This document shows, piece after piece, positions 1 to 63,457 of a stretch of 63,457 bases of DNA (its first letter is position 1; each line of letters opens with the position of its first letter). A model generated the notes under the pieces. That model saw only the letters and a list, made by a program, of their open reading frames with translations. It did not search any database and was not told the DNA's origin. Location of the stretch: NCBI GenBank assembly GCA_018819285.1, contig JAHJQM010000023.1, forward strand, positions 1 to 63,457. The letters are read 5' to 3'. Origin of the DNA: Candidatus Omnitrophota bacterium. GTDB lineage: Bacteria > Omnitrophota > Gorgyraeia > Gorgyraeales > Gorgyraeaceae. The position numbers were made by a program, and so were the translations under genes.

Positions 1-2
1 GG

Positions 3-176
3 GATTTGAATAAGAATACAGCAGAAGAGATATGGAATGGCGAGATTTATCAAAAATTCCGGGCAAGGATGAAAAGTGACAATAAACCTTACGAATGCCT
101 GCATTGCCATCTTTTCCCAGGCCCCAAAAGATATGACACGAAGCTGAGTAATCAAAAAACGTATAAAAAACTATAG
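3..176 (+). CDS. Radical SAM protein, C-terminal SPASM-like fragment (truncated by window start)
   Basis: Frame 3 reads DLNKNTAEEIWNGEIYQKFRARMKSDNKPYECLHCHLFPGPKRYDTKL...*; 'N.EIWNG..YQ.FR......C..C' is typical of SPASM C-termini. Confidence 0.7.
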   Translation, partial: DLNKNTAEEIWNGEIYQKFRARMKSDNKPYECLHCHLFPGPKRYDTKLSNQKTYKKL

Positions 177-206
177 TATAGCAGCGATAACCTTATTTAA
201 TATAAA

Positions 207-1640
207 ATGAAGATAACTTTGATATACCCGGGTATTACCGAGAGTGGTTTTAATAATCTTAAAGGCAATGAGGGTAGCTGGATTAACCATGGCCTTTGTT
301 CTTTGAGTGCGATCCTCAAGAAGAATGGACACAAGGTTTCTTTGATAGACTTGAGGATTCTTTCCGACTGGGATCATTTCGCATCATTGATAAAAAATTC
401 CGACGCTGATCTCTTCGGTATAACCGTGATGAGCGTTGATCTTAATGCTGCCAATCAGTGCACGGAAATAATAAAGAAAGCTAACAGCAAAAAACCTGTG
501 GTTTTCGGCGGAGCACATCCTTCTATAGCTCCGGAAGATACACTGAAGAATGCTTACATTGACCATGTGATTTGCGGAGAAGGAGAAATCACATTTTTAA
601 ATTTGGTAAATGATTTAGCTTTGGGACATAAATCTGAGCGTTTGATTGAGGGACAGAGGCCCGAGTTAGATGAGTTGCCGTTTGTAGACAGGGAACTTTT
701 TTCCGCGCGGGAAGAGCCGTTTGTAGGATTCCTAAAAGCCCCTTTTGTGACGATCATCGCCGGAAGAGGGTGTATTTATAACTGTAATTACTGCCAACCT
801 GCGGAAAAGAAGATTTTTGGACATAAAGTGCGCAGGCGGTCAGTGGCGAATGTAATTCTTGAACTTAAGGAGCTGCATTTAAAATTAGGTTTCAATAGCT
901 TTATGTTCCATGACGATTGCTTAACTGAGGATAAAAAATGGATAGAAGATTTTTGCGCTGAATACCAAAAAACCTCGTTTAAGAAACAATTTGTCTGTCA
1001 GAGCAGGGCTGATCTAGTCTGTAAAAATAGGCACTTAATAAAGATGCTTAAAGACATCGGCTTAGATTTAATGATTATTGGTTTTGAAAGCGGCAGCCAA
1101 CGCATGCTTGATTTTATTGGAAAGGGGACAAGGGTAGAGCAGAATTTTGAGGCTGCCGAAATATGTCATAAACTGGGAATCAAGATATGGGCTAATTATA
1201 TGCTGGGACTTCCAGGTGAGACCAAAGAAGAGCAAAGGATGACACTGCAGATGATAAAGAAAATTAGGCCATATCATTGTAGCCCTGCTTATTATACGCC
1301 TCACCCGGGAAGCAGACTTTTTGATTATTGCTTGGAAAACGACTTATCGCTTATTAAAAAACCCGAAGATTATCGTAGAAATACGTATGAACCGAAGATT
1401 AAAGGAATTGATTATGAATATCTCAAGGACATCCTTTACGAATCTGTTTCTTACGGAGAAGATTCAAGTGGAAGATATGGGGTAAAAAAAGTTAAATACT
1501 TTTTACAGAAAAGAGGAATTTCTATTAAGTTACCTAAGATTTTATCTTTAAACAAGGTAAAGGATAAAATCAGTTCAGCAGGCCGGGATTGTAAAGGCAA
1601 AATTCATATGTTTAACTGGTTTGGAAGGCCTAAAAAATAG
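207..1640 (+). CDS. B12-binding domain radical SAM protein
   Basis: N-terminal cobalamin-binding-like domain, GRGCIYNCNYC (CxxxCxxC) cluster motif, MLGLPGET motif. Confidence 0.9.
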   Translation: MKITLIYPGITESGFNNLKGNEGSWINHGLCSLSAILKKNGHKVSLIDLRILSDWDHFASLIKNSDADLFGITVMSVDLNAANQCTEIIKKANSKKPVVFGGAHPSIAPEDTLKNAYIDHVICGEGEITFLNLVNDLALGHKSERLIEGQRPELDELPFVDRELFSAREEPFVGFLKAPFVTIIAGRGCIYNCNYCQPAEKKIFGHKVRRRSVANVILELKELHLKLGFNSFMFHDDCLTEDKKWIEDFCAEYQKTSFKKQFVCQSRADLVCKNRHLIKMLKDIGLDLMIIGFESGSQRMLDFIGKGTRVEQNFEAAEICHKLGIKIWANYMLGLPGETKEEQRMTLQMIKKIRPYHCSPAYYTPHPGSRLFDYCLENDLSLIKKPEDYRRNTYEPKIKGIDYEYLKDILYESVSYGEDSSGRYGVKKVKYFLQKRGISIKLPKILSLNKVKDKISSAGRDCKGKIHMFNWFGRPKK

Positions 1641-1689
1641 CGTTGCTTTCTAAAAAAATATTTCTGATATATCAATTATCTTTGTAAAC

Positions 1690-2116
1690 ATGTTGAACAA
1701 ATCCAGAAAAATCATATACGTTATAATATCTGCAACATTACTAATAATTTTTAGTGTTGCAGTAGGCGAATTCGCATGTCGGGCAAGAACAAACTTTCTC
1801 AAGGTTAATGGAAGAGTACTTTAATACAAAGAAAAAAGGCAATAAATATGAAGTGTTAATTTCTCTTATCATAGCACCTAGCAGAGGTCTGCGTTATTTA
1901 TCAACTTGTGGTTACGAGAGATTAGCGGCACAAAATAATTTTAAATTCATAGTAGTAATTTTCCCTCAAAGGTTCCAGGTTCAAAAAGAAGACTGGAAGA
2001 TGACTGTAGAAAGATACGGTTTAAGGCCAGAATGTTTCGATTTAATGAAACCCAATAGATTGATATCAGATTACTGTAAGAGGAACGGTATTATCTGTAT
2101 TGATCCAACCGTATAA
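1690..2116 (+). pseudogene. Degraded SGNH/GDSL-hydrolase-like gene (N-terminal anchor and C-terminal fragment in different frames)
   Basis: ATG at 1690 opens MLNKSRKIIYVIISATLLIIFSVAVGEFACRARTNFLKVNG.. then stops; ORF 1808-2116 in another frame resembles the C-terminal part of SGNH-type proteins (FKFIVVIFPQ...LISDYCKRNGIICIDPT). Confidence 0.45.
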
Positions 2117-2129
2117 TCACGGATAACTG

Positions 2130-3806
2130 ATGGTCATGCGAATTTCTTTATTACCATATAAGAAGAATACGTTATTTTTACTTTCATTAATTTGTTTATG
2201 GTTATTCCATTTAATAAATAATTATATTTGGCTGAAGCTGGACAACTATCCTTTGTTATGGGACGCCGGAGCTTATTATTTGGATAGCTTAGTTTTATTC
2301 GATTACATTAAGCATCTTTCCATACCTTCTCTATTAAATGCAATAAAAGTGGGGGGGCAATACCCCCCCCTTGTGCCATTCCTCGTATCTTTATCTTACA
2401 TAATTTTTAATAGGACAGAAGATGCGGCGGTTTTTATAGGAAACGGTATTTTTTTAGGTATACTCATATTCTCAATTTATGGAATTGTTAAGAATATTTA
2501 TAACAAAAAATCTGGTGTTTTAGCTGCATTTTTGGTAACCATGTACCCGATTATTTTTGGGCATTCAAGAGTTTTTATGTATGATTTGCCAGTTACTGCA
2601 GTTGTTTGCTTGAGCATATATATTTTTCAAAAAACCGATAATTTTAAAAAAACAGGATATTCTTTACTATTCGGAATCACTTTTGGGTTAGGGTTGCTTA
2701 CTAAGTTCTCTTTTCTTTTATTCTCCACAAGTGCCATTTTTTATTATGGTTATAGGAATTGTTCTAAAGTAGCGGGTTATATCTTAAAGGGCAGATTTTT
2801 TTTGAGCATAAGTAGCTATTTAAAACAGATAAAAAATTTATTTATTGCTGCATTGATAACGGCTATTTTAGCATCTATATGGTACATTCCTAATTTTGCC
2901 CGTTTTTTACAGGCTATCTTTATATACCCGGAGACTTGCAGGGAGGTGAGTCCGCTGACATTCAGTTTTGCGTCAATCTCTTATTATTTTTTTAGATCTA
3001 TAAATTATCAAATTTCTTTCTTTTTATTTTTAATATTTGTTATTGGGCTTTTTTATTTTATAAGGCTAAGGCTGAAAAATAAATTATTTTTAATTTTTTG
3101 GGTATTATTTTCGTATATAGGATGTACCTTGGAAAATTATAAAAGCCCAAGATATACAATGCCTTATCTGCCTGCCATAGCAATTATTTCTTCTATAGGC
3201 CTTATGAGTATCCAGCATAAAAAGAGCAGGGTTATTATCACAACAATAGCGGTAATCATTTCTGTTGTACAATTTTTTACATATTCTTATGGCGCAAAAT
3301 TTTTTCCTTCATTCTTGAAAGTAGATTTTCCGACAAAATTCGCTGTGTTATCAAACGTAAATTCAATCATCCTGTTTAATCAGAAAGGCGGAGATAATCC
3401 CCTGGAACAAAACACTATTTTTAAAAAGGAAGATTGGAAAACAGAAGAAATATTGGATGTAATAGTAAATTCAAGCGGTAATATAAAAAATAAATCAATG
3501 AATGTTTTTATAATTCCAGATGACCCTAGAATACATAGCCCTTTAACGTCGCTGGCATACTTAAAAAGGCTGCCTTTTACTTTCCATGTGGGTTCTTGTG
3601 AGCATATCTCAACATCAAGAAGGGATGTTGTGATAACCAAAGATGGTAATTGGATGGTGCCTCCTTATTTTATGGAAAAAATAAATCAATCCGTGAACTG
3701 GTTTGAAGAAAATATCGGGGAGTTTACGCTAATCAAAAGGATTAATTTGCCTGATAATTCAAATCTTTTAATATACAAGCAAAATAATATAGAATTTTTA
3801 AAATGA
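2130..3806 (+). CDS. ArnT/PMT-like membrane glycosyltransferase (GT39-like)
   Basis: Multi-TM protein with early acidic motif (LLWDAGAYY) and GGQYPPL motif typical of the dolichyl-P-mannose mannosyltransferase family. Confidence 0.8.
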   Translation: MVMRISLLPYKKNTLFLLSLICLWLFHLINNYIWLKLDNYPLLWDAGAYYLDSLVLFDYIKHLSIPSLLNAIKVGGQYPPLVPFLVSLSYIIFNRTEDAAVFIGNGIFLGILIFSIYGIVKNIYNKKSGVLAAFLVTMYPIIFGHSRVFMYDLPVTAVVCLSIYIFQKTDNFKKTGYSLLFGITFGLGLLTKFSFLLFSTSAIFYYGYRNCSKVAGYILKGRFFLSISSYLKQIKNLFIAALITAILASIWYIPNFARFLQAIFIYPETCREVSPLTFSFASISYYFFRSINYQISFFLFLIFVIGLFYFIRLRLKNKLFLIFWVLFSYIGCTLENYKSPRYTMPYLPAIAIISSIGLMSIQHKKSRVIITTIAVIISVVQFFTYSYGAKFFPSFLKVDFPTKFAVLSNVNSIILFNQKGGDNPLEQNTIFKKEDWKTEEILDVIVNSSGNIKNKSMNVFIIPDDPRIHSPLTSLAYLKRLPFTFHVGSCEHISTSRRDVVITKDGNWMVPPYFMEKINQSVNWFEENIGEFTLIKRINLPDNSNLLIYKQNNIEFLK

Positions 3807-4690
3807 CGAATATCTCCATAATTATAGTCACTTCTGATTCAGGCAAATATATTGAATCCTGCTTAGATTCTATTTTGTCGCAGGATTTTAAGGAGTATGA
3901 AATTATAGTAGTAGATAATGGTTCGAAAGACAGCACCATTCCTATTATTAGAAACAAATATTCAAATATTATCTTAATAGAGAATTTAGAAAATTTTGGG
4001 CCTTGCAAAGCCCGCAATCAAGGTATAAATAAAACAAGGGGCAAGTTTGTATTATGCCTTGATCACGATGTAAAATTATTAAGCAATTTTTTAACGAATA
4101 TTTATAAGGCAGTAGAAAGTAGGAATGGCATTGGCGCGGTTGGGCCTAAGATTTTAATGTCGGATGGTAAAATTATATATAGCGCCGGTATACATTTTTC
4201 TTACCTATGGAGATTCCATGATATAGGAGACGCAAAGATAGACATGCCAGAGTTCTGGCATAAAAAATATGTTGCCGGGGTATCAGCTGCAGCAGTTATT
4301 TATAGAAGAGAAGCATTGGAAACAATAAAACAGGATGGAGAATATTTTGACGAGGATTTTTTTTATCTTTTTGAAGATGTTGATATAAGTTGGAGGTTAC
4401 AGAAAATGGGTTGGAAAATATTATATACGCCGGATGCAGCATGTTTACATGTTAGCGGCAAATCACGCAAAAAAGATAAATTTTCCCAATATCTATCCAT
4501 GCGCAATAGATATTTGGCTATAATAAAAAATGAATCCTTATTTAGTTTACCGAAATTATTTGTTATTTTTTTTATCTATGATTTATGGCGGAATATGCTT
4601 ATGTTTATTACAAATGCCAGATATTTTTTAAGGGCATGTTATGAGACAGCAAAACTTTCTAAAAAGATGTTAAAAAAACGGTTCATATGA
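3803..4690 (+). CDS. Glycosyltransferase family 2
   Basis: SIIIVTSDSGKYIESCLDSILSQ..EIIVVDNGSKD..; DEDFFYLFEDVDISWRLQKMGW. Confidence 0.92.
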   Translation: MTNISIIIVTSDSGKYIESCLDSILSQDFKEYEIIVVDNGSKDSTIPIIRNKYSNIILIENLENFGPCKARNQGINKTRGKFVLCLDHDVKLLSNFLTNIYKAVESRNGIGAVGPKILMSDGKIIYSAGIHFSYLWRFHDIGDAKIDMPEFWHKKYVAGVSAAAVIYRREALETIKQDGEYFDEDFFYLFEDVDISWRLQKMGWKILYTPDAACLHVSGKSRKKDKFSQYLSMRNRYLAIIKNESLFSLPKLFVIFFIYDLWRNMLMFITNARYFLRACYETAKLSKKMLKKRFI

Positions 4691-5919
4691 TATTCTTTTT
4701 TATAACTGTAATATTATGGGTTTCTTTTATACCAGCGCCTATTACTGATAGGTATAAGTATATAATATATCTAGTTTTAATCGTATGTTTAATAGGTTCA
4801 TTTATCAGGCTTAAGAATGTAAGATATTTTTTAAACGATAGATTTGATAAATTAGTGTGGTTGTTTTTAATGTGTAATTTTTTCAGCGCTTTATTTGCTT
4901 ATGATAAAAATGTGGCGTTCAAAAGATGCATAGATTTTATCATACCTTTCGTAACCATATATTTTATAGCCAGAAATGAGTTAAATAATAAAAGGATGAG
5001 GTTGCTTATTTATGTTTTGTTTTTTGCCGGAGCAACAGTTGGGGTTACGGCTATTTTAGAATTTATATTTAAGAGTAATATCATCTATGAAAAGTTAGTT
5101 TATAATCCTTTTTATAGGTGGTTTCTATTTTTATCAAGGGCTATGTCTACCATGATTCACCCTACGATATTAGGAACTTATCTCGCATGCTGCTTGCCGT
5201 GTTATTATTTTATAGCAGGCGTAGTTAAAAACAAGGCAAACAAGTTATTAACCATGCTGGGGGCCTTTTTCGTATTAACAGGGCTTATGGTCACATTTTC
5301 AAGGACAAGCTGGATTGTTGCATTAATTGGAACATTTTTTTATTTTTATAAGAAGAATAAAAAATTATTGCCAATCGTAATAGTTTTTATAAGTTTATTT
5401 AGCGTTGCTATTTTTGGTATAATAAAATTAAAACCAGTGCTTCGAGATAGGATTGATTATAGGAACGCAGATAATTATGTAAGATTAGAAAGATACTCGC
5501 TAACAATGAAAATGATAAAAGATCACCCTTTTGTAGGCGTAGGGCTTAATAATTATAGAAGTGTTTTTGATATGTATTATGGGCCTAATCAAGTGGATTA
5601 TAATGTTAAAATCCCGGATAACATGTATCTTATGATTGCAGGAGAATCCGGCTTAATTGGGGCTGGATTATTTTTGTTACTTTTATTTTATATAATAAAG
5701 AGAGGCTTTGTTCTGCTTAAAGATAAAGAAGATAAAAATTGGGAGGTAACGCTAACGCTTTTTTCAATAATTATCTGCATTTTAATACACATGATAAGCT
5801 ATGAGCTTTTTTATTGGACTGTCCCATTTTTTTTATTTTTATTATTGTTAGGAGGATTGATGAATTGTTGGAAATGCAATAAAAATAATACCACTGAGCT
5901 AGCAAGCAATTCACACTAA
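4687..5919 (+). CDS. O-antigen ligase/polymerase (Wzy_C-like) membrane protein
   Basis: Multi-TM, motif MIKDHPFVGVGLNNYRSVF. Confidence 0.85.
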   Translation: MIFFFITVILWVSFIPAPITDRYKYIIYLVLIVCLIGSFIRLKNVRYFLNDRFDKLVWLFLMCNFFSALFAYDKNVAFKRCIDFIIPFVTIYFIARNELNNKRMRLLIYVLFFAGATVGVTAILEFIFKSNIIYEKLVYNPFYRWFLFLSRAMSTMIHPTILGTYLACCLPCYYFIAGVVKNKANKLLTMLGAFFVLTGLMVTFSRTSWIVALIGTFFYFYKKNKKLLPIVIVFISLFSVAIFGIIKLKPVLRDRIDYRNADNYVRLERYSLTMKMIKDHPFVGVGLNNYRSVFDMYYGPNQVDYNVKIPDNMYLMIAGESGLIGAGLFLLLLFYIIKRGFVLLKDKEDKNWEVTLTLFSIIICILIHMISYELFYWTVPFFLFLLLLGGLMNCWKCNKNNTTELASNSH

Positions 5920-5972
5920 GTTTTTTCCAGAGAGATGCTGCCTTATCCCCAAATATAAAATTTCCAGCTGTA

Positions 5973-7184
5973 TTAAAATAGCAACCCCATTATTGCCCAC
6001 CAGATCAGACCTGTTTCAGGAATAAAATAAGTTATATCAATAAGATTATGCAAAAAAAATGTTAACGCTGCTAGAAAAACATAGCTTGATTTTAAAGCAT
6101 TTTTAGTTATGAACGCGATTGTTAAATAAAGCATGCTAATAAAACCCAGTATTCCTGTTTCTAGCCATAATTGAAGAAATACATTATGAGCATATTTAGT
6201 GCCAGTGCCCCATCCTAATGTATAGTATTTTAAAAATATTTGTTGAAAATTTCCAGGGCCTATTCCTATGAACGGATGATCTTTTATTATAGCCATAGCA
6301 GTTTTCCAGTAATTAAAACGCATGGATATGGAATTATGATGACTTCCTAAGTCTGTAATCCTATCCCAGCGGCCCAATATAATGAATAGCATTGTAAGGG
6401 TTATGCACGCAAAAGAAATAATTAATAGTACTTTGTGTTTTTTAATGGCATTATATGAGGTAAAAAATAAAATGATAAAAATGGCAATAAAACTTATCCA
6501 TGCCCCTAGCGATTTAGTTAACATAAGAGCAATGATTATTAAAGGAGGCGCAAAGAGCCATCTTTTATGCGATACTTGATTTTTTAATATAGCTAAAGCT
6601 AGAAAAAAGGCCATCAGTAAATAACCGCCTAAAATATTTGGCGAAGGGAAAGTGCCTATGGCTCTTTTGTTTATTAAAATATTTTTGGCATAAATGTTAT
6701 GAGGAGGGTTCAATAGGCTGCTATTTATTTTTTTAGCATACTCTATAGTGTACGAGTACCCCCAGATATATTGATATATAGAATAAACGCTTATTATCAA
6801 ACTAGCTATGACAATAGTTTTTATGATGGATTTTTTTTGGTTGGCATCAGCTTGAAGAACAGTAAAGAAAATGGCAATGTAGCTTGCAAACTTTAAAGTT
6901 TCTTTAATTGAATTCTGGATATTTATAGAAGTTATAGTGGAGATTAGATAAGCTGCTGAGAGCAATAATATCCAACCGTATTTAACTGCACAAGTTGCCG
7001 AAGGCAACTTGTGCAGTTTTATTAACGGCATGATTGTAATAATAGCAATAGTTATTATTGTTATCTCATAATAGAATTCAAATACAGGGTATGAAAGCCC
7101 TGAAACAAAAGGCCTGATAAAAAGCAGGGATAATAAGGGAATGAAAATAAGGGATGATAATGGTTTAGAATTTTTATTTTCCAT
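5973..7184 (-). CDS. O-antigen ligase/polymerase (Wzy_C-like) membrane protein
   Basis: Multi-TM, motif IIKDHPFIGIGPGNFQQIF. Confidence 0.85.
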   Translation of the reverse strand: MENKNSKPLSSLIFIPLLSLLFIRPFVSGLSYPVFEFYYEITIITIAIITIMPLIKLHKLPSATCAVKYGWILLLSAAYLISTITSINIQNSIKETLKFASYIAIFFTVLQADANQKKSIIKTIVIASLIISVYSIYQYIWGYSYTIEYAKKINSSLLNPPHNIYAKNILINKRAIGTFPSPNILGGYLLMAFFLALAILKNQVSHKRWLFAPPLIIIALMLTKSLGAWISFIAIFIILFFTSYNAIKKHKVLLIISFACITLTMLFIILGRWDRITDLGSHHNSISMRFNYWKTAMAIIKDHPFIGIGPGNFQQIFLKYYTLGWGTGTKYAHNVFLQLWLETGILGFISMLYLTIAFITKNALKSSYVFLAALTFFLHNLIDITYFIPETGLIWWAIMGLLF

Positions 7185-7198
7185 GATATAATAAAATC

Positions 7199-7252
7199 AT
7201 GATATCAGTAATCATTGTAAATTACAACAGAGAAAAATTATTGAAAAACTGA
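7199..7252 (+). pseudogene. Truncated 5' remnant of a family 2 glycosyltransferase (17 codons)
   Basis: Reads MISVIIVNYNREKLLKN*; near-identical to the start of the GT2 at 14645 (MISIIIVNYNRKYLLKD). Confidence 0.6.
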
Positions 7253-7331
7253 TGATACGCTTTATCGAATAGCTCCAAGTTATATTTTTTTGGAGCTATA
7301 ATGGGATCTCGTCTTATCTGAACGCTAAAAA

Positions 7332-8528
7332 ATGCCTTTAAAAATCGCATTATATTATCCTTATATCCATTTAAGAAGCGGTGTCGAGCGTACGATACTT
7401 GAAGTCTTGAAGCGCTCCAGACATGACTGGCATGTGTTTACTAATCTTTATGAAAAAGATACCACCTACCCAGAATTTGAGAATTTTAAATCCAGGATAA
7501 CGGAATTGAAAAAGATCTCCGTAGAGAGAAGTTATTTTAATACCTTAAGATCAGCATGGATTATCTTTAATCAGGAACTTCCTCTCGAAGGGTTTGATGT
7601 TTTATGCGTGCATAACGAAGGCCTGGGAAGCCTGATAAATTTCAAAAATAAGGATATAACTAAAATTTGCATCTGCTATACCCCATTAAAGGTTATATAT
7701 GACGCTGTCTTGAGGAGAGACTATATTTCTAAAAATTTACATAAGGCCATATTTTATTTTCCAGTTTATTTTTTATTCAAAGTAATAGATAAAAAGGCGT
7801 TTAAATTATATGCCCTGTGTTTTTGTATCAGCAAGGAAGTCAGGGGTAGGATTCTAAAAAATAACCTTCTGCCTGATTATAAATTAAAGGTTTTGAACCT
7901 TGGAGTTGACACAATGTATTTTTCAGGAAACACTGGATATGGGAATTATTTCTTCCACCCAACGCGTATAAAATGGTGGAAGAATATAGAATTATCTATA
8001 GAGGCGTTTAATATATTGCAGATGGAACACGAAGGATTACGTAATTTTAAACTTATAATAGCAGGAGAGCTGTATAAGACAAATAATAGTTATTATGAAA
8101 AATTAAAAAAGATGGCTGCTATGAATAAAAATATAATTATTACCATAAACCCTTCGGAAAAAGATATCCTGAATCTTTACAAAAATTGCCGTGCAGTTCT
8201 CTCAACTACCCTGAATGAAGACTTTGGCCTTACTGTGCTAGAGGGGTTTTCTTTTTCTAAGCCTGTTATTGCTATTAATAACGGTGGGCCAAAGGAGATT
8301 ATAAGAAATGGTATAACAGGATTTTTAAGTTCACCCGATGCAAGAGAATATGCATCTTATCTATGTAAGATAGCTATGGACGCGGAATTGCCAATGCAAA
8401 TGGGTAGTATAGGCAGGAAAGATGTAATAAAATATGACTGGAGCAATTTTATAAACTATATAGATGATTTTTTAGAAGACCTTGCGCTAAACAAAAGAAA
8501 AGGCATAGCCAGGAACCTTAAGTTGTAA
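7332..8528 (+). CDS. Glycosyltransferase family 4
   Basis: Two-domain GT with LSTTLNEDFGLTVLEGFSFSKPVIAINNGGPKEII. Confidence 0.9.
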   Translation: MPLKIALYYPYIHLRSGVERTILEVLKRSRHDWHVFTNLYEKDTTYPEFENFKSRITELKKISVERSYFNTLRSAWIIFNQELPLEGFDVLCVHNEGLGSLINFKNKDITKICICYTPLKVIYDAVLRRDYISKNLHKAIFYFPVYFLFKVIDKKAFKLYALCFCISKEVRGRILKNNLLPDYKLKVLNLGVDTMYFSGNTGYGNYFFHPTRIKWWKNIELSIEAFNILQMEHEGLRNFKLIIAGELYKTNNSYYEKLKKMAAMNKNIIITINPSEKDILNLYKNCRAVLSTTLNEDFGLTVLEGFSFSKPVIAINNGGPKEIIRNGITGFLSSPDAREYASYLCKIAMDAELPMQMGSIGRKDVIKYDWSNFINYIDDFLEDLALNKRKGIARNLKL

Positions 8529-9613
8529 ATAGTAGATGATTTTCTTGAAGGGAATTTGATGGAATAAAAACGGCTGAATTCCTCTTCCGGTATGAATATA
8601 ATAAATTTTATAAATTCCCACAGATAGTCGTATAATAAAATACGTAAAAAGATATAGGCGCATTTTCTAAAAGAAGCGGATTCTATAAGTCTCATAACGC
8701 CTTTATCCTTAACCCTATTTATAAATAATTTTAATAAAGATGCTCTTAATATACCTGGGTAAAACATCCCTAACTCTTTTTTAGATACAGGATATCCAAA
8801 TATTATTTTAACAGAAGCCAGGGAGTAATAAACAATAGAGTTTAGCCTGTTTAATCTGCTGTATTTTGATATATACGTCCAATCTATTTTTTTATCGTAT
8901 TTTTCCATTATCTTATAGATATCATATATTGGTTTTAATGAGAATGGCTTATTAAATCTTCTTAAATGAAGCGTAAGCGAGAATATAGTATCTTCCGGAG
9001 AGAGGATATTTAAAAAAGCATTATCATGCTCAATTTTTTGCAGTCTATTCCATAGCTCAGGTAAAATAATTTTATTTGGCCTTGGAACTGCAAGATCCCA
9101 ATGCAGCTCTGCCATATAGGTGCTGAAAAAAGGCAGATGATGGTAATGGTCAGTATAATATTCTTCTGAAAAATTACCAAGAGCCGCTTTATAGCCAAGA
9201 CCTTGCATGAGCTGTTTAGCTTTTTCTAGATCGTTTTTCTTTATCAAAATATCTATATCAACCATAGGCCTGCTTAAGTCGCTTTGGAAAATGTCGAACA
9301 ATAAAGCCACACCTTTGATAGGGACCAAGGGTATGTCAGCTGTTTCAAATACATTCTGTATATCAATAAACTCTTTTTGCTTAAGCATATTATCTTTGAC
9401 TGTCATCATATAGTTGTTTTTTAGCTTAGCAAATGCAGGATAGCCAATTAATTCTTTGTATCTATCTGATGTTTTTATAGTTAAATAGGCAAGATTTGTA
9501 AGACTATGATATAGAGATTCTTTAAGGATTATCCCTAATTCAGCGTTATTTAAACTTGGAAGAGGAGAATTTTTATTCAATAAAAGACTGGATTTAGATA
9601 ATACATTAAACAT
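8456..9613 (-). CDS. Nucleotidyltransferase family protein (NTP_transf_5 / PF14907-like)
   Basis: IPLVPIKGVALLFDIFQSDLSRPMVDIDILIKKNDLEKA..LGY with downstream HLRRFNKPF; this family recurs in PqqD/HprK-like RiPP and polysaccharide clusters. Confidence 0.75.
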   Translation of the reverse strand: MFNVLSKSSLLLNKNSPLPSLNNAELGIILKESLYHSLTNLAYLTIKTSDRYKELIGYPAFAKLKNNYMMTVKDNMLKQKEFIDIQNVFETADIPLVPIKGVALLFDIFQSDLSRPMVDIDILIKKNDLEKAKQLMQGLGYKAALGNFSEEYYTDHYHHLPFFSTYMAELHWDLAVPRPNKIILPELWNRLQKIEHDNAFLNILSPEDTIFSLTLHLRRFNKPFSLKPIYDIYKIMEKYDKKIDWTYISKYSRLNRLNSIVYYSLASVKIIFGYPVSKKELGMFYPGILRASLLKLFINRVKDKGVMRLIESASFRKCAYIFLRILLYDYLWEFIKFIIFIPEEEFSRFYSIKFPSRKSSTIYNLRFLAMPFLLFSARSSKKSSI

Positions 9614-9679
9614 GATTATATAATGAGCTTATTATAGATAGATTTGAAAAGCAAGCAAAAAATAACAAGAAAAAAGGCT

Positions 9680-9707
9680 TTGCAATTGTAATATTATATG
9701 GTATAAT
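9680..9707 (+). promoter_or_regulatory. Putative sigma70 promoter TTGCAA-16-TATAAT
   Basis: -35 TTGCAA at 9680-9685, TATAAT at 9702-9707. Confidence 0.45.
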
Positions 9708-9812
9708 TTATACTATAAAGGTAAACGTTTTCTAAGTTTTTAAATCATGGCCATAGATACTGTAAAAATATTAATTTTATAATTTTTTCGAAAACTTTTA
9801 AAATGATAATGC

Positions 9813-9841
9813 TTGACTAATTTTGATATATCTTTTATACT
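9813..9841 (+). promoter_or_regulatory. Putative sigma70 promoter TTGACT-17-TATACT for the precursor peptide
   Basis: -35 at 9813-9818, -10 at 9836-9841, followed by AAGGAGG (9855-9861) and ATG at 9868. Confidence 0.65.
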
Positions 9842-9867
9842 ATTAATATAAGATAAGGAGGATATGT

Positions 9868-10020
9868 ATGGGTAAGAATAATAAAAAACAATACCAAAAG
9901 CCAGAATACAAAAAGTTTTTTAAAGAACCGCAGTTGAAAAAAGAAGGAAAACTTATTGATCAGATAGGGAAAAGCTGTTCCAGCTGTAGCACTTGTTCCA
10001 GCTGTGCCTGTGGTTCTTAG
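9868..10020 (+). CDS. Candidate Cys-rich RiPP precursor peptide, 50 aa
   Basis: Own reading: MGKNNKKQYQKPEYKKFFKEPQLKKEGKLIDQIGKSCSSCSTCSSCACGS*; strong SD; Lys-rich leader-like N-terminus and Ser/Cys core; upstream of PqqD/radical SAM genes; below ORF-track length cutoff. Confidence 0.75.
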   Translation: MGKNNKKQYQKPEYKKFFKEPQLKKEGKLIDQIGKSCSSCSTCSSCACGS

Positions 10021-10237
10021 TCATGTTGATTCCAATCTAATATATCCTACCTGGTAATACGCACAAGAAAAAGACATAAAGGAATTCAGCCTTTCGGTTT
10101 ACATATAAGCGCAAGACAACCTGAAAACTTAATTATTTTCTTGATATTTCTTAGTCTTAGCAGTATTTTATATCATAGGGCTAAAAATAAGAAAAGGAAT
10201 GGAAGATGTGTAAGAAATTAATCAAAATATACATTTT

Positions 10238-10573
10238 ATGTTCGATAGCGTAAGATGCGGCAATAAGGGGGATACCGTGCTTGACAAATATGTATTGCCG
10301 GATAAAAAAATTCACTGCCGGATAATCGACGGAGAAACAGTTATTTTAAATTTTAAGGATAATACTTTTTACTTTCTCAATCCCATGGGAAGCTTTATAT
10401 GGAATTTGGCGGATGGCAAAACAAAGGTAAATAAAATCATAGGCGCCATACTTAAAGAATTCGACATCGATCATGAGACAGCAAAGAAAGATACCAGCAG
10501 CTTTATAGAGAGATTATCAAAAAAGGGCATATTGAATTTATATGATAAACCCAAAACAGCGCTTAAGAGTTAA
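10238..10573 (+). CDS. PqqD family protein (RiPP recognition element-like)
   Basis: VILNFKDNTFYFLNPMGSFIWNLADGKTKVNKIIGAILKEFDID; true start may be further in (GTG near 10277). Confidence 0.8.
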   Translation: MFDSVRCGNKGDTVLDKYVLPDKKIHCRIIDGETVILNFKDNTFYFLNPMGSFIWNLADGKTKVNKIIGAILKEFDIDHETAKKDTSSFIERLSKKGILNLYDKPKTALKS

Positions 10574-10823
10574 GTCATCCATAGTTTATACTGAATTGGA
10601 TAACAGAGAAGCTGTTCTTTTAAATTTTAAGACAAAATGTTTTTACAGGCTTAATGAGGTGGGAGCAAAAATCTGGCAGCTATTGGATGGCAAAAATACT
10701 ATTGGAGAAATAACCGATGCGATAGTAAATGAATATGATGTTGATAAGGATAAGGCATTCAATAGCGTAAATCGTCAGATAAAAAAGCTTATAAAAGAGA
10801 AGATGGTAGAAGTTGCGGTTTAA
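10542..10823 (+). CDS. PqqD family protein (second tandem copy)
   Basis: AVLLNFKTKCFYRLNEVGAKIWQLLDGKNTIGEITDAIVNEYDVD. Confidence 0.82.
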   Translation: MINPKQRLRVKSSIVYTELDNREAVLLNFKTKCFYRLNEVGAKIWQLLDGKNTIGEITDAIVNEYDVDKDKAFNSVNRQIKKLIKEKMVEVAV

Positions 10824-10831
10824 TAGATAAT

Positions 10832-11989
10832 ATGGAAATTATGTCGCGTTATTTTAAATTTTTTCGCGCTTTTACCCTTCAATGGCATATAACTGAGAGA
10901 TGTAATTGGAGCTGCAAGCATTGCTATAGGGAAAAAGAAAGCATGAAAGAGCTGCCATTCGCTAAATTATGCGATATCTTTTTCCAGTATCTGGATTTAC
11001 TTAAAGCTTTAAACCTGCCAAAGGGCCATTCTTATCTCAACTTTGCCGGAGGAGAACCATTTATCAGAAAAGATTTTTTCCGGTTATTGGAATTTGTAAA
11101 TAAATATAATAAAGGCAGGTTTAGTGTAGGTATTTTAACCAATGGCTCTCTTGTTAATGAAAAAAATGTCTTAAAGTTGAAATCTTTAGGCGTTAAGAGG
11201 GTACAATTGAGCCTTGAAGGCATGCGGGAAAACAATGACAATATACGTGAAGAAGGTAGTTTTGATGAGGTAGTTGAGAAAATCAAATTATTGATAAATA
11301 CAGGCATACAAACCGCTATTTCTTTTACGCTGACAAGGAAAAATATGGCTGATGTTCCTGCGGTTGTCCAGCTATGCGACAAGTTAGGAGTGGGAAAGAT
11401 TGGCATAAGGAGGTTTGTTCCTATCGGGAAGGGCAAAGAAAATAAGTTAAATTTATTAAGCCCGGCAGAATTAAGAAAGATGTATCATTGGAAGAGAAAG
11501 ATGCGTATTGAATTAATGGCGAAACATAGCAAGCTTCATATTGCCAATGGATGCGAGGATGGTATATTTAACAGCGCTTTAACAAGAGACATGGCGCGCA
11601 GGAAAGTGTACTGCGGGGTAGTTGAAGGCAGAACATTATCTTTGTTCCCCAATGGCGATGTTTTGGCATGCAGGCGGCTTCCGATAAAAGTGGGCAATGT
11701 CCTGCAAAAGAGCTTGCTGGAAATATATTTTTCTTCAGACACGTTGTGGCAGTTGAGAAATTTGAATAATGCGCACTCTTTATGCCAGAGATGCCGCAAT
11801 TTTAAATTCTGCCATGGAGGAGCGCTGTGCATAAGCCATGCATACTTTAATCAATTCTCTGTTCCGGATCCGCAATGTTGGCGCGTTTTTAAAAAGCCTC
11901 CTCTTCAAACCGCTTTTAAAGGGTGGCCGGAAAAGAAAAACCTACATATAACCACAGCCTTTAGTTCGTCTTTTGCAGATGAAAATTAA
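10832..11989 (+). CDS. Radical SAM/SPASM peptide maturase-like protein
   Basis: WHITERCNWSCKHCYRE (CxxxCxxC), C-terminal SPASM-like Cys set (C..LPIKVGNVLQ..C.RC..FKFCHGGALC). Confidence 0.88.
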   Translation: MEIMSRYFKFFRAFTLQWHITERCNWSCKHCYREKESMKELPFAKLCDIFFQYLDLLKALNLPKGHSYLNFAGGEPFIRKDFFRLLEFVNKYNKGRFSVGILTNGSLVNEKNVLKLKSLGVKRVQLSLEGMRENNDNIREEGSFDEVVEKIKLLINTGIQTAISFTLTRKNMADVPAVVQLCDKLGVGKIGIRRFVPIGKGKENKLNLLSPAELRKMYHWKRKMRIELMAKHSKLHIANGCEDGIFNSALTRDMARRKVYCGVVEGRTLSLFPNGDVLACRRLPIKVGNVLQKSLLEIYFSSDTLWQLRNLNNAHSLCQRCRNFKFCHGGALCISHAYFNQFSVPDPQCWRVFKKPPLQTAFKGWPEKKNLHITTAFSSSFADEN

Positions 11990-12983
11990 TTTTACATCAT
12001 ATTTTAATATACGCTATAAGTTCACAGAAACATATCTGATAGGAGGTTTATCTGTAAGGATAATGACAAATAGGAGCTCTTTTTATCGCGCTACTGACAA
12101 AATGTATCTTGTCAAAGACATTGTTAAAAAAAAGCAACCTGATATTGCCATGGCAGTCATTTCAGTCGAGCGCCTTTCTCAGATTCCTATAGATATGCCG
12201 CACGAAACAGATTGGCAGCCTGGAGTCTCTGAAGATTTTAAAGGGCCTCAGTATTTTAAAAATATCAAAGATATCAGATATCTCAGGCATCTTGGAAATT
12301 ATGGTGAAATTGCGCCCATGGCGGGGATTTGCCATCAAAATAAAATTTTATTGTTTATCGCAGGCCAGAATAAACCCATGAGTTTTAGAAATTCCATCCG
12401 CATTATATTGCTGTATTTTTTTAGATGCAGAGGTTTTTTTGCCTTACATACAGCTTATTTGACAAAGGATAAGGTTAGTATATTATTTCCTGGCAATAGC
12501 GGATGCGGGAAAACCACTATTTCTATGAATCTTGCCAAGTCTGGTTTTATTTGCCGTGGAGATGATATATCATTTTTATGCCGTTCAAATTCTAAGATAA
12601 AGGCTTATCCGTTTCCAACCAGAATGCTGCGCAGGGATTATAAAAAGGACACGAGAGTATGCATAAGGCACAAAACTTATTATAAAACAGCCTCTACTCC
12701 AGATTTTATTGTCTTTCCAGAGATAACACATAAAAAGAAAAGTAAACTTATACCTCTTTCTTCAAATGAAGCGATGATGAAGATAATCGGAAATCTCATG
12801 TTCTCATCTCTTGAGCCGGTTAGAGATGATCATGTTAAAGCTATGGAGATTTTAAAAAAGCTGGTTAAACAATGCTGTTCTTATCTGCTTCTTGGCGGAA
12901 AAGATATAATAAAGTCCCCTACTAATTTATCTTTGATTTTAAAGAGGTTGATAAAACATAAATATGAAGATATGCATTATTAG
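11973..12983 (+). CDS. HPr kinase-like (HprK-related) P-loop kinase
   Basis: LFPGNSGCGKTTISMNLAKSGFICRGDDISFL Walker A context typical of HprK-related kinases. Confidence 0.75.
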   Translation: MQMKINFTSYFNIRYKFTETYLIGGLSVRIMTNRSSFYRATDKMYLVKDIVKKKQPDIAMAVISVERLSQIPIDMPHETDWQPGVSEDFKGPQYFKNIKDIRYLRHLGNYGEIAPMAGICHQNKILLFIAGQNKPMSFRNSIRIILLYFFRCRGFFALHTAYLTKDKVSILFPGNSGCGKTTISMNLAKSGFICRGDDISFLCRSNSKIKAYPFPTRMLRRDYKKDTRVCIRHKTYYKTASTPDFIVFPEITHKKKSKLIPLSSNEAMMKIIGNLMFSSLEPVRDDHVKAMEILKKLVKQCCSYLLLGGKDIIKSPTNLSLILKRLIKHKYEDMHY

Positions 12984-14205
12984 CAAATATCCTCCAATAG
13001 AAGGCGGGGTATCGTCCGGGATATACTGGTTAGCCAGAGGATTGGGCGAATTAAATCATAAGGTGCACGTTGTTACTAATTGTATGGAGGTTGAAGAGGG
13101 TTACCGCGAGGAAATCTTAGAAGATGAGCCTGGCCAATTTGAACCAAAGAATGTAAAGGTGCATAGCACAACTCTCAATACGCCATTTTTTATTCCTTCA
13201 TACAATCCGTATCTCTCAAAGTTAGTCAATATAGCTATAGAGGTTATAAGAAAATACGACATAGACCTTATCTATTCAGAATATCTTATGCCTTATGGAG
13301 CGGCGGGTTTAATGGCAAAGTATATTACTAAAAAACCATTTATGGCCGCTCATGCTGGAAGCGATATAACTCGGTTATTTGATTCGCCGTCTTTAAAGTC
13401 GTTTTTTATAGAAATATTTAAAGGTGCTGATAAGATATCGACTACGCAGCTGAGCAGCCAGAAAATTTTAAGGAGATGTAAAATAAGCCGGGATAAATTT
13501 ATATTTGGGTTACGCAGATCCATAGACCTTAAAGCGTTTCACCCTGATGTTAAGCCATTAGGCATATCTTTATATTTAAGGAAAAACAAAAAAGAGAAAC
13601 TACCAGCGTTTTTATATTTAGGCAAAGTTTCAAAGCTTAAAAAATCCTTTAATTTTGTAGATGCGTGCAGTATTATAAAAAAAGAAGAATTTAGGCTGAT
13701 ATTTGTGGTGGGCAATAATGAAAGATCATTATTGCTAAGAAAGTATGTCCACTCAAAAGGATTAGGAGAGAAAGCTATATTTCTGCCTTTTCAAGCTCCA
13801 TGGAGAATGCCGGCTCTTATAAATTCAGCCACATGTGTTGTTTCTCCAGAAACCTCTGAAGAGCCTTATCTTCCAAAAAACACGCATTATCCTAAGATTG
13901 CCAGGGAGGCAATGGCATGCGGCAGGTGTGTTATTATCGGGAAAGGCGTGGCTGAAAAAGGGGTATACCGCATGCTGCAGGATGGCGTAAATAGCTATAT
14001 AGTCGATCCTGATAATACAAAGGGGTTTGCGCAAAGATTGCGTTCAATCGTAAAAAATCCTGATATAACAATAAAAATAGGCCAGGAGGCAAGGAGGTTT
14101 TCTGAAAAGACAGAGAATTTTAATGAAAGCATCCAGCAGTGGACCATGGCTTGCAAGGCGCTTTTATTAGAGCATTCTCTCAAGTCAGAAGGCAGATCGC
14201 CATGA
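12964..14205 (+). CDS. Glycosyltransferase family 4
   Basis: MKICIISKYPPIEGGVSSGIYWLARGLGELNHKVHVVTN..; C-terminal nucleotide-sugar binding region. Confidence 0.88.
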   Translation: MKICIISKYPPIEGGVSSGIYWLARGLGELNHKVHVVTNCMEVEEGYREEILEDEPGQFEPKNVKVHSTTLNTPFFIPSYNPYLSKLVNIAIEVIRKYDIDLIYSEYLMPYGAAGLMAKYITKKPFMAAHAGSDITRLFDSPSLKSFFIEIFKGADKISTTQLSSQKILRRCKISRDKFIFGLRRSIDLKAFHPDVKPLGISLYLRKNKKEKLPAFLYLGKVSKLKKSFNFVDACSIIKKEEFRLIFVVGNNERSLLLRKYVHSKGLGEKAIFLPFQAPWRMPALINSATCVVSPETSEEPYLPKNTHYPKIAREAMACGRCVIIGKGVAEKGVYRMLQDGVNSYIVDPDNTKGFAQRLRSIVKNPDITIKIGQEARRFSEKTENFNESIQQWTMACKALLLEHSLKSEGRSP

Positions 14206-14606
14206 AAGATATTTTTCTTTTTGCAAGAGTTTCTTATCTATTTTTTATCCTGCCAGTCATAATACATATAAAACCTCTTCCTGAAATCCTTAAATCATGG
14301 ACGCCTTGCATGTCTCCTAAATTAAGAGAATGGGATATATTAAAGATAACAAAATATCTTGATTTATTTTTTAAGCTGCGAGCGCTATTTTTTAGCAGGC
14401 GAGGGACCTGTCTTAAAAGATCTCTGATTCTTTATAAATTTTTGAGGGAAAAAGGCATTGAAGTCAGGATTAATATAGGCGTAAAAGGCGACAATAAAAA
14501 GATATATGGCCATGCCTGGCTTACGCTAGATGATAAACCATACCTTGCGCAGCCGCAGATAAACGAAGATTTTAAGGTATGTTTTATTTTTCCTCCCCAT
14601 GATTGA
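14202..14606 (+). CDS. Lasso peptide B2/McjB C-terminal-like transglutaminase-fold leader peptidase
   Basis: TCLKRSLILYKFLREKGIEVRINIGV...YGHAWLTLDDKP: Cys-His-Asp arrangement of PF13471-like proteins; start at 14202 preferred over 14139. Confidence 0.8.
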   Translation: MKDIFLFARVSYLFFILPVIIHIKPLPEILKSWTPCMSPKLREWDILKITKYLDLFFKLRALFFSRRGTCLKRSLILYKFLREKGIEVRINIGVKGDNKKIYGHAWLTLDDKPYLAQPQINEDFKVCFIFPPHD

Positions 14607-14644
14607 TTTAGCGGCTAAAGAATTTATTTCCATCAAGCATATGT

Positions 14645-15583
14645 ATGATATCCATAATAATAGTAAATTATAATAGAAAATATTTGTTGAAAGACTGCAT
14701 AGATTCTATAAAGGCGCAGAGTTTTAGAGATATAGAAATAATAGTAGTGGATAACGGTTCTTCAGATGGCAGCATTGACACAGCTAGCGCTTATTATCCT
14801 GAAGTTAAATTATTACAAAATACAGAAAACTTATTTTTTTGCAAAGCAAATAATCAGGGCGTAAAAGAGACAAAGGGGGATTTTATCCTGTGTTTAAACA
14901 GCGATTGCGTGTTGGATAAGGATTATTTAAAGGAGGCACTCAGCTCTTTTGATCTAGATGAAAAGATAGGCATGGTAAGCGGTAAGATTCTCAGGACGGA
15001 TAAGAAGACAATAGACTCCGCAGGGTTATTTGTAGCAAGGAACAGAAAACCGTTAGAAAGAGGATATGGAAAACATGATAAAGGACAATACGAAAGGCCG
15101 GAATATATATTTGGCGTAAGTGGCTCATGTATGCTTATGAAAAAAATCATGATGGACGATATAAAAGATAAGAACGGGTATTTTGATGAAACCTTTGAGA
15201 TATACTATGAAGACTTAGATTTATGCTGGAGGGCTCAGAAAAAGGGCTGGAAGGCGTATTATAACCCAAAGGCAATAGCGTATCATGAGAGAGGCGCGAC
15301 AGCAATTGTTCATCCTGTCCAACGTAGTGAATCGTCTACGGCGACTCACGGTTTTAGAGGCTATGAATTCAGGCGTATATCAGAGGAATTGAGAAAGAAA
15401 TATATAAGAAATAGATATAAGTGTATAAAAAAAAATGACTCTATGGCAGGATATTTAATAAACTTGCCGTTTATACTATCCTACGAAATTAAGATATATA
15501 GTTATTTAGTTCTCGACTTGGTCTTTAGACTAGCTCGAACAATATGTCCCAAGCGAAGCAGAGAAGAAGAAAAATTTCCTTGA
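14645..15583 (+). CDS. Glycosyltransferase family 2
   Basis: ISIIIVNYNRKYLLKDCIDSIKAQ..IIVVDNGSSDGS..; YEDLDLCWRAQKKGW. Confidence 0.92.
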   Translation: MISIIIVNYNRKYLLKDCIDSIKAQSFRDIEIIVVDNGSSDGSIDTASAYYPEVKLLQNTENLFFCKANNQGVKETKGDFILCLNSDCVLDKDYLKEALSSFDLDEKIGMVSGKILRTDKKTIDSAGLFVARNRKPLERGYGKHDKGQYERPEYIFGVSGSCMLMKKIMMDDIKDKNGYFDETFEIYYEDLDLCWRAQKKGWKAYYNPKAIAYHERGATAIVHPVQRSESSTATHGFRGYEFRRISEELRKKYIRNRYKCIKKNDSMAGYLINLPFILSYEIKIYSYLVLDLVFRLARTICPKRSREEEKFP

Positions 15584-15627
15584 CCATAATCTTTGGGCAT
15601 AGTATAATCTGAAATTGGAGGTTAAAA

Positions 15628-15894
15628 GTGATAGTAAAGGAAAGAAAAAAAGAGGTAATAAAGAAGTTTGCTGAACACGAAAAAGATACTGGTTCCTGTA
15701 ATGTGCAGATAGCAATACTTACAGAAAGGATCAATGGCCTTACAGATCATTTCAAGTCCCATAAGAAGGACTTTAATTCAAGGGTCGGGCTTTTACGTAT
15801 GGTTGGCAAGAGAAAAAGGCTTCTGGATTATCTTAAGAAAGAAAACCCGGAAAAATACCGCGAACTCGCTGATAAGCTGAGTTTGAAAAAATAA
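15628..15894 (+). CDS. rpsO: 30S ribosomal protein S15
   Basis: Family sequence HEKDTGSCNVQIAILTERINGLTDHFKSHKKDFNSRVGLLRMVGKRKRLLDYL. Confidence 0.98.
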   Translation: MIVKERKKEVIKKFAEHEKDTGSCNVQIAILTERINGLTDHFKSHKKDFNSRVGLLRMVGKRKRLLDYLKKENPEKYRELADKLSLKK

Positions 15895-15898
15895 TGGA

Positions 15899-15967
15899 AG
15901 GCGGATTTAACGACCTGCTGTTAGTTTTTTAGATAGAAAGGCAAAAGGTCTTTAAGTCCGCCTTTTT
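15899..15967 (+). terminator. Rho-independent terminator/attenuator-type hairpin after rpsO
   Basis: AGGCGGATTTAACGACCT ... AGGTCTTTAAGTCCGCCT followed by TTTTC. Confidence 0.75.
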
Positions 15968-15978
15968 CATAGTATTAA

Positions 15979-16034
15979 CGCAGACTAAAGTCTGCTACTC
16001 CAAAACATGAGGGAGTAGCGAACTTTAGTTCGCG
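15979..16034. repeat. Imperfect inverted repeat (CGCAGACTAAAGTCTGCTACTCC ... GGGAGTAGCGAACTTTAGTTCGCG)
   Basis: ~23-bp arms with few mismatches, between rpsO and pnp. Confidence 0.7.
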
Positions 16035-16058
16035 TAAAGATGGCAGAAAAGGAGACAT

Positions 16059-18140
16059 ATGGTTTATAGAGTCGAAAGAAAGATAGGTAAGGAAACGATT
16101 ATTATAGAAACAGGTAATATGGCGAAACAGGCCAATGGCGCAGTGTGCGTGCAGTATGGAGGCACCATGGTTCTGGTTACAGCTGTTTGTTCAAATGAGC
16201 TCAGGGAAGGTATTGATTTTTTTCCGCTTACTGTAGAATACCAGGAAAAAACATACGCAGCAGGCAGGATCCCTGGAGGATTTTTTAAGCGCGAAGGAAA
16301 ACCCACTGAAAAAGAGATCTTAACGTCTAGGCTTATAGACAGGCCGATAAGGCCGCTTTTTCCAAAAGGCTTTGTAAATGATGTTCAGGTTGTTGCAATA
16401 GTGCTTTCAAGCGATGGCCAGAATGACTCTGATATACCTGCGATTATAGGCGCTTCTTGCGCATTGGCTATTTCAGATATACCTTTTACGGGGCCTATAG
16501 GAGCAGTAAGGCTTGGATTAGTAAACGGAGAGTTTGTAATTAACCCTACTTTTAAAGAGCTGGATGAAAGCTCATTGAATCTAGTTTCAACGGGGCTTAA
16601 AGACAGGATTATAATGCTGGAAGCAGGGGCAAATCAGATTTCAGAAGAAAAAATGCTTGAGGCAATAGAGTTAAGTCAGGAGTATATAAAAGTAAGCATA
16701 GAATTGCAGGAAGAACTTAAGAAAAAATGCGGCAAAGAAAAGCAAAAACCTGAATTGAAACTTGTGTCTAGCGAGCTGCATGAAAAAGTAAGAAAGATCG
16801 CCATAGATGAGCTTAAGAAAATAAATGCCCTACCTGCAAAAGAACAGAGAGAAGACGCTTTTAATATTTTAGCCAAGCAGATTATCGAGAAATTAACCCA
16901 GGAAGATGAAGACTTGAGCGAATTTGACATAAAAAATGCGTTGTATGAAGTAGAAAAAACCGAGGTTAGAAAGTTTATTCTGGAGAAAAAAATAAGAATA
17001 GACACTAGAAAATATGAAGACATAAGGCCTATAAGCTGCGAAGTAGGTCTTTTGCCAAGGACTCACGGTTCAGGCCTTTTTACAAGAGGCCAGACCCAAA
17101 GCTTATCAATCACCACGCTTGGCACCAGCCAGGATGAGCAGAGGATGGATACGCTTGAGGGCGAAAAATTCAAAAGTTTCATGCTGCATTATAATTTTCC
17201 ACCTTTTAGCGTGGGAGAGACAAAGCCGATGAGAGGGCCTGGCAGGCGCGAGATTGGGCATGGCGCATTAGCAGAAAGAGCGCTTAAGGCAGTAATGCCT
17301 TCGAATAAAGAGTTTCCTTATACAGTCAGAGTTGTGTCAGAGATACTTGAGTCAAACGGTTCTAGCAGTATGGCAACTGTTTGCGCTAGCGCTCTTTCTT
17401 TGATGGACGCAGGTGTTCCTATTGCGAAGCCTGTTTCAGGTATAGCTATGGGCCTGATAAAAGAAGGCAATGACTCAGCTATATTAACTGATATTGCGGG
17501 ATTAGAGGATCATTATGGAGATATGGATTTTAAAGTGACAGGCACTGATTCAGGCGTAACTGCGCTTCAGATGGATCTTAAGATAGATGGAATAGATATG
17601 AATTTAATTAGAAGGATAGTTAAACAGGCGAATCCTGCAAGGGCGTTTATCTTAAACAAAATAGTAGAAACAATAAATGCGCCCAGAAAAGAATTATCAG
17701 AATATGCGCCAAGGATAACCACATTAATGATAGACAAGGAGAAAATAGGAGCTTTAATAGGGCCGGGCGGCAAAGTTATAAAAAAGATAATTCAGGATAC
17801 AGGGGCTACGATAGAGGTGGATGATGAAGGAAAGGTTTCTGTGGCTTCTGACAATGAAGATTCAGCTAAAAGAGCCATTGAGATAATAAAAGGCATTACA
17901 AGCGAGCCTGAAGTAGGCACGATTTACGAAGGCACTATAAAGCGCCTCATGAACTTTGGCGCATTCTGCGAGATATTTCCAGGCAAGGAAGGCCTGATAC
18001 ATGTTTCCGAGCTTTCAGACAAGTTTGTTAAAAACGCGGAAGATGCCGTTAAGATCGGAGACAAGGTCAGAGTAAAACTCATTAAGATAGACGAGATGGG
18101 CAGGTTGAACCTGAGCATCAAACAAGCAATGAGCAGTTAA
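16059..18140 (+). CDS. pnp: Polyribonucleotide nucleotidyltransferase
   Basis: Full-length PNPase with RNase PH domains, KH (IGPGGKVIKKI) and S1 domains. Confidence 0.98.
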   Translation: MVYRVERKIGKETIIIETGNMAKQANGAVCVQYGGTMVLVTAVCSNELREGIDFFPLTVEYQEKTYAAGRIPGGFFKREGKPTEKEILTSRLIDRPIRPLFPKGFVNDVQVVAIVLSSDGQNDSDIPAIIGASCALAISDIPFTGPIGAVRLGLVNGEFVINPTFKELDESSLNLVSTGLKDRIIMLEAGANQISEEKMLEAIELSQEYIKVSIELQEELKKKCGKEKQKPELKLVSSELHEKVRKIAIDELKKINALPAKEQREDAFNILAKQIIEKLTQEDEDLSEFDIKNALYEVEKTEVRKFILEKKIRIDTRKYEDIRPISCEVGLLPRTHGSGLFTRGQTQSLSITTLGTSQDEQRMDTLEGEKFKSFMLHYNFPPFSVGETKPMRGPGRREIGHGALAERALKAVMPSNKEFPYTVRVVSEILESNGSSSMATVCASALSLMDAGVPIAKPVSGIAMGLIKEGNDSAILTDIAGLEDHYGDMDFKVTGTDSGVTALQMDLKIDGIDMNLIRRIVKQANPARAFILNKIVETINAPRKELSEYAPRITTLMIDKEKIGALIGPGGKVIKKIIQDTGATIEVDDEGKVSVASDNEDSAKRAIEIIKGITSEPEVGTIYEGTIKRLMNFGAFCEIFPGKEGLIHVSELSDKFVKNAEDAVKIGDKVRVKLIKIDEMGRLNLSIKQAMSS

Positions 18141-18195
18141 CTTTACAAATGGTGCCTGGCACGAATTGTAAAGTTAGCGAATAGAAATATACGCT

Positions 18196-18945
18196 ATGGG
18201 ATTTTTAGATGCGGTGATTTCAGGGGTGGTGCAGGGCATAGCAGAGTTTTTGCCGATTTCAAGCTCGGGCCATTTAGTTATTTTGCATAAATTAACGGGT
18301 TTTAATGAGCCTGAAATCCTTTTCGACATATTTTTGCATCTTGGGACTCTGGCAGCTATATTTATAATATTTGGCAAAGAGATAATAGAAAGCGTAACTA
18401 CTAAAAAAAGAATAGGCTTATTAATTTTAGTAAGCACTTTGGTAACATTTGGTTTTGTTTGGTTCTTTATTAAAAACATAGAGGCCGCATTTAGCGATGT
18501 AAGGATAGTCGGCATTATGGTCATAGTAACAGGCCTATGGCTTATAGCGGGCAATTTTATAAGACTCGGAACAGAAGGTATGACGGTTTTTAAAGCAGGT
18601 TTGATTGGCTTGGTTCAGGGTATAGCGGCTTTGCCTGGCTTATCCAGAAGCGGTGCCACAATTTCCACAGGATTATTTTTAGGGCTTGACGGACAGGCTG
18701 CTGCAAAATTCTCGTTTTTATTATCTATCCCGGCAATACTAGGGGCATTTTTATTTAAAATCAAGGAAATAGGGTTTAATTTTACAGGTATAAATATAAA
18801 TTATTTCATTGGATTTTTTATATCTTGTATTGTGGGGATTTTTTCGCTAAAGCTATTGTTAAGGATACTGTATAAAAATAAATTTCACTGGTTTGGGGCG
18901 TATTGTATCTTATTGGGAATAACAGTATTATTGTTCGTAAGATAG
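18196..18945 (+). CDS. uppP: Undecaprenyl-diphosphatase
   Basis: BacA/UppP: GVVQGIAEFLPISSSGHLV, ALPGLSRSGATIS. Confidence 0.96.
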   Translation: MGFLDAVISGVVQGIAEFLPISSSGHLVILHKLTGFNEPEILFDIFLHLGTLAAIFIIFGKEIIESVTTKKRIGLLILVSTLVTFGFVWFFIKNIEAAFSDVRIVGIMVIVTGLWLIAGNFIRLGTEGMTVFKAGLIGLVQGIAALPGLSRSGATISTGLFLGLDGQAAAKFSFLLSIPAILGAFLFKIKEIGFNFTGININYFIGFFISCIVGIFSLKLLLRILYKNKFHWFGAYCILLGITVLLFVR

Positions 18946-19008
18946 GAATTCCTTAACCAATTTTTAGATTGCTTTTGCAATCTGAAAAATTCAAAGGTGA
19001 CTGTACAT
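18946..19008 (+). promoter_or_regulatory. Start-proximal hairpin repeat, copy 1 (CCTTAACC-AATTT-[stem]-AAATTCAAAGGTGAC)
   Basis: Shares flanks with copies at 21248, 26451, 29346; stem AATTTTTAGATTGC/GCAATCTGAAAAATT. Confidence 0.6.
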
Positions 19009-21246
19009 TTGAGCAAGGATAAAAAAGATCTTATAGTTTCCATTGGATTATTTGTTCTGGCGCTGTTACTTTTGGCTGGGATGATTTCATACTCATCTTA
19101 TGACATCGGATTTGAAACATCCACTCCCAATATCCATATCCGTAATTATATAGGAATAATAGGCGCATATACTGCGTGGGCAATATTCAAACTAATAGGA
19201 TATGCAGGATTTTTTATACCGTTTCTTTTTATAGTATGGGGCATAGGGATTTTAGCTGAGAGGCTGACCGGGAGACTTTTATACAGAATTCTTGGCATTT
19301 TATTTTTATTTTCCGCAAGTTCCGCATTTTTTAGCTTAACAGCCAGGCCTGATTCAGTTTTAATGGTGTCCAGGGGAGGGCTTTTAGGGTTTTTATTGAC
19401 CAAAAGGTTTCTCTTAGATTACCTGGGAGCTATTGGCGGATATATAGTGACGATAAGTTTAACTATATTGGCGCTTCTAGTTGCCACGGAATTTTTAATA
19501 GTGCCTGTAGTTTCTATTTTATTCATGAAAATATGGACTGTGGCAGATAGGATAGGTAAGGTGAAAAAAGGAAGAGGCGTTGTTAACTATGCAAAAACTG
19601 AAAAACTTGCTAGCGGGCCGAGATTAAGGCCTGCGGTGAAAGTAGATAAAAAACCATTAACAAGTAATCAAAAGCCAGAGAAAAAAGATGAGATTGAGGA
19701 AGTGTCCAGGATAAATATAATGCCAAAACCTGTAGCCAAACCAAAACCTGCGCCTGTAAAAGTAGCAAAAGTTGAACCGAGAGTCGTGGGAGACTACAAG
19801 CTTCCAAGCCTTGAGTTATTGGATTTGCCTACTCGTGAGGTGGGAAATATTTTTGGGGAGAATCTTGAGGAAAGCGCAAGGATACTCGAGGATACGCTAA
19901 GGGATTTTGGTATAGAGTCAAAGGTTTTGGATATAAGCAAAGGACCTGTTATCACTAGATATGAATTGCAGCCTGCGCCTGGTGTAAAGGTAAACAGAAT
20001 TACAAGCCTTAGCGATGACATAGCCCTTACTATGAAAGCGACTACTGTAAGGATAGTAGCTCCTATACCTGGAAAATCCTGTGTCGGCATAGAAGTGCCT
20101 AATCTAGATACGTCTATGGTTTTCTTAAGGGAAATACTGGAATCCAGCGAGTTTCAGAAGATGGCAGCCTCTTCAAAACTGGCCATGGCCCTTGGAAAAG
20201 ATATATCAGGCAAATCAGTGGTTACGGATCTAGGGGACATGCCCCATCTTTTAATAGCAGGCACTACTGGTTCAGGAAAGACTGTTTGCGTAAATTCCAT
20301 GATAATGAGTATGGTTTATAATGCTACGCCTGAAGAATTGAAATTTTTAATGGTTGACCCAAAGATGGTAGAACTTGCAATATACAATGGCCTGCCTCAT
20401 CTATTGTGCCCTGTTGTGACTGATGCAAAAAAGGTCTCAGGTGCGCTTGGCTGGGTTGTGGGCGAAATGGAAACAAGATATAAAATGCTCGCAAAGATAG
20501 CCGTGAGAAATATAACAGCGTTTAACCAGAAATCAGAAGAGAAATTACCTTATATAGTTGTTATAATAGACGAATTAGCAGATCTCATGATGGTTGCCCA
20601 GGAAGACATTGAGAATGCTATCACGCGCCTTGCGCAACTTTCAAGGGCAGTTGGCATTCATATGATACTTGCTACCCAGAGGCCATCTGTAGATGTTGTG
20701 ACGGGCGTAATAAAGGCAAATTTTCCAGCTAGAATCTCCTTTAAGGTTGCGTCAAAGGTTGATTCCAGGACAGTCCTTGATATGAATGGCGCTGATAAAT
20801 TGTTAGGAAAAGGAGACATGCTATTTTTGGCGCCCGGAAGCCCAAAGCCCATAAGGGCTCAAGGCACATATCTTACAGACCCTGAAATAGAAAAGGTTGT
20901 GAATTTTATAAAGTCTCAGCAGGAACCTGTTTATGACAACGAGATACTTGAGCAGCAAAAAAAGAGCGTATCAGCCAGAGGCGGTTTTGAAAAAGATGAA
21001 TTCTTTGATGAGGCAGTGAAGATGGTACTGGAAACAGGCCAGGCGTCAGTTTCAATGCTTCAGAGAAGATTAAGGCTTGGCTATACAAGGGCTGCCAGGA
21101 TTGTGGATGCCATGGAAGAAGAAGGCATAATAGGCCCTTTTAGAGGCAGCAAGCCTAGGGAGATATTGATACAGGAATATCAGTCAAAAGAAGAGATTAG
21201 AGAAGATCAGAAGAATTTAACTACTCCAACCACAGAGCAGCAGTGA
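19009..21246 (+). CDS. ftsK: DNA translocase FtsK/SpoIIIE
   Basis: PHLLIAGTTGSGKTVCVNSMIMS, C-terminal gamma-type winged helix; TTG start at 19009 favoured over GTG 18997, which overlaps the SD. Confidence 0.95.
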   Translation: MSKDKKDLIVSIGLFVLALLLLAGMISYSSYDIGFETSTPNIHIRNYIGIIGAYTAWAIFKLIGYAGFFIPFLFIVWGIGILAERLTGRLLYRILGILFLFSASSAFFSLTARPDSVLMVSRGGLLGFLLTKRFLLDYLGAIGGYIVTISLTILALLVATEFLIVPVVSILFMKIWTVADRIGKVKKGRGVVNYAKTEKLASGPRLRPAVKVDKKPLTSNQKPEKKDEIEEVSRINIMPKPVAKPKPAPVKVAKVEPRVVGDYKLPSLELLDLPTREVGNIFGENLEESARILEDTLRDFGIESKVLDISKGPVITRYELQPAPGVKVNRITSLSDDIALTMKATTVRIVAPIPGKSCVGIEVPNLDTSMVFLREILESSEFQKMAASSKLAMALGKDISGKSVVTDLGDMPHLLIAGTTGSGKTVCVNSMIMSMVYNATPEELKFLMVDPKMVELAIYNGLPHLLCPVVTDAKKVSGALGWVVGEMETRYKMLAKIAVRNITAFNQKSEEKLPYIVVIIDELADLMMVAQEDIENAITRLAQLSRAVGIHMILATQRPSVDVVTGVIKANFPARISFKVASKVDSRTVLDMNGADKLLGKGDMLFLAPGSPKPIRAQGTYLTDPEIEKVVNFIKSQQEPVYDNEILEQQKKSVSARGGFEKDEFFDEAVKMVLETGQASVSMLQRRLRLGYTRAARIVDAMEEEGIIGPFRGSKPREILIQEYQSKEEIREDQKNLTTPTTEQQ

Positions 21247-21247
21247 C

Positions 21248-21349
21248 AATGTATTAATTCCTTAAACCAATTTTGCCTTGCCCTTTTGATGATAACGCTT
21301 AAATATATTTTCAAAAGGGCGAGATAAGATTCAACTGTGGCTATACATT
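21248..21349 (+). promoter_or_regulatory. Start-proximal hairpin repeat, copy 2
   Basis: CCTTAAACC-AATTTTGCCTTGCCCTTTTGA ... TCAAAAGGGCGAGATAAGATT-CAACTGTGGC directly before ATG 21350; outer AATGTA/TACATT. Confidence 0.6.
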
Positions 21350-22234
21350 ATGTCAGAGTCATTAGGTAAAATATTAAAAAGAACAAGGGAATCCAAGCAT
21401 CTTTCCATAGAAGAAGTATCCGAGAGAAGCCGCATACCTAAATATATAGTTTCTACCCTGGAAGAAGACAGGCTGAATGAAATAAAATCAGTTTTTTATG
21501 CAAAGAGCTTTGTAAAAACATACGCTACTTTTTTAGGGGCATTGGATGAAACGGGCATAAAAGAATATCTTGTTAAACCCGCTCATCTGCCAGAAGCGAT
21601 TTTAAGGCCAGTGGCAAAGCCTATTTTCGGAACCACACAACAAAAATCTCCCCCTGCAAAAGAAATACCACAGTTAGGGTTTTCAGGCATAATTAAATAT
21701 AAAAACCAGATAATAGCTATAATTATAGGGGTATTAGCGTTCTGGGTGTTGTCGTCAGCTATTATCCATGTCACTAAATTTATTAAAAATATACCTGTAA
21801 AAAAGCAAAATAAGATAGTTAAAAGCGCGTTTCCGTACCATAAGGGTACGGGGCAATCAACCCACCAACGCTCTGAACGAAAACCTTTAGTTTCGTACGA
21901 TTCAAGCTCTAAGGCGCCTGTAAAAGAGAAAAAAGAAAAAGCCGTAACTGTAAAAACCCAGCACCATAAGGATACGGGGCAGGCAGATGAAATAGAGATA
22001 GAAATTTCTGCTTCGGATAATACATGGCTCCGGATAATAAGCGACGGAGAGCTTATGTTTACAGGGATATTTAGGAAAGGTAGTTTAGATACATGGAAGG
22101 CAAAAAAAGAAATAAAATTGGAAGCAGGCAATTCCGGCGTTATTAAGATAAACGTAAACGGAAAACCCGCAATCTTTTTCGGGAAAAAAGGCGAAAAAAA
22201 AGAGGTCATAATTACAAAAGATGGGATAAGATAG
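21350..22234 (+). CDS. rodZ: RodZ-like helix-turn-helix/DUF4115 membrane protein
   Basis: SLGKILKRTRESKHLSIEEVSERSRIPKYIVSTLEE, one TM, C-terminal ASDNTWLRIISDGELMFTG. Confidence 0.85.
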   Translation: MSESLGKILKRTRESKHLSIEEVSERSRIPKYIVSTLEEDRLNEIKSVFYAKSFVKTYATFLGALDETGIKEYLVKPAHLPEAILRPVAKPIFGTTQQKSPPAKEIPQLGFSGIIKYKNQIIAIIIGVLAFWVLSSAIIHVTKFIKNIPVKKQNKIVKSAFPYHKGTGQSTHQRSERKPLVSYDSSSKAPVKEKKEKAVTVKTQHHKDTGQADEIEIEISASDNTWLRIISDGELMFTGIFRKGSLDTWKAKKEIKLEAGNSGVIKINVNGKPAIFFGKKGEKKEVIITKDGIR

Positions 22235-22273
22235 TTAAAAGTTTAAAGTTGCGGGGAGGAACCCAGTTTTTTT

Positions 22274-23527
22274 ATGGCAAAAACAGTAAGTATAATAAGT
22301 TTGGGATGCCCGAGAAATACCGTAGATTCGGAAAAACTCGTGGCTAGTTTTATAAAAAAGGGCTACAGATTTCAGAAGGATATATTAAATTCTGATACTG
22401 TAATCGTGAATACATGCGCTTTTATAGAAGATGCCAAGAAAGAATCAGTAGACAATATACTTATGGCGATAGACGCTAAAAAAGACGGAAATATAAAAAA
22501 GATTATAGTGGCTGGATGCCTTTCAGAAAGATATAGAAGAGAATTAGCCGAAGAATTAAAAGAAGTGGATGAATTTAGGGGTGTTTTGGATTTCAGGAAG
22601 CCTCAAAACCAGATCCTGAAACTTACTCCGCCGCATTACGCCTATATCAAGATTTCAGAAGGCTGCGCTAACAGGTGCACGTATTGTGTTATACCTTGCT
22701 TGAAAGGCAATTATAAAAGCAGGTCTATTAGCTCCATAAAGAAAGAAGCAACTAGACTAGTAAAAAATGGAGCAAAAGAAATTATCTTAATAGGCCAGGA
22801 TACTTCTTTATATGGCATAGATTTGTATGGAAAAAAGAGGTTGGGTAATTTATTAAAGGAGTTGGTTAAGATTTCAAAAGATATATGGGTGAGGCTATTG
22901 TATTTACACCCAGCGAATTTAGATAAAGAAGTTATCGAGATTATAAGGGATAATGAAAACATATGCAGGTATATAGATTTGCCGCTGGAGCATATTAATG
23001 ATAGAATATTAAAGCAGATGGCCAGGAGGACAAATAAAAGGGAGATAATAGCTCTTATAGAGCATATAAGAAAAGAGATACCAGATGCTGTTATTCGAAC
23101 TTCATTTATAGTTGGTTTTCCAGGAGAAAGAGATAAGGAATTTAAGGAACTTGTATCTTTTATAAAAGAAATGAGATTTGAAAAGCTAGGTGTTTTTAAA
23201 TATTCGAGAGAGGAAGGCACTCCAGCTTATGAGCATAAAAATCAGATTTCAGAAAAAGAGAAACAAATAAGATTTAACCGCATAATGTCAGCGCAGCAAG
23301 GCATATCAAGAAAGATAAATGAAAGATTTAAAGGCAGGGTATTAAAGATGCTAGTGGAAGAAAAAGGCAAGGGTTATTATATAGCCAGGACAGAATATGA
23401 TGCCCCTGATATAGACGGACTAGCGTATATTAAAGGCAAAAATTTAAAGATAGGGAACTTTTATAACGTTAAAATACAAGATACACACGAATATGATTTA
23501 GCGGGCAACTATGAATATAGCAAATAA
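22274..23527 (+). CDS. rimO: Ribosomal protein S12 methylthiotransferase
   Basis: SIISLGCPRNTVDSEK; EGCANRCTYCVIP; C-terminal TRAM. Confidence 0.96.
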   Translation: MAKTVSIISLGCPRNTVDSEKLVASFIKKGYRFQKDILNSDTVIVNTCAFIEDAKKESVDNILMAIDAKKDGNIKKIIVAGCLSERYRRELAEELKEVDEFRGVLDFRKPQNQILKLTPPHYAYIKISEGCANRCTYCVIPCLKGNYKSRSISSIKKEATRLVKNGAKEIILIGQDTSLYGIDLYGKKRLGNLLKELVKISKDIWVRLLYLHPANLDKEVIEIIRDNENICRYIDLPLEHINDRILKQMARRTNKREIIALIEHIRKEIPDAVIRTSFIVGFPGERDKEFKELVSFIKEMRFEKLGVFKYSREEGTPAYEHKNQISEKEKQIRFNRIMSAQQGISRKINERFKGRVLKMLVEEKGKGYYIARTEYDAPDIDGLAYIKGKNLKIGNFYNVKIQDTHEYDLAGNYEYSK

Positions 23528-24077
23528 ACTTACAATTTCTAGAATAATTTTGGCCGGCATTTTTATATGGTTTCTTTTTATAAAAGGCCCAAGCGCAAAA
23601 TTTACAGCAATGGCTATTTTTCTGGTAGCCTGCGCCACTGATTATTACGACGGTTATATGGCCAGGAAAACAGGCGACATTACTGCTTTTGGCAAATTAA
23701 TGGACCCTATTGCTGACAAGATACTTATTTTGGGGGCGTTCCTGGCTTTTGTAGAGATGGAGATAATACCCGCGTGGATGGTGATGGTTATTATAGCAAG
23801 GGAACTGGTGATTACAGGCATAAGGATTTTAGCGCTTTCGCAAAAAAGGGTTCTTAGCGCAGAGATGGGAGGAAAACATAAAACAGTTTCCCAGATGGTG
23901 GCTGTTGTATCTATGCTTATATTTTTAATAATCAGGGATCTAGGATTTGGTTTCAGGCATATGGAAGATTTTAAAATAGCTGTGTATCTACTGATGCTTA
24001 TAACGGTGGGTATGACTTTGACTTCAGGTATTTCTTATATGTCCAGGAACAAAGACATTTTTATGGGTGATAAATGA
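23511..24077 (+). CDS. pgsA: CDP-diacylglycerol-glycerol-3-phosphate 3-phosphatidyltransferase
   Basis: NIANKLTISRIILAG; ATDYYDGYMARKTGDITAFGKLMDPIADK. Confidence 0.96.
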   Translation: MNIANKLTISRIILAGIFIWFLFIKGPSAKFTAMAIFLVACATDYYDGYMARKTGDITAFGKLMDPIADKILILGAFLAFVEMEIIPAWMVMVIIARELVITGIRILALSQKRVLSAEMGGKHKTVSQMVAVVSMLIFLIIRDLGFGFRHMEDFKIAVYLLMLITVGMTLTSGISYMSRNKDIFMGDK

Positions 24078-24532
24078 AAGACCGTTTATGTAAAACAATA
24101 GCAAGCGTTTTTTATATAGGCTATCTGCCTGTTGCGCCTGGCACGCTCGGGAGCCTTGCGTCGCTTGTTTTATATTATTTTATATGCCATGACGCATTAA
24201 TAATGGCCGTGGTTATCTTAATAGTACTTATACTCGGATTTATGACAACCGGCAGGGTAGAGAAAATTTTTGGAGAAAAAGACCCCGGGGAGATAATAAT
24301 CGATGAATTCGCCGGCATGCTTATAAGCTTATATCACTTACCTCCTACTATGGGTTATGTGGTTACAGGATTTTTACTATTCAGATTTTTTGATATAGTA
24401 AAGCCAAAGCCTATCAAGAGCCTTGAAAAATTAAAAGGCAGCACGGGTATCATGTTAGACGATATTATAGCAGGCGTATATGCCAATATAATTCTCCAGA
24501 CTATATATATAGTTAATCTGTTGCGCCATTAA
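24074..24532 (+). CDS. pgpA: Phosphatidylglycerophosphatase A
   Basis: YIGYLPVAPGTLGSL; DPGEIIIDEFAGML. Confidence 0.95.
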   Translation: MKDRLCKTIASVFYIGYLPVAPGTLGSLASLVLYYFICHDALIMAVVILIVLILGFMTTGRVEKIFGEKDPGEIIIDEFAGMLISLYHLPPTMGYVVTGFLLFRFFDIVKPKPIKSLEKLKGSTGIMLDDIIAGVYANIILQTIYIVNLLRH

Positions 24533-25098
24533 ATGTTCCGCAGGTATTTTTGTAAAATAATAGAATGTATAGCGCCTTTTGGATCAAGGTCGCTCTGGAA
24601 TAATGTAAGTTTATTGATTTGTATGTCGTCCTTTAAGCAAAAAGCTGTTTCCTCGAGCAGTTTTGTAAGGCGCGGCATATTCTTATTCGATTTGACCCTG
24701 CCTAGCGTGAGATGAGGCTTGAATTCGCGGCTTGCCCGCTCAAATCCTATTTTTTCCAAAGCTGTTTCTATTTTCTCGTTAAGCGTTTTTAAAAATTCCG
24801 AGCCTTTGTCAATACCGAGCCATATGACGGCCGGATGATTCAGGCTTGGAAAAGCGCCTATCCTGGAAAATACGATTTTAAAAGAATCGAAATTATCTGA
24901 GATATCGGATATTAAGTCAGAAATTCCCAGAACCTTACCTTTGTCGATATTTCCAAGAAACTTTAATGTGAGATGCATCTGGCTGTCGGTTATCCATTTG
25001 ATATCGGCATTGGATTTTTTGAGGATGGAAATAAGTTCGGATATTTTTTGCCTGGTTTGATTATCGATTTCAACTGCTATAAAACCACGAAGATGCAT
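24529..25098 (-). CDS. thpR: RNA 2',3'-cyclic phosphodiesterase
   Basis: 2H phosphoesterase motifs MHLTLKFLG and FKPHLTLGRVK. Confidence 0.93.
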   Translation of the reverse strand: MHLRGFIAVEIDNQTRQKISELISILKKSNADIKWITDSQMHLTLKFLGNIDKGKVLGISDLISDISDNFDSFKIVFSRIGAFPSLNHPAVIWLGIDKGSEFLKTLNEKIETALEKIGFERASREFKPHLTLGRVKSNKNMPRLTKLLEETAFCLKDDIQINKLTLFQSDLDPKGAIHSIILQKYLRNI

Positions 25099-25109
25099 TG
25101 TCGCCTTTG

Positions 25110-25160
25110 AATTTTGTAAGTTGACACCGTGACATTGTCAGATTGTCAACTTACAAAATT
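25110..25160. repeat. Stop-proximal palindrome family (TTGACA..TGACATTGTCA..TGTCAA), extended copy
   Basis: AATTTTGTAAGTTGACA ... TGTCAACTTACAAAATT; overlaps the cinA stop codon. Confidence 0.85.
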
Positions 25161-26414
25161 GGCTAAGGGATTCATAACTTCTTTCCTAATTATATTCAAA
25201 GCGGCTTGAGCGGATTTGTATTTTATGAGATCCCGGGTGCCGATAAAGCGGAATTCTTTACAGGTAGTTTTTGCTTTAGTTGACAGGGCTATATAGACAA
25301 GCCCTATTGGTTTTTTGTTTGTCGCGCCTCCAGGCCCTGCAATGCCGCTGATCCCTATGCCATAACCTGTACTAGCCAGAACTCTTACATTTTTTGCCAT
25401 TAATGCAGCAACCTGCTTTGAAACAGAGCCGTATTTTTTTATTGTATCCATGGGTATATCCAGGAGTTTATTTTTTGATGCATTGCTGTAAGAAACAATG
25501 CCGAGCTTAAAATAACAGGAGCTCCCTGGTATATCTGTGATCCTATTGGCCAGGAGACCGCCTGTGCAGGATTCAGCTATGGCTAGTGTTTTCTTAGCCC
25601 TTAAAAGGTATTTTCCAACAATCTCTTCAAGTTTATCATTATCGTAGCCAAAGATATAATTTTTAAGGCGCGATTTAATTTTATTTTCTATTCTAGCTAT
25701 TATTTTACAGGCAGACTTTTTGTTTTTCTCATTTACAGTGATTTTTACATGTATTTCCTCAGGATGCGGATAGATTCCCATCTGGACACCTCTGCCGCTT
25801 ATCTTTAAAAGGTCTTCTATCATTTCATTTACTCTTGATTCAGCGAGGCCTGTTATTTTTATAACCCTGGATTTTATAATTTGCCCTAGAGGAAATTTCT
25901 TTTTTAAATATGGAAGCGCAGTTTCTTCAAGCATCGGATAAAGTTCAAACGGTACTCCAGGGAAAGCTATTAAGACTTTATTTTCCATAGGGATTATGAG
26001 GCCAGGAGCAGTGCCTATATTATTAACTATTGGTATGGCGTCTTCAGGTAATAATGCCTGGCGCAGGTTATTAGCAGGCATTTTTATTTTACGTCTCTTA
26101 AAGTGAGTTTTTATGCGCTCAGAGATTTTTTTATTAAAGATTAGTTTTTTATTTAATGCCTTCTGGATACATTCAAGCGTTATGTCATCAACAGTAGGGC
26201 CTAACCCGCCGCTTGTGATTACTATTTCTGATTCACTGAGGGCTCTTCTTATAGAAGAGATGATAACTTCAGGATCGTCGGGTATATCCAGATGTTTGGA
26301 AGTTTTTATGCCTATAGAAGCGAGTTTATTTGAAACAAACTGGGCGTTTGTATTTGCAATATGGCCCAGCATTATTTCATTGCCTATACAGATTACTTGA
26401 GCGGGAAATCCCAT
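25146..26414 (-). CDS. cinA: CinA-like competence/damage-inducible protein
   Basis: MGFPAQVICIGNEIMLGH..; ITSGGLGPTVDD; C-terminal ESCTGGLLANRITDIPGSS; start at 26414 preferred. Confidence 0.94.
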   Translation of the reverse strand: MGFPAQVICIGNEIMLGHIANTNAQFVSNKLASIGIKTSKHLDIPDDPEVIISSIRRALSESEIVITSGGLGPTVDDITLECIQKALNKKLIFNKKISERIKTHFKRRKIKMPANNLRQALLPEDAIPIVNNIGTAPGLIIPMENKVLIAFPGVPFELYPMLEETALPYLKKKFPLGQIIKSRVIKITGLAESRVNEMIEDLLKISGRGVQMGIYPHPEEIHVKITVNEKNKKSACKIIARIENKIKSRLKNYIFGYDNDKLEEIVGKYLLRAKKTLAIAESCTGGLLANRITDIPGSSCYFKLGIVSYSNASKNKLLDIPMDTIKKYGSVSKQVAALMAKNVRVLASTGYGIGISGIAGPGGATNKKPIGLVYIALSTKAKTTCKEFRFIGTRDLIKYKSAQAALNIIRKEVMNPLANFVS

Positions 26415-26450
26415 AGCCCATATTATATGCAATATTCAATCTATTGTCAA

Positions 26451-26536
26451 AATGAATTCCTTAGTCCAATTTTGCCCTCGTTGCTTCGTTTTGCGAAGCA
26501 AAACAGCGAGAGCAAGATTCAGAGGTGGCAATTCAT
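26451..26536 (+). promoter_or_regulatory. Start-proximal hairpin repeat, copy 3
   Basis: AATGAATT-CCTTAGTCC-AATTTTGCCCTCG..CGAGAGCAAGATT-CAGAGGTGGC-AATTCATT; followed by a short reading frame starting TTG (MKENQLKMCLI*). Confidence 0.6.
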
Positions 26537-26599
26537 TTGAAAGAAAATCAGCTTAAGATGTGTCTAATATAATGAAAGGGGGTGATGGATACTTTGTGC

Positions 26600-26628
26600 T
26601 TTACTTTAACTTACTGTAAATGTATAAT
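26600..26628 (+). promoter_or_regulatory. Putative sigma70 promoter for recA, TTTACT-17-TATAAT
   Basis: TTTACT 26600-26605, TATAAT 26623-26628 with TG just upstream. Confidence 0.5.
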
Positions 26629-26733
26629 TTATGGTATGGAATTTCAAAAACCGAAATTCCAACCACTGAAAATCGCTTAAAAGTTATCGCGAAGCGGTTT
26701 TCCTGTATTCATAACAAAAAAAGGGGGGTTAGC

Positions 26734-27774
26734 ATGGTTAAGAAAGAAGAAAAAAAGGTAGTGGCGGCAAAGTCTGATGATAAAGAAAAGGCTATTGAAT
26801 CAGCTGTTTCGCAGATAGAAAAGCAGTTTGGCAAGGGATCTATTATGCGATTAGGCCAGGAAACCAAGTTTGACGTGGATGTTATTTCCACAGGCACATT
26901 GTCTTTAGACCTGGCATTAGGAGTAGGAGGAGTGCCGAGAGGAAGGGTTGTGGAGATATTTGGGCCTGAGGCAGGCGGAAAAACAACCCTTACCTTGACT
27001 ATAATCTCGCAGGCTCAAAAAGCAGGAGGTATTGCTGCTTTTATAGATGCTGAACATGCATTGGATCCGACCTACGCAAGGAAGCTAAAGGTGAATCTTG
27101 ATGATCTTTTAATATCCCAGCCTGATACAGGCGAGCAGGCGCTTGATATAGCGGAGATGCTTGTGAGGAGTAACGCAGTCGATCTGATAGTAATAGATTC
27201 TGTTGCAGCCCTTGTGCCACAGGCAGAAATAGAAGGACAAATGGGGGACAGGCATATAGGGTTACAGGCAAGACTTATGTCTCAGGCATTAAGAAAACTC
27301 ACAGCTATTATTGCAAAGACCCACACATGCGTTATCTTTATTAATCAAATAAGAGAGAAGATAGGAGTCATGTTTGGAAACCCTGAGACCACAACAGGCG
27401 GAAGGGCTTTGAAATTTTATTCTTCCGTGAGAATAGATATGAGGAATATAGGAGCAATAAAGACAGGCGATAAGGTTATAGGTAATAGAGTCAGGGCTAA
27501 GGTTGTAAAAAATAAGGTTGCCCCGCCTTTCAGGAATGCGGAATTTGAAATAATACACGGGGAAGGCATTTCAAGGGAAGGCAGTGCAATAGAACTTGGC
27601 ATAGAATCAGAAGTCTTGACTAAGTCAGGCTCGTCTATAATCTTTGGAGCAGAGAAGTTAGGTCAGGGCATGGAGGCTACCAGAGAATATCTTAAAAATA
27701 ATCCAAAAGTCTGCAGTGAAATAGAAAAGAAAATAAAAGAAACATTGGCAAAAGTAGATGCAGGGAAGAAGTAA
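26734..27774 (+). CDS. recA: Recombinase RecA
   Basis: [30 protein letters not shown] 26734 with SD AGGGGGG. Confidence 0.98.
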
Positions 27775-27849
27775 TCTCGGGAAGGACGCGGAATTATGCC
27801 GAAATTAATTACTGATTTTCGCATATTTCCGCGATTAATAAGGAGATTC

Positions 27850-29292
27850 ATGAGGAGAGTTTTAATAGTTATCTCTGTATTTTCATTAGTTTCTTTGGCG
27901 TTTAGTGCGTATGCTGAACCATCAAAAGAAGCGCTGAGCCTCCAGGATGCGTTTGTAAAGGTTTCCAAAGATGTTGGCAGTGCAGTTGTCAGTATAAGCA
28001 CCGAACATACAGAGCGTTATCAGGCCAGATATTATCCTTTTGCGCAATTTGAAGACCAATTCTCCAATGATTTCTTCAATGATTTTTTCGTAGAAGGCCC
28101 TCAGAGGGAATTCAAAAAAATAGGCCTTGGATCAGGTTTTATTATTAATAAAGAAGGTTATATAATTACCAATGAACATGTAATTCATGGAGCTGATAAG
28201 ATTGCTGTTACATTGCCTGATGGCAGAGAGTTTGAGGCTAGTTTAACAGGTTCTGACGCATATTCTGACCTGGCTGTCATTAAGATTGAACCAAAAGGAG
28301 AATTATCGTTTGCAAAACTTGGCAACTCAGATGATGTCCAGATAGGCAACTGGGCGATAGCGATTGGAAATCCTTTTGCTTTTGCAGTAAAGAATCCAGA
28401 GCCAACGGTTACCGTGGGGGTAATAAGCGCTCTTCATAGAAGCCTTCCAAGGACAGATAAAAGGACGAGGGAATATTCTGATCTTATACAGACAGACGCT
28501 GCAATAAATCCGGGAAATAGCGGCGGGCCTTTGGTTAATATTTACGGAGATGTTATAGGCATTAATGTCGCTATATTCACTTTGAGCGGCGGGTCAGAGG
28601 GCATAGGATTTGCAATCCCGATAAACGCAGCTAAAAAAATAATAAATGACCTGATGCAGGGCAAAAAGGTTTTATATGGATGGCTTGGGGTGATTATACA
28701 GGATATGGACGCTAATCTGGCTAGCTATTTCGGATTAAGCGATAAGAGTGGAGTACTTGTTTCTAAGATAGTGGAGACAAGCCCTGCTGAGAAAGCCGGG
28801 TTAAGGCCAGGCGATATAATTATTTCTATGGATAATGACAGGATTAAGAATACAGAAAGCCTTATAATAGCGCTTTTAAAAAAGAGCGTAGGGGATAAAG
28901 TTACATTGGGCGTAACAAGGGATTCGAAACTTTATTCCGTTACCGTAGAGATAGGAAAGAGACCTGAGGATACATCTATAGTTGCGCAAAAAAAGACAAA
29001 GCCTCAAGTTGCTAAAAAAATTACTAAGTCATGGAGAGGGTTAGAGGTAACTGATATTACTGCCGAGATAGTTCAGCATTTCAAGATTAGCGCAGAGAGC
29101 GGCGTGATTGTCGTATCTATAGAGCCTGGAAGCCCGTCTGAACGCTCAGGCATAAGGCCAGGGGATGTGATTTATGAAGTAAGTAGAATGCCTGTAAAGA
29201 ACGCAAGAGATTACTCAATTGCCATAGAAAAAGTCTCTGGCGATGCGCTTATCGGGACTTACAGAGGTTATGTAGTGCTCAAGGAAAAGTAA
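27850..29292 (+). CDS. degP: DegP/HtrA-type periplasmic serine protease with two PDZ domains
   Basis: Signal peptide MRRVLIVISVFSLVSLAFSAYAEP; INPGNSGGPLVN; PDZ repeats; start 27850 with SD AAGGAG. Confidence 0.94.
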   Translation: MRRVLIVISVFSLVSLAFSAYAEPSKEALSLQDAFVKVSKDVGSAVVSISTEHTERYQARYYPFAQFEDQFSNDFFNDFFVEGPQREFKKIGLGSGFIINKEGYIITNEHVIHGADKIAVTLPDGREFEASLTGSDAYSDLAVIKIEPKGELSFAKLGNSDDVQIGNWAIAIGNPFAFAVKNPEPTVTVGVISALHRSLPRTDKRTREYSDLIQTDAAINPGNSGGPLVNIYGDVIGINVAIFTLSGGSEGIGFAIPINAAKKIINDLMQGKKVLYGWLGVIIQDMDANLASYFGLSDKSGVLVSKIVETSPAEKAGLRPGDIIISMDNDRIKNTESLIIALLKKSVGDKVTLGVTRDSKLYSVTVEIGKRPEDTSIVAQKKTKPQVAKKITKSWRGLEVTDITAEIVQHFKISAESGVIVVSIEPGSPSERSGIRPGDVIYEVSRMPVKNARDYSIAIEKVSGDALIGTYRGYVVLKEK

Positions 29293-29294
29293 CT

Positions 29295-29329
29295 AAGTTG
29301 ACATTGTGACAATGTTAGAGTGTCAACTT
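29295..29329. repeat. Stop-proximal palindrome family copy
   Basis: AAGTTGACATTGTGACAATGTTAGAGTGTCAACTT after the degP stop. Confidence 0.8.
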
Positions 29330-29345
29330 CGGGGATGCTAGCATA

Positions 29346-29439
29346 GTAATTCTTTAGCCAATTTTGTCCCGCCCTTTTGGATAGCAGGCTGAAAAAATTG
29401 CTAAAAAGGCGGGGCAAAATTCAGCGGTGACAATTCATT
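29346..29439 (+). promoter_or_regulatory. Start-proximal hairpin repeat, copy 4
   Basis: CTTTAGCC-AATTTTGTCCCGCC ... GGCGGGGCAAAATT-CAGCGGTGAC-AATTCATT directly before alaS ATG. Confidence 0.65.
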
Positions 29440-32043
29440 ATGAAAGTTGATGAGATAAGGGAAAGGTTTTTGAGATTTTTTGAGGAAAAGGGCCACAGGA
29501 TTTATCCTAGCGATTCGCTTGTCCCTCGCAATGACCCGTCACTTTTGTTTACAGGAGCTGGTATGAACCAGTTTAAGGAAGAATTTTTGGGTAGGGTTAA
29601 AGGCTCTAAAAGAGCTGCTACATGCCAGAAGTGCCTCAGGACGGGAGATTTGGAAAACGTAGGTAAAACCCCTGACCATCATACGTTTTTTGAAATGCTT
29701 GGTAATTTTTCATTCGGGGATTATTTTAAGAAAGACGCTATTCTTTGGGCTTGGGAATTTCTTACAAAAGAGCTTGGGCTTAAAGAAAAAGACCTATGGG
29801 TTTCTGTTTATAAAGATGATAAAGATGCGCATGAAATATGGAGGAGCGCAGTAAAAATCCCGGAAGAGAAGATTTTAAAATTAGAAGAAAAGGAGAATTT
29901 CTGGCCGTCTAATGCGCCGAGCGATGGCCCGAATGGGCCGTGCGGGCCGTGTTCTGAGATCTTTTTTGGCGGGCCTGACGGGGTAGAGGTATGGAATCTT
30001 GTTTTTACACAATTTGACAGAAAAGGTAAAGGCATGTTGGAGCCGTTGCCTAATAAAAACATAGATACAGGAATGGGGTTGGAGAGGATTGCAAGGGTAT
30101 TACAGGGTAAAAATACAAATTTTGAGATAGATTCATTCGTTCCGATAGTTAATGAGATAATAAACCTATCCCGTTCGGCGAACGGGATAGGAGAAGGTTT
30201 TTCCGTTCGGCGAACAGAGGGGGCTCAGAAGATTAACGCAATAGCGGATCATATAAGGGCTGTTACATTCGCGATATCAGATGGGGTTTTGCCTTCAAAT
30301 GAGGAAAGAGGTTATGTGATAAGAAAACTTATAAGAAAGGCATTCTGGTATGGGCGAGGAATGAACCTTGGCAAGCCTTTTTTATACAAAGTAGTCCCTG
30401 TAATTAGCCACGTTATGAAAAAGCCTTACCCTGAACTTGTAGAACATAGGGAAAATATAAGCCAGATAGTAATGGAAGAGGAGAAAAGATTTAAAAATAC
30501 AATAGATGAAGGGATTGAGAGATTAAAAGTAATGTTAGTAGAATCCAAAAACTTAGGTATTTTATCCGGAGAGCATGTATTCAGATTGTATGATACTTAT
30601 GGGTTTCCATGGGAATTAACCCAGGAGATTGCAGAATGTGAAAATATAAAAGTAGATATTAAGGGTTTCGAAGCCCTTATGGAAAATCAGCGCTCTGCGT
30701 CAAAACAGGGCAGTAAAATCACAGGCAATATATTTAACGTTGAAGGAAATATTAATATAAAATTGCCGGATGTTTCTCTTTTTATAGAAGATAAGGAAGA
30801 TATAAGGACACGTGTGCTTCAGATAGTTTCAGATGGAAATTTAAAAAACGAAATAGAAAAGAAAGGAAAAGGAAGTATATTTTTAAAAGAAACGAATTTT
30901 TATGGCGAGAAAGGCGGCCAGGTAGGCGATAAAGGCTGGCTCTTAAAGGATGGGAAGATAACAGCTAATGTGACAAATGCTTTAGATATAGCGGGCAGGA
31001 CTCAGCATGAGATTGAAATGAAAGATGGCATTCTAAAAGCAGGGGACTGGGTTATAGCGAAAGTTGATATCGAGCGCAGACTAGACATAAGAAAAAATCA
31101 CACTGCCACGCATCTTTTGCATAATGCTTTAAGAAAGGTCTTGGGTCTGCACGTGAAGCAGGCAGGGTCTATGGTGGCTCCGGAAAAGCTGCGTTTTGAT
31201 TTTACGCATTTCAAACAAGTTACAGGCGAAGAGCTTTCCATGATAGAAGATATTGTAAATGAAAGCATAAGAAAGGATAGTGCTGTCAGGATAGATGAAT
31301 TGAGCCTGGAAGAGGCGAATAAAAGAGATGTGATTGCTCTTTTTGGAGAAAAATACGGAGATGTGGTCAGGATGGTGTCTGTAGGCGATTACTCTAGAGA
31401 GCTCTGCGGCGGGACTCATGTAGCAAGGACAGGAGAGATAGGTATGTTTAAGATTATTTCAGAATCTTCTATTGCTAGCGGAGCGAGAAGGATCGAGGCA
31501 ATTACAGATAAGTTTGCTTATGAAAAAATAAAACAGGAAAAAGGTCTGATAAAAGAGATTGCGAAAGAATTGAATGTGAGGCCAGAGGATATAGCAAAGG
31601 AAATAGAAAAACTTGCAGATAAGTTAAAACAGATGGAAAAAACCCTTGAAGTTTTTATCAATAAAAATGTCCAAGATAATGTAGCTGGTATCTTGCGGTC
31701 CATAAAGAGCATAAAAGGCGTGGATGTAGTTATTAATGAGATTAAAAATGCAGATTCTTATTTTTTAAGAAAAAATGCTGATTCAGTAAAGGATAGGCTT
31801 GTGAATGGGATATTTATGCTTGTAAGCGAGAAAAACGGAAAGGTTGCTTTGATAGTCGGGATAGGTAAATCGCTTCAGGCAGGAAAACTTGACGCAGTCG
31901 GTATTTTAAATGATATAGGAGCTGATTTTGGAATAAAAGGCGGAGGAAGGCAGGATTTTGCTCAGGCAGGCAGCCGTTCAGGCCCAAGAATTCAGGACAT
32001 ATTAAAAAAGGCAGAGGAAATAATTAAAACCAAGTTAACATAA
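29440..32043 (+). CDS. alaS: Alanyl-tRNA synthetase
   Basis: Class II AlaRS motifs; HTATHLLHNALR; CGGTHVARTGEIG. Confidence 0.98.
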   Translation: MKVDEIRERFLRFFEEKGHRIYPSDSLVPRNDPSLLFTGAGMNQFKEEFLGRVKGSKRAATCQKCLRTGDLENVGKTPDHHTFFEMLGNFSFGDYFKKDAILWAWEFLTKELGLKEKDLWVSVYKDDKDAHEIWRSAVKIPEEKILKLEEKENFWPSNAPSDGPNGPCGPCSEIFFGGPDGVEVWNLVFTQFDRKGKGMLEPLPNKNIDTGMGLERIARVLQGKNTNFEIDSFVPIVNEIINLSRSANGIGEGFSVRRTEGAQKINAIADHIRAVTFAISDGVLPSNEERGYVIRKLIRKAFWYGRGMNLGKPFLYKVVPVISHVMKKPYPELVEHRENISQIVMEEEKRFKNTIDEGIERLKVMLVESKNLGILSGEHVFRLYDTYGFPWELTQEIAECENIKVDIKGFEALMENQRSASKQGSKITGNIFNVEGNINIKLPDVSLFIEDKEDIRTRVLQIVSDGNLKNEIEKKGKGSIFLKETNFYGEKGGQVGDKGWLLKDGKITANVTNALDIAGRTQHEIEMKDGILKAGDWVIAKVDIERRLDIRKNHTATHLLHNALRKVLGLHVKQAGSMVAPEKLRFDFTHFKQVTGEELSMIEDIVNESIRKDSAVRIDELSLEEANKRDVIALFGEKYGDVVRMVSVGDYSRELCGGTHVARTGEIGMFKIISESSIASGARRIEAITDKFAYEKIKQEKGLIKEIAKELNVRPEDIAKEIEKLADKLKQMEKTLEVFINKNVQDNVAGILRSIKSIKGVDVVINEIKNADSYFLRKNADSVKDRLVNGIFMLVSEKNGKVALIVGIGKSLQAGKLDAVGILNDIGADFGIKGGGRQDFAQAGSRSGPRIQDILKKAEEIIKTKLT

Positions 32044-32044
32044 C

Positions 32045-32079
32045 AAGTTTACAAACTGACATTGTCAGAGTGTCAACTT
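32045..32079. repeat. Stop-proximal palindrome family copy
   Basis: AAGTTTACAAACTGACATTGTCAGAGTGTCAACTT after the alaS stop. Confidence 0.8.
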
Positions 32080-32110
32080 TGATAAATAAAAATAAAACCA
32101 AGAGGTAGGT

Positions 32111-33337
32111 ATGAAAATTTTAAAATTATCATCCAAAGAAATGCAGAAACTTTTCGAACGTTATTATACGAATAAAAGACACATTGAAGAAAAGGTCAGG
32201 AGAATCATAGATGATGTCAGGAACGAAGGAGACAAAGCTGTTTTAAAATACACAAAACGTTTTGATAAAGTAAAATTTACCTCCAAAGATTTAAAAGTTA
32301 GCGTAAATGAGACAAACGGTTCTTTTCAGAACATAGATACAGCTTTTATTACAAGCCTTAAAAATATTATTGAGAATATACAGAGGTATTATAAAAAAGA
32401 ATTGCCGAAGTCCTGGAAGATAAAATACGATGACGGCGCAGAACTTGGCGAAATATTCAGGCCTATTGAAAAGGTAGGGATATATATTCCGGCTGGCACA
32501 GTGCCTCTTGTTTCAAGCGTTTACATGAGCGTAGTACCTGCAAAGATGGCAGGGGTTAAAAAGATAATTCTTACTACGCCCCCTAATAAATATGGCAATG
32601 TGGATCCTCACATATTGGCAGTTGCTAATCTTTTAAAAGTAGATGAGGTTTATAAAGTAGGGGGCGCTCAGGCAATAGCAGCCCTAGCGTTTGGCACAAA
32701 GACTATACCAAAGGTGGACAAGATAGTAGGCCCTGGAAATGAATATGTTACCGAAGCAAAGAGACAGGTATTTGGCTTTGTAGATATAGATATGCTGGCA
32801 GGGCCAAGCGAAGTCGTTATACTTGCAAATCATTTTTCAGATAAATCTTATGTCGTGCAAGATCTAATGGCTCAGGCAGAACATGTTAAGGGCCTGGCGG
32901 TGCTAGTGACTACGTCTAAGAAGTTTGCAAAGGCAATGAAAAATGAAGATATAAAAGGATATATAGTCCTGACAAGAAATATTGACCAGGCAGTAGAAGT
33001 TATAAATAGAATAGCGCCGGAACATCTCGAGATATTAGTCAAGAGGCCTAACAGGATAATGAAGAGAATACAGAACGCAGGTGCAATATTTACAGGGCCA
33101 TATTCGCCGGTCTGCATAGGCGACTATGTTGCAGGGCCGAGCCATATATTGCCCACAGGCGGGACTGCGAGATTTTTTTCAGGGCTTGGCGCAAGGTCAT
33201 TCTTGAAGAGCATTCATACTATCTCGTATTCTAAAAAAGCGCTTGAAAAAGAAAAGGTCGCTATTGAAAAAATGACGAAGATAGAAGGTTTGCAGAAACA
33301 TTTAGAATCTTTTAAAGTCAGATTTAAGCAACCATAA
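32111..33337 (+). CDS. hisD: Histidinol dehydrogenase
   Basis: [49 protein letters not shown]. Confidence 0.97.
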
Positions 33338-33388
33338 AAAAACTCCATAGATTGCCTTTGGCAACCTGCGGAGCCGAGAAAGGTTAAT

Positions 33389-34015
33389 ATGAAAAAAAGA
33401 GCTGCGAAAGTAGCAAGGAAAACAAAAGAGACTGATATAGTTGTGAGTTTAACAATAGACGGAAAGGGTAATGCTGAAATCAAAACAGGCATAGGTTTCC
33501 TTGATCATATGCTTACGCTTTTTGCAAAACATGGTTTTTTTGATTTAGGCGTAACTGCTCAAGGCGACATGGATGTAGATATTCACCATACTAATGAGGA
33601 TATAGGCATTACGCTTGGAAGCGCATTTAAGAAGGCGTTGGGAAATAAAAAGGGTATAAAGAGATTCGGAGATAGTTTTGTCCCTATGGATGGTTGTCTT
33701 GTAAGGGTGGTTAGCGATATAAGCAATAGACCGTCTCTGCATACACACTATAAGACAAAGCGCAATATAGAAAATCTATTGGCTAATCTAGCAATAGGGG
33801 ACAGTGTAAAATATTCTTTTGTGAACATGGAACAGTTTATGCAGGCGTTTGTCATCAACGCAGGTATTAACATGCACATAGAGATTCTTGCGTTTGACAA
33901 GGATTTACATCATTTGATAGAGGCTATTTTTAAGGCAATGGGCCGTAGCCTTGATGAAGCAACGCAGATAGACATTAGATCCAAATCTATACCGTCTACT
34001 AAAGGCAAACTGTAA
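33389..34015 (+). CDS. hisB: Imidazoleglycerol-phosphate dehydratase
   Basis: TGIGFLDHMLTLFAKHG; DVDIHHTNEDIGITLG. Confidence 0.97.
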   Translation: MKKRAAKVARKTKETDIVVSLTIDGKGNAEIKTGIGFLDHMLTLFAKHGFFDLGVTAQGDMDVDIHHTNEDIGITLGSAFKKALGNKKGIKRFGDSFVPMDGCLVRVVSDISNRPSLHTHYKTKRNIENLLANLAIGDSVKYSFVNMEQFMQAFVINAGINMHIEILAFDKDLHHLIEAIFKAMGRSLDEATQIDIRSKSIPSTKGKL

Positions 34016-34073
34016 AGCTAAACAACTTTACAAAAGTAACTCTGTCGGTTTTGTAAAGTTGTTGGAATGTAAA

Positions 34074-34688
34074 ATGATAGTTATTATAGACTATGGGATG
34101 GGGAATTTAAGGAGCGTTCAGAAGGCGTTTGAGAAATTCTGTTCAAATGTTATTGTGAGTTCGTCTGCAGAGGATATACTTAAGGCTGATAAAATAATTC
34201 TACCTGGCGTAGGAGCTTTTAAGGTCGCAATGGATGAATTGAAAAAAAGAGGTTTGATAAAACCGATAAAAGATTCTATAGAAAAAGGTAAGCCTTTTTT
34301 GGGCATATGCCTAGGACTTCAGCTTTTATTTTCTGAAAGCGAAGAAGGCGGCAAGATAAGAGGCTTGGATGTCGTAGAGGGTAAAGTTAAAAGATTTAAA
34401 GAAAAGAATGGGTTAAAGATACCGCATATGGGGTGGAATAGAATTAGCCTAAAATTTAAAAGTTCAAAGTTAAAAGTTATAGATGGAGTGGAAGACGGAA
34501 GTTATATGTATTTTGTGCATTCGTATTATGCGGCGCCGAAAGATAAGAATGTGATTTTATGCGAGACAGATTATGGAGTGGGTTTTGCTTCAGGAGTACA
34601 TAAAGACAATGTGTATGGATTTCAATTTCATCCTGAAAAAAGTCAGTCTGCGGGGTTAAAAATTATAGAGAACTTTGTAAAATTATAA
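34074..34688 (+). CDS. hisH: Imidazole glycerol phosphate synthase subunit HisH
   Basis: MIVIIDYGMGNLRSV; LGICLGLQLLF; GFQFHPEKSQ. Confidence 0.96.
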   Translation: MIVIIDYGMGNLRSVQKAFEKFCSNVIVSSSAEDILKADKIILPGVGAFKVAMDELKKRGLIKPIKDSIEKGKPFLGICLGLQLLFSESEEGGKIRGLDVVEGKVKRFKEKNGLKIPHMGWNRISLKFKSSKLKVIDGVEDGSYMYFVHSYYAAPKDKNVILCETDYGVGFASGVHKDNVYGFQFHPEKSQSAGLKIIENFVKL

Positions 34689-34736
34689 CATCGCGCCGTC
34701 TACGCGACGAAAAATTCAAAGGAGGACAATACATTT

Positions 34737-35456
34737 ATGATGATTATTCCAGCTATAGATATTATTGGCGGTAAGGTTGTAAGGCTAGAAAAGGGAGATT
34801 TTAATAAGGAAAAGATCTATTCAGACGATCCTCTTGAGATTGCAAAATATTGGGAGAAAAGAGGAGCGGAATTTTTACACATAGTTGATTTAGATGGCGC
34901 AAGAGAAGGGAAGATGAAAAACCAAGACATAATAACCAAGATTATAGAAAATATAAGAACGCCATGCGAAGTAGGCGGAGGCATCAGGGATAAAGGCGAT
35001 GTAGAGTATTTTTTAAATAGCGGAGCAAGACGCGTGATATTAAGCACTAGGGCTTTTGAGGATCCAAGGTATTTAGAAGGATTGATCGGAGAATTTAGAG
35101 AAAAAATAGTGGTAGGTATAGATTTTTCTGGAAATGAGGTTGTGAAAAAAGGTTGGCAGGAAACAACAAATCTGAGCCCGATGTTTATTGTTCTGGAGAT
35201 GCAAAAAATAGGAGTTAAGACTATAGTGGTGACTGATATGGACGTGGACGGGACATTGAAAGGCCCGAAAATAGAGAGACTAAAACAAATTCTTAATGCT
35301 GTACACATCTCTGTTATAGTTTCTGGCGGTATTTCTTCCCTGAAAGATATAAAAAAATTGAAAGAGATTAAAAATTTTAATTTGGAAGGCGTTATTATCG
35401 GTAAGGCATTATATGAAGGCAAGATCAATTTACAGGAAGCTATGGAACTATGTTAA
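34737..35456 (+). CDS. hisA: ProFAR isomerase
   Basis: [28 protein letters not shown]. Confidence 0.97.
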
Positions 35457-36208
35457 CTAAACGCATAATCCCGTGTTTAGATGTAAAGGACGGCAGGGTT
35501 GTCAAGGGGGTCAAATTTCTGAATCTCAGGGACGCAGGAGATCCTGTTGAGGTCGCCCAGTTTTATGACAGAGAAAAGGCGGATGAGATCGTCTTTTTAG
35601 ATATTACAGCCAGTTTTGAAAAAAGAAATATAATGCTGGATGTTGTAAAAAAGACCGCAGAGACTGTTTTTATGCCTTTAACCGTAGGCGGAGGCATAAG
35701 AAATTTAGAAGATATAAGGCAGTTATTAAAAGCAGGCGCTGACAAGGTTTCTATAAATACAGCTGCTGTAAAAAATGCTAATCTTGTAAAAAAAGCCAGC
35801 GAAAAATTCGGCAGTCAGTGCATTGTGGTTGCGATAGACGCTAAAAGAAGCTCTAAAGACAGGTGGGAAGTTTATGTACATGGCGGCAGAACTCCAACAG
35901 GTATTGATGCTATGAAATGGGGTAAGATTGTGCAAAAAATGGGCGCCGGAGAGATTCTTCTTACAAGCATGGATATGGATGGGACAAAAAACGGCTATGA
36001 CATAGAACTTATAAAGAAATTTTCAGAAAGCTTAAACATCCCTGTAATAGCTTCGGGCGGCGCAGGAAACATGGAGCACATATGCGAAGCGTTTACAAAA
36101 GGCAAGGCAGACGCAGCTTTAGCAGCGTCTATTTTTCATTATAAAGAATATTCAATCAGAGAGGTTAAAGAGTATCTGAATAAAAGAAAGGTAAGAGTGA
36201 GGATTTAA
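35450..36208 (+). CDS. hisF: Imidazole glycerol phosphate synthase subunit HisF
   Basis: [38 protein letters not shown]. Confidence 0.97.
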
Positions 36209-36243
36209 TAAAGGCGAAGTTGGACCTAAATGAAAGGCATGTA

Positions 36244-36579
36244 ATGAAACAAGAAAAATTCAAGATTAATAATTTGAAGTATGATAAGGCTGGATTAATG
36301 CCAGCTATAGTGCAGGATTATAAGACCGGAGAAGTTTTGATGATGGCTTATATGAATAAAGATTCTCTCAAGAAGACATTGAAAATTAAAAAGACATGTT
36401 TCTGGTCGAGATCCAGGCAAAGATACTGGATAAAAGGAGAGACTTCAGGGAATTTCCAGGTTGTGAAAGCTATTTATTATGATTGCGACATGGACACCCT
36501 TCTTATAAAAGTAAGACAATTAGGAGATGGTGTCGCGTGTCATACGGGAAACAGGAGTTGTTTTTATAGAAAAGTATAA
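36244..36579 (+). CDS. hisI: Phosphoribosyl-AMP cyclohydrolase (no HisE domain)
   Basis: [46 protein letters not shown]. Confidence 0.95.
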
Positions 36580-36580
36580 T

Positions 36581-38086
36581 ATGTATTATCCATCCAAACA
36601 AGAATTCATAAAGCTGGCTAAAAAGGCAAATGTAATCCCTGTCTATAAAGAAATTTTGGCAGATACATTAACCCCTGTTTCCGTCTTTCAAAAAATAGGC
36701 AAGGGGTATTCATATTTATTGGAGTCTGTTGAAGGCCAGGAAAAGATAGCGAGGTTTTCATTTATAGGCCTAGAGCCTTCTATAATATTAAAGAGCAAGG
36801 CGAATTCAATTGAGATGAATAAGGGCGGAAAAATTAAAAGATATCTTGCGGATGAGCCATTGAAAGAAATTGAAAATATAATGAATGATTTTAAAGCGGC
36901 TGAGACAAAGGGCCTTCCCAGGTTTTCCGGAGGGCTGGTAGGATATATGGGATATGATATGGTGAGATTTTTTGAGGACCTGCCTGATAAAAATCCTGAT
37001 GATTTGCAAGTTCCTGATTCTGTATTTATGATGGCGGACAGCCTAGTGATATTCGATCATTCAACGCACAAGGTTAAGATAGTGGTAAACGCGTATTTGG
37101 CTCAAGGCTCAACGCTCAAGGCTCGAAAGGTATACGAAAAAGCAATAGAAAAGATAGAAAAGATTATAAAGAAACTAGATAAGCCTGAAAAAAAACTAAA
37201 GGCATCCCTCGACTTCGCTCTGGATGAGAAAATAAAAAGTAAGAGGCACAAGATAAAATCAAATTTTACAAAAAAAGAATTTGAAGGCTTGGTTAAAAAA
37301 GCAAAGGAATATATAAAGGCCGGAGACATAATACAGGTTGTGCCGTCGCAGAGGTTTCACACAAAGCTCGACTGCGAGCCGTTTGATGTTTACCGTTCGC
37401 TTAGATCTTTAAATCCGTCGCCTTATATGTATTATCTGAATTTTAACGATCTAAAGATCGTAGGCTCGTCTCCGGAGCTTTTGGTTAGGTGCGAAAACGG
37501 AATAGTTGAGACCAGGCCTATAGCAGGCACAAGGCCGAGAGGCAGGAATGACGCCGAGGATAAAAAACTGGAAAAAGAGCTTTTAGCTGACGTAAAGGAA
37601 AGGGCAGAACATGTAATGTTGGTGGACCTTGGCAGGAATGACATAGGAAGGGTTTGTAAACCGGGCAGCGTGCACGTAACAGATTTTATGTTTATAGAGA
37701 GATATTCTCACGTCATGCATATTGTGAGTAATTGCAGGGGCATTCTTGATAAAAATAAGAATGCATTCGATGTCTTAAGGGCGTGTTTTCCAGCAGGAAC
37801 TGTATCAGGCGCTCCCAAGGTAAGGGCTATGGAGATAATAGACGAACTTGAGAATACAAAAAGAAGTTATTACGCAGGGGCCGTAGGATATTTTAGTTTT
37901 TCTGGGAATATGGACACTTGCATAACCATAAGGACTATGCTTGTTAAAGGAAGAGACGCTTTTATACAGGCAGGCGGAGGCATCGTAGCTGATTCTATCC
38001 CGTCCAGGGAATATCAGGAGACAGTGAATAAAGCAAAAGCAATGGTCAAGGCGATAGAAATCGCAGAAAGAGGATTGGCAAGTTGA
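36581..38086 (+). CDS. trpE: Anthranilate synthase component I
   Basis: MYYPSKQEF..; VVPSQRF; PFAG-like [18 protein letters not shown]; start 36581 preferred. Confidence 0.96.
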
Positions 38087-38114
38087 CACTCTAACATTGT
38101 CAGAGTGTCAACTT
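38080..38114. repeat. Stop-proximal palindrome family copy
   Basis: AAGTTGACACTCTAACATTGTCAGAGTGTCAACTT; contains the trpE stop codon. Confidence 0.85.
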
Positions 38115-38131
38115 AGAATTTGAGGTGTTGA

Positions 38132-38695
38132 ATGATTTTAATGATAGATAATTATGATTCATTTACCTATAATCTGGTTCAGTATTTGTCTGAACTTGGG
38201 GAAAAGTTAACTGTATATAGAAACGATAAGATAGGTATTGAAGAGATAAAAATATTAAAGCCGAATCATATTGTAATCTCTCCTGGCCCAGGAAGGCCAA
38301 ACGAGGCGGGTATTTCAGAAAAGGTTATAAAAGAGTTTGGAGCTAGGATTCCATTGTTGGGAGTTTGTCTCGGGCACCAGGCAATAGGAGAGGCTTTTGG
38401 AGGAAAGATTATCCAAGCAGATAAGCTTATGCATGGCAAGACTTCTTTGATATACCATAACGCCAATCCTATCTTTAAAGGTTTATCTAATCCATTCGAA
38501 GCTACTAGGTATCATTCGTTGATAGTTGAGAAAAAATCTTTGCCGGATGCATTGCAGATTATGGCATGGACAAAGGATAACGAAATAATGGGACTTGCGC
38601 ATAAAAAATTTCCAATATGGGGAGTTCAGTTTCATCCTGAATCGATATTGACTAAAGAAGGAAAACAATTATTAAAGAATTTTATTAATTTATAA
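38132..38695 (+). CDS. trpG: Anthranilate synthase component II
   Basis: [35 protein letters not shown]. Confidence 0.96.
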
Positions 38696-38706
38696 GAGAG
38701 GTTTGT

Positions 38707-39717
38707 ATGATAAAAGAAGCTATTGGGAAAGCAGTAGATGGGCTTGATCTGACGCGAGATGAGATGATTTCCTGTATGAATGAGATAATGACCGGAGTGG
38801 CCACTCAGGCGCAGGTAGGAAGTTTTATCACAGCGCTTAGAATTAAAGGTGAAACAGTAGAAGAAATTACAGGCGCTGCTATTGTTATGCGGGAGAAAGC
38901 AACAAAAATTGACATAAGTAGCGATTTAATAGATACCTGCGGGACAGGAGGGAGCAAGACAAATACCTTTAATATATCGACAACAGTTGCTTTCGTGGTA
39001 AGCGGGGCTGGGTTAAAAGTGGCTAAGCACGGAAATCGCGGGGTCTCTAGCGTTTGCGGAAGTGCAGATGTTATAAAGGCGCTTGGGATAAATATTGATA
39101 TATCGCCTGAAAAAGTTAAGGAATGCATAGAAAAGATAGGCATAGGTTTTTTATATGCACCACTTTTTCATAATGCAATGAAATTTGCAATAGGTCCCAG
39201 GAGAGAGATAGGAATAAGAACGATATTCAATATACTCGGGCCTCTTACGAATCCTGCAAATGCTACGGGCCAGGTTTTAGGCGTATACGAAGAAGACCTT
39301 ACGGATAAGCTTGCAAACGTGCTTAATAATCTGGGTGTTAAAAGGGCGTTTGTAGTGCATGGAATGGATACTTTGGATGAAATAACTATAACAGGCGAAA
39401 CAAAAGTTAGCGAGCTGAATAATAAAAAGGTAAAAGGGTATTATATAAAGCCTCAGGATTTCGGCATGAAGAAAGCGGAACTTTTAGACATAAAAGGCGG
39501 GACCGTGGAAGAAAACGCGAGCATTGTGAAAAAGGTCATTGAAGGAGAAAAAGGCCCGAGACAGGACGTGGTATTATTAAACGCTTCTGCTGCGTTGATT
39601 GCCGGAGGCATGGCAAAGGATTTTAAAGATGGCATTGAAAGAGCTAGGGTGTCAATTGAATCAGGAAAGGCGAAAGAAAAGCTAGAGAAACTCATAGAGT
39701 TCACGAATAAATCATGA
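38707..39717 (+). CDS. trpD: Anthranilate phosphoribosyltransferase
   Basis: [31 protein letters not shown]. Confidence 0.97.
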
Positions 39718-39739
39718 GTTCAGAGGAGAGCGTGTCATC

Positions 39740-40522
39740 TTGAAAAATTTTTTGCAGGATATAGTTACATTAAAGAGAAAAGAAGTCGATGCACTGAAAT
39801 CCAAAAGGGTCATAACAGAGTTTGTTGATTCAAAGCGCCTATTAAAAGGCATACGGCCATTTAAAGAAGCCATCTCCAGCGGGGAAGGTCTGAACCTTAT
39901 TGCAGAGATAAAAAAGAAAGCCCCGTCTTTTAAAAGAAATTTTTTCAGAAAATTAGACGTAACCACCATAGCAAATATATATAAGGCAGAAGGAGCTAAA
40001 GCTATATCAGTCCTCACAGATAAGAAGTTTTTTAGCGGGAATATCCTGCATATAAATGAAGTGAAGCGCACCGTAGATATCCCTGTCTTGAGAAAAGATT
40101 TTATAATAGACGAATATCAGGTTTACGAGTCCCGTTATTTCGGAGCAGACGCAATACTATTGATTGCTAGGATTTTATCAGTAGACCAGATAAAGAGTTT
40201 TATGCATCTTGCGAAAAAGATTAACATGGATACTATTGTTGAGATTCACGATGAATTTGATCTTGAAAAAGCCTTACTGAGCGGCGCAGATATAATAGGA
40301 GTTAATAATAGAAATCTGGAGACATTCATGATATCGATGGATATTGTTAGCAGGCTTATTCCTAAAATCCCTAAAGAAATTATAACAATTAGCGAAAGCG
40401 GGATATCCAGCAATGAAGATATCTCTAGGATCAGAAAGGCCGGGGTGAATGCTGTTCTAATAGGCGGGGCGTTTCTGGGAGCAGATGATATTGCAGGAAA
40501 GATAAGGGAAATCATGCAATGA
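39740..40522 (+). CDS. trpC: Indole-3-glycerol-phosphate synthase
   Basis: LIAEIKKKAPS; VLTDKKFFSGN; VLRKDFIIDEYQVYE; ITISESGI. Confidence 0.97.
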   Translation: MKNFLQDIVTLKRKEVDALKSKRVITEFVDSKRLLKGIRPFKEAISSGEGLNLIAEIKKKAPSFKRNFFRKLDVTTIANIYKAEGAKAISVLTDKKFFSGNILHINEVKRTVDIPVLRKDFIIDEYQVYESRYFGADAILLIARILSVDQIKSFMHLAKKINMDTIVEIHDEFDLEKALLSGADIIGVNNRNLETFMISMDIVSRLIPKIPKEIITISESGISSNEDISRIRKAGVNAVLIGGAFLGADDIAGKIREIMQ

Positions 40523-41166
40523 GAGTAAGGGTTAAGTTTTGCGGAATAACATCAGTTGAAGACAGGAATAACGCAATAGCAGCAGGCGCTGACGCAATAG
40601 GAATTGTATTTTTTAAAGATAGTCCTCGTTTTGTAGCATTGAAAAAGGCAGAGAGGATAGTAAAAGATATGCCGCCTTTTATAAGCGCAGTGGGAGTTTT
40701 TGTTAATGAAGTTCTTGAATTTATTGAAGAATGCGTTGAAAGGTGTGATTTGAACGCTGTCCAGCTGCATGGCGATGAAGATGTGAAATATTGTTTTAAG
40801 TTTAAAGATTTAAACTTAAAAGGTGTAAAGCTTATAAAAGGCATAAGAATTAAAGATAAGGAAAGCCTTGTTTCTATAGAAAATTGCCCTAGCGATGCGA
40901 TTATCCTGGATGCCTATAAAAAAGGTATGTATGGTGGCACAGGTCAGGGTTTTGATCGCTCTCTTGCTATTATTGCAAAGGAATACGGGAAAAATATTAT
41001 CCTATCAGGAGGCTTAAACCCTGATAATGTTTATAATATAATAAAAGAAATAAAGCCATATGGAGTAGATGTATCCTCAGGTATTGAATCCAGTCCTGGT
41101 AAGAAGAATATTGAATTAATGGAGCGCTTTATAGAAGAAGTCAAGCGCGCAGAAGCAGACCTTTAA
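40519..41166 (+). CDS. trpF: Phosphoribosylanthranilate isomerase
   Basis: RVKFCGITSVED; GVDVSSGIESSPGKK. Confidence 0.96.
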   Translation: MRVRVKFCGITSVEDRNNAIAAGADAIGIVFFKDSPRFVALKKAERIVKDMPPFISAVGVFVNEVLEFIEECVERCDLNAVQLHGDEDVKYCFKFKDLNLKGVKLIKGIRIKDKESLVSIENCPSDAIILDAYKKGMYGGTGQGFDRSLAIIAKEYGKNIILSGGLNPDNVYNIIKEIKPYGVDVSSGIESSPGKKNIELMERFIEEVKRAEADL

Positions 41167-41200
41167 TTTCTTCCCAAAATGCTCATACTTTAAACATGAT

Positions 41201-41235
41201 AAGTTGACAAATTAACATTGTCAGAGTGTCAACTT
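41201..41235. repeat. Stop-proximal palindrome family copy
   Basis: AAGTTGACAAATTAACATTGTCAGAGTGTCAACTT, 3' of trpF. Confidence 0.8.
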
Positions 41236-41252
41236 TTGTTATGTCTATGGAC

Positions 41253-41280
41253 TTGACAAGCCCAATAAAATCATTATACT
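41253..41280 (+). promoter_or_regulatory. Putative sigma70 promoter TTGACA-16-TATACT with duplicated -10 (second TATACT at 41285)
   Basis: TTGACA 41253-41258, TATACT 41275-41280; TCATTATACT tandemly duplicated. Confidence 0.6.
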
Positions 41281-41320
41281 TCATTATACTTCGACTTAAA
41301 GGAATATAAAGGAATCTAGT

Positions 41321-41515
41321 ATGACTAAAGCCAAACAAGTGATGACCGTTAAGGAAATAGCTGAATATCTGGGCGTCCACCCTATGACAATATATAAATA
41401 TGTCCAGGAAAGCAAAATCCCTGCTTTTAAAATAGGCACAAGCTGGCGCATCCGAAAAGAGTCTATTAAAAAGTGGATGGATGAAAACGAACATAAAAAC
41501 CAGGAAAGTGCTTGA
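41321..41515 (+). CDS. Helix-turn-helix (excisionase/MerR-like) DNA-binding protein
   Basis: MTVKEIAEYLGVHPMTIYKYVQESKIPAFKIGTSWRIRKESIKKWMDE. Confidence 0.85.
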   Translation: MTKAKQVMTVKEIAEYLGVHPMTIYKYVQESKIPAFKIGTSWRIRKESIKKWMDENEHKNQESA

Positions 41516-41597
41516 TATATAGGCAATTAGCGGTTGTCACGTTTTTAAGGCGTATGAAAAAGGAAAGATAATAAGGCGCAAAACATAGGAGACACCT

Positions 41598-42806
41598 ATG
41601 AAATATATAGTCCTGGTTGGCGATGGAATGGGAGACAGGCCTATTGAGGATCTTGGCGGAAAGACTGTTCTTGAGGCAGCTAAAATTCCTAATATGAATT
41701 TTATAGCTGAAAAAGGCAAAGTTGGTCTTACTAATATGATACCTGCCAGGATGCCGCCTGCAAGCGATGTGGCAAATCTTTCTATACTTGGATATAATCC
41801 AAAAAAATATTATACTGGCCGCGGCCCTCTAGAAGCGGTAAATATGGGCATAGATTTACAGGATAATGAAGTTGCTTTCAGGTGCAACCTGGTAACTATT
41901 TCAGACGATAAAATGGTGGATTATAGCGCAGGCCATATATCAAACGAAGAGGCGAGGGCTATAATAGAAGAATTAAATTCCAGATTAGGCGCAGAAGATA
42001 TAAAGTTTTACCCAGGCATAAGTTATAGGCACCTTGTGGTATTTAAGTGCAGAGATGAGGAAGAACAGAAAAATTTCGTAAAGACAAAATGCACACCGCC
42101 TCATGATATAGCAGGGAAGACAATTCATAGATTCCTGCCTGCAATAACGCCTCAGGCAGAAGTATTAAAAAGATTAATGCATGAATCCAGAAAGATCTTG
42201 TCTGACCATGAAGTGAACAGGGTGAGGCTTGACCTGAAAGAGAATCCTGCAAATATGATATGGTTGTGGGGCCAGGGCATAAAGCCTTTTATGCCCAAAT
42301 TTTCAAAGCTTTATCATGTAGAAGGTTCTATTATATCAGCGGTTGATCTTATAAAAGGCATAGGCAAGATTATAGGACTTGACGTCATTAATGTGCCTGG
42401 GGCTACAGGATATTATGACACCAACTATCTGGGCAAGGCAGAGTATGCTATTGATTCGCTGATGCATAAGGATTTCGTATTTGTTCACGTGGAAGCCCCT
42501 GATGAAGCAGGGCACAATGGAGATTTAAGAGAAAAAATATACAGTATAGAGAAATTTGATAAATTTGTGGTAGGCACGGTATTGAACCATTTTAAGTCTA
42601 GCAATGAAGAATACAGGATACTGGTTTTGTCAGATCACGCTACACCTATTGCATTAAAGACCCATTCCAGGGATTACGTTTGTTTTGCTATGTATGGCAC
42701 TGATATAGAGCAGGGGGCTATTAAGCATTTTAACGAAAAAGAAGCCCGCCTTTCCAAATTCCGCATAGATAAAGGCCATGAGTTAATGGAATTCTTTATA
42801 AGATAA
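41598..42806 (+). CDS. apgM: ApgM-like cofactor-independent phosphoglycerate mutase / proposed homoserine kinase (COG3635-like)
   Basis: KYIVLVGDGMGDRPIEDLGGKTVLEAAKIPNMNFIAEKGKVGL; RCNLVTI; HVEAPDEAGHNGD; SDHATP. Confidence 0.88.
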   Translation: MKYIVLVGDGMGDRPIEDLGGKTVLEAAKIPNMNFIAEKGKVGLTNMIPARMPPASDVANLSILGYNPKKYYTGRGPLEAVNMGIDLQDNEVAFRCNLVTISDDKMVDYSAGHISNEEARAIIEELNSRLGAEDIKFYPGISYRHLVVFKCRDEEEQKNFVKTKCTPPHDIAGKTIHRFLPAITPQAEVLKRLMHESRKILSDHEVNRVRLDLKENPANMIWLWGQGIKPFMPKFSKLYHVEGSIISAVDLIKGIGKIIGLDVINVPGATGYYDTNYLGKAEYAIDSLMHKDFVFVHVEAPDEAGHNGDLREKIYSIEKFDKFVVGTVLNHFKSSNEEYRILVLSDHATPIALKTHSRDYVCFAMYGTDIEQGAIKHFNEKEARLSKFRIDKGHELMEFFIR

Positions 42807-42861
42807 AACCTTTCAATATTTTGATAGATTATTTTCAGCATTTGTGGTAATATTTGTCGAT

Positions 42862-44082
42862 ATGGGAAAATCTTTGATTGTTCAAAAATATGGAGGAAGT
42901 TCTGTAGCGAATACAGACAGGATAAAGAATGTAGCGAACCGCATTGCGCGTTATAAAAAACAAGGGCATAAGATAGTGGTAGTGGTTTCTGCTTTAGGAG
43001 ATACTACTGATGAGTTATTGGAACTGGCGGGCCAGATTACAGATAAACCAAGCGACAGAGAGCTGGATATGCTTATATCTACAGGCGAACAGGTATCTGT
43101 AGCGCTTTTGGCGATGGCTCTTCATAAGATAGGCATTGATGCTATATCTTTTACAGGAGCGCAAGTAGGCATTATTACAGACTGCTCTCATACAAAGGCC
43201 AAGATTCTTAAAATAAGCGCGGACAAAATCAGGGAACAGGTTGAAAAAGGGAAGGTTGTTATAGTGGCTGGTTTTCAGGGCATGAATACTGAACAGGAGA
43301 TTACAACGCTTGGCAGAGGAGGGTCAGACCTTACAGCTGTTGCTATCGCAAAGACCCTGGATGCTGATATGTGCGAGATATATACTGATGTGGAAGGTGT
43401 TTATACCGCTGACCCTAGGATTGTAAAAGACGCCAGAAAACTTTCAGTGATCAGCTATGAAGAAATGCTGGAACTGGCCTCTCTGGGCGCGCAGGTAATG
43501 CAGGCAAGGTCTATGGAGGTTGCAAAAAAATACTCAGTTCCTTTGCATATAAGATCGAGCTTTACAGATAAAGAAGGAACAATTATTTCAAAGGAGGTTA
43601 AGTCAATGGAAGAGGTTCTTGTTAGCGGAGTAACTGCAAATAAAGGCGAGGCAAAAGTAACTATTTGCGATTTGCCTGACAGGCCAGGTATAGCAGCGAA
43701 AATATTCGCAAGCCTAGCTAAACACGATATAAATGTGGATATGATAATCCAGAATATAAGCAGGCTTGGCTACACAGACCTGTCTTTTACGGTTCCTGCG
43801 GCTGAACTCAATAAGACAAAAGATGTGATGGCTAGAATAGCAAAGGCTGTGAAGGCAAAAGGCGTAGTATACAATAATGAGATCGCGAAGGTTTCAATAG
43901 TTGGCGTAGGTATGAAGACCCATTCAGGAGTCGCGGCAAAGATGTTTGGCGCTTTGGCTACAAAAAAGATCAACATAGATATGATATCAACTTCTGAAAT
44001 CAAGATATCGTGCGTGATAAATAAGAAATACGCAGACGATGCAGTGCGGGTATTGCATAAAGCGTTTGGATTGAAGAGGTAA
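42862..44082 (+). CDS. lysC: Aspartate kinase
   Basis: LIVQKYGGSSVANTDRIKNVA; two ACT domains. Confidence 0.97.
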   Translation: MGKSLIVQKYGGSSVANTDRIKNVANRIARYKKQGHKIVVVVSALGDTTDELLELAGQITDKPSDRELDMLISTGEQVSVALLAMALHKIGIDAISFTGAQVGIITDCSHTKAKILKISADKIREQVEKGKVVIVAGFQGMNTEQEITTLGRGGSDLTAVAIAKTLDADMCEIYTDVEGVYTADPRIVKDARKLSVISYEEMLELASLGAQVMQARSMEVAKKYSVPLHIRSSFTDKEGTIISKEVKSMEEVLVSGVTANKGEAKVTICDLPDRPGIAAKIFASLAKHDINVDMIIQNISRLGYTDLSFTVPAAELNKTKDVMARIAKAVKAKGVVYNNEIAKVSIVGVGMKTHSGVAAKMFGALATKKINIDMISTSEIKISCVINKKYADDAVRVLHKAFGLKR

Positions 44083-44085
44083 AAT

Positions 44086-45657
44086 ATGAGGGAAATCAAA
44101 ATTTACGATACTACATTGAGAGACGGTTCTCAGGGAGAAGGTATTTCTTTTTCTGTGATGGATAAGGTTAAGATTGCAAAGAAATTAGACAAGTTCGGAA
44201 TTCATTATATAGAAGGAGGGTGGCCGGGCTCAAATCCAAAGGATATGGAATTTTTCAAACAGGTCAGAAAAATTAAATTCAAGAATTCTGAGCTTGTCGC
44301 GTTTGGCAGCACAAGGCGCCCAAAGATCAATCCTTCAGACGACGAAAATCTGAAAGCCCTTATAAAATCAGGCGTGAGGCTAGCTGCTATTTTTGGCAAA
44401 ACATGGGATATGCATGTAACGGATATTCTCAGGGTATCTTTGCAGGAGAACCTGAGAATGATCTATGACACTGTAGAATTTCTCAAATCTAAGAATCTTT
44501 ATGTATTTTATGACGCGGAACATTTTTTTGACGGATATATGCGGAATAAAAATTATGCCTTGGAGACACTGCGTTCAGCTGTAAACGCGGGATGCGACGC
44601 GGTTGTTTTATGTGATACAAACGGCGGCATGCTTACTCATGAATTAGGGACTATTGTCAGGGCGATTTCCAGCGAGTGTTCTAATGTTACACTGGGGATT
44701 CACGCTCATAATGATGGCGGCCTGGCTGTAGCGAATACTTTAGCTGCGGTTGAGGCGGGCGCAAGCGTTGCGCAGGGCACGATAAATGGTTATGGCGAAA
44801 GATGCGGCAATGGAGATTTGTGCGGCATTATTCCGAATCTTCAATTGAAGATGGGATGTAAATGCTGCTCTGAATCTAAGTTGAAAGAGCTGACAGAGGT
44901 ATCCAGGTATATAAGCGAGATTTCGAATATGAGACCTCAGGATAACCAGCCTTTTGTTGGAAGGAGCGCTTTTGCGCATAAAGGCGGAGTCCATATTAAC
45001 GCGGTTATGAAGAATCCGGTGTCTTACGAGCATGTAATGCCTGAAAAGGTGGGAAATCACAGGAGAATCCTTGTTTCTGAATTGTCAGGCAAGACCAGCA
45101 TTATTCTAAAAGCAAAAGAGATGGAATTAGACCTTACAAAGGATGACCCTAAGACAAAAAGGATATTGAGATTGATTCAATCCATGGAAAATCAGGGGTA
45201 TCATTTTGAAGCTGCTGACGGGTCTTTTGAGCTTTTGATGAAAAAGGCGTTAAAAAAATATAAGCCGTGTTTCACGCTGGAAGGCTTTAAGGTCAGTATT
45301 GAAAAAAGAGAAGACGATATGCTGATTTCAGAGGCTATTATTAAGCTGAATGTGAACAAAAAAGAAGAACATACTGCTGCAATAGGAGATGGGCCTGTAA
45401 ACGCTTTGGATAATGCATTGCGCAAGGCCTTGGCAAAGTTTTACCCCGCGCTTTCAAAGATGCATCTCTCTGATTTCAAGGTAAGAGTGCTGGATGAAAA
45501 AGCAGGCACTGCTGCTAAGGTAAGGGTCCTTATTCAGTCAGAGGACGAAAATAGCTCATGGGGCACTGTCGGAGTTTCTGAGAACATAATAGAAGCAAGC
45601 TGGCAGGCTCTTGTGGATAGTGTGGAATACAAGCTATTAAAGGACAAGGCCAGATAA
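44086..45657 (+). CDS. cimA: Citramalate synthase
   Basis: IYDTTLRDGSQGEGISFSVMDKVKIAKKLD; HAHNDGGLAVANTLAAVEAG; C-terminal LeuA dimer domain. Confidence 0.95.
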   Translation: MREIKIYDTTLRDGSQGEGISFSVMDKVKIAKKLDKFGIHYIEGGWPGSNPKDMEFFKQVRKIKFKNSELVAFGSTRRPKINPSDDENLKALIKSGVRLAAIFGKTWDMHVTDILRVSLQENLRMIYDTVEFLKSKNLYVFYDAEHFFDGYMRNKNYALETLRSAVNAGCDAVVLCDTNGGMLTHELGTIVRAISSECSNVTLGIHAHNDGGLAVANTLAAVEAGASVAQGTINGYGERCGNGDLCGIIPNLQLKMGCKCCSESKLKELTEVSRYISEISNMRPQDNQPFVGRSAFAHKGGVHINAVMKNPVSYEHVMPEKVGNHRRILVSELSGKTSIILKAKEMELDLTKDDPKTKRILRLIQSMENQGYHFEAADGSFELLMKKALKKYKPCFTLEGFKVSIEKREDDMLISEAIIKLNVNKKEEHTAAIGDGPVNALDNALRKALAKFYPALSKMHLSDFKVRVLDEKAGTAAKVRVLIQSEDENSSWGTVGVSENIIEASWQALVDSVEYKLLKDKAR

Positions 45658-45666
45658 GCCCTAGCC

Positions 45667-48327
45667 ATGAAAGACATACCTCCAAGATATAATCCAAAAG
45701 ATCACGAAGAGTCTATTTATTCTAAATGGGAAAATAGCGGGTTTTTTCATGCAGAGCCTGATTTTTCCAAGAAACCTTTTACTATAACAATTCCTCCTCC
45801 CAATGTTACGGGTATCCTGCATATGGGACACGCGCTGAACAATACATTGCAGGATATTCTTATAAGATGGAAAAGAATGCAAGGGTCTGCAAGTTTGTGG
45901 GTGCCTGGTACGGACCATGCTGGAATAGCTACGCAAAATGTTGTAGAAAGAAATCTGCATGAAAAAGGCATCACTAGGCAGGAGCTTGGAAGGGAAAAGT
46001 TTGTAGAAGAGATATGGAAGTGGAGGGAGAAATACGGGAATACCATTATAATGCAGCTTAAAAGACTGGGCGCTTCATGCGACTGGAAGAGAACGCGTTT
46101 TACCATGGATAAAGGCCTTTCAGAAGCAGTTTTGGAAGCATTTGTCCAACTCTATAATAAAGGTTTGATCTATAGGGGCAATTATATAATCAACTGGTGC
46201 CCCAGGTGCCGCACAGCTCTTTCCGATGAAGAAGCGCCTCACCAGAACGTAGAAGGAAAGCTGTATTATATATTGTATCTGTTTAAAGAGAGCGGAGAGC
46301 AGAGAGCGGAGAGTAAAGAAGGGGTGGTGGTGGCGACCACCAGGCCGGAGACCATGCTTGGAGATGTGGCAGTGGCTGTGAATCCAAAAGACAAAAGATA
46401 TAAGAAATTAATAGGAAAAAAACTCATATTGCCTCTTACGGAAAGAGAGATGGAAATAATAACGGACGATTTTGTGGATAAAAAGTTCGGCACAGGCGCT
46501 GTAAAAGTTACGCCCGCCCACGACTCTGATGATTACGATATGGCGAAGCGCCACAATTTGGAACCTGTGACTATTATGGGACCTGACGGAAGGATGAATG
46601 AAAATGCCGGCAGATTCAGTGGTCTGGATAGATTCGAGGCTAGAAAGTTAATAGTAGCCGAGCTTGAAGAAAAGAAACTACTAATAAAAATAGAAAAACA
46701 CGACTACGCAGTAGGGCATTGTTACAGGTGCCATACTGTTATAGAGCCGTATCTATCTTTGCAGTGGTTTGTGAGAATGAAGCCATTGGCAGAACCTGCA
46801 ATAGAAGTGGTCAAAAGAGGAAAAATTAAATTCCATCCAAAGAGGTGGACAAAGGTTTATCTGAATTGGATGGAGAATATAAAAGACTGGTGCATCTCAA
46901 GGCAGATATGGTGGGGGCATCGTTTACCTGTTTACTATTGCCAGAAATGTAACGCTGTGATTGTTTCAAAAGTTGCGCCTGAAAAATGCCAGAAGTGCGG
47001 CAGTCAGGATTTAAAACAGGATGAAGATGTGCTGGATACATGGTTTTCGTCTTGGTTGTGGCCGTTTTCAACTCTTGGATGGCCTGAAAAAACAAAAGAC
47101 CTGAGGTATTTTTACCCAACAGCTGTTTTGGTAACCGCGCCTGAGATATTATTTTTCTGGGTCGCAAGGATGATTATGTCAGGTAAGGAATTTATAAAAG
47201 AGATCCCATTCAGCGATGTTTATATACACGGGACTGTCAGGGACGCAACAGGCAAGAAGATGTCAAAATCTCTGGGCAATATAATAGACCCATTGGATAT
47301 AATAGACGAATTTGGCGCAGATGCTTTAAGATTTAGCATTATAGCTATAACCTCTGCTGGCCAAGATGTATTCTTATCAAAAGAAAAATTCGAAATAGGC
47401 AGGAATTTTGCGAATAAGATATGGAATGCGTCAAGGTTTGTGTTGATGAACGTGGGGGCGTCAGAGCTTCAGGGCACAGGAGCACTGGAAAAAGAAAATC
47501 TGAACATTGCTGACAAATGGATATTGAGTAGGTTAAATAGAACCATAGAAGCTGTGACCAAGGCATTAAAGAATTATAAATTCAATGAAGCAGAAAGCTT
47601 GGTGTATGATTTTTTCTGGCATGATTTTTGCGACTGGTATGTTGAAATGGTTAAGCCGCAGATTATAGGGCAAAGCGCGGAGAGCAAAGAGCGGAGAACA
47701 GGAGAAATTTTAATACACGTGCTTGAGAGTTCGCTGAAATTATTGCATCCGTTTATGCCGTTTGTGACAGAGGCAATATGGCAGAATATAAAAGAAAGAG
47801 AAAGCATAATGATTGCAGCTTGGCCTGAAGCAGACAAGCATTATATAGATAAAAAAATAGAGTCCGATATAGAAATAGTGAAAAATATTATAGTCAATAT
47901 AAGAAATATCCGTTCTGATATGAATATAGCTTATTCTAAAAAATTGACAGTAGGGCTTGCACCATTAAGACAAGGCGTTGGTTCTGTAATATCTGATAAT
48001 GCTGAATATATCAAAAATCTGGCCCATCTTGATAAATTGACAATAGATGAAAATTTTATAAGGCCGAAGAGCTGCCTCAGCGCTGTTGCAGAAGAGTTCA
48101 ATATATTTATTCCTTTGGAAGGCGTAATAGATGTGGCAGCAGAAAAGGCTAGGCTGACAAAGAAGCAGGATTTATTAAAGCAACAGATTGTGTTTACAGA
48201 AAAGAAATTGAAGGATAAGAATTTTATCAATAATGCTCCGGAAGAAGTAGTAAGGGCTGAGCATGAAAAGGCGGAGAAGATCAGAGAGCAAATAGATAGG
48301 TTGGGAAAGACTATTGAAGATCTGTAG
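45667..48327 (+). CDS. valS: Valyl-tRNA synthetase
   Basis: PPPNVTGILHMGHALNNTLQDILIRWKRMQG; KKMSKSLGN. Confidence 0.98.
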   Translation: MKDIPPRYNPKDHEESIYSKWENSGFFHAEPDFSKKPFTITIPPPNVTGILHMGHALNNTLQDILIRWKRMQGSASLWVPGTDHAGIATQNVVERNLHEKGITRQELGREKFVEEIWKWREKYGNTIIMQLKRLGASCDWKRTRFTMDKGLSEAVLEAFVQLYNKGLIYRGNYIINWCPRCRTALSDEEAPHQNVEGKLYYILYLFKESGEQRAESKEGVVVATTRPETMLGDVAVAVNPKDKRYKKLIGKKLILPLTEREMEIITDDFVDKKFGTGAVKVTPAHDSDDYDMAKRHNLEPVTIMGPDGRMNENAGRFSGLDRFEARKLIVAELEEKKLLIKIEKHDYAVGHCYRCHTVIEPYLSLQWFVRMKPLAEPAIEVVKRGKIKFHPKRWTKVYLNWMENIKDWCISRQIWWGHRLPVYYCQKCNAVIVSKVAPEKCQKCGSQDLKQDEDVLDTWFSSWLWPFSTLGWPEKTKDLRYFYPTAVLVTAPEILFFWVARMIMSGKEFIKEIPFSDVYIHGTVRDATGKKMSKSLGNIIDPLDIIDEFGADALRFSIIAITSAGQDVFLSKEKFEIGRNFANKIWNASRFVLMNVGASELQGTGALEKENLNIADKWILSRLNRTIEAVTKALKNYKFNEAESLVYDFFWHDFCDWYVEMVKPQIIGQSAESKERRTGEILIHVLESSLKLLHPFMPFVTEAIWQNIKERESIMIAAWPEADKHYIDKKIESDIEIVKNIIVNIRNIRSDMNIAYSKKLTVGLAPLRQGVGSVISDNAEYIKNLAHLDKLTIDENFIRPKSCLSAVAEEFNIFIPLEGVIDVAAEKARLTKKQDLLKQQIVFTEKKLKDKNFINNAPEEVVRAEHEKAEKIREQIDRLGKTIEDL

Positions 48328-48335
48328 TTGGCTTT

Positions 48336-48638
48336 CTGCCCGTGCCAGCAGTTTAAGAGGCCTCTTTGACACGAGCGGGCACGGTGTCTGTTGAGCCAGG
48401 CGGAGCCATTCGGCACTGAATCGTTTCGCCGTCCGCTACGGTTTATGGTTCGTTCTTCTGTCGACTATCGTATTGTCAATCGAACAGAACTCACCATAAA
48501 TCCTTGCGGACTTTTGCCGAAACGATTCTAATGTGCCTCAGACCCCGCCTGGCTCAACAGACGAGCGAGGGTCAAAACGGAGCAAAATTTTCACGCTGGG
48601 AAAATTTTGCGTCCTCGCAAACTGCTGGCACGGGCAGA
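48336..48638 (+). ncRNA. Candidate large structured RNA/element, copy 1 (~303 nt)
   Basis: Nested helices: CTGCCCGTGCCAGCAGTTT/AAACTGCTGGCACGGGCAG; TCTGTTGAGCCAGGCGG/CCGCCTGGCTCAACAGA; AATCGTTTCG/CGAAACGATT; GTCCGC/GCGGAC; TTTATGG/CCATAAA; hairpin GCAAAATTTTC-ACGCTGG-GAAAATTTTGC. Homologous to 49528-49832 with compensatory changes. Strand assumed. Confidence 0.7.
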
Positions 48639-48655
48639 GTTAATGGTTAAATAAG

Positions 48656-49516
48656 ATGAAACTTACAAAAGAAAAGGTATTCCCAATAATTATAAGCGCT
48701 TTAAAAGAAGATATCGGTTCCGGAGATATTACAAGTGCAATTGTCTTTGAAAAGGACATTAATTTATTGGCGCATATTATAGCAAAAGAAGAATGTATTT
48801 TAGCCGGCATAGATGTTGCAAAATGGGTTTTTGACGCAGTTGATGAAAAAATAGCATTTACAGCTTTATTTAAGGACGGAGACAGTGTTAAGAAAAATAA
48901 AAGAGTTCTGTCTATAAAGGGTTCTGTGAAAAACATACTATCAGCCGAGAGGACTGTTTTAAATTTTCTTGGGCACCTTTCCGGCGTAGCGACGCTTACT
49001 GCTGAGTTTGTGAAAGAAATAAAAGGCACGGCTGCAAAGATATATGATACCAGAAAGACAACTCCTGGTTTAAGAGAAATGGAAAAATACGCTGTTGGCG
49101 CAGGAGGAGGATCTAATTTCAGAGTTGGTCTCTGGGACGGAATAATGATAAAGGATAATCATTTAAGAGCATTAAGAGAAAACGCTATAAAAGAATCAGT
49201 TTCTATGTTCAAAGGCAGGGGGTATAAAAATATTGAAGTTGAGGTGGAAAATATTGCAGAGTTTGAAGATGCTCTGGATGCAGGCGCGGATATTATAATG
49301 TTGGATAATATGAAGCCTGAAGAAATTAAAAAGGCAGTCAGGCTTAAAGATACAAGGAGTAAGGGCCGGTTTAGAAACGTAATTTTAGAAGCTTCTGGCG
49401 GGATTAGTTTGGAGAATGTAAAAAAGATCGCTAAAACAGGGGCTGACAGAATTTCAATAGGCAAACTCACCCACTCAGTTCCTTCAATAGATTTTTCGTT
49501 GGAGATTTGTAAGTAG
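48656..49516 (+). CDS. nadC: Nicotinate-nucleotide pyrophosphorylase (carboxylating)
   Basis: EDIGSGDITS; DTRKTTPGLREMEKYAVGAGGGSNFRVGLWDGIMIKDNH. Confidence 0.97.
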   Translation: MKLTKEKVFPIIISALKEDIGSGDITSAIVFEKDINLLAHIIAKEECILAGIDVAKWVFDAVDEKIAFTALFKDGDSVKKNKRVLSIKGSVKNILSAERTVLNFLGHLSGVATLTAEFVKEIKGTAAKIYDTRKTTPGLREMEKYAVGAGGGSNFRVGLWDGIMIKDNHLRALRENAIKESVSMFKGRGYKNIEVEVENIAEFEDALDAGADIIMLDNMKPEEIKKAVRLKDTRSKGRFRNVILEASGGISLENVKKIAKTGADRISIGKLTHSVPSIDFSLEICK

Positions 49517-49527
49517 ATAATGTTAAG

Positions 49528-49832
49528 GGCCTCTGGCAGGCCTACGAAAAGCCTCGCCGATTCGAGCGGGCACGGTGTCCGCTGAGCCAGACTGGGGTCA
49601 TTCGGCACGAAATAATTTTGCCGTCCACTACGGTTTACAGCTTGTTTCTGTGTCGACTATCGTTTTGTCAACTGATCGAAACTCGCTGTAATCCCTTGCG
49701 GACATTTGCCAAAATTTTTCTAATGTGCCTCAGGCCCCAGTCTGGCTCACAGCGGACGAGCGAGAATCTGCGCGGAGCGAAGGACGCCACGCTGGGGCGT
49801 CCAAGCGTCTTTTTGTAGGCCTGCCAGAGGCC
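49528..49832 (+). ncRNA. Candidate large structured RNA/element, copy 2 (~305 nt)
   Basis: Same architecture with different stem sequences: GGCCTCTGGCAGGCCTAC/GTAGGCCTGCCAGAGGCC; GTCCGCTGAGCCAGACTGGGG/CCCCAGTCTGGCTCACAGCGGAC; TTTACAGC/GCTGTAA; hairpin GGACGCC-ACGCTGG-GGCGTCC; conserved GAGCGGGCACGGTGTC and TGTCGACTATCGTNTTGTCAA. Confidence 0.7.
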
Positions 49833-49853
49833 TCTTAAACTAAAGCCTTATTT

Positions 49854-51824
49854 ATGCCAAAATTTCAATTAGTCGCTCCATTTAAGCCCTGCGGGGATCA
49901 GCAGCAGGCGATTGACAAGCTTGCAGATGGACTGCAAAAAAATCTGAAGTATCAGACGCTTCTTGGCGTTACTGGCAGCGGTAAAACATTTACTATGGCT
50001 AATGTGGTCAGTAATGTCCAAAGGCCTACGCTTGTGGTATCACATAATAAAACTCTTGCTGCGCAGTTATACAGCGAATTTAAAGAATTTTTTCCGCATA
50101 ATGCAGTTGAATATTTTGTAAGCTATTACGATTATTATCAGCCAGAGGCATATGTACCGCAGGCAGATATCTATATAGAAAAAGACGCTTCTATAAATGA
50201 TAATATAGACAGGCTCAGGCTATCCGCTACCAGTTCTCTTATGTCCAGGAGCGATGTTATTATAGTAGCAAGCGTGTCGTGCATTTACGGCCTAGGCGCG
50301 CCCGAAGATTATAAAGATTTATTGTTATTTTTAAAAAAGAAAGACACGATAAAAAGAAGCGACCTATTATCTCGCCTTGTAAACATACATTACACCAGAA
50401 ACGATATTGATTTTAAGAGAGGCTGTTTCAGGGTAAGGGGCGATACCATAGATATATTCCCTGCATATAAAGAAACATTTTTCAGGATAATTTTTTTTGG
50501 AGATGAGATAGAAAAGATTTCAGAATTAGAGCCTATTAGCGGCAGCGCACTCGCGGATTCTATTGAAAAGATAGCGATATATCCAGCTAAACATTTTGTC
50601 ACTACACAGGAAAGGATAGACTCGGCTATTATGTCAATAGAGACAGAGCTTGAAGAAAGGCTTAAGGAATTAAAGACGCAGAATAAATTATTGGAGGCGC
50701 AGAGGTTAGGGTCCAGGACGCGTTATGATATCGAGATGCTTCAGGAAATGGGATTTTGTAACGGTATAGAAAATTATTCAAGGCATCTAAGTCAAAGGCT
50801 TGCAGGTTCAAGGCCAAGCTGCCTTCTGGATTATTTCCCGAAAAATTTTTTGACAATAATTGATGAATCGCATGTTACAATGCCGCAACTGAGAGGCATG
50901 TATAAAGGAGATAGGGCTCGCAAGCAGACGCTTGTTGATTACGGATTTAGGCTTCCGTCAGCTTTGGATAACAGGCCTTTAAACTTTGAAGAATTTATGG
51001 CTATTGTTCATGAAACAGTATTTGTTTCAGCTACGCCTTCGGAATACGAGCTGCAAAATTCAGACCAGATAGTGGAACAGGTCATAAGGCCGACAGGGTT
51101 GTTGGACCCAGAAATAACTGTAAAGCCAACTAAGAATCAGATACCAGACCTTATTGAAAACATAAAACAAAGGGCATCGAAAAACCAGAGAGTATTTGTC
51201 ACTACTCTGACAAAAAGGATGTCCGAAGACCTTGCCGGGTATTTGAAAGAGTTGGGTCTGAGAGTAAAGTATATGCATTCAGAGTTAGATGCTATTGAGC
51301 GCTCAGAGATATTAAGGGATTTAAGAATGCAGAAATTTGATTGCCTTGTAGGGATAAACCTACTAAGAGAAGGCTTGGATTTGCCAGAGGTGGCTCTGGT
51401 GGCTATTTTGGATGCGGATAAAGAAGGTTTCCTTAGATCAGAGACATCTTTGATTCAGGTGGCAGGAAGGGCGGCCAGGAATATTGACGGCCATGTTATA
51501 ATGTATGCGGACACTATAACAAGTTCAATGAGAAAGGCTATTGAGGAAACAAATAGGAGAAGAGAGAAACAGATAGAGTTTAATAAGACAAATAATATTA
51601 CGCCCCGCTCTATTGAAAAGGCCATTAGAAACGGCATAGAATCTCTTAAAAAAGCAGAAGAGATTGTTATTGAGGCAGCTGGCCAGAGTGAAGAAGATTA
51701 TGAAAAAGAAATGGTAATTACCGAACTTGAAAGAGAGATGGAGCTTTTGGCTAGGAATTTACAGTTTGAACGCGCAGCGAAATTGAGAGACAGGATAAAG
51801 GGATTAAAAAATAATGTTAAATGA
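49854..51824 (+). CDS. uvrB: Excinuclease ABC subunit B
   Basis: [47 protein letters not shown]-terminal UVR motif. Confidence 0.98.
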
Positions 51825-52776
51825 TAAGATATTGAATTATTTTAAGAGACACGAAGAAGGGTATATTTCAGGCGAAGATCTTAGCCATGAACTTGGAATT
51901 TCTCGCGCAGCAGTGTGGAAGCACATAGAAAATCTAAGAGAAGAAGGTTATGATATCGAGGCATTTCCGCATCTGGGTTACAAGCTAGTCTCCGTACCTG
52001 ACTCCTTGACAGAAGTAGAGCTAAAGTGGCGTCTTAAAACAGATATTATAGCCAAAAAGGTTTATTCTTACAAAGAAACAGCCTCTACTAATGATGCGGC
52101 GTATGATCTCGCAATGCACGGAGAAAAAGAGGGATCTATTGTTATAGCAGAATCGCAGACTGCTGGCAGAGGAAGGATGGGTAGAATTTGGATTTCTCCT
52201 AAATCCAAAGGCGCGTATTTTTCTGTTATATTGAGGCCGGATATATTGCCAAAAGAGGTGTCTAGCATTACGCTTTTTTCAGCCCTGAGCGTTGCAAAGA
52301 CAATTAGAGAAATGACAAATCTGGCCGCGTTTATAAAATGGCCAAACGATGTTTTGATAGATAGCCAAAAGATATGCGGCGTATTGACTGAAATGAATGC
52401 CGAGACAGACAAGATTAATTTTGTTATAATAGGTGTAGGGATTAATATAAATACAAAAAAAGAACTTCTGCCGAAAGGCGCAACCTCTATTGCAGAAGAG
52501 TCTGGCAGAGAGCTATCCAGAGTTGAAATAGTAAGAAGTGTTTTTAGAAATATGGACAAATATTATAGGTTTTTTAATAGCGGCCATATAGATGAGATTA
52601 TAAGAGAATATAAAGAATTTTCAAACTTTTTAGGCACAAGGGTTCAGGTGACATATCACGAGACAAAGATCGAAGGCTATGCTATAGATGTTGACAGAGA
52701 CGGCGCCCTTGTATTAAGAATGGATTCAGGACTCAATGAAAGAGTTCTTGCTGGCGATGTGACAATGTTGAGGTAA
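51814..52776 (+). CDS. birA: Biotin-[acetyl-CoA-carboxylase] ligase / biotin operon repressor
   Basis: N-terminal [59 protein letters not shown]. Confidence 0.96.
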
Positions 52777-52778
52777 TT

Positions 52779-53513
52779 ATGTTGTTAGCAATTGATATTG
52801 GTAATACAAGTATCCATAATGGTATTTTTGATAAAAAGACTTTAAAGAGAGATTTTAGAATACTTACGTATTCTGGTGATTTGGCTGGAGACTATGAGGC
52901 AAAGTTAAAGCCTTATCTTAAGGTTATAGATTCTGTGATCGTAACTAGCGTAGTGCCGATTGCTTTAAAAAATGTAGAAAAGATTATTAAAAAAGTAATT
53001 AATAGAAATCTCATAGTTGTTGGAAGAGATGTGGGTAGCGGGGTTAAGAATCTTTACAAAAACCCTAAACAAGTAGGTTCTGACAGGCTTGTGAATGCCA
53101 GGGCTGCATATGAATTATATGGCGGGGTTTGTATAATTGTGGATTTTGGCACAGCTATAACAATAGATATTGTAAACGAGAAGCGGCAATATATTGGTGG
53201 AGTTATAGCGCCTGGCCCAGGGATTTCATTGTGGGCATTGCATGAAAAGACAGCGCTTCTGCCAAAAGTTATTATCAAAAAACCAAAAGGCATATTGGGC
53301 AAAGAAACAAAAGAAAGCATGCTCATAGGGATCATATATGGTTTCAGTAGTTTATGTGATGGCATAGTGTATAAGCTTAAAAGGCGGTATTCTAGAAATG
53401 CCAAGGTTATAGCTACTGGGGGTTTTTCTAAACTTATAGGGCCCTATTGCGAAAGCATTGATAAAATAGACCCAGAGCTTACCCTTAAAGGCCTTGCAAT
53501 AATAGCAATATGA
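52779..53513 (+). CDS. coaX: Type III pantothenate kinase
   Basis: LLAIDIGNTSIHNGIFD; IVDFGTAITIDIVN; GVIAPGPGIS. Confidence 0.96.
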   Translation: MLLAIDIGNTSIHNGIFDKKTLKRDFRILTYSGDLAGDYEAKLKPYLKVIDSVIVTSVVPIALKNVEKIIKKVINRNLIVVGRDVGSGVKNLYKNPKQVGSDRLVNARAAYELYGGVCIIVDFGTAITIDIVNEKRQYIGGVIAPGPGISLWALHEKTALLPKVIIKKPKGILGKETKESMLIGIIYGFSSLCDGIVYKLKRRYSRNAKVIATGGFSKLIGPYCESIDKIDPELTLKGLAIIAI

Positions 53514-54583
53514 AGAATAAGCGAGTGCTAGTTGCGATGAGCGGTGGGGTGGACAGTTCAGTAGCAGCAGCTATATTAAAAGAAGAAGGTTATGAAGTCA
53601 TAGGCGCCACCATGAAGGTTTGGCCGAGGGAGTTGTGCGGCCAGGAAAAAGCAAAGGCATGCTGCTCATTAAAAGATATAGAAGACGCAAGAAAAGTTTC
53701 AAGAGCCCTTGGCATAAAACACTACGTTTTAAATCTTGAAGCGGATTTCCAAAAGAATGTAATAGACTATTTTGCAGATGAATATCTTTCAGCCAGAACG
53801 CCCAATCCATGCATTGTTTGTAATGAAAAAATAAAATTTGGAAGCCTGCTTAAAAAAGCCGTTGGCCTGGACTGTAATTTTATCGCAACAGGACATTATG
53901 CCAGGATAGAAATAAATGGTTCTTATGGGCTGAGAGAATCTGTTGATAAAGCAAAAGACCAATCCTATGTTTTATTTTGCCTGAAACAGAGCCAGTTGAA
54001 AAAAATATTATTCCCGATAGGTAAGCTTACAAAGAATGATGTCAGAAATAAGGCAAAAGAATTAAGGCTTAACATATACGATAAGCCTGATAGCCAGGAG
54101 ATATGTTTTGTGCCGGATAATAATTATTCCAATTTTCTAAAGAAGCATAGAAATATAAAACCTCAGAAAGGCAATATAATAGATAAATCTGGCAAGGCAA
54201 TTGGAAATCATATGGGTTTCTGGAATTTTACAATAGGCCAGCGCAGAGGGCTTGGCATAGCGGCCAAAGAGCCTCTATATGTTATAGAAATAAGGCCGAA
54301 GCATAATATTATTGTTGTCGGAAACGCAGAAGATGTGAAGAAAAAAAGATTTCTGGTAAGGAAAATCAACTGGCTGGTAAAGGATGCTAAAAAGGAAAAA
54401 GAATTAGAGGTAAAGATAAGATATAATCATAAAAAGGCTTTAGCTTGCGTAAAGGATTTGGGCGGTAATATTGCAGAAGTAGATTTCAAAGAACCGCAAA
54501 GCGCAATAACGCCAGGACAAGCAGCTGTTTTTTATAATGGGGGATATGTTTCAGGCGGCGGCTGGATAGACAAAGTTCTATAA
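53510..54583 (+). CDS. mnmA: tRNA-specific 2-thiouridylase
   Basis: VLVAMSGGVDSSVAAAILKEEGYEVIGATMK; PNPCIVCNEKIKFG. Confidence 0.97.
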   Translation: MKNKRVLVAMSGGVDSSVAAAILKEEGYEVIGATMKVWPRELCGQEKAKACCSLKDIEDARKVSRALGIKHYVLNLEADFQKNVIDYFADEYLSARTPNPCIVCNEKIKFGSLLKKAVGLDCNFIATGHYARIEINGSYGLRESVDKAKDQSYVLFCLKQSQLKKILFPIGKLTKNDVRNKAKELRLNIYDKPDSQEICFVPDNNYSNFLKKHRNIKPQKGNIIDKSGKAIGNHMGFWNFTIGQRRGLGIAAKEPLYVIEIRPKHNIIVVGNAEDVKKKRFLVRKINWLVKDAKKEKELEVKIRYNHKKALACVKDLGGNIAEVDFKEPQSAITPGQAAVFYNGGYVSGGGWIDKVL

Positions 54584-54617
54584 GTTGACACTCTGACATT
54601 GTCAGAGTGTCAACTTA
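54581..54617. repeat. Stop-proximal palindrome family, perfect 37-bp copy
   Basis: TAAGTTGACACTCTGACA-T-TGTCAGAGTGTCAACTTA. Confidence 0.9.
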
Positions 54618-54627
54618 GAAGGAGAGT

Positions 54628-55428
54628 ATGGACAAAATAGAGGCGTTGAAAGAGATTTTAAAGAAGATGGGCAGAGTGGTGGTGGCATTTTCAGGCGGGG
54701 TGGATAGTAGCTTCCTGCTTAAGATGGCAAAGGATACTTTGCAGGATGGGAATGTCCTGGCTGTAACAGCTGTTTCAGAGACATATACTGGAGCTGAACT
54801 TAAGCAGGCAAAGAGATTTGCAAAAAAGCTAGGAGTTAGGCATAAAATAATTTTTACAAATGAACTTAAAAATAAAAATTTTACAAAAAACCCAATAAAC
54901 AGGTGCTATTATTGTAAAAAAGAATTATTTAGCAAATTAGCTAAAATAGCAAAAAAACTAGATTTTGATTGTGTGTTAGATGCGTCGAATATGGATGATA
55001 GAAAAGATTACAGGCCTGGTAGCAGGGCAAAAAAAGAGTTTAAGGTTAGAAGCCCTCTCATAGAAGCAAGTTTTTCAAAACATGATATAAGAAGCTATTC
55101 TACGAAATTAAAACTAGAGACTGCTATGCTGCCTTCAATGGCATGCCTTGCTTCAAGGTTTCCATATGGCGAAAAGATAAACAAGAAGGTATTGATAAAA
55201 ATAGAGGCAGCAGAAGATTTTATAAAAAAGCTAGGCGCATCTCAAGTAAGAGTTCGTTGCCACAATAATATCGCAAGAATTGAAGTAGAAAAAGAGGATA
55301 TAAAAAGGTTTGTGAATAAAAAATTTTGTGATAAAATAACAAAACGTTTAAAACAGCTTGGGTTTAAGTATATTACACTGGATTTGGAAGGATACAGGAC
55401 TGGGAGTTTAAATGAAGTGTTGAAGTAA
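54628..55428 (+). CDS. larE: LarE-like ATP-dependent sacrificial sulfur transferase
   Basis: VVVAFSGGVDSSFLLKMAKD; NRCYYCKKELFSKLAK; DASNMDDRKDYRPG. Confidence 0.92.
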   Translation: MDKIEALKEILKKMGRVVVAFSGGVDSSFLLKMAKDTLQDGNVLAVTAVSETYTGAELKQAKRFAKKLGVRHKIIFTNELKNKNFTKNPINRCYYCKKELFSKLAKIAKKLDFDCVLDASNMDDRKDYRPGSRAKKEFKVRSPLIEASFSKHDIRSYSTKLKLETAMLPSMACLASRFPYGEKINKKVLIKIEAAEDFIKKLGASQVRVRCHNNIARIEVEKEDIKRFVNKKFCDKITKRLKQLGFKYITLDLEGYRTGSLNEVLK

Positions 55429-55433
55429 TTTAT

Positions 55434-55510
55434 GGCGGCGTAGCTCAGCTTGGTAGAGCAGTCGGCTCATACCCGGCGTGTCACTGGTTCAAATCCAGTC
55501 GCCGCTACCA
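55434..55510 (+). tRNA. tRNA-Met (CAU), CCA encoded
   Basis: GGCGGCGTAGCTCAGCTTGGTAGAGCAGTCGGCTCATACCCGGCGTGTCACTGGTTCAAATCCAGTCGCCGCTACCA; anticodon loop CTCATAC. Confidence 0.93.
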
Positions 55511-55534
55511 GATTTTGCAAATTGCAAATATATC

Positions 55535-56542
55535 ATGCTTGCCACTTTTTTAGATAAAGTTAAATCCACTATAAGAAAACATAGCATGTTAGAGAGAAAT
55601 GATAGTGTTCTGGTAGGTCTTTCGGGAGGGCCTGATTCAGTTACATTGCTCCATGTTCTTTATAGCTTGAAAAAAGAATATTCATTAAATATATTGCTCG
55701 CGCATCTTGATCATAAATTTAGAGGTGAAGAATCCAGAGCTGATAGGAAGTTCTGCGAAGACTTGGCAAAAAAATATAACCTTGAGATTGTCTGGGAAGA
55801 AATAGATGTCCCAAGAATTAGCAAAGAAAAAGGAATTTCTCCAGAAGAGGCTGCGAGGTTCGAGAGATATGATTTTTTTAAGCGCTTGGCAAAAAAAAGA
55901 GATATAAATAAAATAGCTGTTGGCCATACAAGCGATGATCAGGCTGAGACAGTCCTTATGAGAATCATAAGAGGCGCTGGCATGAAAGGGCTAGGAGGGA
56001 TTAGTCCCGTTAAAGATATACAGGGGTTTAAGATAATAAGGCCGCTTATAGAGATATCCAGAAAAGAGGTAGAGGCTTTTATTTTGGAAACAGGCCTTAA
56101 ATTCAGAAAAGATTCTTCGAACAATAAAACTATCTTTACAAGAAATAAGATCAGACTGGAATTAATCCCTCTTCTGGAAAAAAATTTTAATTCTAATATC
56201 AAGAAAGTCCTTGCCAATATGGCAGAAAATCTACGGACGGAGGATGAATTTTTAAATAAGCATGCAAAGAGAAAATTTAGGAGTGTGTCGAAAGTTAGCC
56301 AGGAAGAGATTCTGATAGATATCAAAAAATTTAAAAAGCAGCCAGAAGCTGTAAGAAAAAGAATTTTAAGAGCTGCTCTGGAAGAATTCAAGGGCGACCT
56401 GAGGAGACTTACGTATCAGCACTGGAAGGAAATGGAAGATTTGATTGATAATAGGCCTGTGAACTCAATAGTTGACTTACCAGCAGGTATAAGCGTTGCG
56501 AAAGATAGAACAAATATTGTCTTGAAATTAATAAAAAGTTGA
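55535..56542 (+). CDS. tilS: tRNA(Ile)-lysidine synthase
   Basis: VLVGLSGGPDSVTLLHVLYSL; LAHLDHKFRGEESRAD; start 55535 (ORF-track start lies inside the tRNA). Confidence 0.93.
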   Translation: MLATFLDKVKSTIRKHSMLERNDSVLVGLSGGPDSVTLLHVLYSLKKEYSLNILLAHLDHKFRGEESRADRKFCEDLAKKYNLEIVWEEIDVPRISKEKGISPEEAARFERYDFFKRLAKKRDINKIAVGHTSDDQAETVLMRIIRGAGMKGLGGISPVKDIQGFKIIRPLIEISRKEVEAFILETGLKFRKDSSNNKTIFTRNKIRLELIPLLEKNFNSNIKKVLANMAENLRTEDEFLNKHAKRKFRSVSKVSQEEILIDIKKFKKQPEAVRKRILRAALEEFKGDLRRLTYQHWKEMEDLIDNRPVNSIVDLPAGISVAKDRTNIVLKLIKS

Positions 56543-56596
56543 TTTATTCAAATAAGCTGTGGTAATATATGTATCTAATTTAGGAGATGTATTAAT

Positions 56597-58432
56597 ATGG
56601 AAAAAAAAGGCGGAAATAAGGTTAATAAGAATATTTTATTGTGGATAGGGCTGTTTTTGCTTCTTATATATATATTCAGGATAGATTCTTTCTCCCAGGC
56701 TTCGCTTCCGAAAGAGCTGAGTTATGGTGAATTTTACAGGCTATTGCAAGGCAACAAGCAAACAGTGGCCATTAAGTCTGTTGTAAAAGTAGAAGACGAG
56801 CTCAAAGGCACGCTTTCCAGCGGAACGCGTTTCACAGTGCATATACCCCAAGAAGATCCTGAGCTTTTAAATTTATTACGTAACAATGTGCCTGATTTTG
56901 ACGTTAAGCCTCCAAAGACGTTATGGACAAATCTTTTTTATTCGCTTGGGCCAATGCTTTTATTTATAGGATTCCTGTGGTTTTTTGTATATAGAGGCGC
57001 GCAAGGCGGAGGCAAGATACTTTCGTTCGGGAAAAGCCGCGCAAAACAGATAGCAGGCGATAAATTAAAAATAACATTTGATAATGTTGCCGGGGTTGAC
57101 GAAGCAAAGGAAGAACTTAAGGAGATTATAGAATTTTTAAAAGATCCCAAGAGGTTCCAGAAATTAGGAGGGAAGATTCCAAAAGGGGTATTACTCATGG
57201 GGCCTCCTGGCACTGGAAAAACCCTTCTAGCAAAGGCAGTGAGCGGCGAAGCAGGCGTGCCATTTTTCAACATAAGCGGTTCTGACTTTGTAGAGATGTT
57301 TGTGGGCGTAGGCGCCTCCAGAGTAAGAGATCTTTTTGAGCAAGCCAAGCGCTCTGCAAAGATAAGCGGCAGAGGATGCATTATTTTTATTGATGAAATA
57401 GATGCTGTTGGAAGACAGAGGTTTGCAGGAATTGGCGGAGGGCATGATGAAAGGGAGCAAACCTTAAACGCGCTTCTTGTAGAGATGGATGGATTTGATA
57501 CGCAGGAAGGCGTAATATTGATAGCAGCTACTAACAGGCCTGATGTTCTGGACCCAGCATTGTTAAGGCCAGGGAGATTTGACAGGACAATAGTTATCTC
57601 CAGGCCTGATATCATGGGCAGAGAAGCGATATTAAAAGTTCACACAAAAGACATTAAGCTCAACAAAGACGCTGATCTTAAATACATTGCAAGACAGACA
57701 TCTGGCTTTTCAGGGGCAGACCTTGCTAATCTTGTGAACGAGGCTGCTCTTTTGGCTGCGAGGAGAAATAAGGAAAATGTGGAGATGAAAGAATTAGGAG
57801 AGTCTATTGAAAGAGTTATTGCAGGGCCTGAAAAAAAGACAAGGGTTATAAACCTAGAGGAGAAAAAAATAGTTTCGTATCATGAATCAGGCCATGCGCT
57901 TTTAGCGCTTCTAATACCAGGAGCTGATCCCTTGCATAAAGTTTCTATTATACCAAGGGGCATTGCGCTTGGCTATACTATGAGGCTACCTCTGGAAGAC
58001 AGGTACATAGTGACTAAAAAAGAGCTGACAGGAAGGATAGTTGGCATATTGGGCGGCAGGGCTAGCGAAGATCTTACGTTTGGAGAGCTTTCAACGGGCG
58101 CTCAAGACGATTTAGAAAAATCTACTGATATTGCCAGGGATATGGTAATGAGATGGGGTATGAGCGAGAAACTTGGAAATCTTACTTTTGGGAGAAGAGA
58201 AGATCAGATATTTCTTGGCCGCGATATTGTGGAAGAAAGAAATTACAGTGAAGCAACAGCTGTAGAAATAGATAAAGAGATACGTAAAATCATAGAAGAG
58301 TGCTATAAGCGGGCAAAAGATGAACTGACAGCTAATGTTGAAAAATTAAAAGCCCTTGCTGAAACATTGCTTGAAAAAGAGGTATTAGATTCGGAAGAGG
58401 TAAAAAAGATAGTTTTTCCTGCACAAGTATGA
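56597..58432 (+). CDS. ftsH: ATP-dependent zinc metalloprotease FtsH
   Basis: [33 protein letters not shown]. Confidence 0.98.
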
Positions 58433-59253
58433 TAGATTTTAAATTCGGTTCCCGTACCTATATAATGGGGATACTGAATGTTACGCCTGATTCTTTTAGC
58501 GGAGACGGTATATATCAAGATGTAGATAGAGCAGTCAGAATAGCAGAAGGGATGGTTGAAGACGGAGCTGATATAATTGACATAGGAGGCGAGTCTACCA
58601 GGCCAGGAGCAGAGCCTGTGGCTATTGAAGAAGAGATAAAAAGGACAATACCTGTTATCAGGAGATTGTCAAAAAGAATAAGTGTTCCTATTTCGATAGA
58701 TACAGCCAAGGCAGAAGTTGCAAGACTTGCGTTAGAAAATGGGGCATCAATAATAAATGATATAACAGGATTGGAGTCGGATTCTGAAATTATAGACGTA
58801 GCTAGGGAATTTAATGCAAGGGTTGTGCTGATGCATATAAAAGGCACCCCACAAACAATGCAACATAGCCCGAATTATAGGAATGTTGTTCAGGAAATTA
58901 AAGAGAGGTTAAAAGTCATTATTGAAAAATCAATAACAAGAGGCATAAAAAAAGAAAATATAATAATAGACCCTGGAATTGGGTTTGGAAAAACACTAGA
59001 GCATAATCTTCAGATTTTAAACAGGCTCTCTGAATTTAAAGAATTTAAGCTGCCCGTACTTATCGGAACTTCAAGAAAGTCTTTTATAGGAAAACTCACA
59101 GGCGCTGAACCTGATAAAAGACAATTCGGTACTGCAGCGTCAGTAGCTATAGCGATCAAAAACGGCGCAGATATAGTAAGGGTGCATGACGTTAAAGAAA
59201 TGAAGCAGGTTGTTATAATTGCCGATGCAATTAGCCGTAACGGAGAAAAATAA
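58429..59253 (+). CDS. folP: Dihydropteroate synthase
   Basis: IMGILNVTPDSFSGDG; DIGGESTRPGAEPV. Confidence 0.97.
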   Translation: MIDFKFGSRTYIMGILNVTPDSFSGDGIYQDVDRAVRIAEGMVEDGADIIDIGGESTRPGAEPVAIEEEIKRTIPVIRRLSKRISVPISIDTAKAEVARLALENGASIINDITGLESDSEIIDVAREFNARVVLMHIKGTPQTMQHSPNYRNVVQEIKERLKVIIEKSITRGIKKENIIIDPGIGFGKTLEHNLQILNRLSEFKEFKLPVLIGTSRKSFIGKLTGAEPDKRQFGTAASVAIAIKNGADIVRVHDVKEMKQVVIIADAISRNGEK

Positions 59254-60011
59254 TGACTGATTACCTATCATTAGCCAAGATATTGATAGAGATAGGCATA
59301 TTATGGTTTGTGTATTATGGTATTTTACTGTTTGCAAGAGGCACCAGAGGCGTATATATTTTAAGAGGAGTAATTTTAATAACCCTGATATTTGTCATTA
59401 CCAGGCAGCTTGGGTTCGATAGGATAAACTGGATATTTACAAAAATATTTGCATTGTCTATATTGGCATTTCTTATAATATTCCAACAAGAGATAAGAAG
59501 AGGCCTTGCTAACATAGGGCAGCGCAGATGGTCCAGATTTTTCCTCAAAGAGTCAGAGATAATAAGCGAAATAACCACAACGTGTTTTTTGCTATCCAAG
59601 AAAAAGATAGGGGCGCTTATTGCTATCGAAAGAGAAATGAGGCTTGAAAATTATATAGAAAGCGGCATAGAAATAGATGCAAAAATGAATTCAGAGCTTT
59701 TGATAACTATATTCATGCCGAATACCCCGCTTCACGACGGAGGTATAATTGTTGCAGGGGAAAGGATAGCCGCTTCAGGATGTCTTTTTCCGCTTACGCA
59801 GAATCCAAAGGTTTTAACGACTCTTGGCACAAGGCACAGGGCAGCCCTTGGTTTAAGCGAGGAGACTGACGCTATAGTAGTTGTTGTGTCTGAAGAAACA
59901 GGAGGGGTTTCTGTAGCAATAGGCGGCAGGCTTACACATGACCTAGACAGAGAATCTCTGGAGAGAGTTCTAAGTAATCTTTACAGGCCGGATAAGAAAG
60001 ACAGGAAATAA
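59253..60011 (+). CDS. cdaA: Diadenylate cyclase (DisA_N domain)
   Basis: N-terminal TMs; MNSELLITIFMPNTPLHDGGIIVAGERI; LGTRHRAALGLSEETDAIVVVVSEETG. Confidence 0.96.
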   Translation: MTDYLSLAKILIEIGILWFVYYGILLFARGTRGVYILRGVILITLIFVITRQLGFDRINWIFTKIFALSILAFLIIFQQEIRRGLANIGQRRWSRFFLKESEIISEITTTCFLLSKKKIGALIAIEREMRLENYIESGIEIDAKMNSELLITIFMPNTPLHDGGIIVAGERIAASGCLFPLTQNPKVLTTLGTRHRAALGLSEETDAIVVVVSEETGGVSVAIGGRLTHDLDRESLERVLSNLYRPDKKDRK

Positions 60012-60195
60012 GTAAGGACATAACTTACGGAGTCCGTAGGACGATGTAAGTTATAAGTCCGAACTTATCCTTGACATTTTGCGGGGGATTTGAACGCACT
60101 AGAAGCTAGTTATTTTAATGTACTACGCAAAATATCAAGGATTAATTCGCACATTGACTTATGTTCACTCGCTTTGTTCGTTCCATAAGTCAAGT
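60012..60195. repeat. Tripartite inverted-repeat element between cdaA and the mini-cdaR
   Basis: ATAACTTAC/GTAAGTTAT; ATCCTTGACATTTTGCG/CGCAAAATATCAAGGAT; TTGACTTATG/CATAAGTCAA. Confidence 0.7.
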
Positions 60196-60204
60196 GTTCA
60201 TTAA

Positions 60205-60387
60205 ATGAATAATTGGATGACAAATAATTTCTGGATAAAAATAGTATCGCTGGTACTTGCTGTAATAACGTGGTTTTATGTTAACGAAGAGCTGATCAAA
60301 GAAAAAAATATGGTCAAGCAATTATATAAAACTTCGACTATAAGGCAGATTCAAAATCCATCCTATAATAAAAAGCCAGTGAAATAA
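60205..60387 (+). CDS. CdaR/YbbR N-terminal membrane anchor-like mini-protein (60 aa, no YbbR repeats)
   Basis: MNNWMTNNFWIKIVSLVLAVITWFYVNEELIKEKN matches the N-terminal style of CdaR; located after cdaA. Confidence 0.6.
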   Translation: MNNWMTNNFWIKIVSLVLAVITWFYVNEELIKEKNMVKQLYKTSTIRQIQNPSYNKKPVK

Positions 60388-60407
60388 AGATCTTTTCAAG
60401 AGAAAAA

Positions 60408-61124
60408 ATGCCTAAATTAGGAGTTAATATAGATCACGTTGCAACTTTAAGGCAGGCCAGGGGAGGCGTGGAACCTGGCGCTATTGAAGCTGCTTTGATA
60501 TGCGAGAAGGCAGGTTGTGACAGCATTGTTGCGCATCTAAGGGAAGACAGGCGGCACATAAATGATAGTGATGTCATTGAGTTAAGGAGAAGAATAAATA
60601 TAAGGTTTAATCTTGAGATGTCAATAAATCCGGAGATAGTGGCTATCGCCTTGAAGCTTGGGCCTGATCAAGTTACTCTAGTGCCTGAAAAAAGGCGGGA
60701 ACTTACAACAGAAGGTGGATTAAACGTTATAAAATTTGAAAAAAAGCTGGCTAAGGTAACAGCATTGTTCAATGAAAAAGACATAGACGTGAGTGTTTTT
60801 ATTGGGCCTGACAAGAAGGAGATCCGTTCTGCTATATATATAGGTATAGGCATTATAGAAATACATACAGGAGAATATAGTCTGGCGAAAGATAAGAAGT
60901 CTATGTCCAAAGAGTTTAAGAAAATAGAAGATTCAGCCGAATACGCAATGTCCAAAGGCATTATTGTAAACGCGGGGCATGGCCTTAATTATATGAATGT
61001 TAAACCAATAGCTAATATTAAAGGCATAAACGAGCTAAATATCGGCCATTCTATAATATCTCGGGCTGTGTTTACAGGATTGTATAAAGCAGTTAGGGAT
61101 ATGCAGGCGTTAATATCAGAATAA
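60408..61124 (+). CDS. pdxJ: Pyridoxine 5'-phosphate synthase
   Basis: LGVNIDHVATLRQARGGVEPG; HLREDRRHI; NAGHGLNY. Confidence 0.97.
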   Translation: MPKLGVNIDHVATLRQARGGVEPGAIEAALICEKAGCDSIVAHLREDRRHINDSDVIELRRRINIRFNLEMSINPEIVAIALKLGPDQVTLVPEKRRELTTEGGLNVIKFEKKLAKVTALFNEKDIDVSVFIGPDKKEIRSAIYIGIGIIEIHTGEYSLAKDKKSMSKEFKKIEDSAEYAMSKGIIVNAGHGLNYMNVKPIANIKGINELNIGHSIISRAVFTGLYKAVRDMQALISE

Positions 61125-61159
61125 GTTGACACTCTAACATTGTTGGAGTGTCAACTTAT
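61121..61159. repeat. Stop-proximal palindrome family copy
   Basis: ATAAGTTGACACTCTAACATTGTTGGAGTGTCAACTTAT. Confidence 0.85.
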
Positions 61160-61175
61160 TTAAGATAATAAGATA

Positions 61176-61556
61176 ATGATAATAGGAACAGGCATTGATA
61201 TAATAGAGGTATCGCGGGTAAAAAAAGCTCTGGATATGTGGGGCGATAAATTCCTGAGCAGGGTTTTTACCAAGAGGGAACTTTCTTATGCGAACAAAAA
61301 AAAATTTCCGCATGAAAATTTGGCTGCGAGGTTTGCCTGCAAAGAAGCAGTCTTAAAGGCATTCGGAGATACAAGGGTGGGCATAAACTTAAAAAATATA
61401 GAAGTCCTGAATGATTCAAAAGGCAAGCCGGAAGTAATATTGCACGAAGAAGCCATGAAATTTGCAAACAAGAATAAGTTAAACAAGATAATAGTCAGCA
61501 TGTCTCATACAAATAATTACGCAATCAGCAATGCAATACTCTGGAGAAACGAGTAG
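61176..61556 (+). CDS. acpS: Holo-[acyl-carrier-protein] synthase
   Basis: IGTGIDIIEVSRVKKAL; FPHENLAARFACKEAVLKAFG. Confidence 0.96.
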   Translation: MIIGTGIDIIEVSRVKKALDMWGDKFLSRVFTKRELSYANKKKFPHENLAARFACKEAVLKAFGDTRVGINLKNIEVLNDSKGKPEVILHEEAMKFANKNKLNKIIVSMSHTNNYAISNAILWRNE

Positions 61557-61591
61557 GGGGCAGTCGTGACTGTCCTCTACTACATAATATT

Positions 61592-62542
<951 letters not shown>

Positions 62543-62698
62543 TGTAAGCTTAAAAATAGTAGGTAGCAGGGGATTTGAATAGAGCTTTGCGCCGAGCGAA
62601 GCGAGGAAAAGTCCGCCAAGAATATTGGCGGACGACAGCAAAGCGAATGGCCGACTTTGCCCGAAGGGCAAAGCGCCAAATCTTTCTCTGTCTATCAT

Positions 62699-62769
62699 GC
62701 GGGTGTAGCTCAATGGTAGAGCGCTAGCCTTCCAAGCTAGTTACGACGGTTCGATCCCGTTCACCCGCT
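62699..62769 (+). tRNA. tRNA-Gly (UCC)
   Basis: GCGGGTGTAGCTCAATGGTAGAGCGCTAGCCTTCCAAGCTAG...CACCCGCT. Confidence 0.93.
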
Positions 62770-62792
62770 CCGAATTTTGCTTCACAAATTTC

Positions 62793-62867
62793 GCTGGCGT
62801 AGCTCAACGGCAGAGCAATGGTTTTGTAAACCATAGGTTGGAGGTTCGATTCCTCTCGCCAGCTCCA
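62793..62867 (+). tRNA. tRNA-Thr (UGU)
   Basis: GCTGGCGTAGCTCAACGGCAGAGCAATGGTTTTGTAAACCAT...CGCCAGCTCCA; anticodon TGT. Confidence 0.93.
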
Positions 62868-63021
62868 GATTATTGAAGAGGAATCGAAGTGAGTCCCGAT
62901 AAATGCGACGCATAGGAGCATTTGTTTATCGGGACGAGTGGCCGACTTTGCCCGAAGGGCAAAGCGCCGATTCCTCTCGCCAGCTCCAGATTATTGAAGA
63001 GGAATCGAAGTGAGTCCCGAT
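62847..63021. repeat. Direct duplication of the tRNA-Thr 3' end plus flank (~54 bp) bracketing a small palindromic insertion
   Basis: CGATTCCTCTCGCCAGCTCCAGATTATTGAAGAGGAATCGAAGTGAGTCCCGATA occurs twice, 121 bp apart. Confidence 0.85.
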
Positions 63022-63141
63022 AGTTCCACAATTTTTGTATTATTTGAATAGTTAGGTAACATATATTGCAATAGCCAGGGCTGGCAAGAACAATCGGCGT
63101 TACCTATTATTGAAAATAGTATAAAATATATTATTTTTTTC

Positions 63142-63169
63142 TTGACAATAGCCTAGAATATGGTAAAAT
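63142..63169 (+). promoter_or_regulatory. Putative sigma70 promoter TTGACA-16-TAAAAT for tRNA-Thr/tuf
   Basis: TTGACA 63142-63147; TATGG-TAAAAT at 63164-63169. Confidence 0.7.
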
Positions 63170-63211
63170 TCCTAATTCTATATACCATATACCATGATAG
63201 CGGCATTTAAT

Positions 63212-63284
<73 letters not shown>

Positions 63285-63316
63285 CCGTCGATTAACGTTT
63301 AATCAGGAGGATTAAC

Positions 63317-63457
63317 ATGGCAAAAGAAAAATTTGAACGTAAAAAACCACACGTAAATATCGGCACCATAGGACATGTTGATCACGGCAAGACCACGCTT
63401 ACCAGCGCTATCACAAAGGTTCTTTCTAGCCGCGGCTTAGCCCAGGCAAGGAACTAC
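63317..63457 (+). CDS. tuf: Elongation factor Tu (5' part, truncated by window end)
   Basis: [47 protein letters not shown]. Confidence 0.97.

Follow-up and report, generated by a model that had tools for sequence, protein, structure and literature searches.

The probable precursor gene and its neighbors

The window analyzed here, a stretch of 63,457 nucleotides from a Candidatus Omnitrophota bacterium, carries on its forward strand an open reading frame of 50 residues (9868..10020), whose sequence is exactly that quoted in the initial annotation, where it was proposed to be a RiPP precursor. The leader comprises residues 1–35/36 and the Cys-rich core approximately residues 36/37–50. The core CSSCSTCSSCACGS (9976..10017, forward strand) has Cys residues at positions 37, 40, 43, 46, and 48, and the Ser/Cys tail described previously corresponds to S36–S50 with these five Cys residues. 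The precursor matches no Pfam or NCBIfam family, and its C-x2 spacing is unlike that of the named classes, in agreement with the earlier view that the Cys pattern fits no recognizable family. The leader contains two motifs on the forward strand, both identical in the sister locus L004 (DNHS01000056, from Candidatus Omnitrophota bacterium UBA10183), which belongs to a close relative of the same genus and appears to be genome G011. The first, YQKPEY (9892..9909), is of the YxxPx-hydrophobic type, lies 28 residues before Cys37, and belongs to a motif class also found in precursors across the phylum Omnitrophota. The second, FKEPQL (9919..9936), lies 19 residues before Cys37, a spacing that other Omnitrophota precursors typically show and that is similar to the one in lasso leaders. 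These two xxP motifs, the lasso/LPP-type accessory genes, and the wide occurrence of such peptides in the phylum were absent from the initial annotation.

The start signals proposed for this gene are present. A Shine-Dalgarno sequence, AAGGAGG (9855..9861, forward strand), precedes the ATG by 6 nt and is conserved in L004. The sigma-70-like promoter TTGACT-17-TATACT lies at 9813..9841 on the forward strand and is found in the sister as TTGACC and TATACT with the same spacing. The match alone is weak evidence, because the AT-rich upstream stretch holds about twice the number of promoter-like sites expected by chance (10 vs. 5.1), so it is the conservation, and not the match, that supports the promoter call.

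HMM searches verified the downstream genes that had been read as two PqqD-like proteins and a radical SAM/SPASM protein, and the folds of the single chains are clear from the HMMs. All of them are on the forward strand: PqqDa (10277..10573; PF05402, 66 bits; lasso_PqqD_Bac, 52 bits, below the cut-off of 80), PqqDb (10542..10823; PF05402, 63 bits), and the presumed maturase (10832..11989; PF04055, 73 bits; PF13186, 31 bits) with a CxxxCxxC motif at residues 24–31 and a SPASM domain at residues 261–321. The start of PqqDa is more likely the GTG at 10277, as in the sister, than the ATG at 10238. The same strand continues with an HprK-related kinase (11979..12983; TIGR04352, 36 bits against a cut-off of 200) with the P-loop GNSGCGKT, a GT4 glycosyltransferase (12964..14205; PF00534, 65 bits) overlapping the genes on either side, and a lasso B2-type, transglutaminase-like leader peptidase (14202..14606) with aligned Cys, His, and Asp residues. 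B2 scores 47.8 bits with the lasso_biosyn_B2 model NF033537 (cut-off 33), and its start is probably the ATG at 14202, though the open reading frame opens at the GTG at 14139. On the reverse strand, divergent from the peptide gene, lies an NTP_transf_5 nucleotidyltransferase-like protein (8456..9613; PF14907, 132 bits), conserved in the sister. The cluster is surrounded by glycosyltransferases and O-antigen ligase-like genes, followed by rpsO and pnp (both named from their translations), and no transporter gene was found adjacent to it.

Conservation of the peptide and its co-occurrence with the presumed maturase

The orthologue in L004, M(YM)DKNNKKQYQKPEYKKFFKEPQLKKEGKLNNRVGTSCSSCASCTSCA, is 81% identical to the window ORF, and all the cluster genes listed above are conserved there. 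Over the entire ORF, dN is 0.11 and dS 0.61, and over leader residues 1–29, where only one residue differs, dN is 0.014 and dS 0.40. Judged from these rates, the leader is under purifying selection. The DNA 5' of the ORF is 90–95% identical through the -35 and -10 elements and the ribosome-binding site, and identity drops to 20–50% just 3' of the stop codon, recovering at PqqDa. Cys 37, 40, 43, and 46 are retained in the sister, two of them via synonymous TGT/TGC changes, and the core varies mainly at the Ser, Thr, and Ala residues between the fixed Cys residues, thereby keeping the CxxCxxCxxC pattern. Cys48 and the terminal Ser are lost in the sister, which ends in ...SCA. A conserved leader (dN/dS of about 0.03) with a core of variable spacers in a short ORF is what a RiPP precursor is expected to present. 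The ORF at 9868–10020 is a real peptide gene, and the conservation in the sister species led us to reject a chance ORF.

Among 386 Omnitrophota genomes, the close peptide was found only in the window's genome (G000) and in G011, the same two that have the close radical SAM enzyme; both were absent from the remainder of this set, including the other members of the genus screened. Matches of the two-sequence peptide profile across the phylum beyond the two true ones were regarded as noise. The initial annotation had named conservation of the small ORF in relatives bearing the PqqD/radical SAM pair as its test, and the one other genome that has a close radical SAM enzyme indeed has the ORF too, in keeping with a RiPP precursor that is handled by the neighboring PqqD and radical SAM proteins. 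The reading of the peptide as the predicted substrate of the maturase is thus well supported.

Two RREs and two leader motifs

LppB holds the YxxP leader motif by its Pro and Tyr residues, using N33 and D70, and has F74 in the lining of the cleft (PMC13381572; PDB 9x8z). A residue check against LppB found N/D/F at the YxxP-binding positions in PqqDa and its sister orthologue, so that an RRE with the predicted peptide-binding residues adjoins the precursor gene. PqqDb has N/S/Q at these positions, with two of the three residues lost, and its binding site therefore looks altered. The window's genome has only two PqqD matches at E<=1e-9, both in this cluster. The presence of two motifs and two RREs hints at a possible division of labor. 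PqqDb might serve as an adaptor, either for the second leader motif or for some other enzyme. PqqDb is 85% identical in the sister despite its degenerate YxxP site.

The radical SAM enzyme and its relatives

The radical SAM enzyme is 89% identical in the sister. Its best NCBIfam model is TIGR04340 ("ACGX system"), with 185 bits (cut-off 400), and this model is also the best match of its three nearest relatives. The further nearest models are SbtM thio(seleno)oxazole, GeoRSP, and heme b synthase, of mixed or unknown chemistry. No RiPP-maturase equivalog cut-off in NCBIfam was reached (StsB, 83 vs. 625; PapB, 78 vs. 340). In the tree, three further radical SAM enzymes group with the window enzyme with support of 99/94, and its sub-clade adjoins heme-type AhbD/NirJ-like enzymes. 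More distant homologues (L036–L046) were dropped as comparators, being heme-type with no small Cys-containing ORF nearby, and were retained as negative controls. Beyond the phylum, our analysis comprised one search for close relatives of the radical SAM enzyme.

The locus L034, whose radical SAM enzyme is 45% identical to that of the window, encodes on a single strand an additional, PapB-like radical SAM enzyme, a 62-residue peptide, an HprK-like protein, a PqqD protein, and the close radical SAM enzyme. The peptide (...KKYVKPTMEK...DSGCTCCTCGCS) ends in SGCTCCTCGCS. The Cys-dense tail is repeated in a separate lineage, and this independent locus, with its PqqD, HprK-like, and five-Cys-tail genes, corroborates the reading of precursor and maturase. 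Such Cys density is not shared by all members of the sub-clade, because L033 encodes a peptide with a single core Cys and L035 a His-Xaa-Ser-type system. The L033 peptide (L033:3387-3551, genome G268) is a YxxP peptide with a hydrophobic core (...LAAIFVGTALAGCTPAKS) between a PqqD gene and a B12-type radical SAM gene, next to which the window-type radical SAM gene lies, and the L140 peptide has a similar ...STPAKS end. In L035 (1023-4231, genome G390), HxsB exceeds its cut-off (474 bits vs. 370), and the extra radical SAM enzyme of the window's sub-clade lies between HxsB and a 198-residue His/Ser/Cys-rich protein.

The mixed chemistry of the nearest models and the heme-type neighbors in the tree would also agree with a peptide that is a substrate of the radical SAM enzyme for something other than thioether formation, such as C–C cross-linking, epimerization, or another change of Cys or Ser, with free Cys residues binding metal or forming disulfides; the CxxCxxC layout could bind metal. 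We consider this rather unlikely, because the sister core varies mainly between fixed Cys residues, as expected when the Cys residues react, and because the Cys density recurs in L034.

Comparison with known systems

Paeninodin-type lasso peptides and LPPs have the same accessory gene set as the window cluster, in which the radical SAM enzyme occupies the place of the lasso cyclase. In paeninodin- and pseudomycoidin-type lasso systems (B1, B2, the HprK-like K, and the NTP transferase N), PadeK phosphorylates the C-terminal Ser of the lasso peptide and PsmN decorates it with sugar (PMC9266682). The window cluster shares with them a discrete PqqD-type RRE, B2 with a score above the curated cut-off and its C/H/D residues, the HprK-related kinase, NTP_transf_5, the [Y/F]xxPx-hydrophobic leader motif, and the setting in a polysaccharide locus. 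The HprK-like protein aligns as H...GNSGCGKT...DD, having the His-Lys-Asp-Asp set reported in lasso-tailoring kinases (PMC9266682). Unlike these systems, the window cluster has a radical SAM/SPASM enzyme, a Cys-rich core, and two RREs, and it lacks a lasso cyclase, since the only strong Asn_synthase match in the genome lies on another contig (C50); a weak partial match at window position 54643 is about 40 kb away. No acceptor Asp or Glu for a macrolactam ring follows residue 31 of the precursor. A lasso peptide proper was rejected on both grounds.

LPPs from Bacillota combine an RRE, an HprK-like kinase, an NTP transferase, YxxP leaders, and variable cores, often in capsule loci (PMC13381572). 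All four of these proteins and leader features are present in the window, and an Omnitrophota relative (L147) has NTP_transf_5 fused to a Peptidase_S24-like domain. However, the window cluster has B2 rather than an SpI peptidase, no S24/SpI gene being found between 8456 and 14606, and in addition a radical SAM enzyme. The LPP consensus YxxPxVLxHQxIxFET is not seen. LPPs are phosphorylated on S3, whereas in Omnitrophota precursors it is typically the terminal residue that is a Ser. We rejected LPP membership because SpI is absent from the cluster.

Membership in other radical SAM systems was rejected on curated cut-offs. The window core happens to end in ACGS, but it has no ACGX repeats, and the enzyme falls short of the ACGX-system cut-off. 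Sactipeptides and ranthipeptides likewise have an RRE and, next to the radical SAM/SPASM enzyme, a short precursor that contains Cys, yet StsB, PapB, and other equivalog models score far below their cut-offs and the C-x2 spacing differs. The SynChlorMet cassette (ScmC–ScmF; TIGR04248–TIGR04251) brings together the HprK-related ScmC, the PqqD-like ScmD, and the radical SAM/SPASM proteins ScmE/F, but all four models are below threshold here (ScmC, 26 vs. 125; ScmD, 40 vs. 100; ScmE, 92 vs. 400; ScmF, 82 vs. 400). No precursor is known for the SynChlorMet cassette. We found no specific literature on SynChlorMet, ACGX, or Omnitrophota RiPPs of this kind.

A phylum-wide survey of YxxP precursors

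PqqD matches at E<=1e-9 were found in 124 of the 386 Omnitrophota genomes. We searched for small ORFs preceded by a ribosome-binding site, with a [KR]..[YWF]xxPx-hydrophobic pattern, within 4 kb of PqqD. Such YxxP-leader ORFs occurred in 36 of 83 PqqD loci, as compared with 0.8 in the shuffled non-coding DNA control, and removal of three obvious false positives gave a curated set of 36 peptides. The precursors tested matched no Pfam or NCBIfam family. Genes for an HprK-like protein (within 5 kb) and NTP_transf_5 (within 6 kb) accompany 33 and 24 of the 36, respectively, and B2 accompanies three; the HprK profile matched none of 11 control loci. The frequent gene order is PqqD, radical SAM, peptide, HprK-like, and NTP_transf_5. 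At least three Cys residues occur in the last 30 residues of 27 of the 36 peptides. A terminal Ser is found in 23 of 36 and in 8.9% of flanking proteins (p=5e-16, a value that is too small because the surveyed peptides are related to one another). Ser ends occur in 22 of 33 peptides with the kinase and in one of three without it, an association that is not demonstrable (p=0.54), since the kinase is present at nearly every locus. Lasso-peptide handling proteins are thus combined with radical SAM enzymes at dozens of comparable Omnitrophota peptide genes that lack annotation. The radical SAM enzymes of most survey loci form a clade apart from the window's sub-clade, indicating that the chassis is common and the maturase different.

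The match of the accessory genes to the LPP and paeninodin sets (PMC13381572, PMC9266682) and the location among polysaccharide genes might instead point to a linear LPP- or lasso-like product, acted on by the kinase, the NTP transferase, and B2, with the radical SAM enzyme only making an auxiliary change or acting on something else. This is decidedly unlikely, because the radical SAM gene, placed after the PqqD genes and before the kinase gene, has the same pattern of presence and absence as the peptide, because a radical SAM gene is found no more than 50 bp away from most of the phylum's YxxP precursors, and because the cluster has no lasso cyclase. That the ORF encodes a non-RiPP protein, for example a metallothionein-like peptide, a regulator, or a chance product, adjoining RiPP genes by accident is extremely improbable: the peptide is indeed small, Lys-rich, and Cys-rich and has no family match, but the xxP leader motif, the RRE residues, the conservation, the co-occurrence, and the phylum-wide pattern all speak against it.

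A possible maturation route

We therefore regard it as probable that the ORF encodes the precursor of a radical-SAM RiPP on a lasso/LPP-type chassis, and that the following route leads to its maturation. PqqDa would bind a leader xxP motif, with LppB and TbiB1 as precedents for leader binding, and present the core to the radical SAM/SPASM enzyme. The Cys-packed tail is probably remodeled chemically by this neighboring enzyme, which would make bonds from Cys, most likely thioether cross-links to nearby Ser, Thr, or Ala residues with the loss of two hydrogens per bond; thioether formation is the step that we infer with the least support. The HprK-like kinase could phosphorylate a core Ser, with PadeK and LppK as precedents, and the NTP_transf_5 protein could elaborate the phosphate, as PsmN does. 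B2, helped by an RRE, would cut off the leader near residues 34–36, following the precedent of lasso systems. The product would be exported, perhaps to act on the cell surface, as suggested by the position of the cluster in a polysaccharide locus. Because the sister peptide ends in Ala, phosphorylation of a C-terminal Ser cannot be general for this pair, and the kinase, if acting here, may target a Ser inside the peptide, as happens in LPPs. Several observations count against this route: the sub-cut-off scores of the radical SAM enzyme, its heme-type tree neighbors, the few Cys residues in L033 and the His/Ser-rich protein in L035, the Ala end in the sister, the lack of an adjacent transporter gene, and the inferred starts of PqqDa and B2.

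Wider occurrence and core diversity

Judging from its gene content, the window system works like a lasso/LPP chassis plus a radical SAM step. It would join radical SAM peptide modification with paeninodin/LPP-type leader handling, phosphorylation, and sugar-capping, a combination for which we found no description in the literature searched, which left subscription journals and most preprints outside its scope. Tentatively, the Omnitrophota peptides could constitute a phylum-wide, undescribed RiPP class, in which YxxP leaders and Cys-bearing, Ser-ended cores are followed by radical SAM/SPASM cross-linking and then by phosphorylation and nucleotidyl- or sugar-capping of the C-terminal Ser by the HprK-like and NTP_transf_5 proteins; the window would represent a branch of extreme Cys density, whose two leader motifs would each find a reader among two RREs. 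This large uncultured phylum can be searched for precursors overlooked by annotation with the following rule: a small ORF with the [KR]..[YWF]xxPx-hydrophobic pattern by PqqD and radical SAM genes, often Ser-ended. Because HprK-like kinases occur together with Ser-ended precursors, it becomes possible to test directly what HprK-related/PqqD cassettes do.

The surveyed cores are diverse. L097 (2881-3835, genome G200) has four tandem small YxxP-leader ORFs, three of them with near-identical, Cys-free core ends (...KRIQAASVAEGEFVEGIGH), next to PqqD, HprK-like, and radical SAM genes, representing another kind of core on this chassis. In L109 (6317-6846, genome G251), three tandem, near-identical precursors have the leader KKNYQIPEIEAIEHPEEGTIAHAA and variable Cys-bearing cores. 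L122 (7239-7427, genome G379) and L175 (4362-4553, genome G098), from two separate species, have nearly identical five-Cys cores (ASCKWGQGSFQCCNWTCPHCTSSSSSAGS), which points to transfer or to strong constraint. L147 (1846-4167, genome G133) encodes, downstream of its YxxP precursor and HprK-like gene, a 773-residue protein in which a Peptidase_S24-like stretch is fused to a methyltransferase and NTP_transf_5; by analogy with SpI in LPP, this protein may supply the leader peptidase as well as a methylation step.
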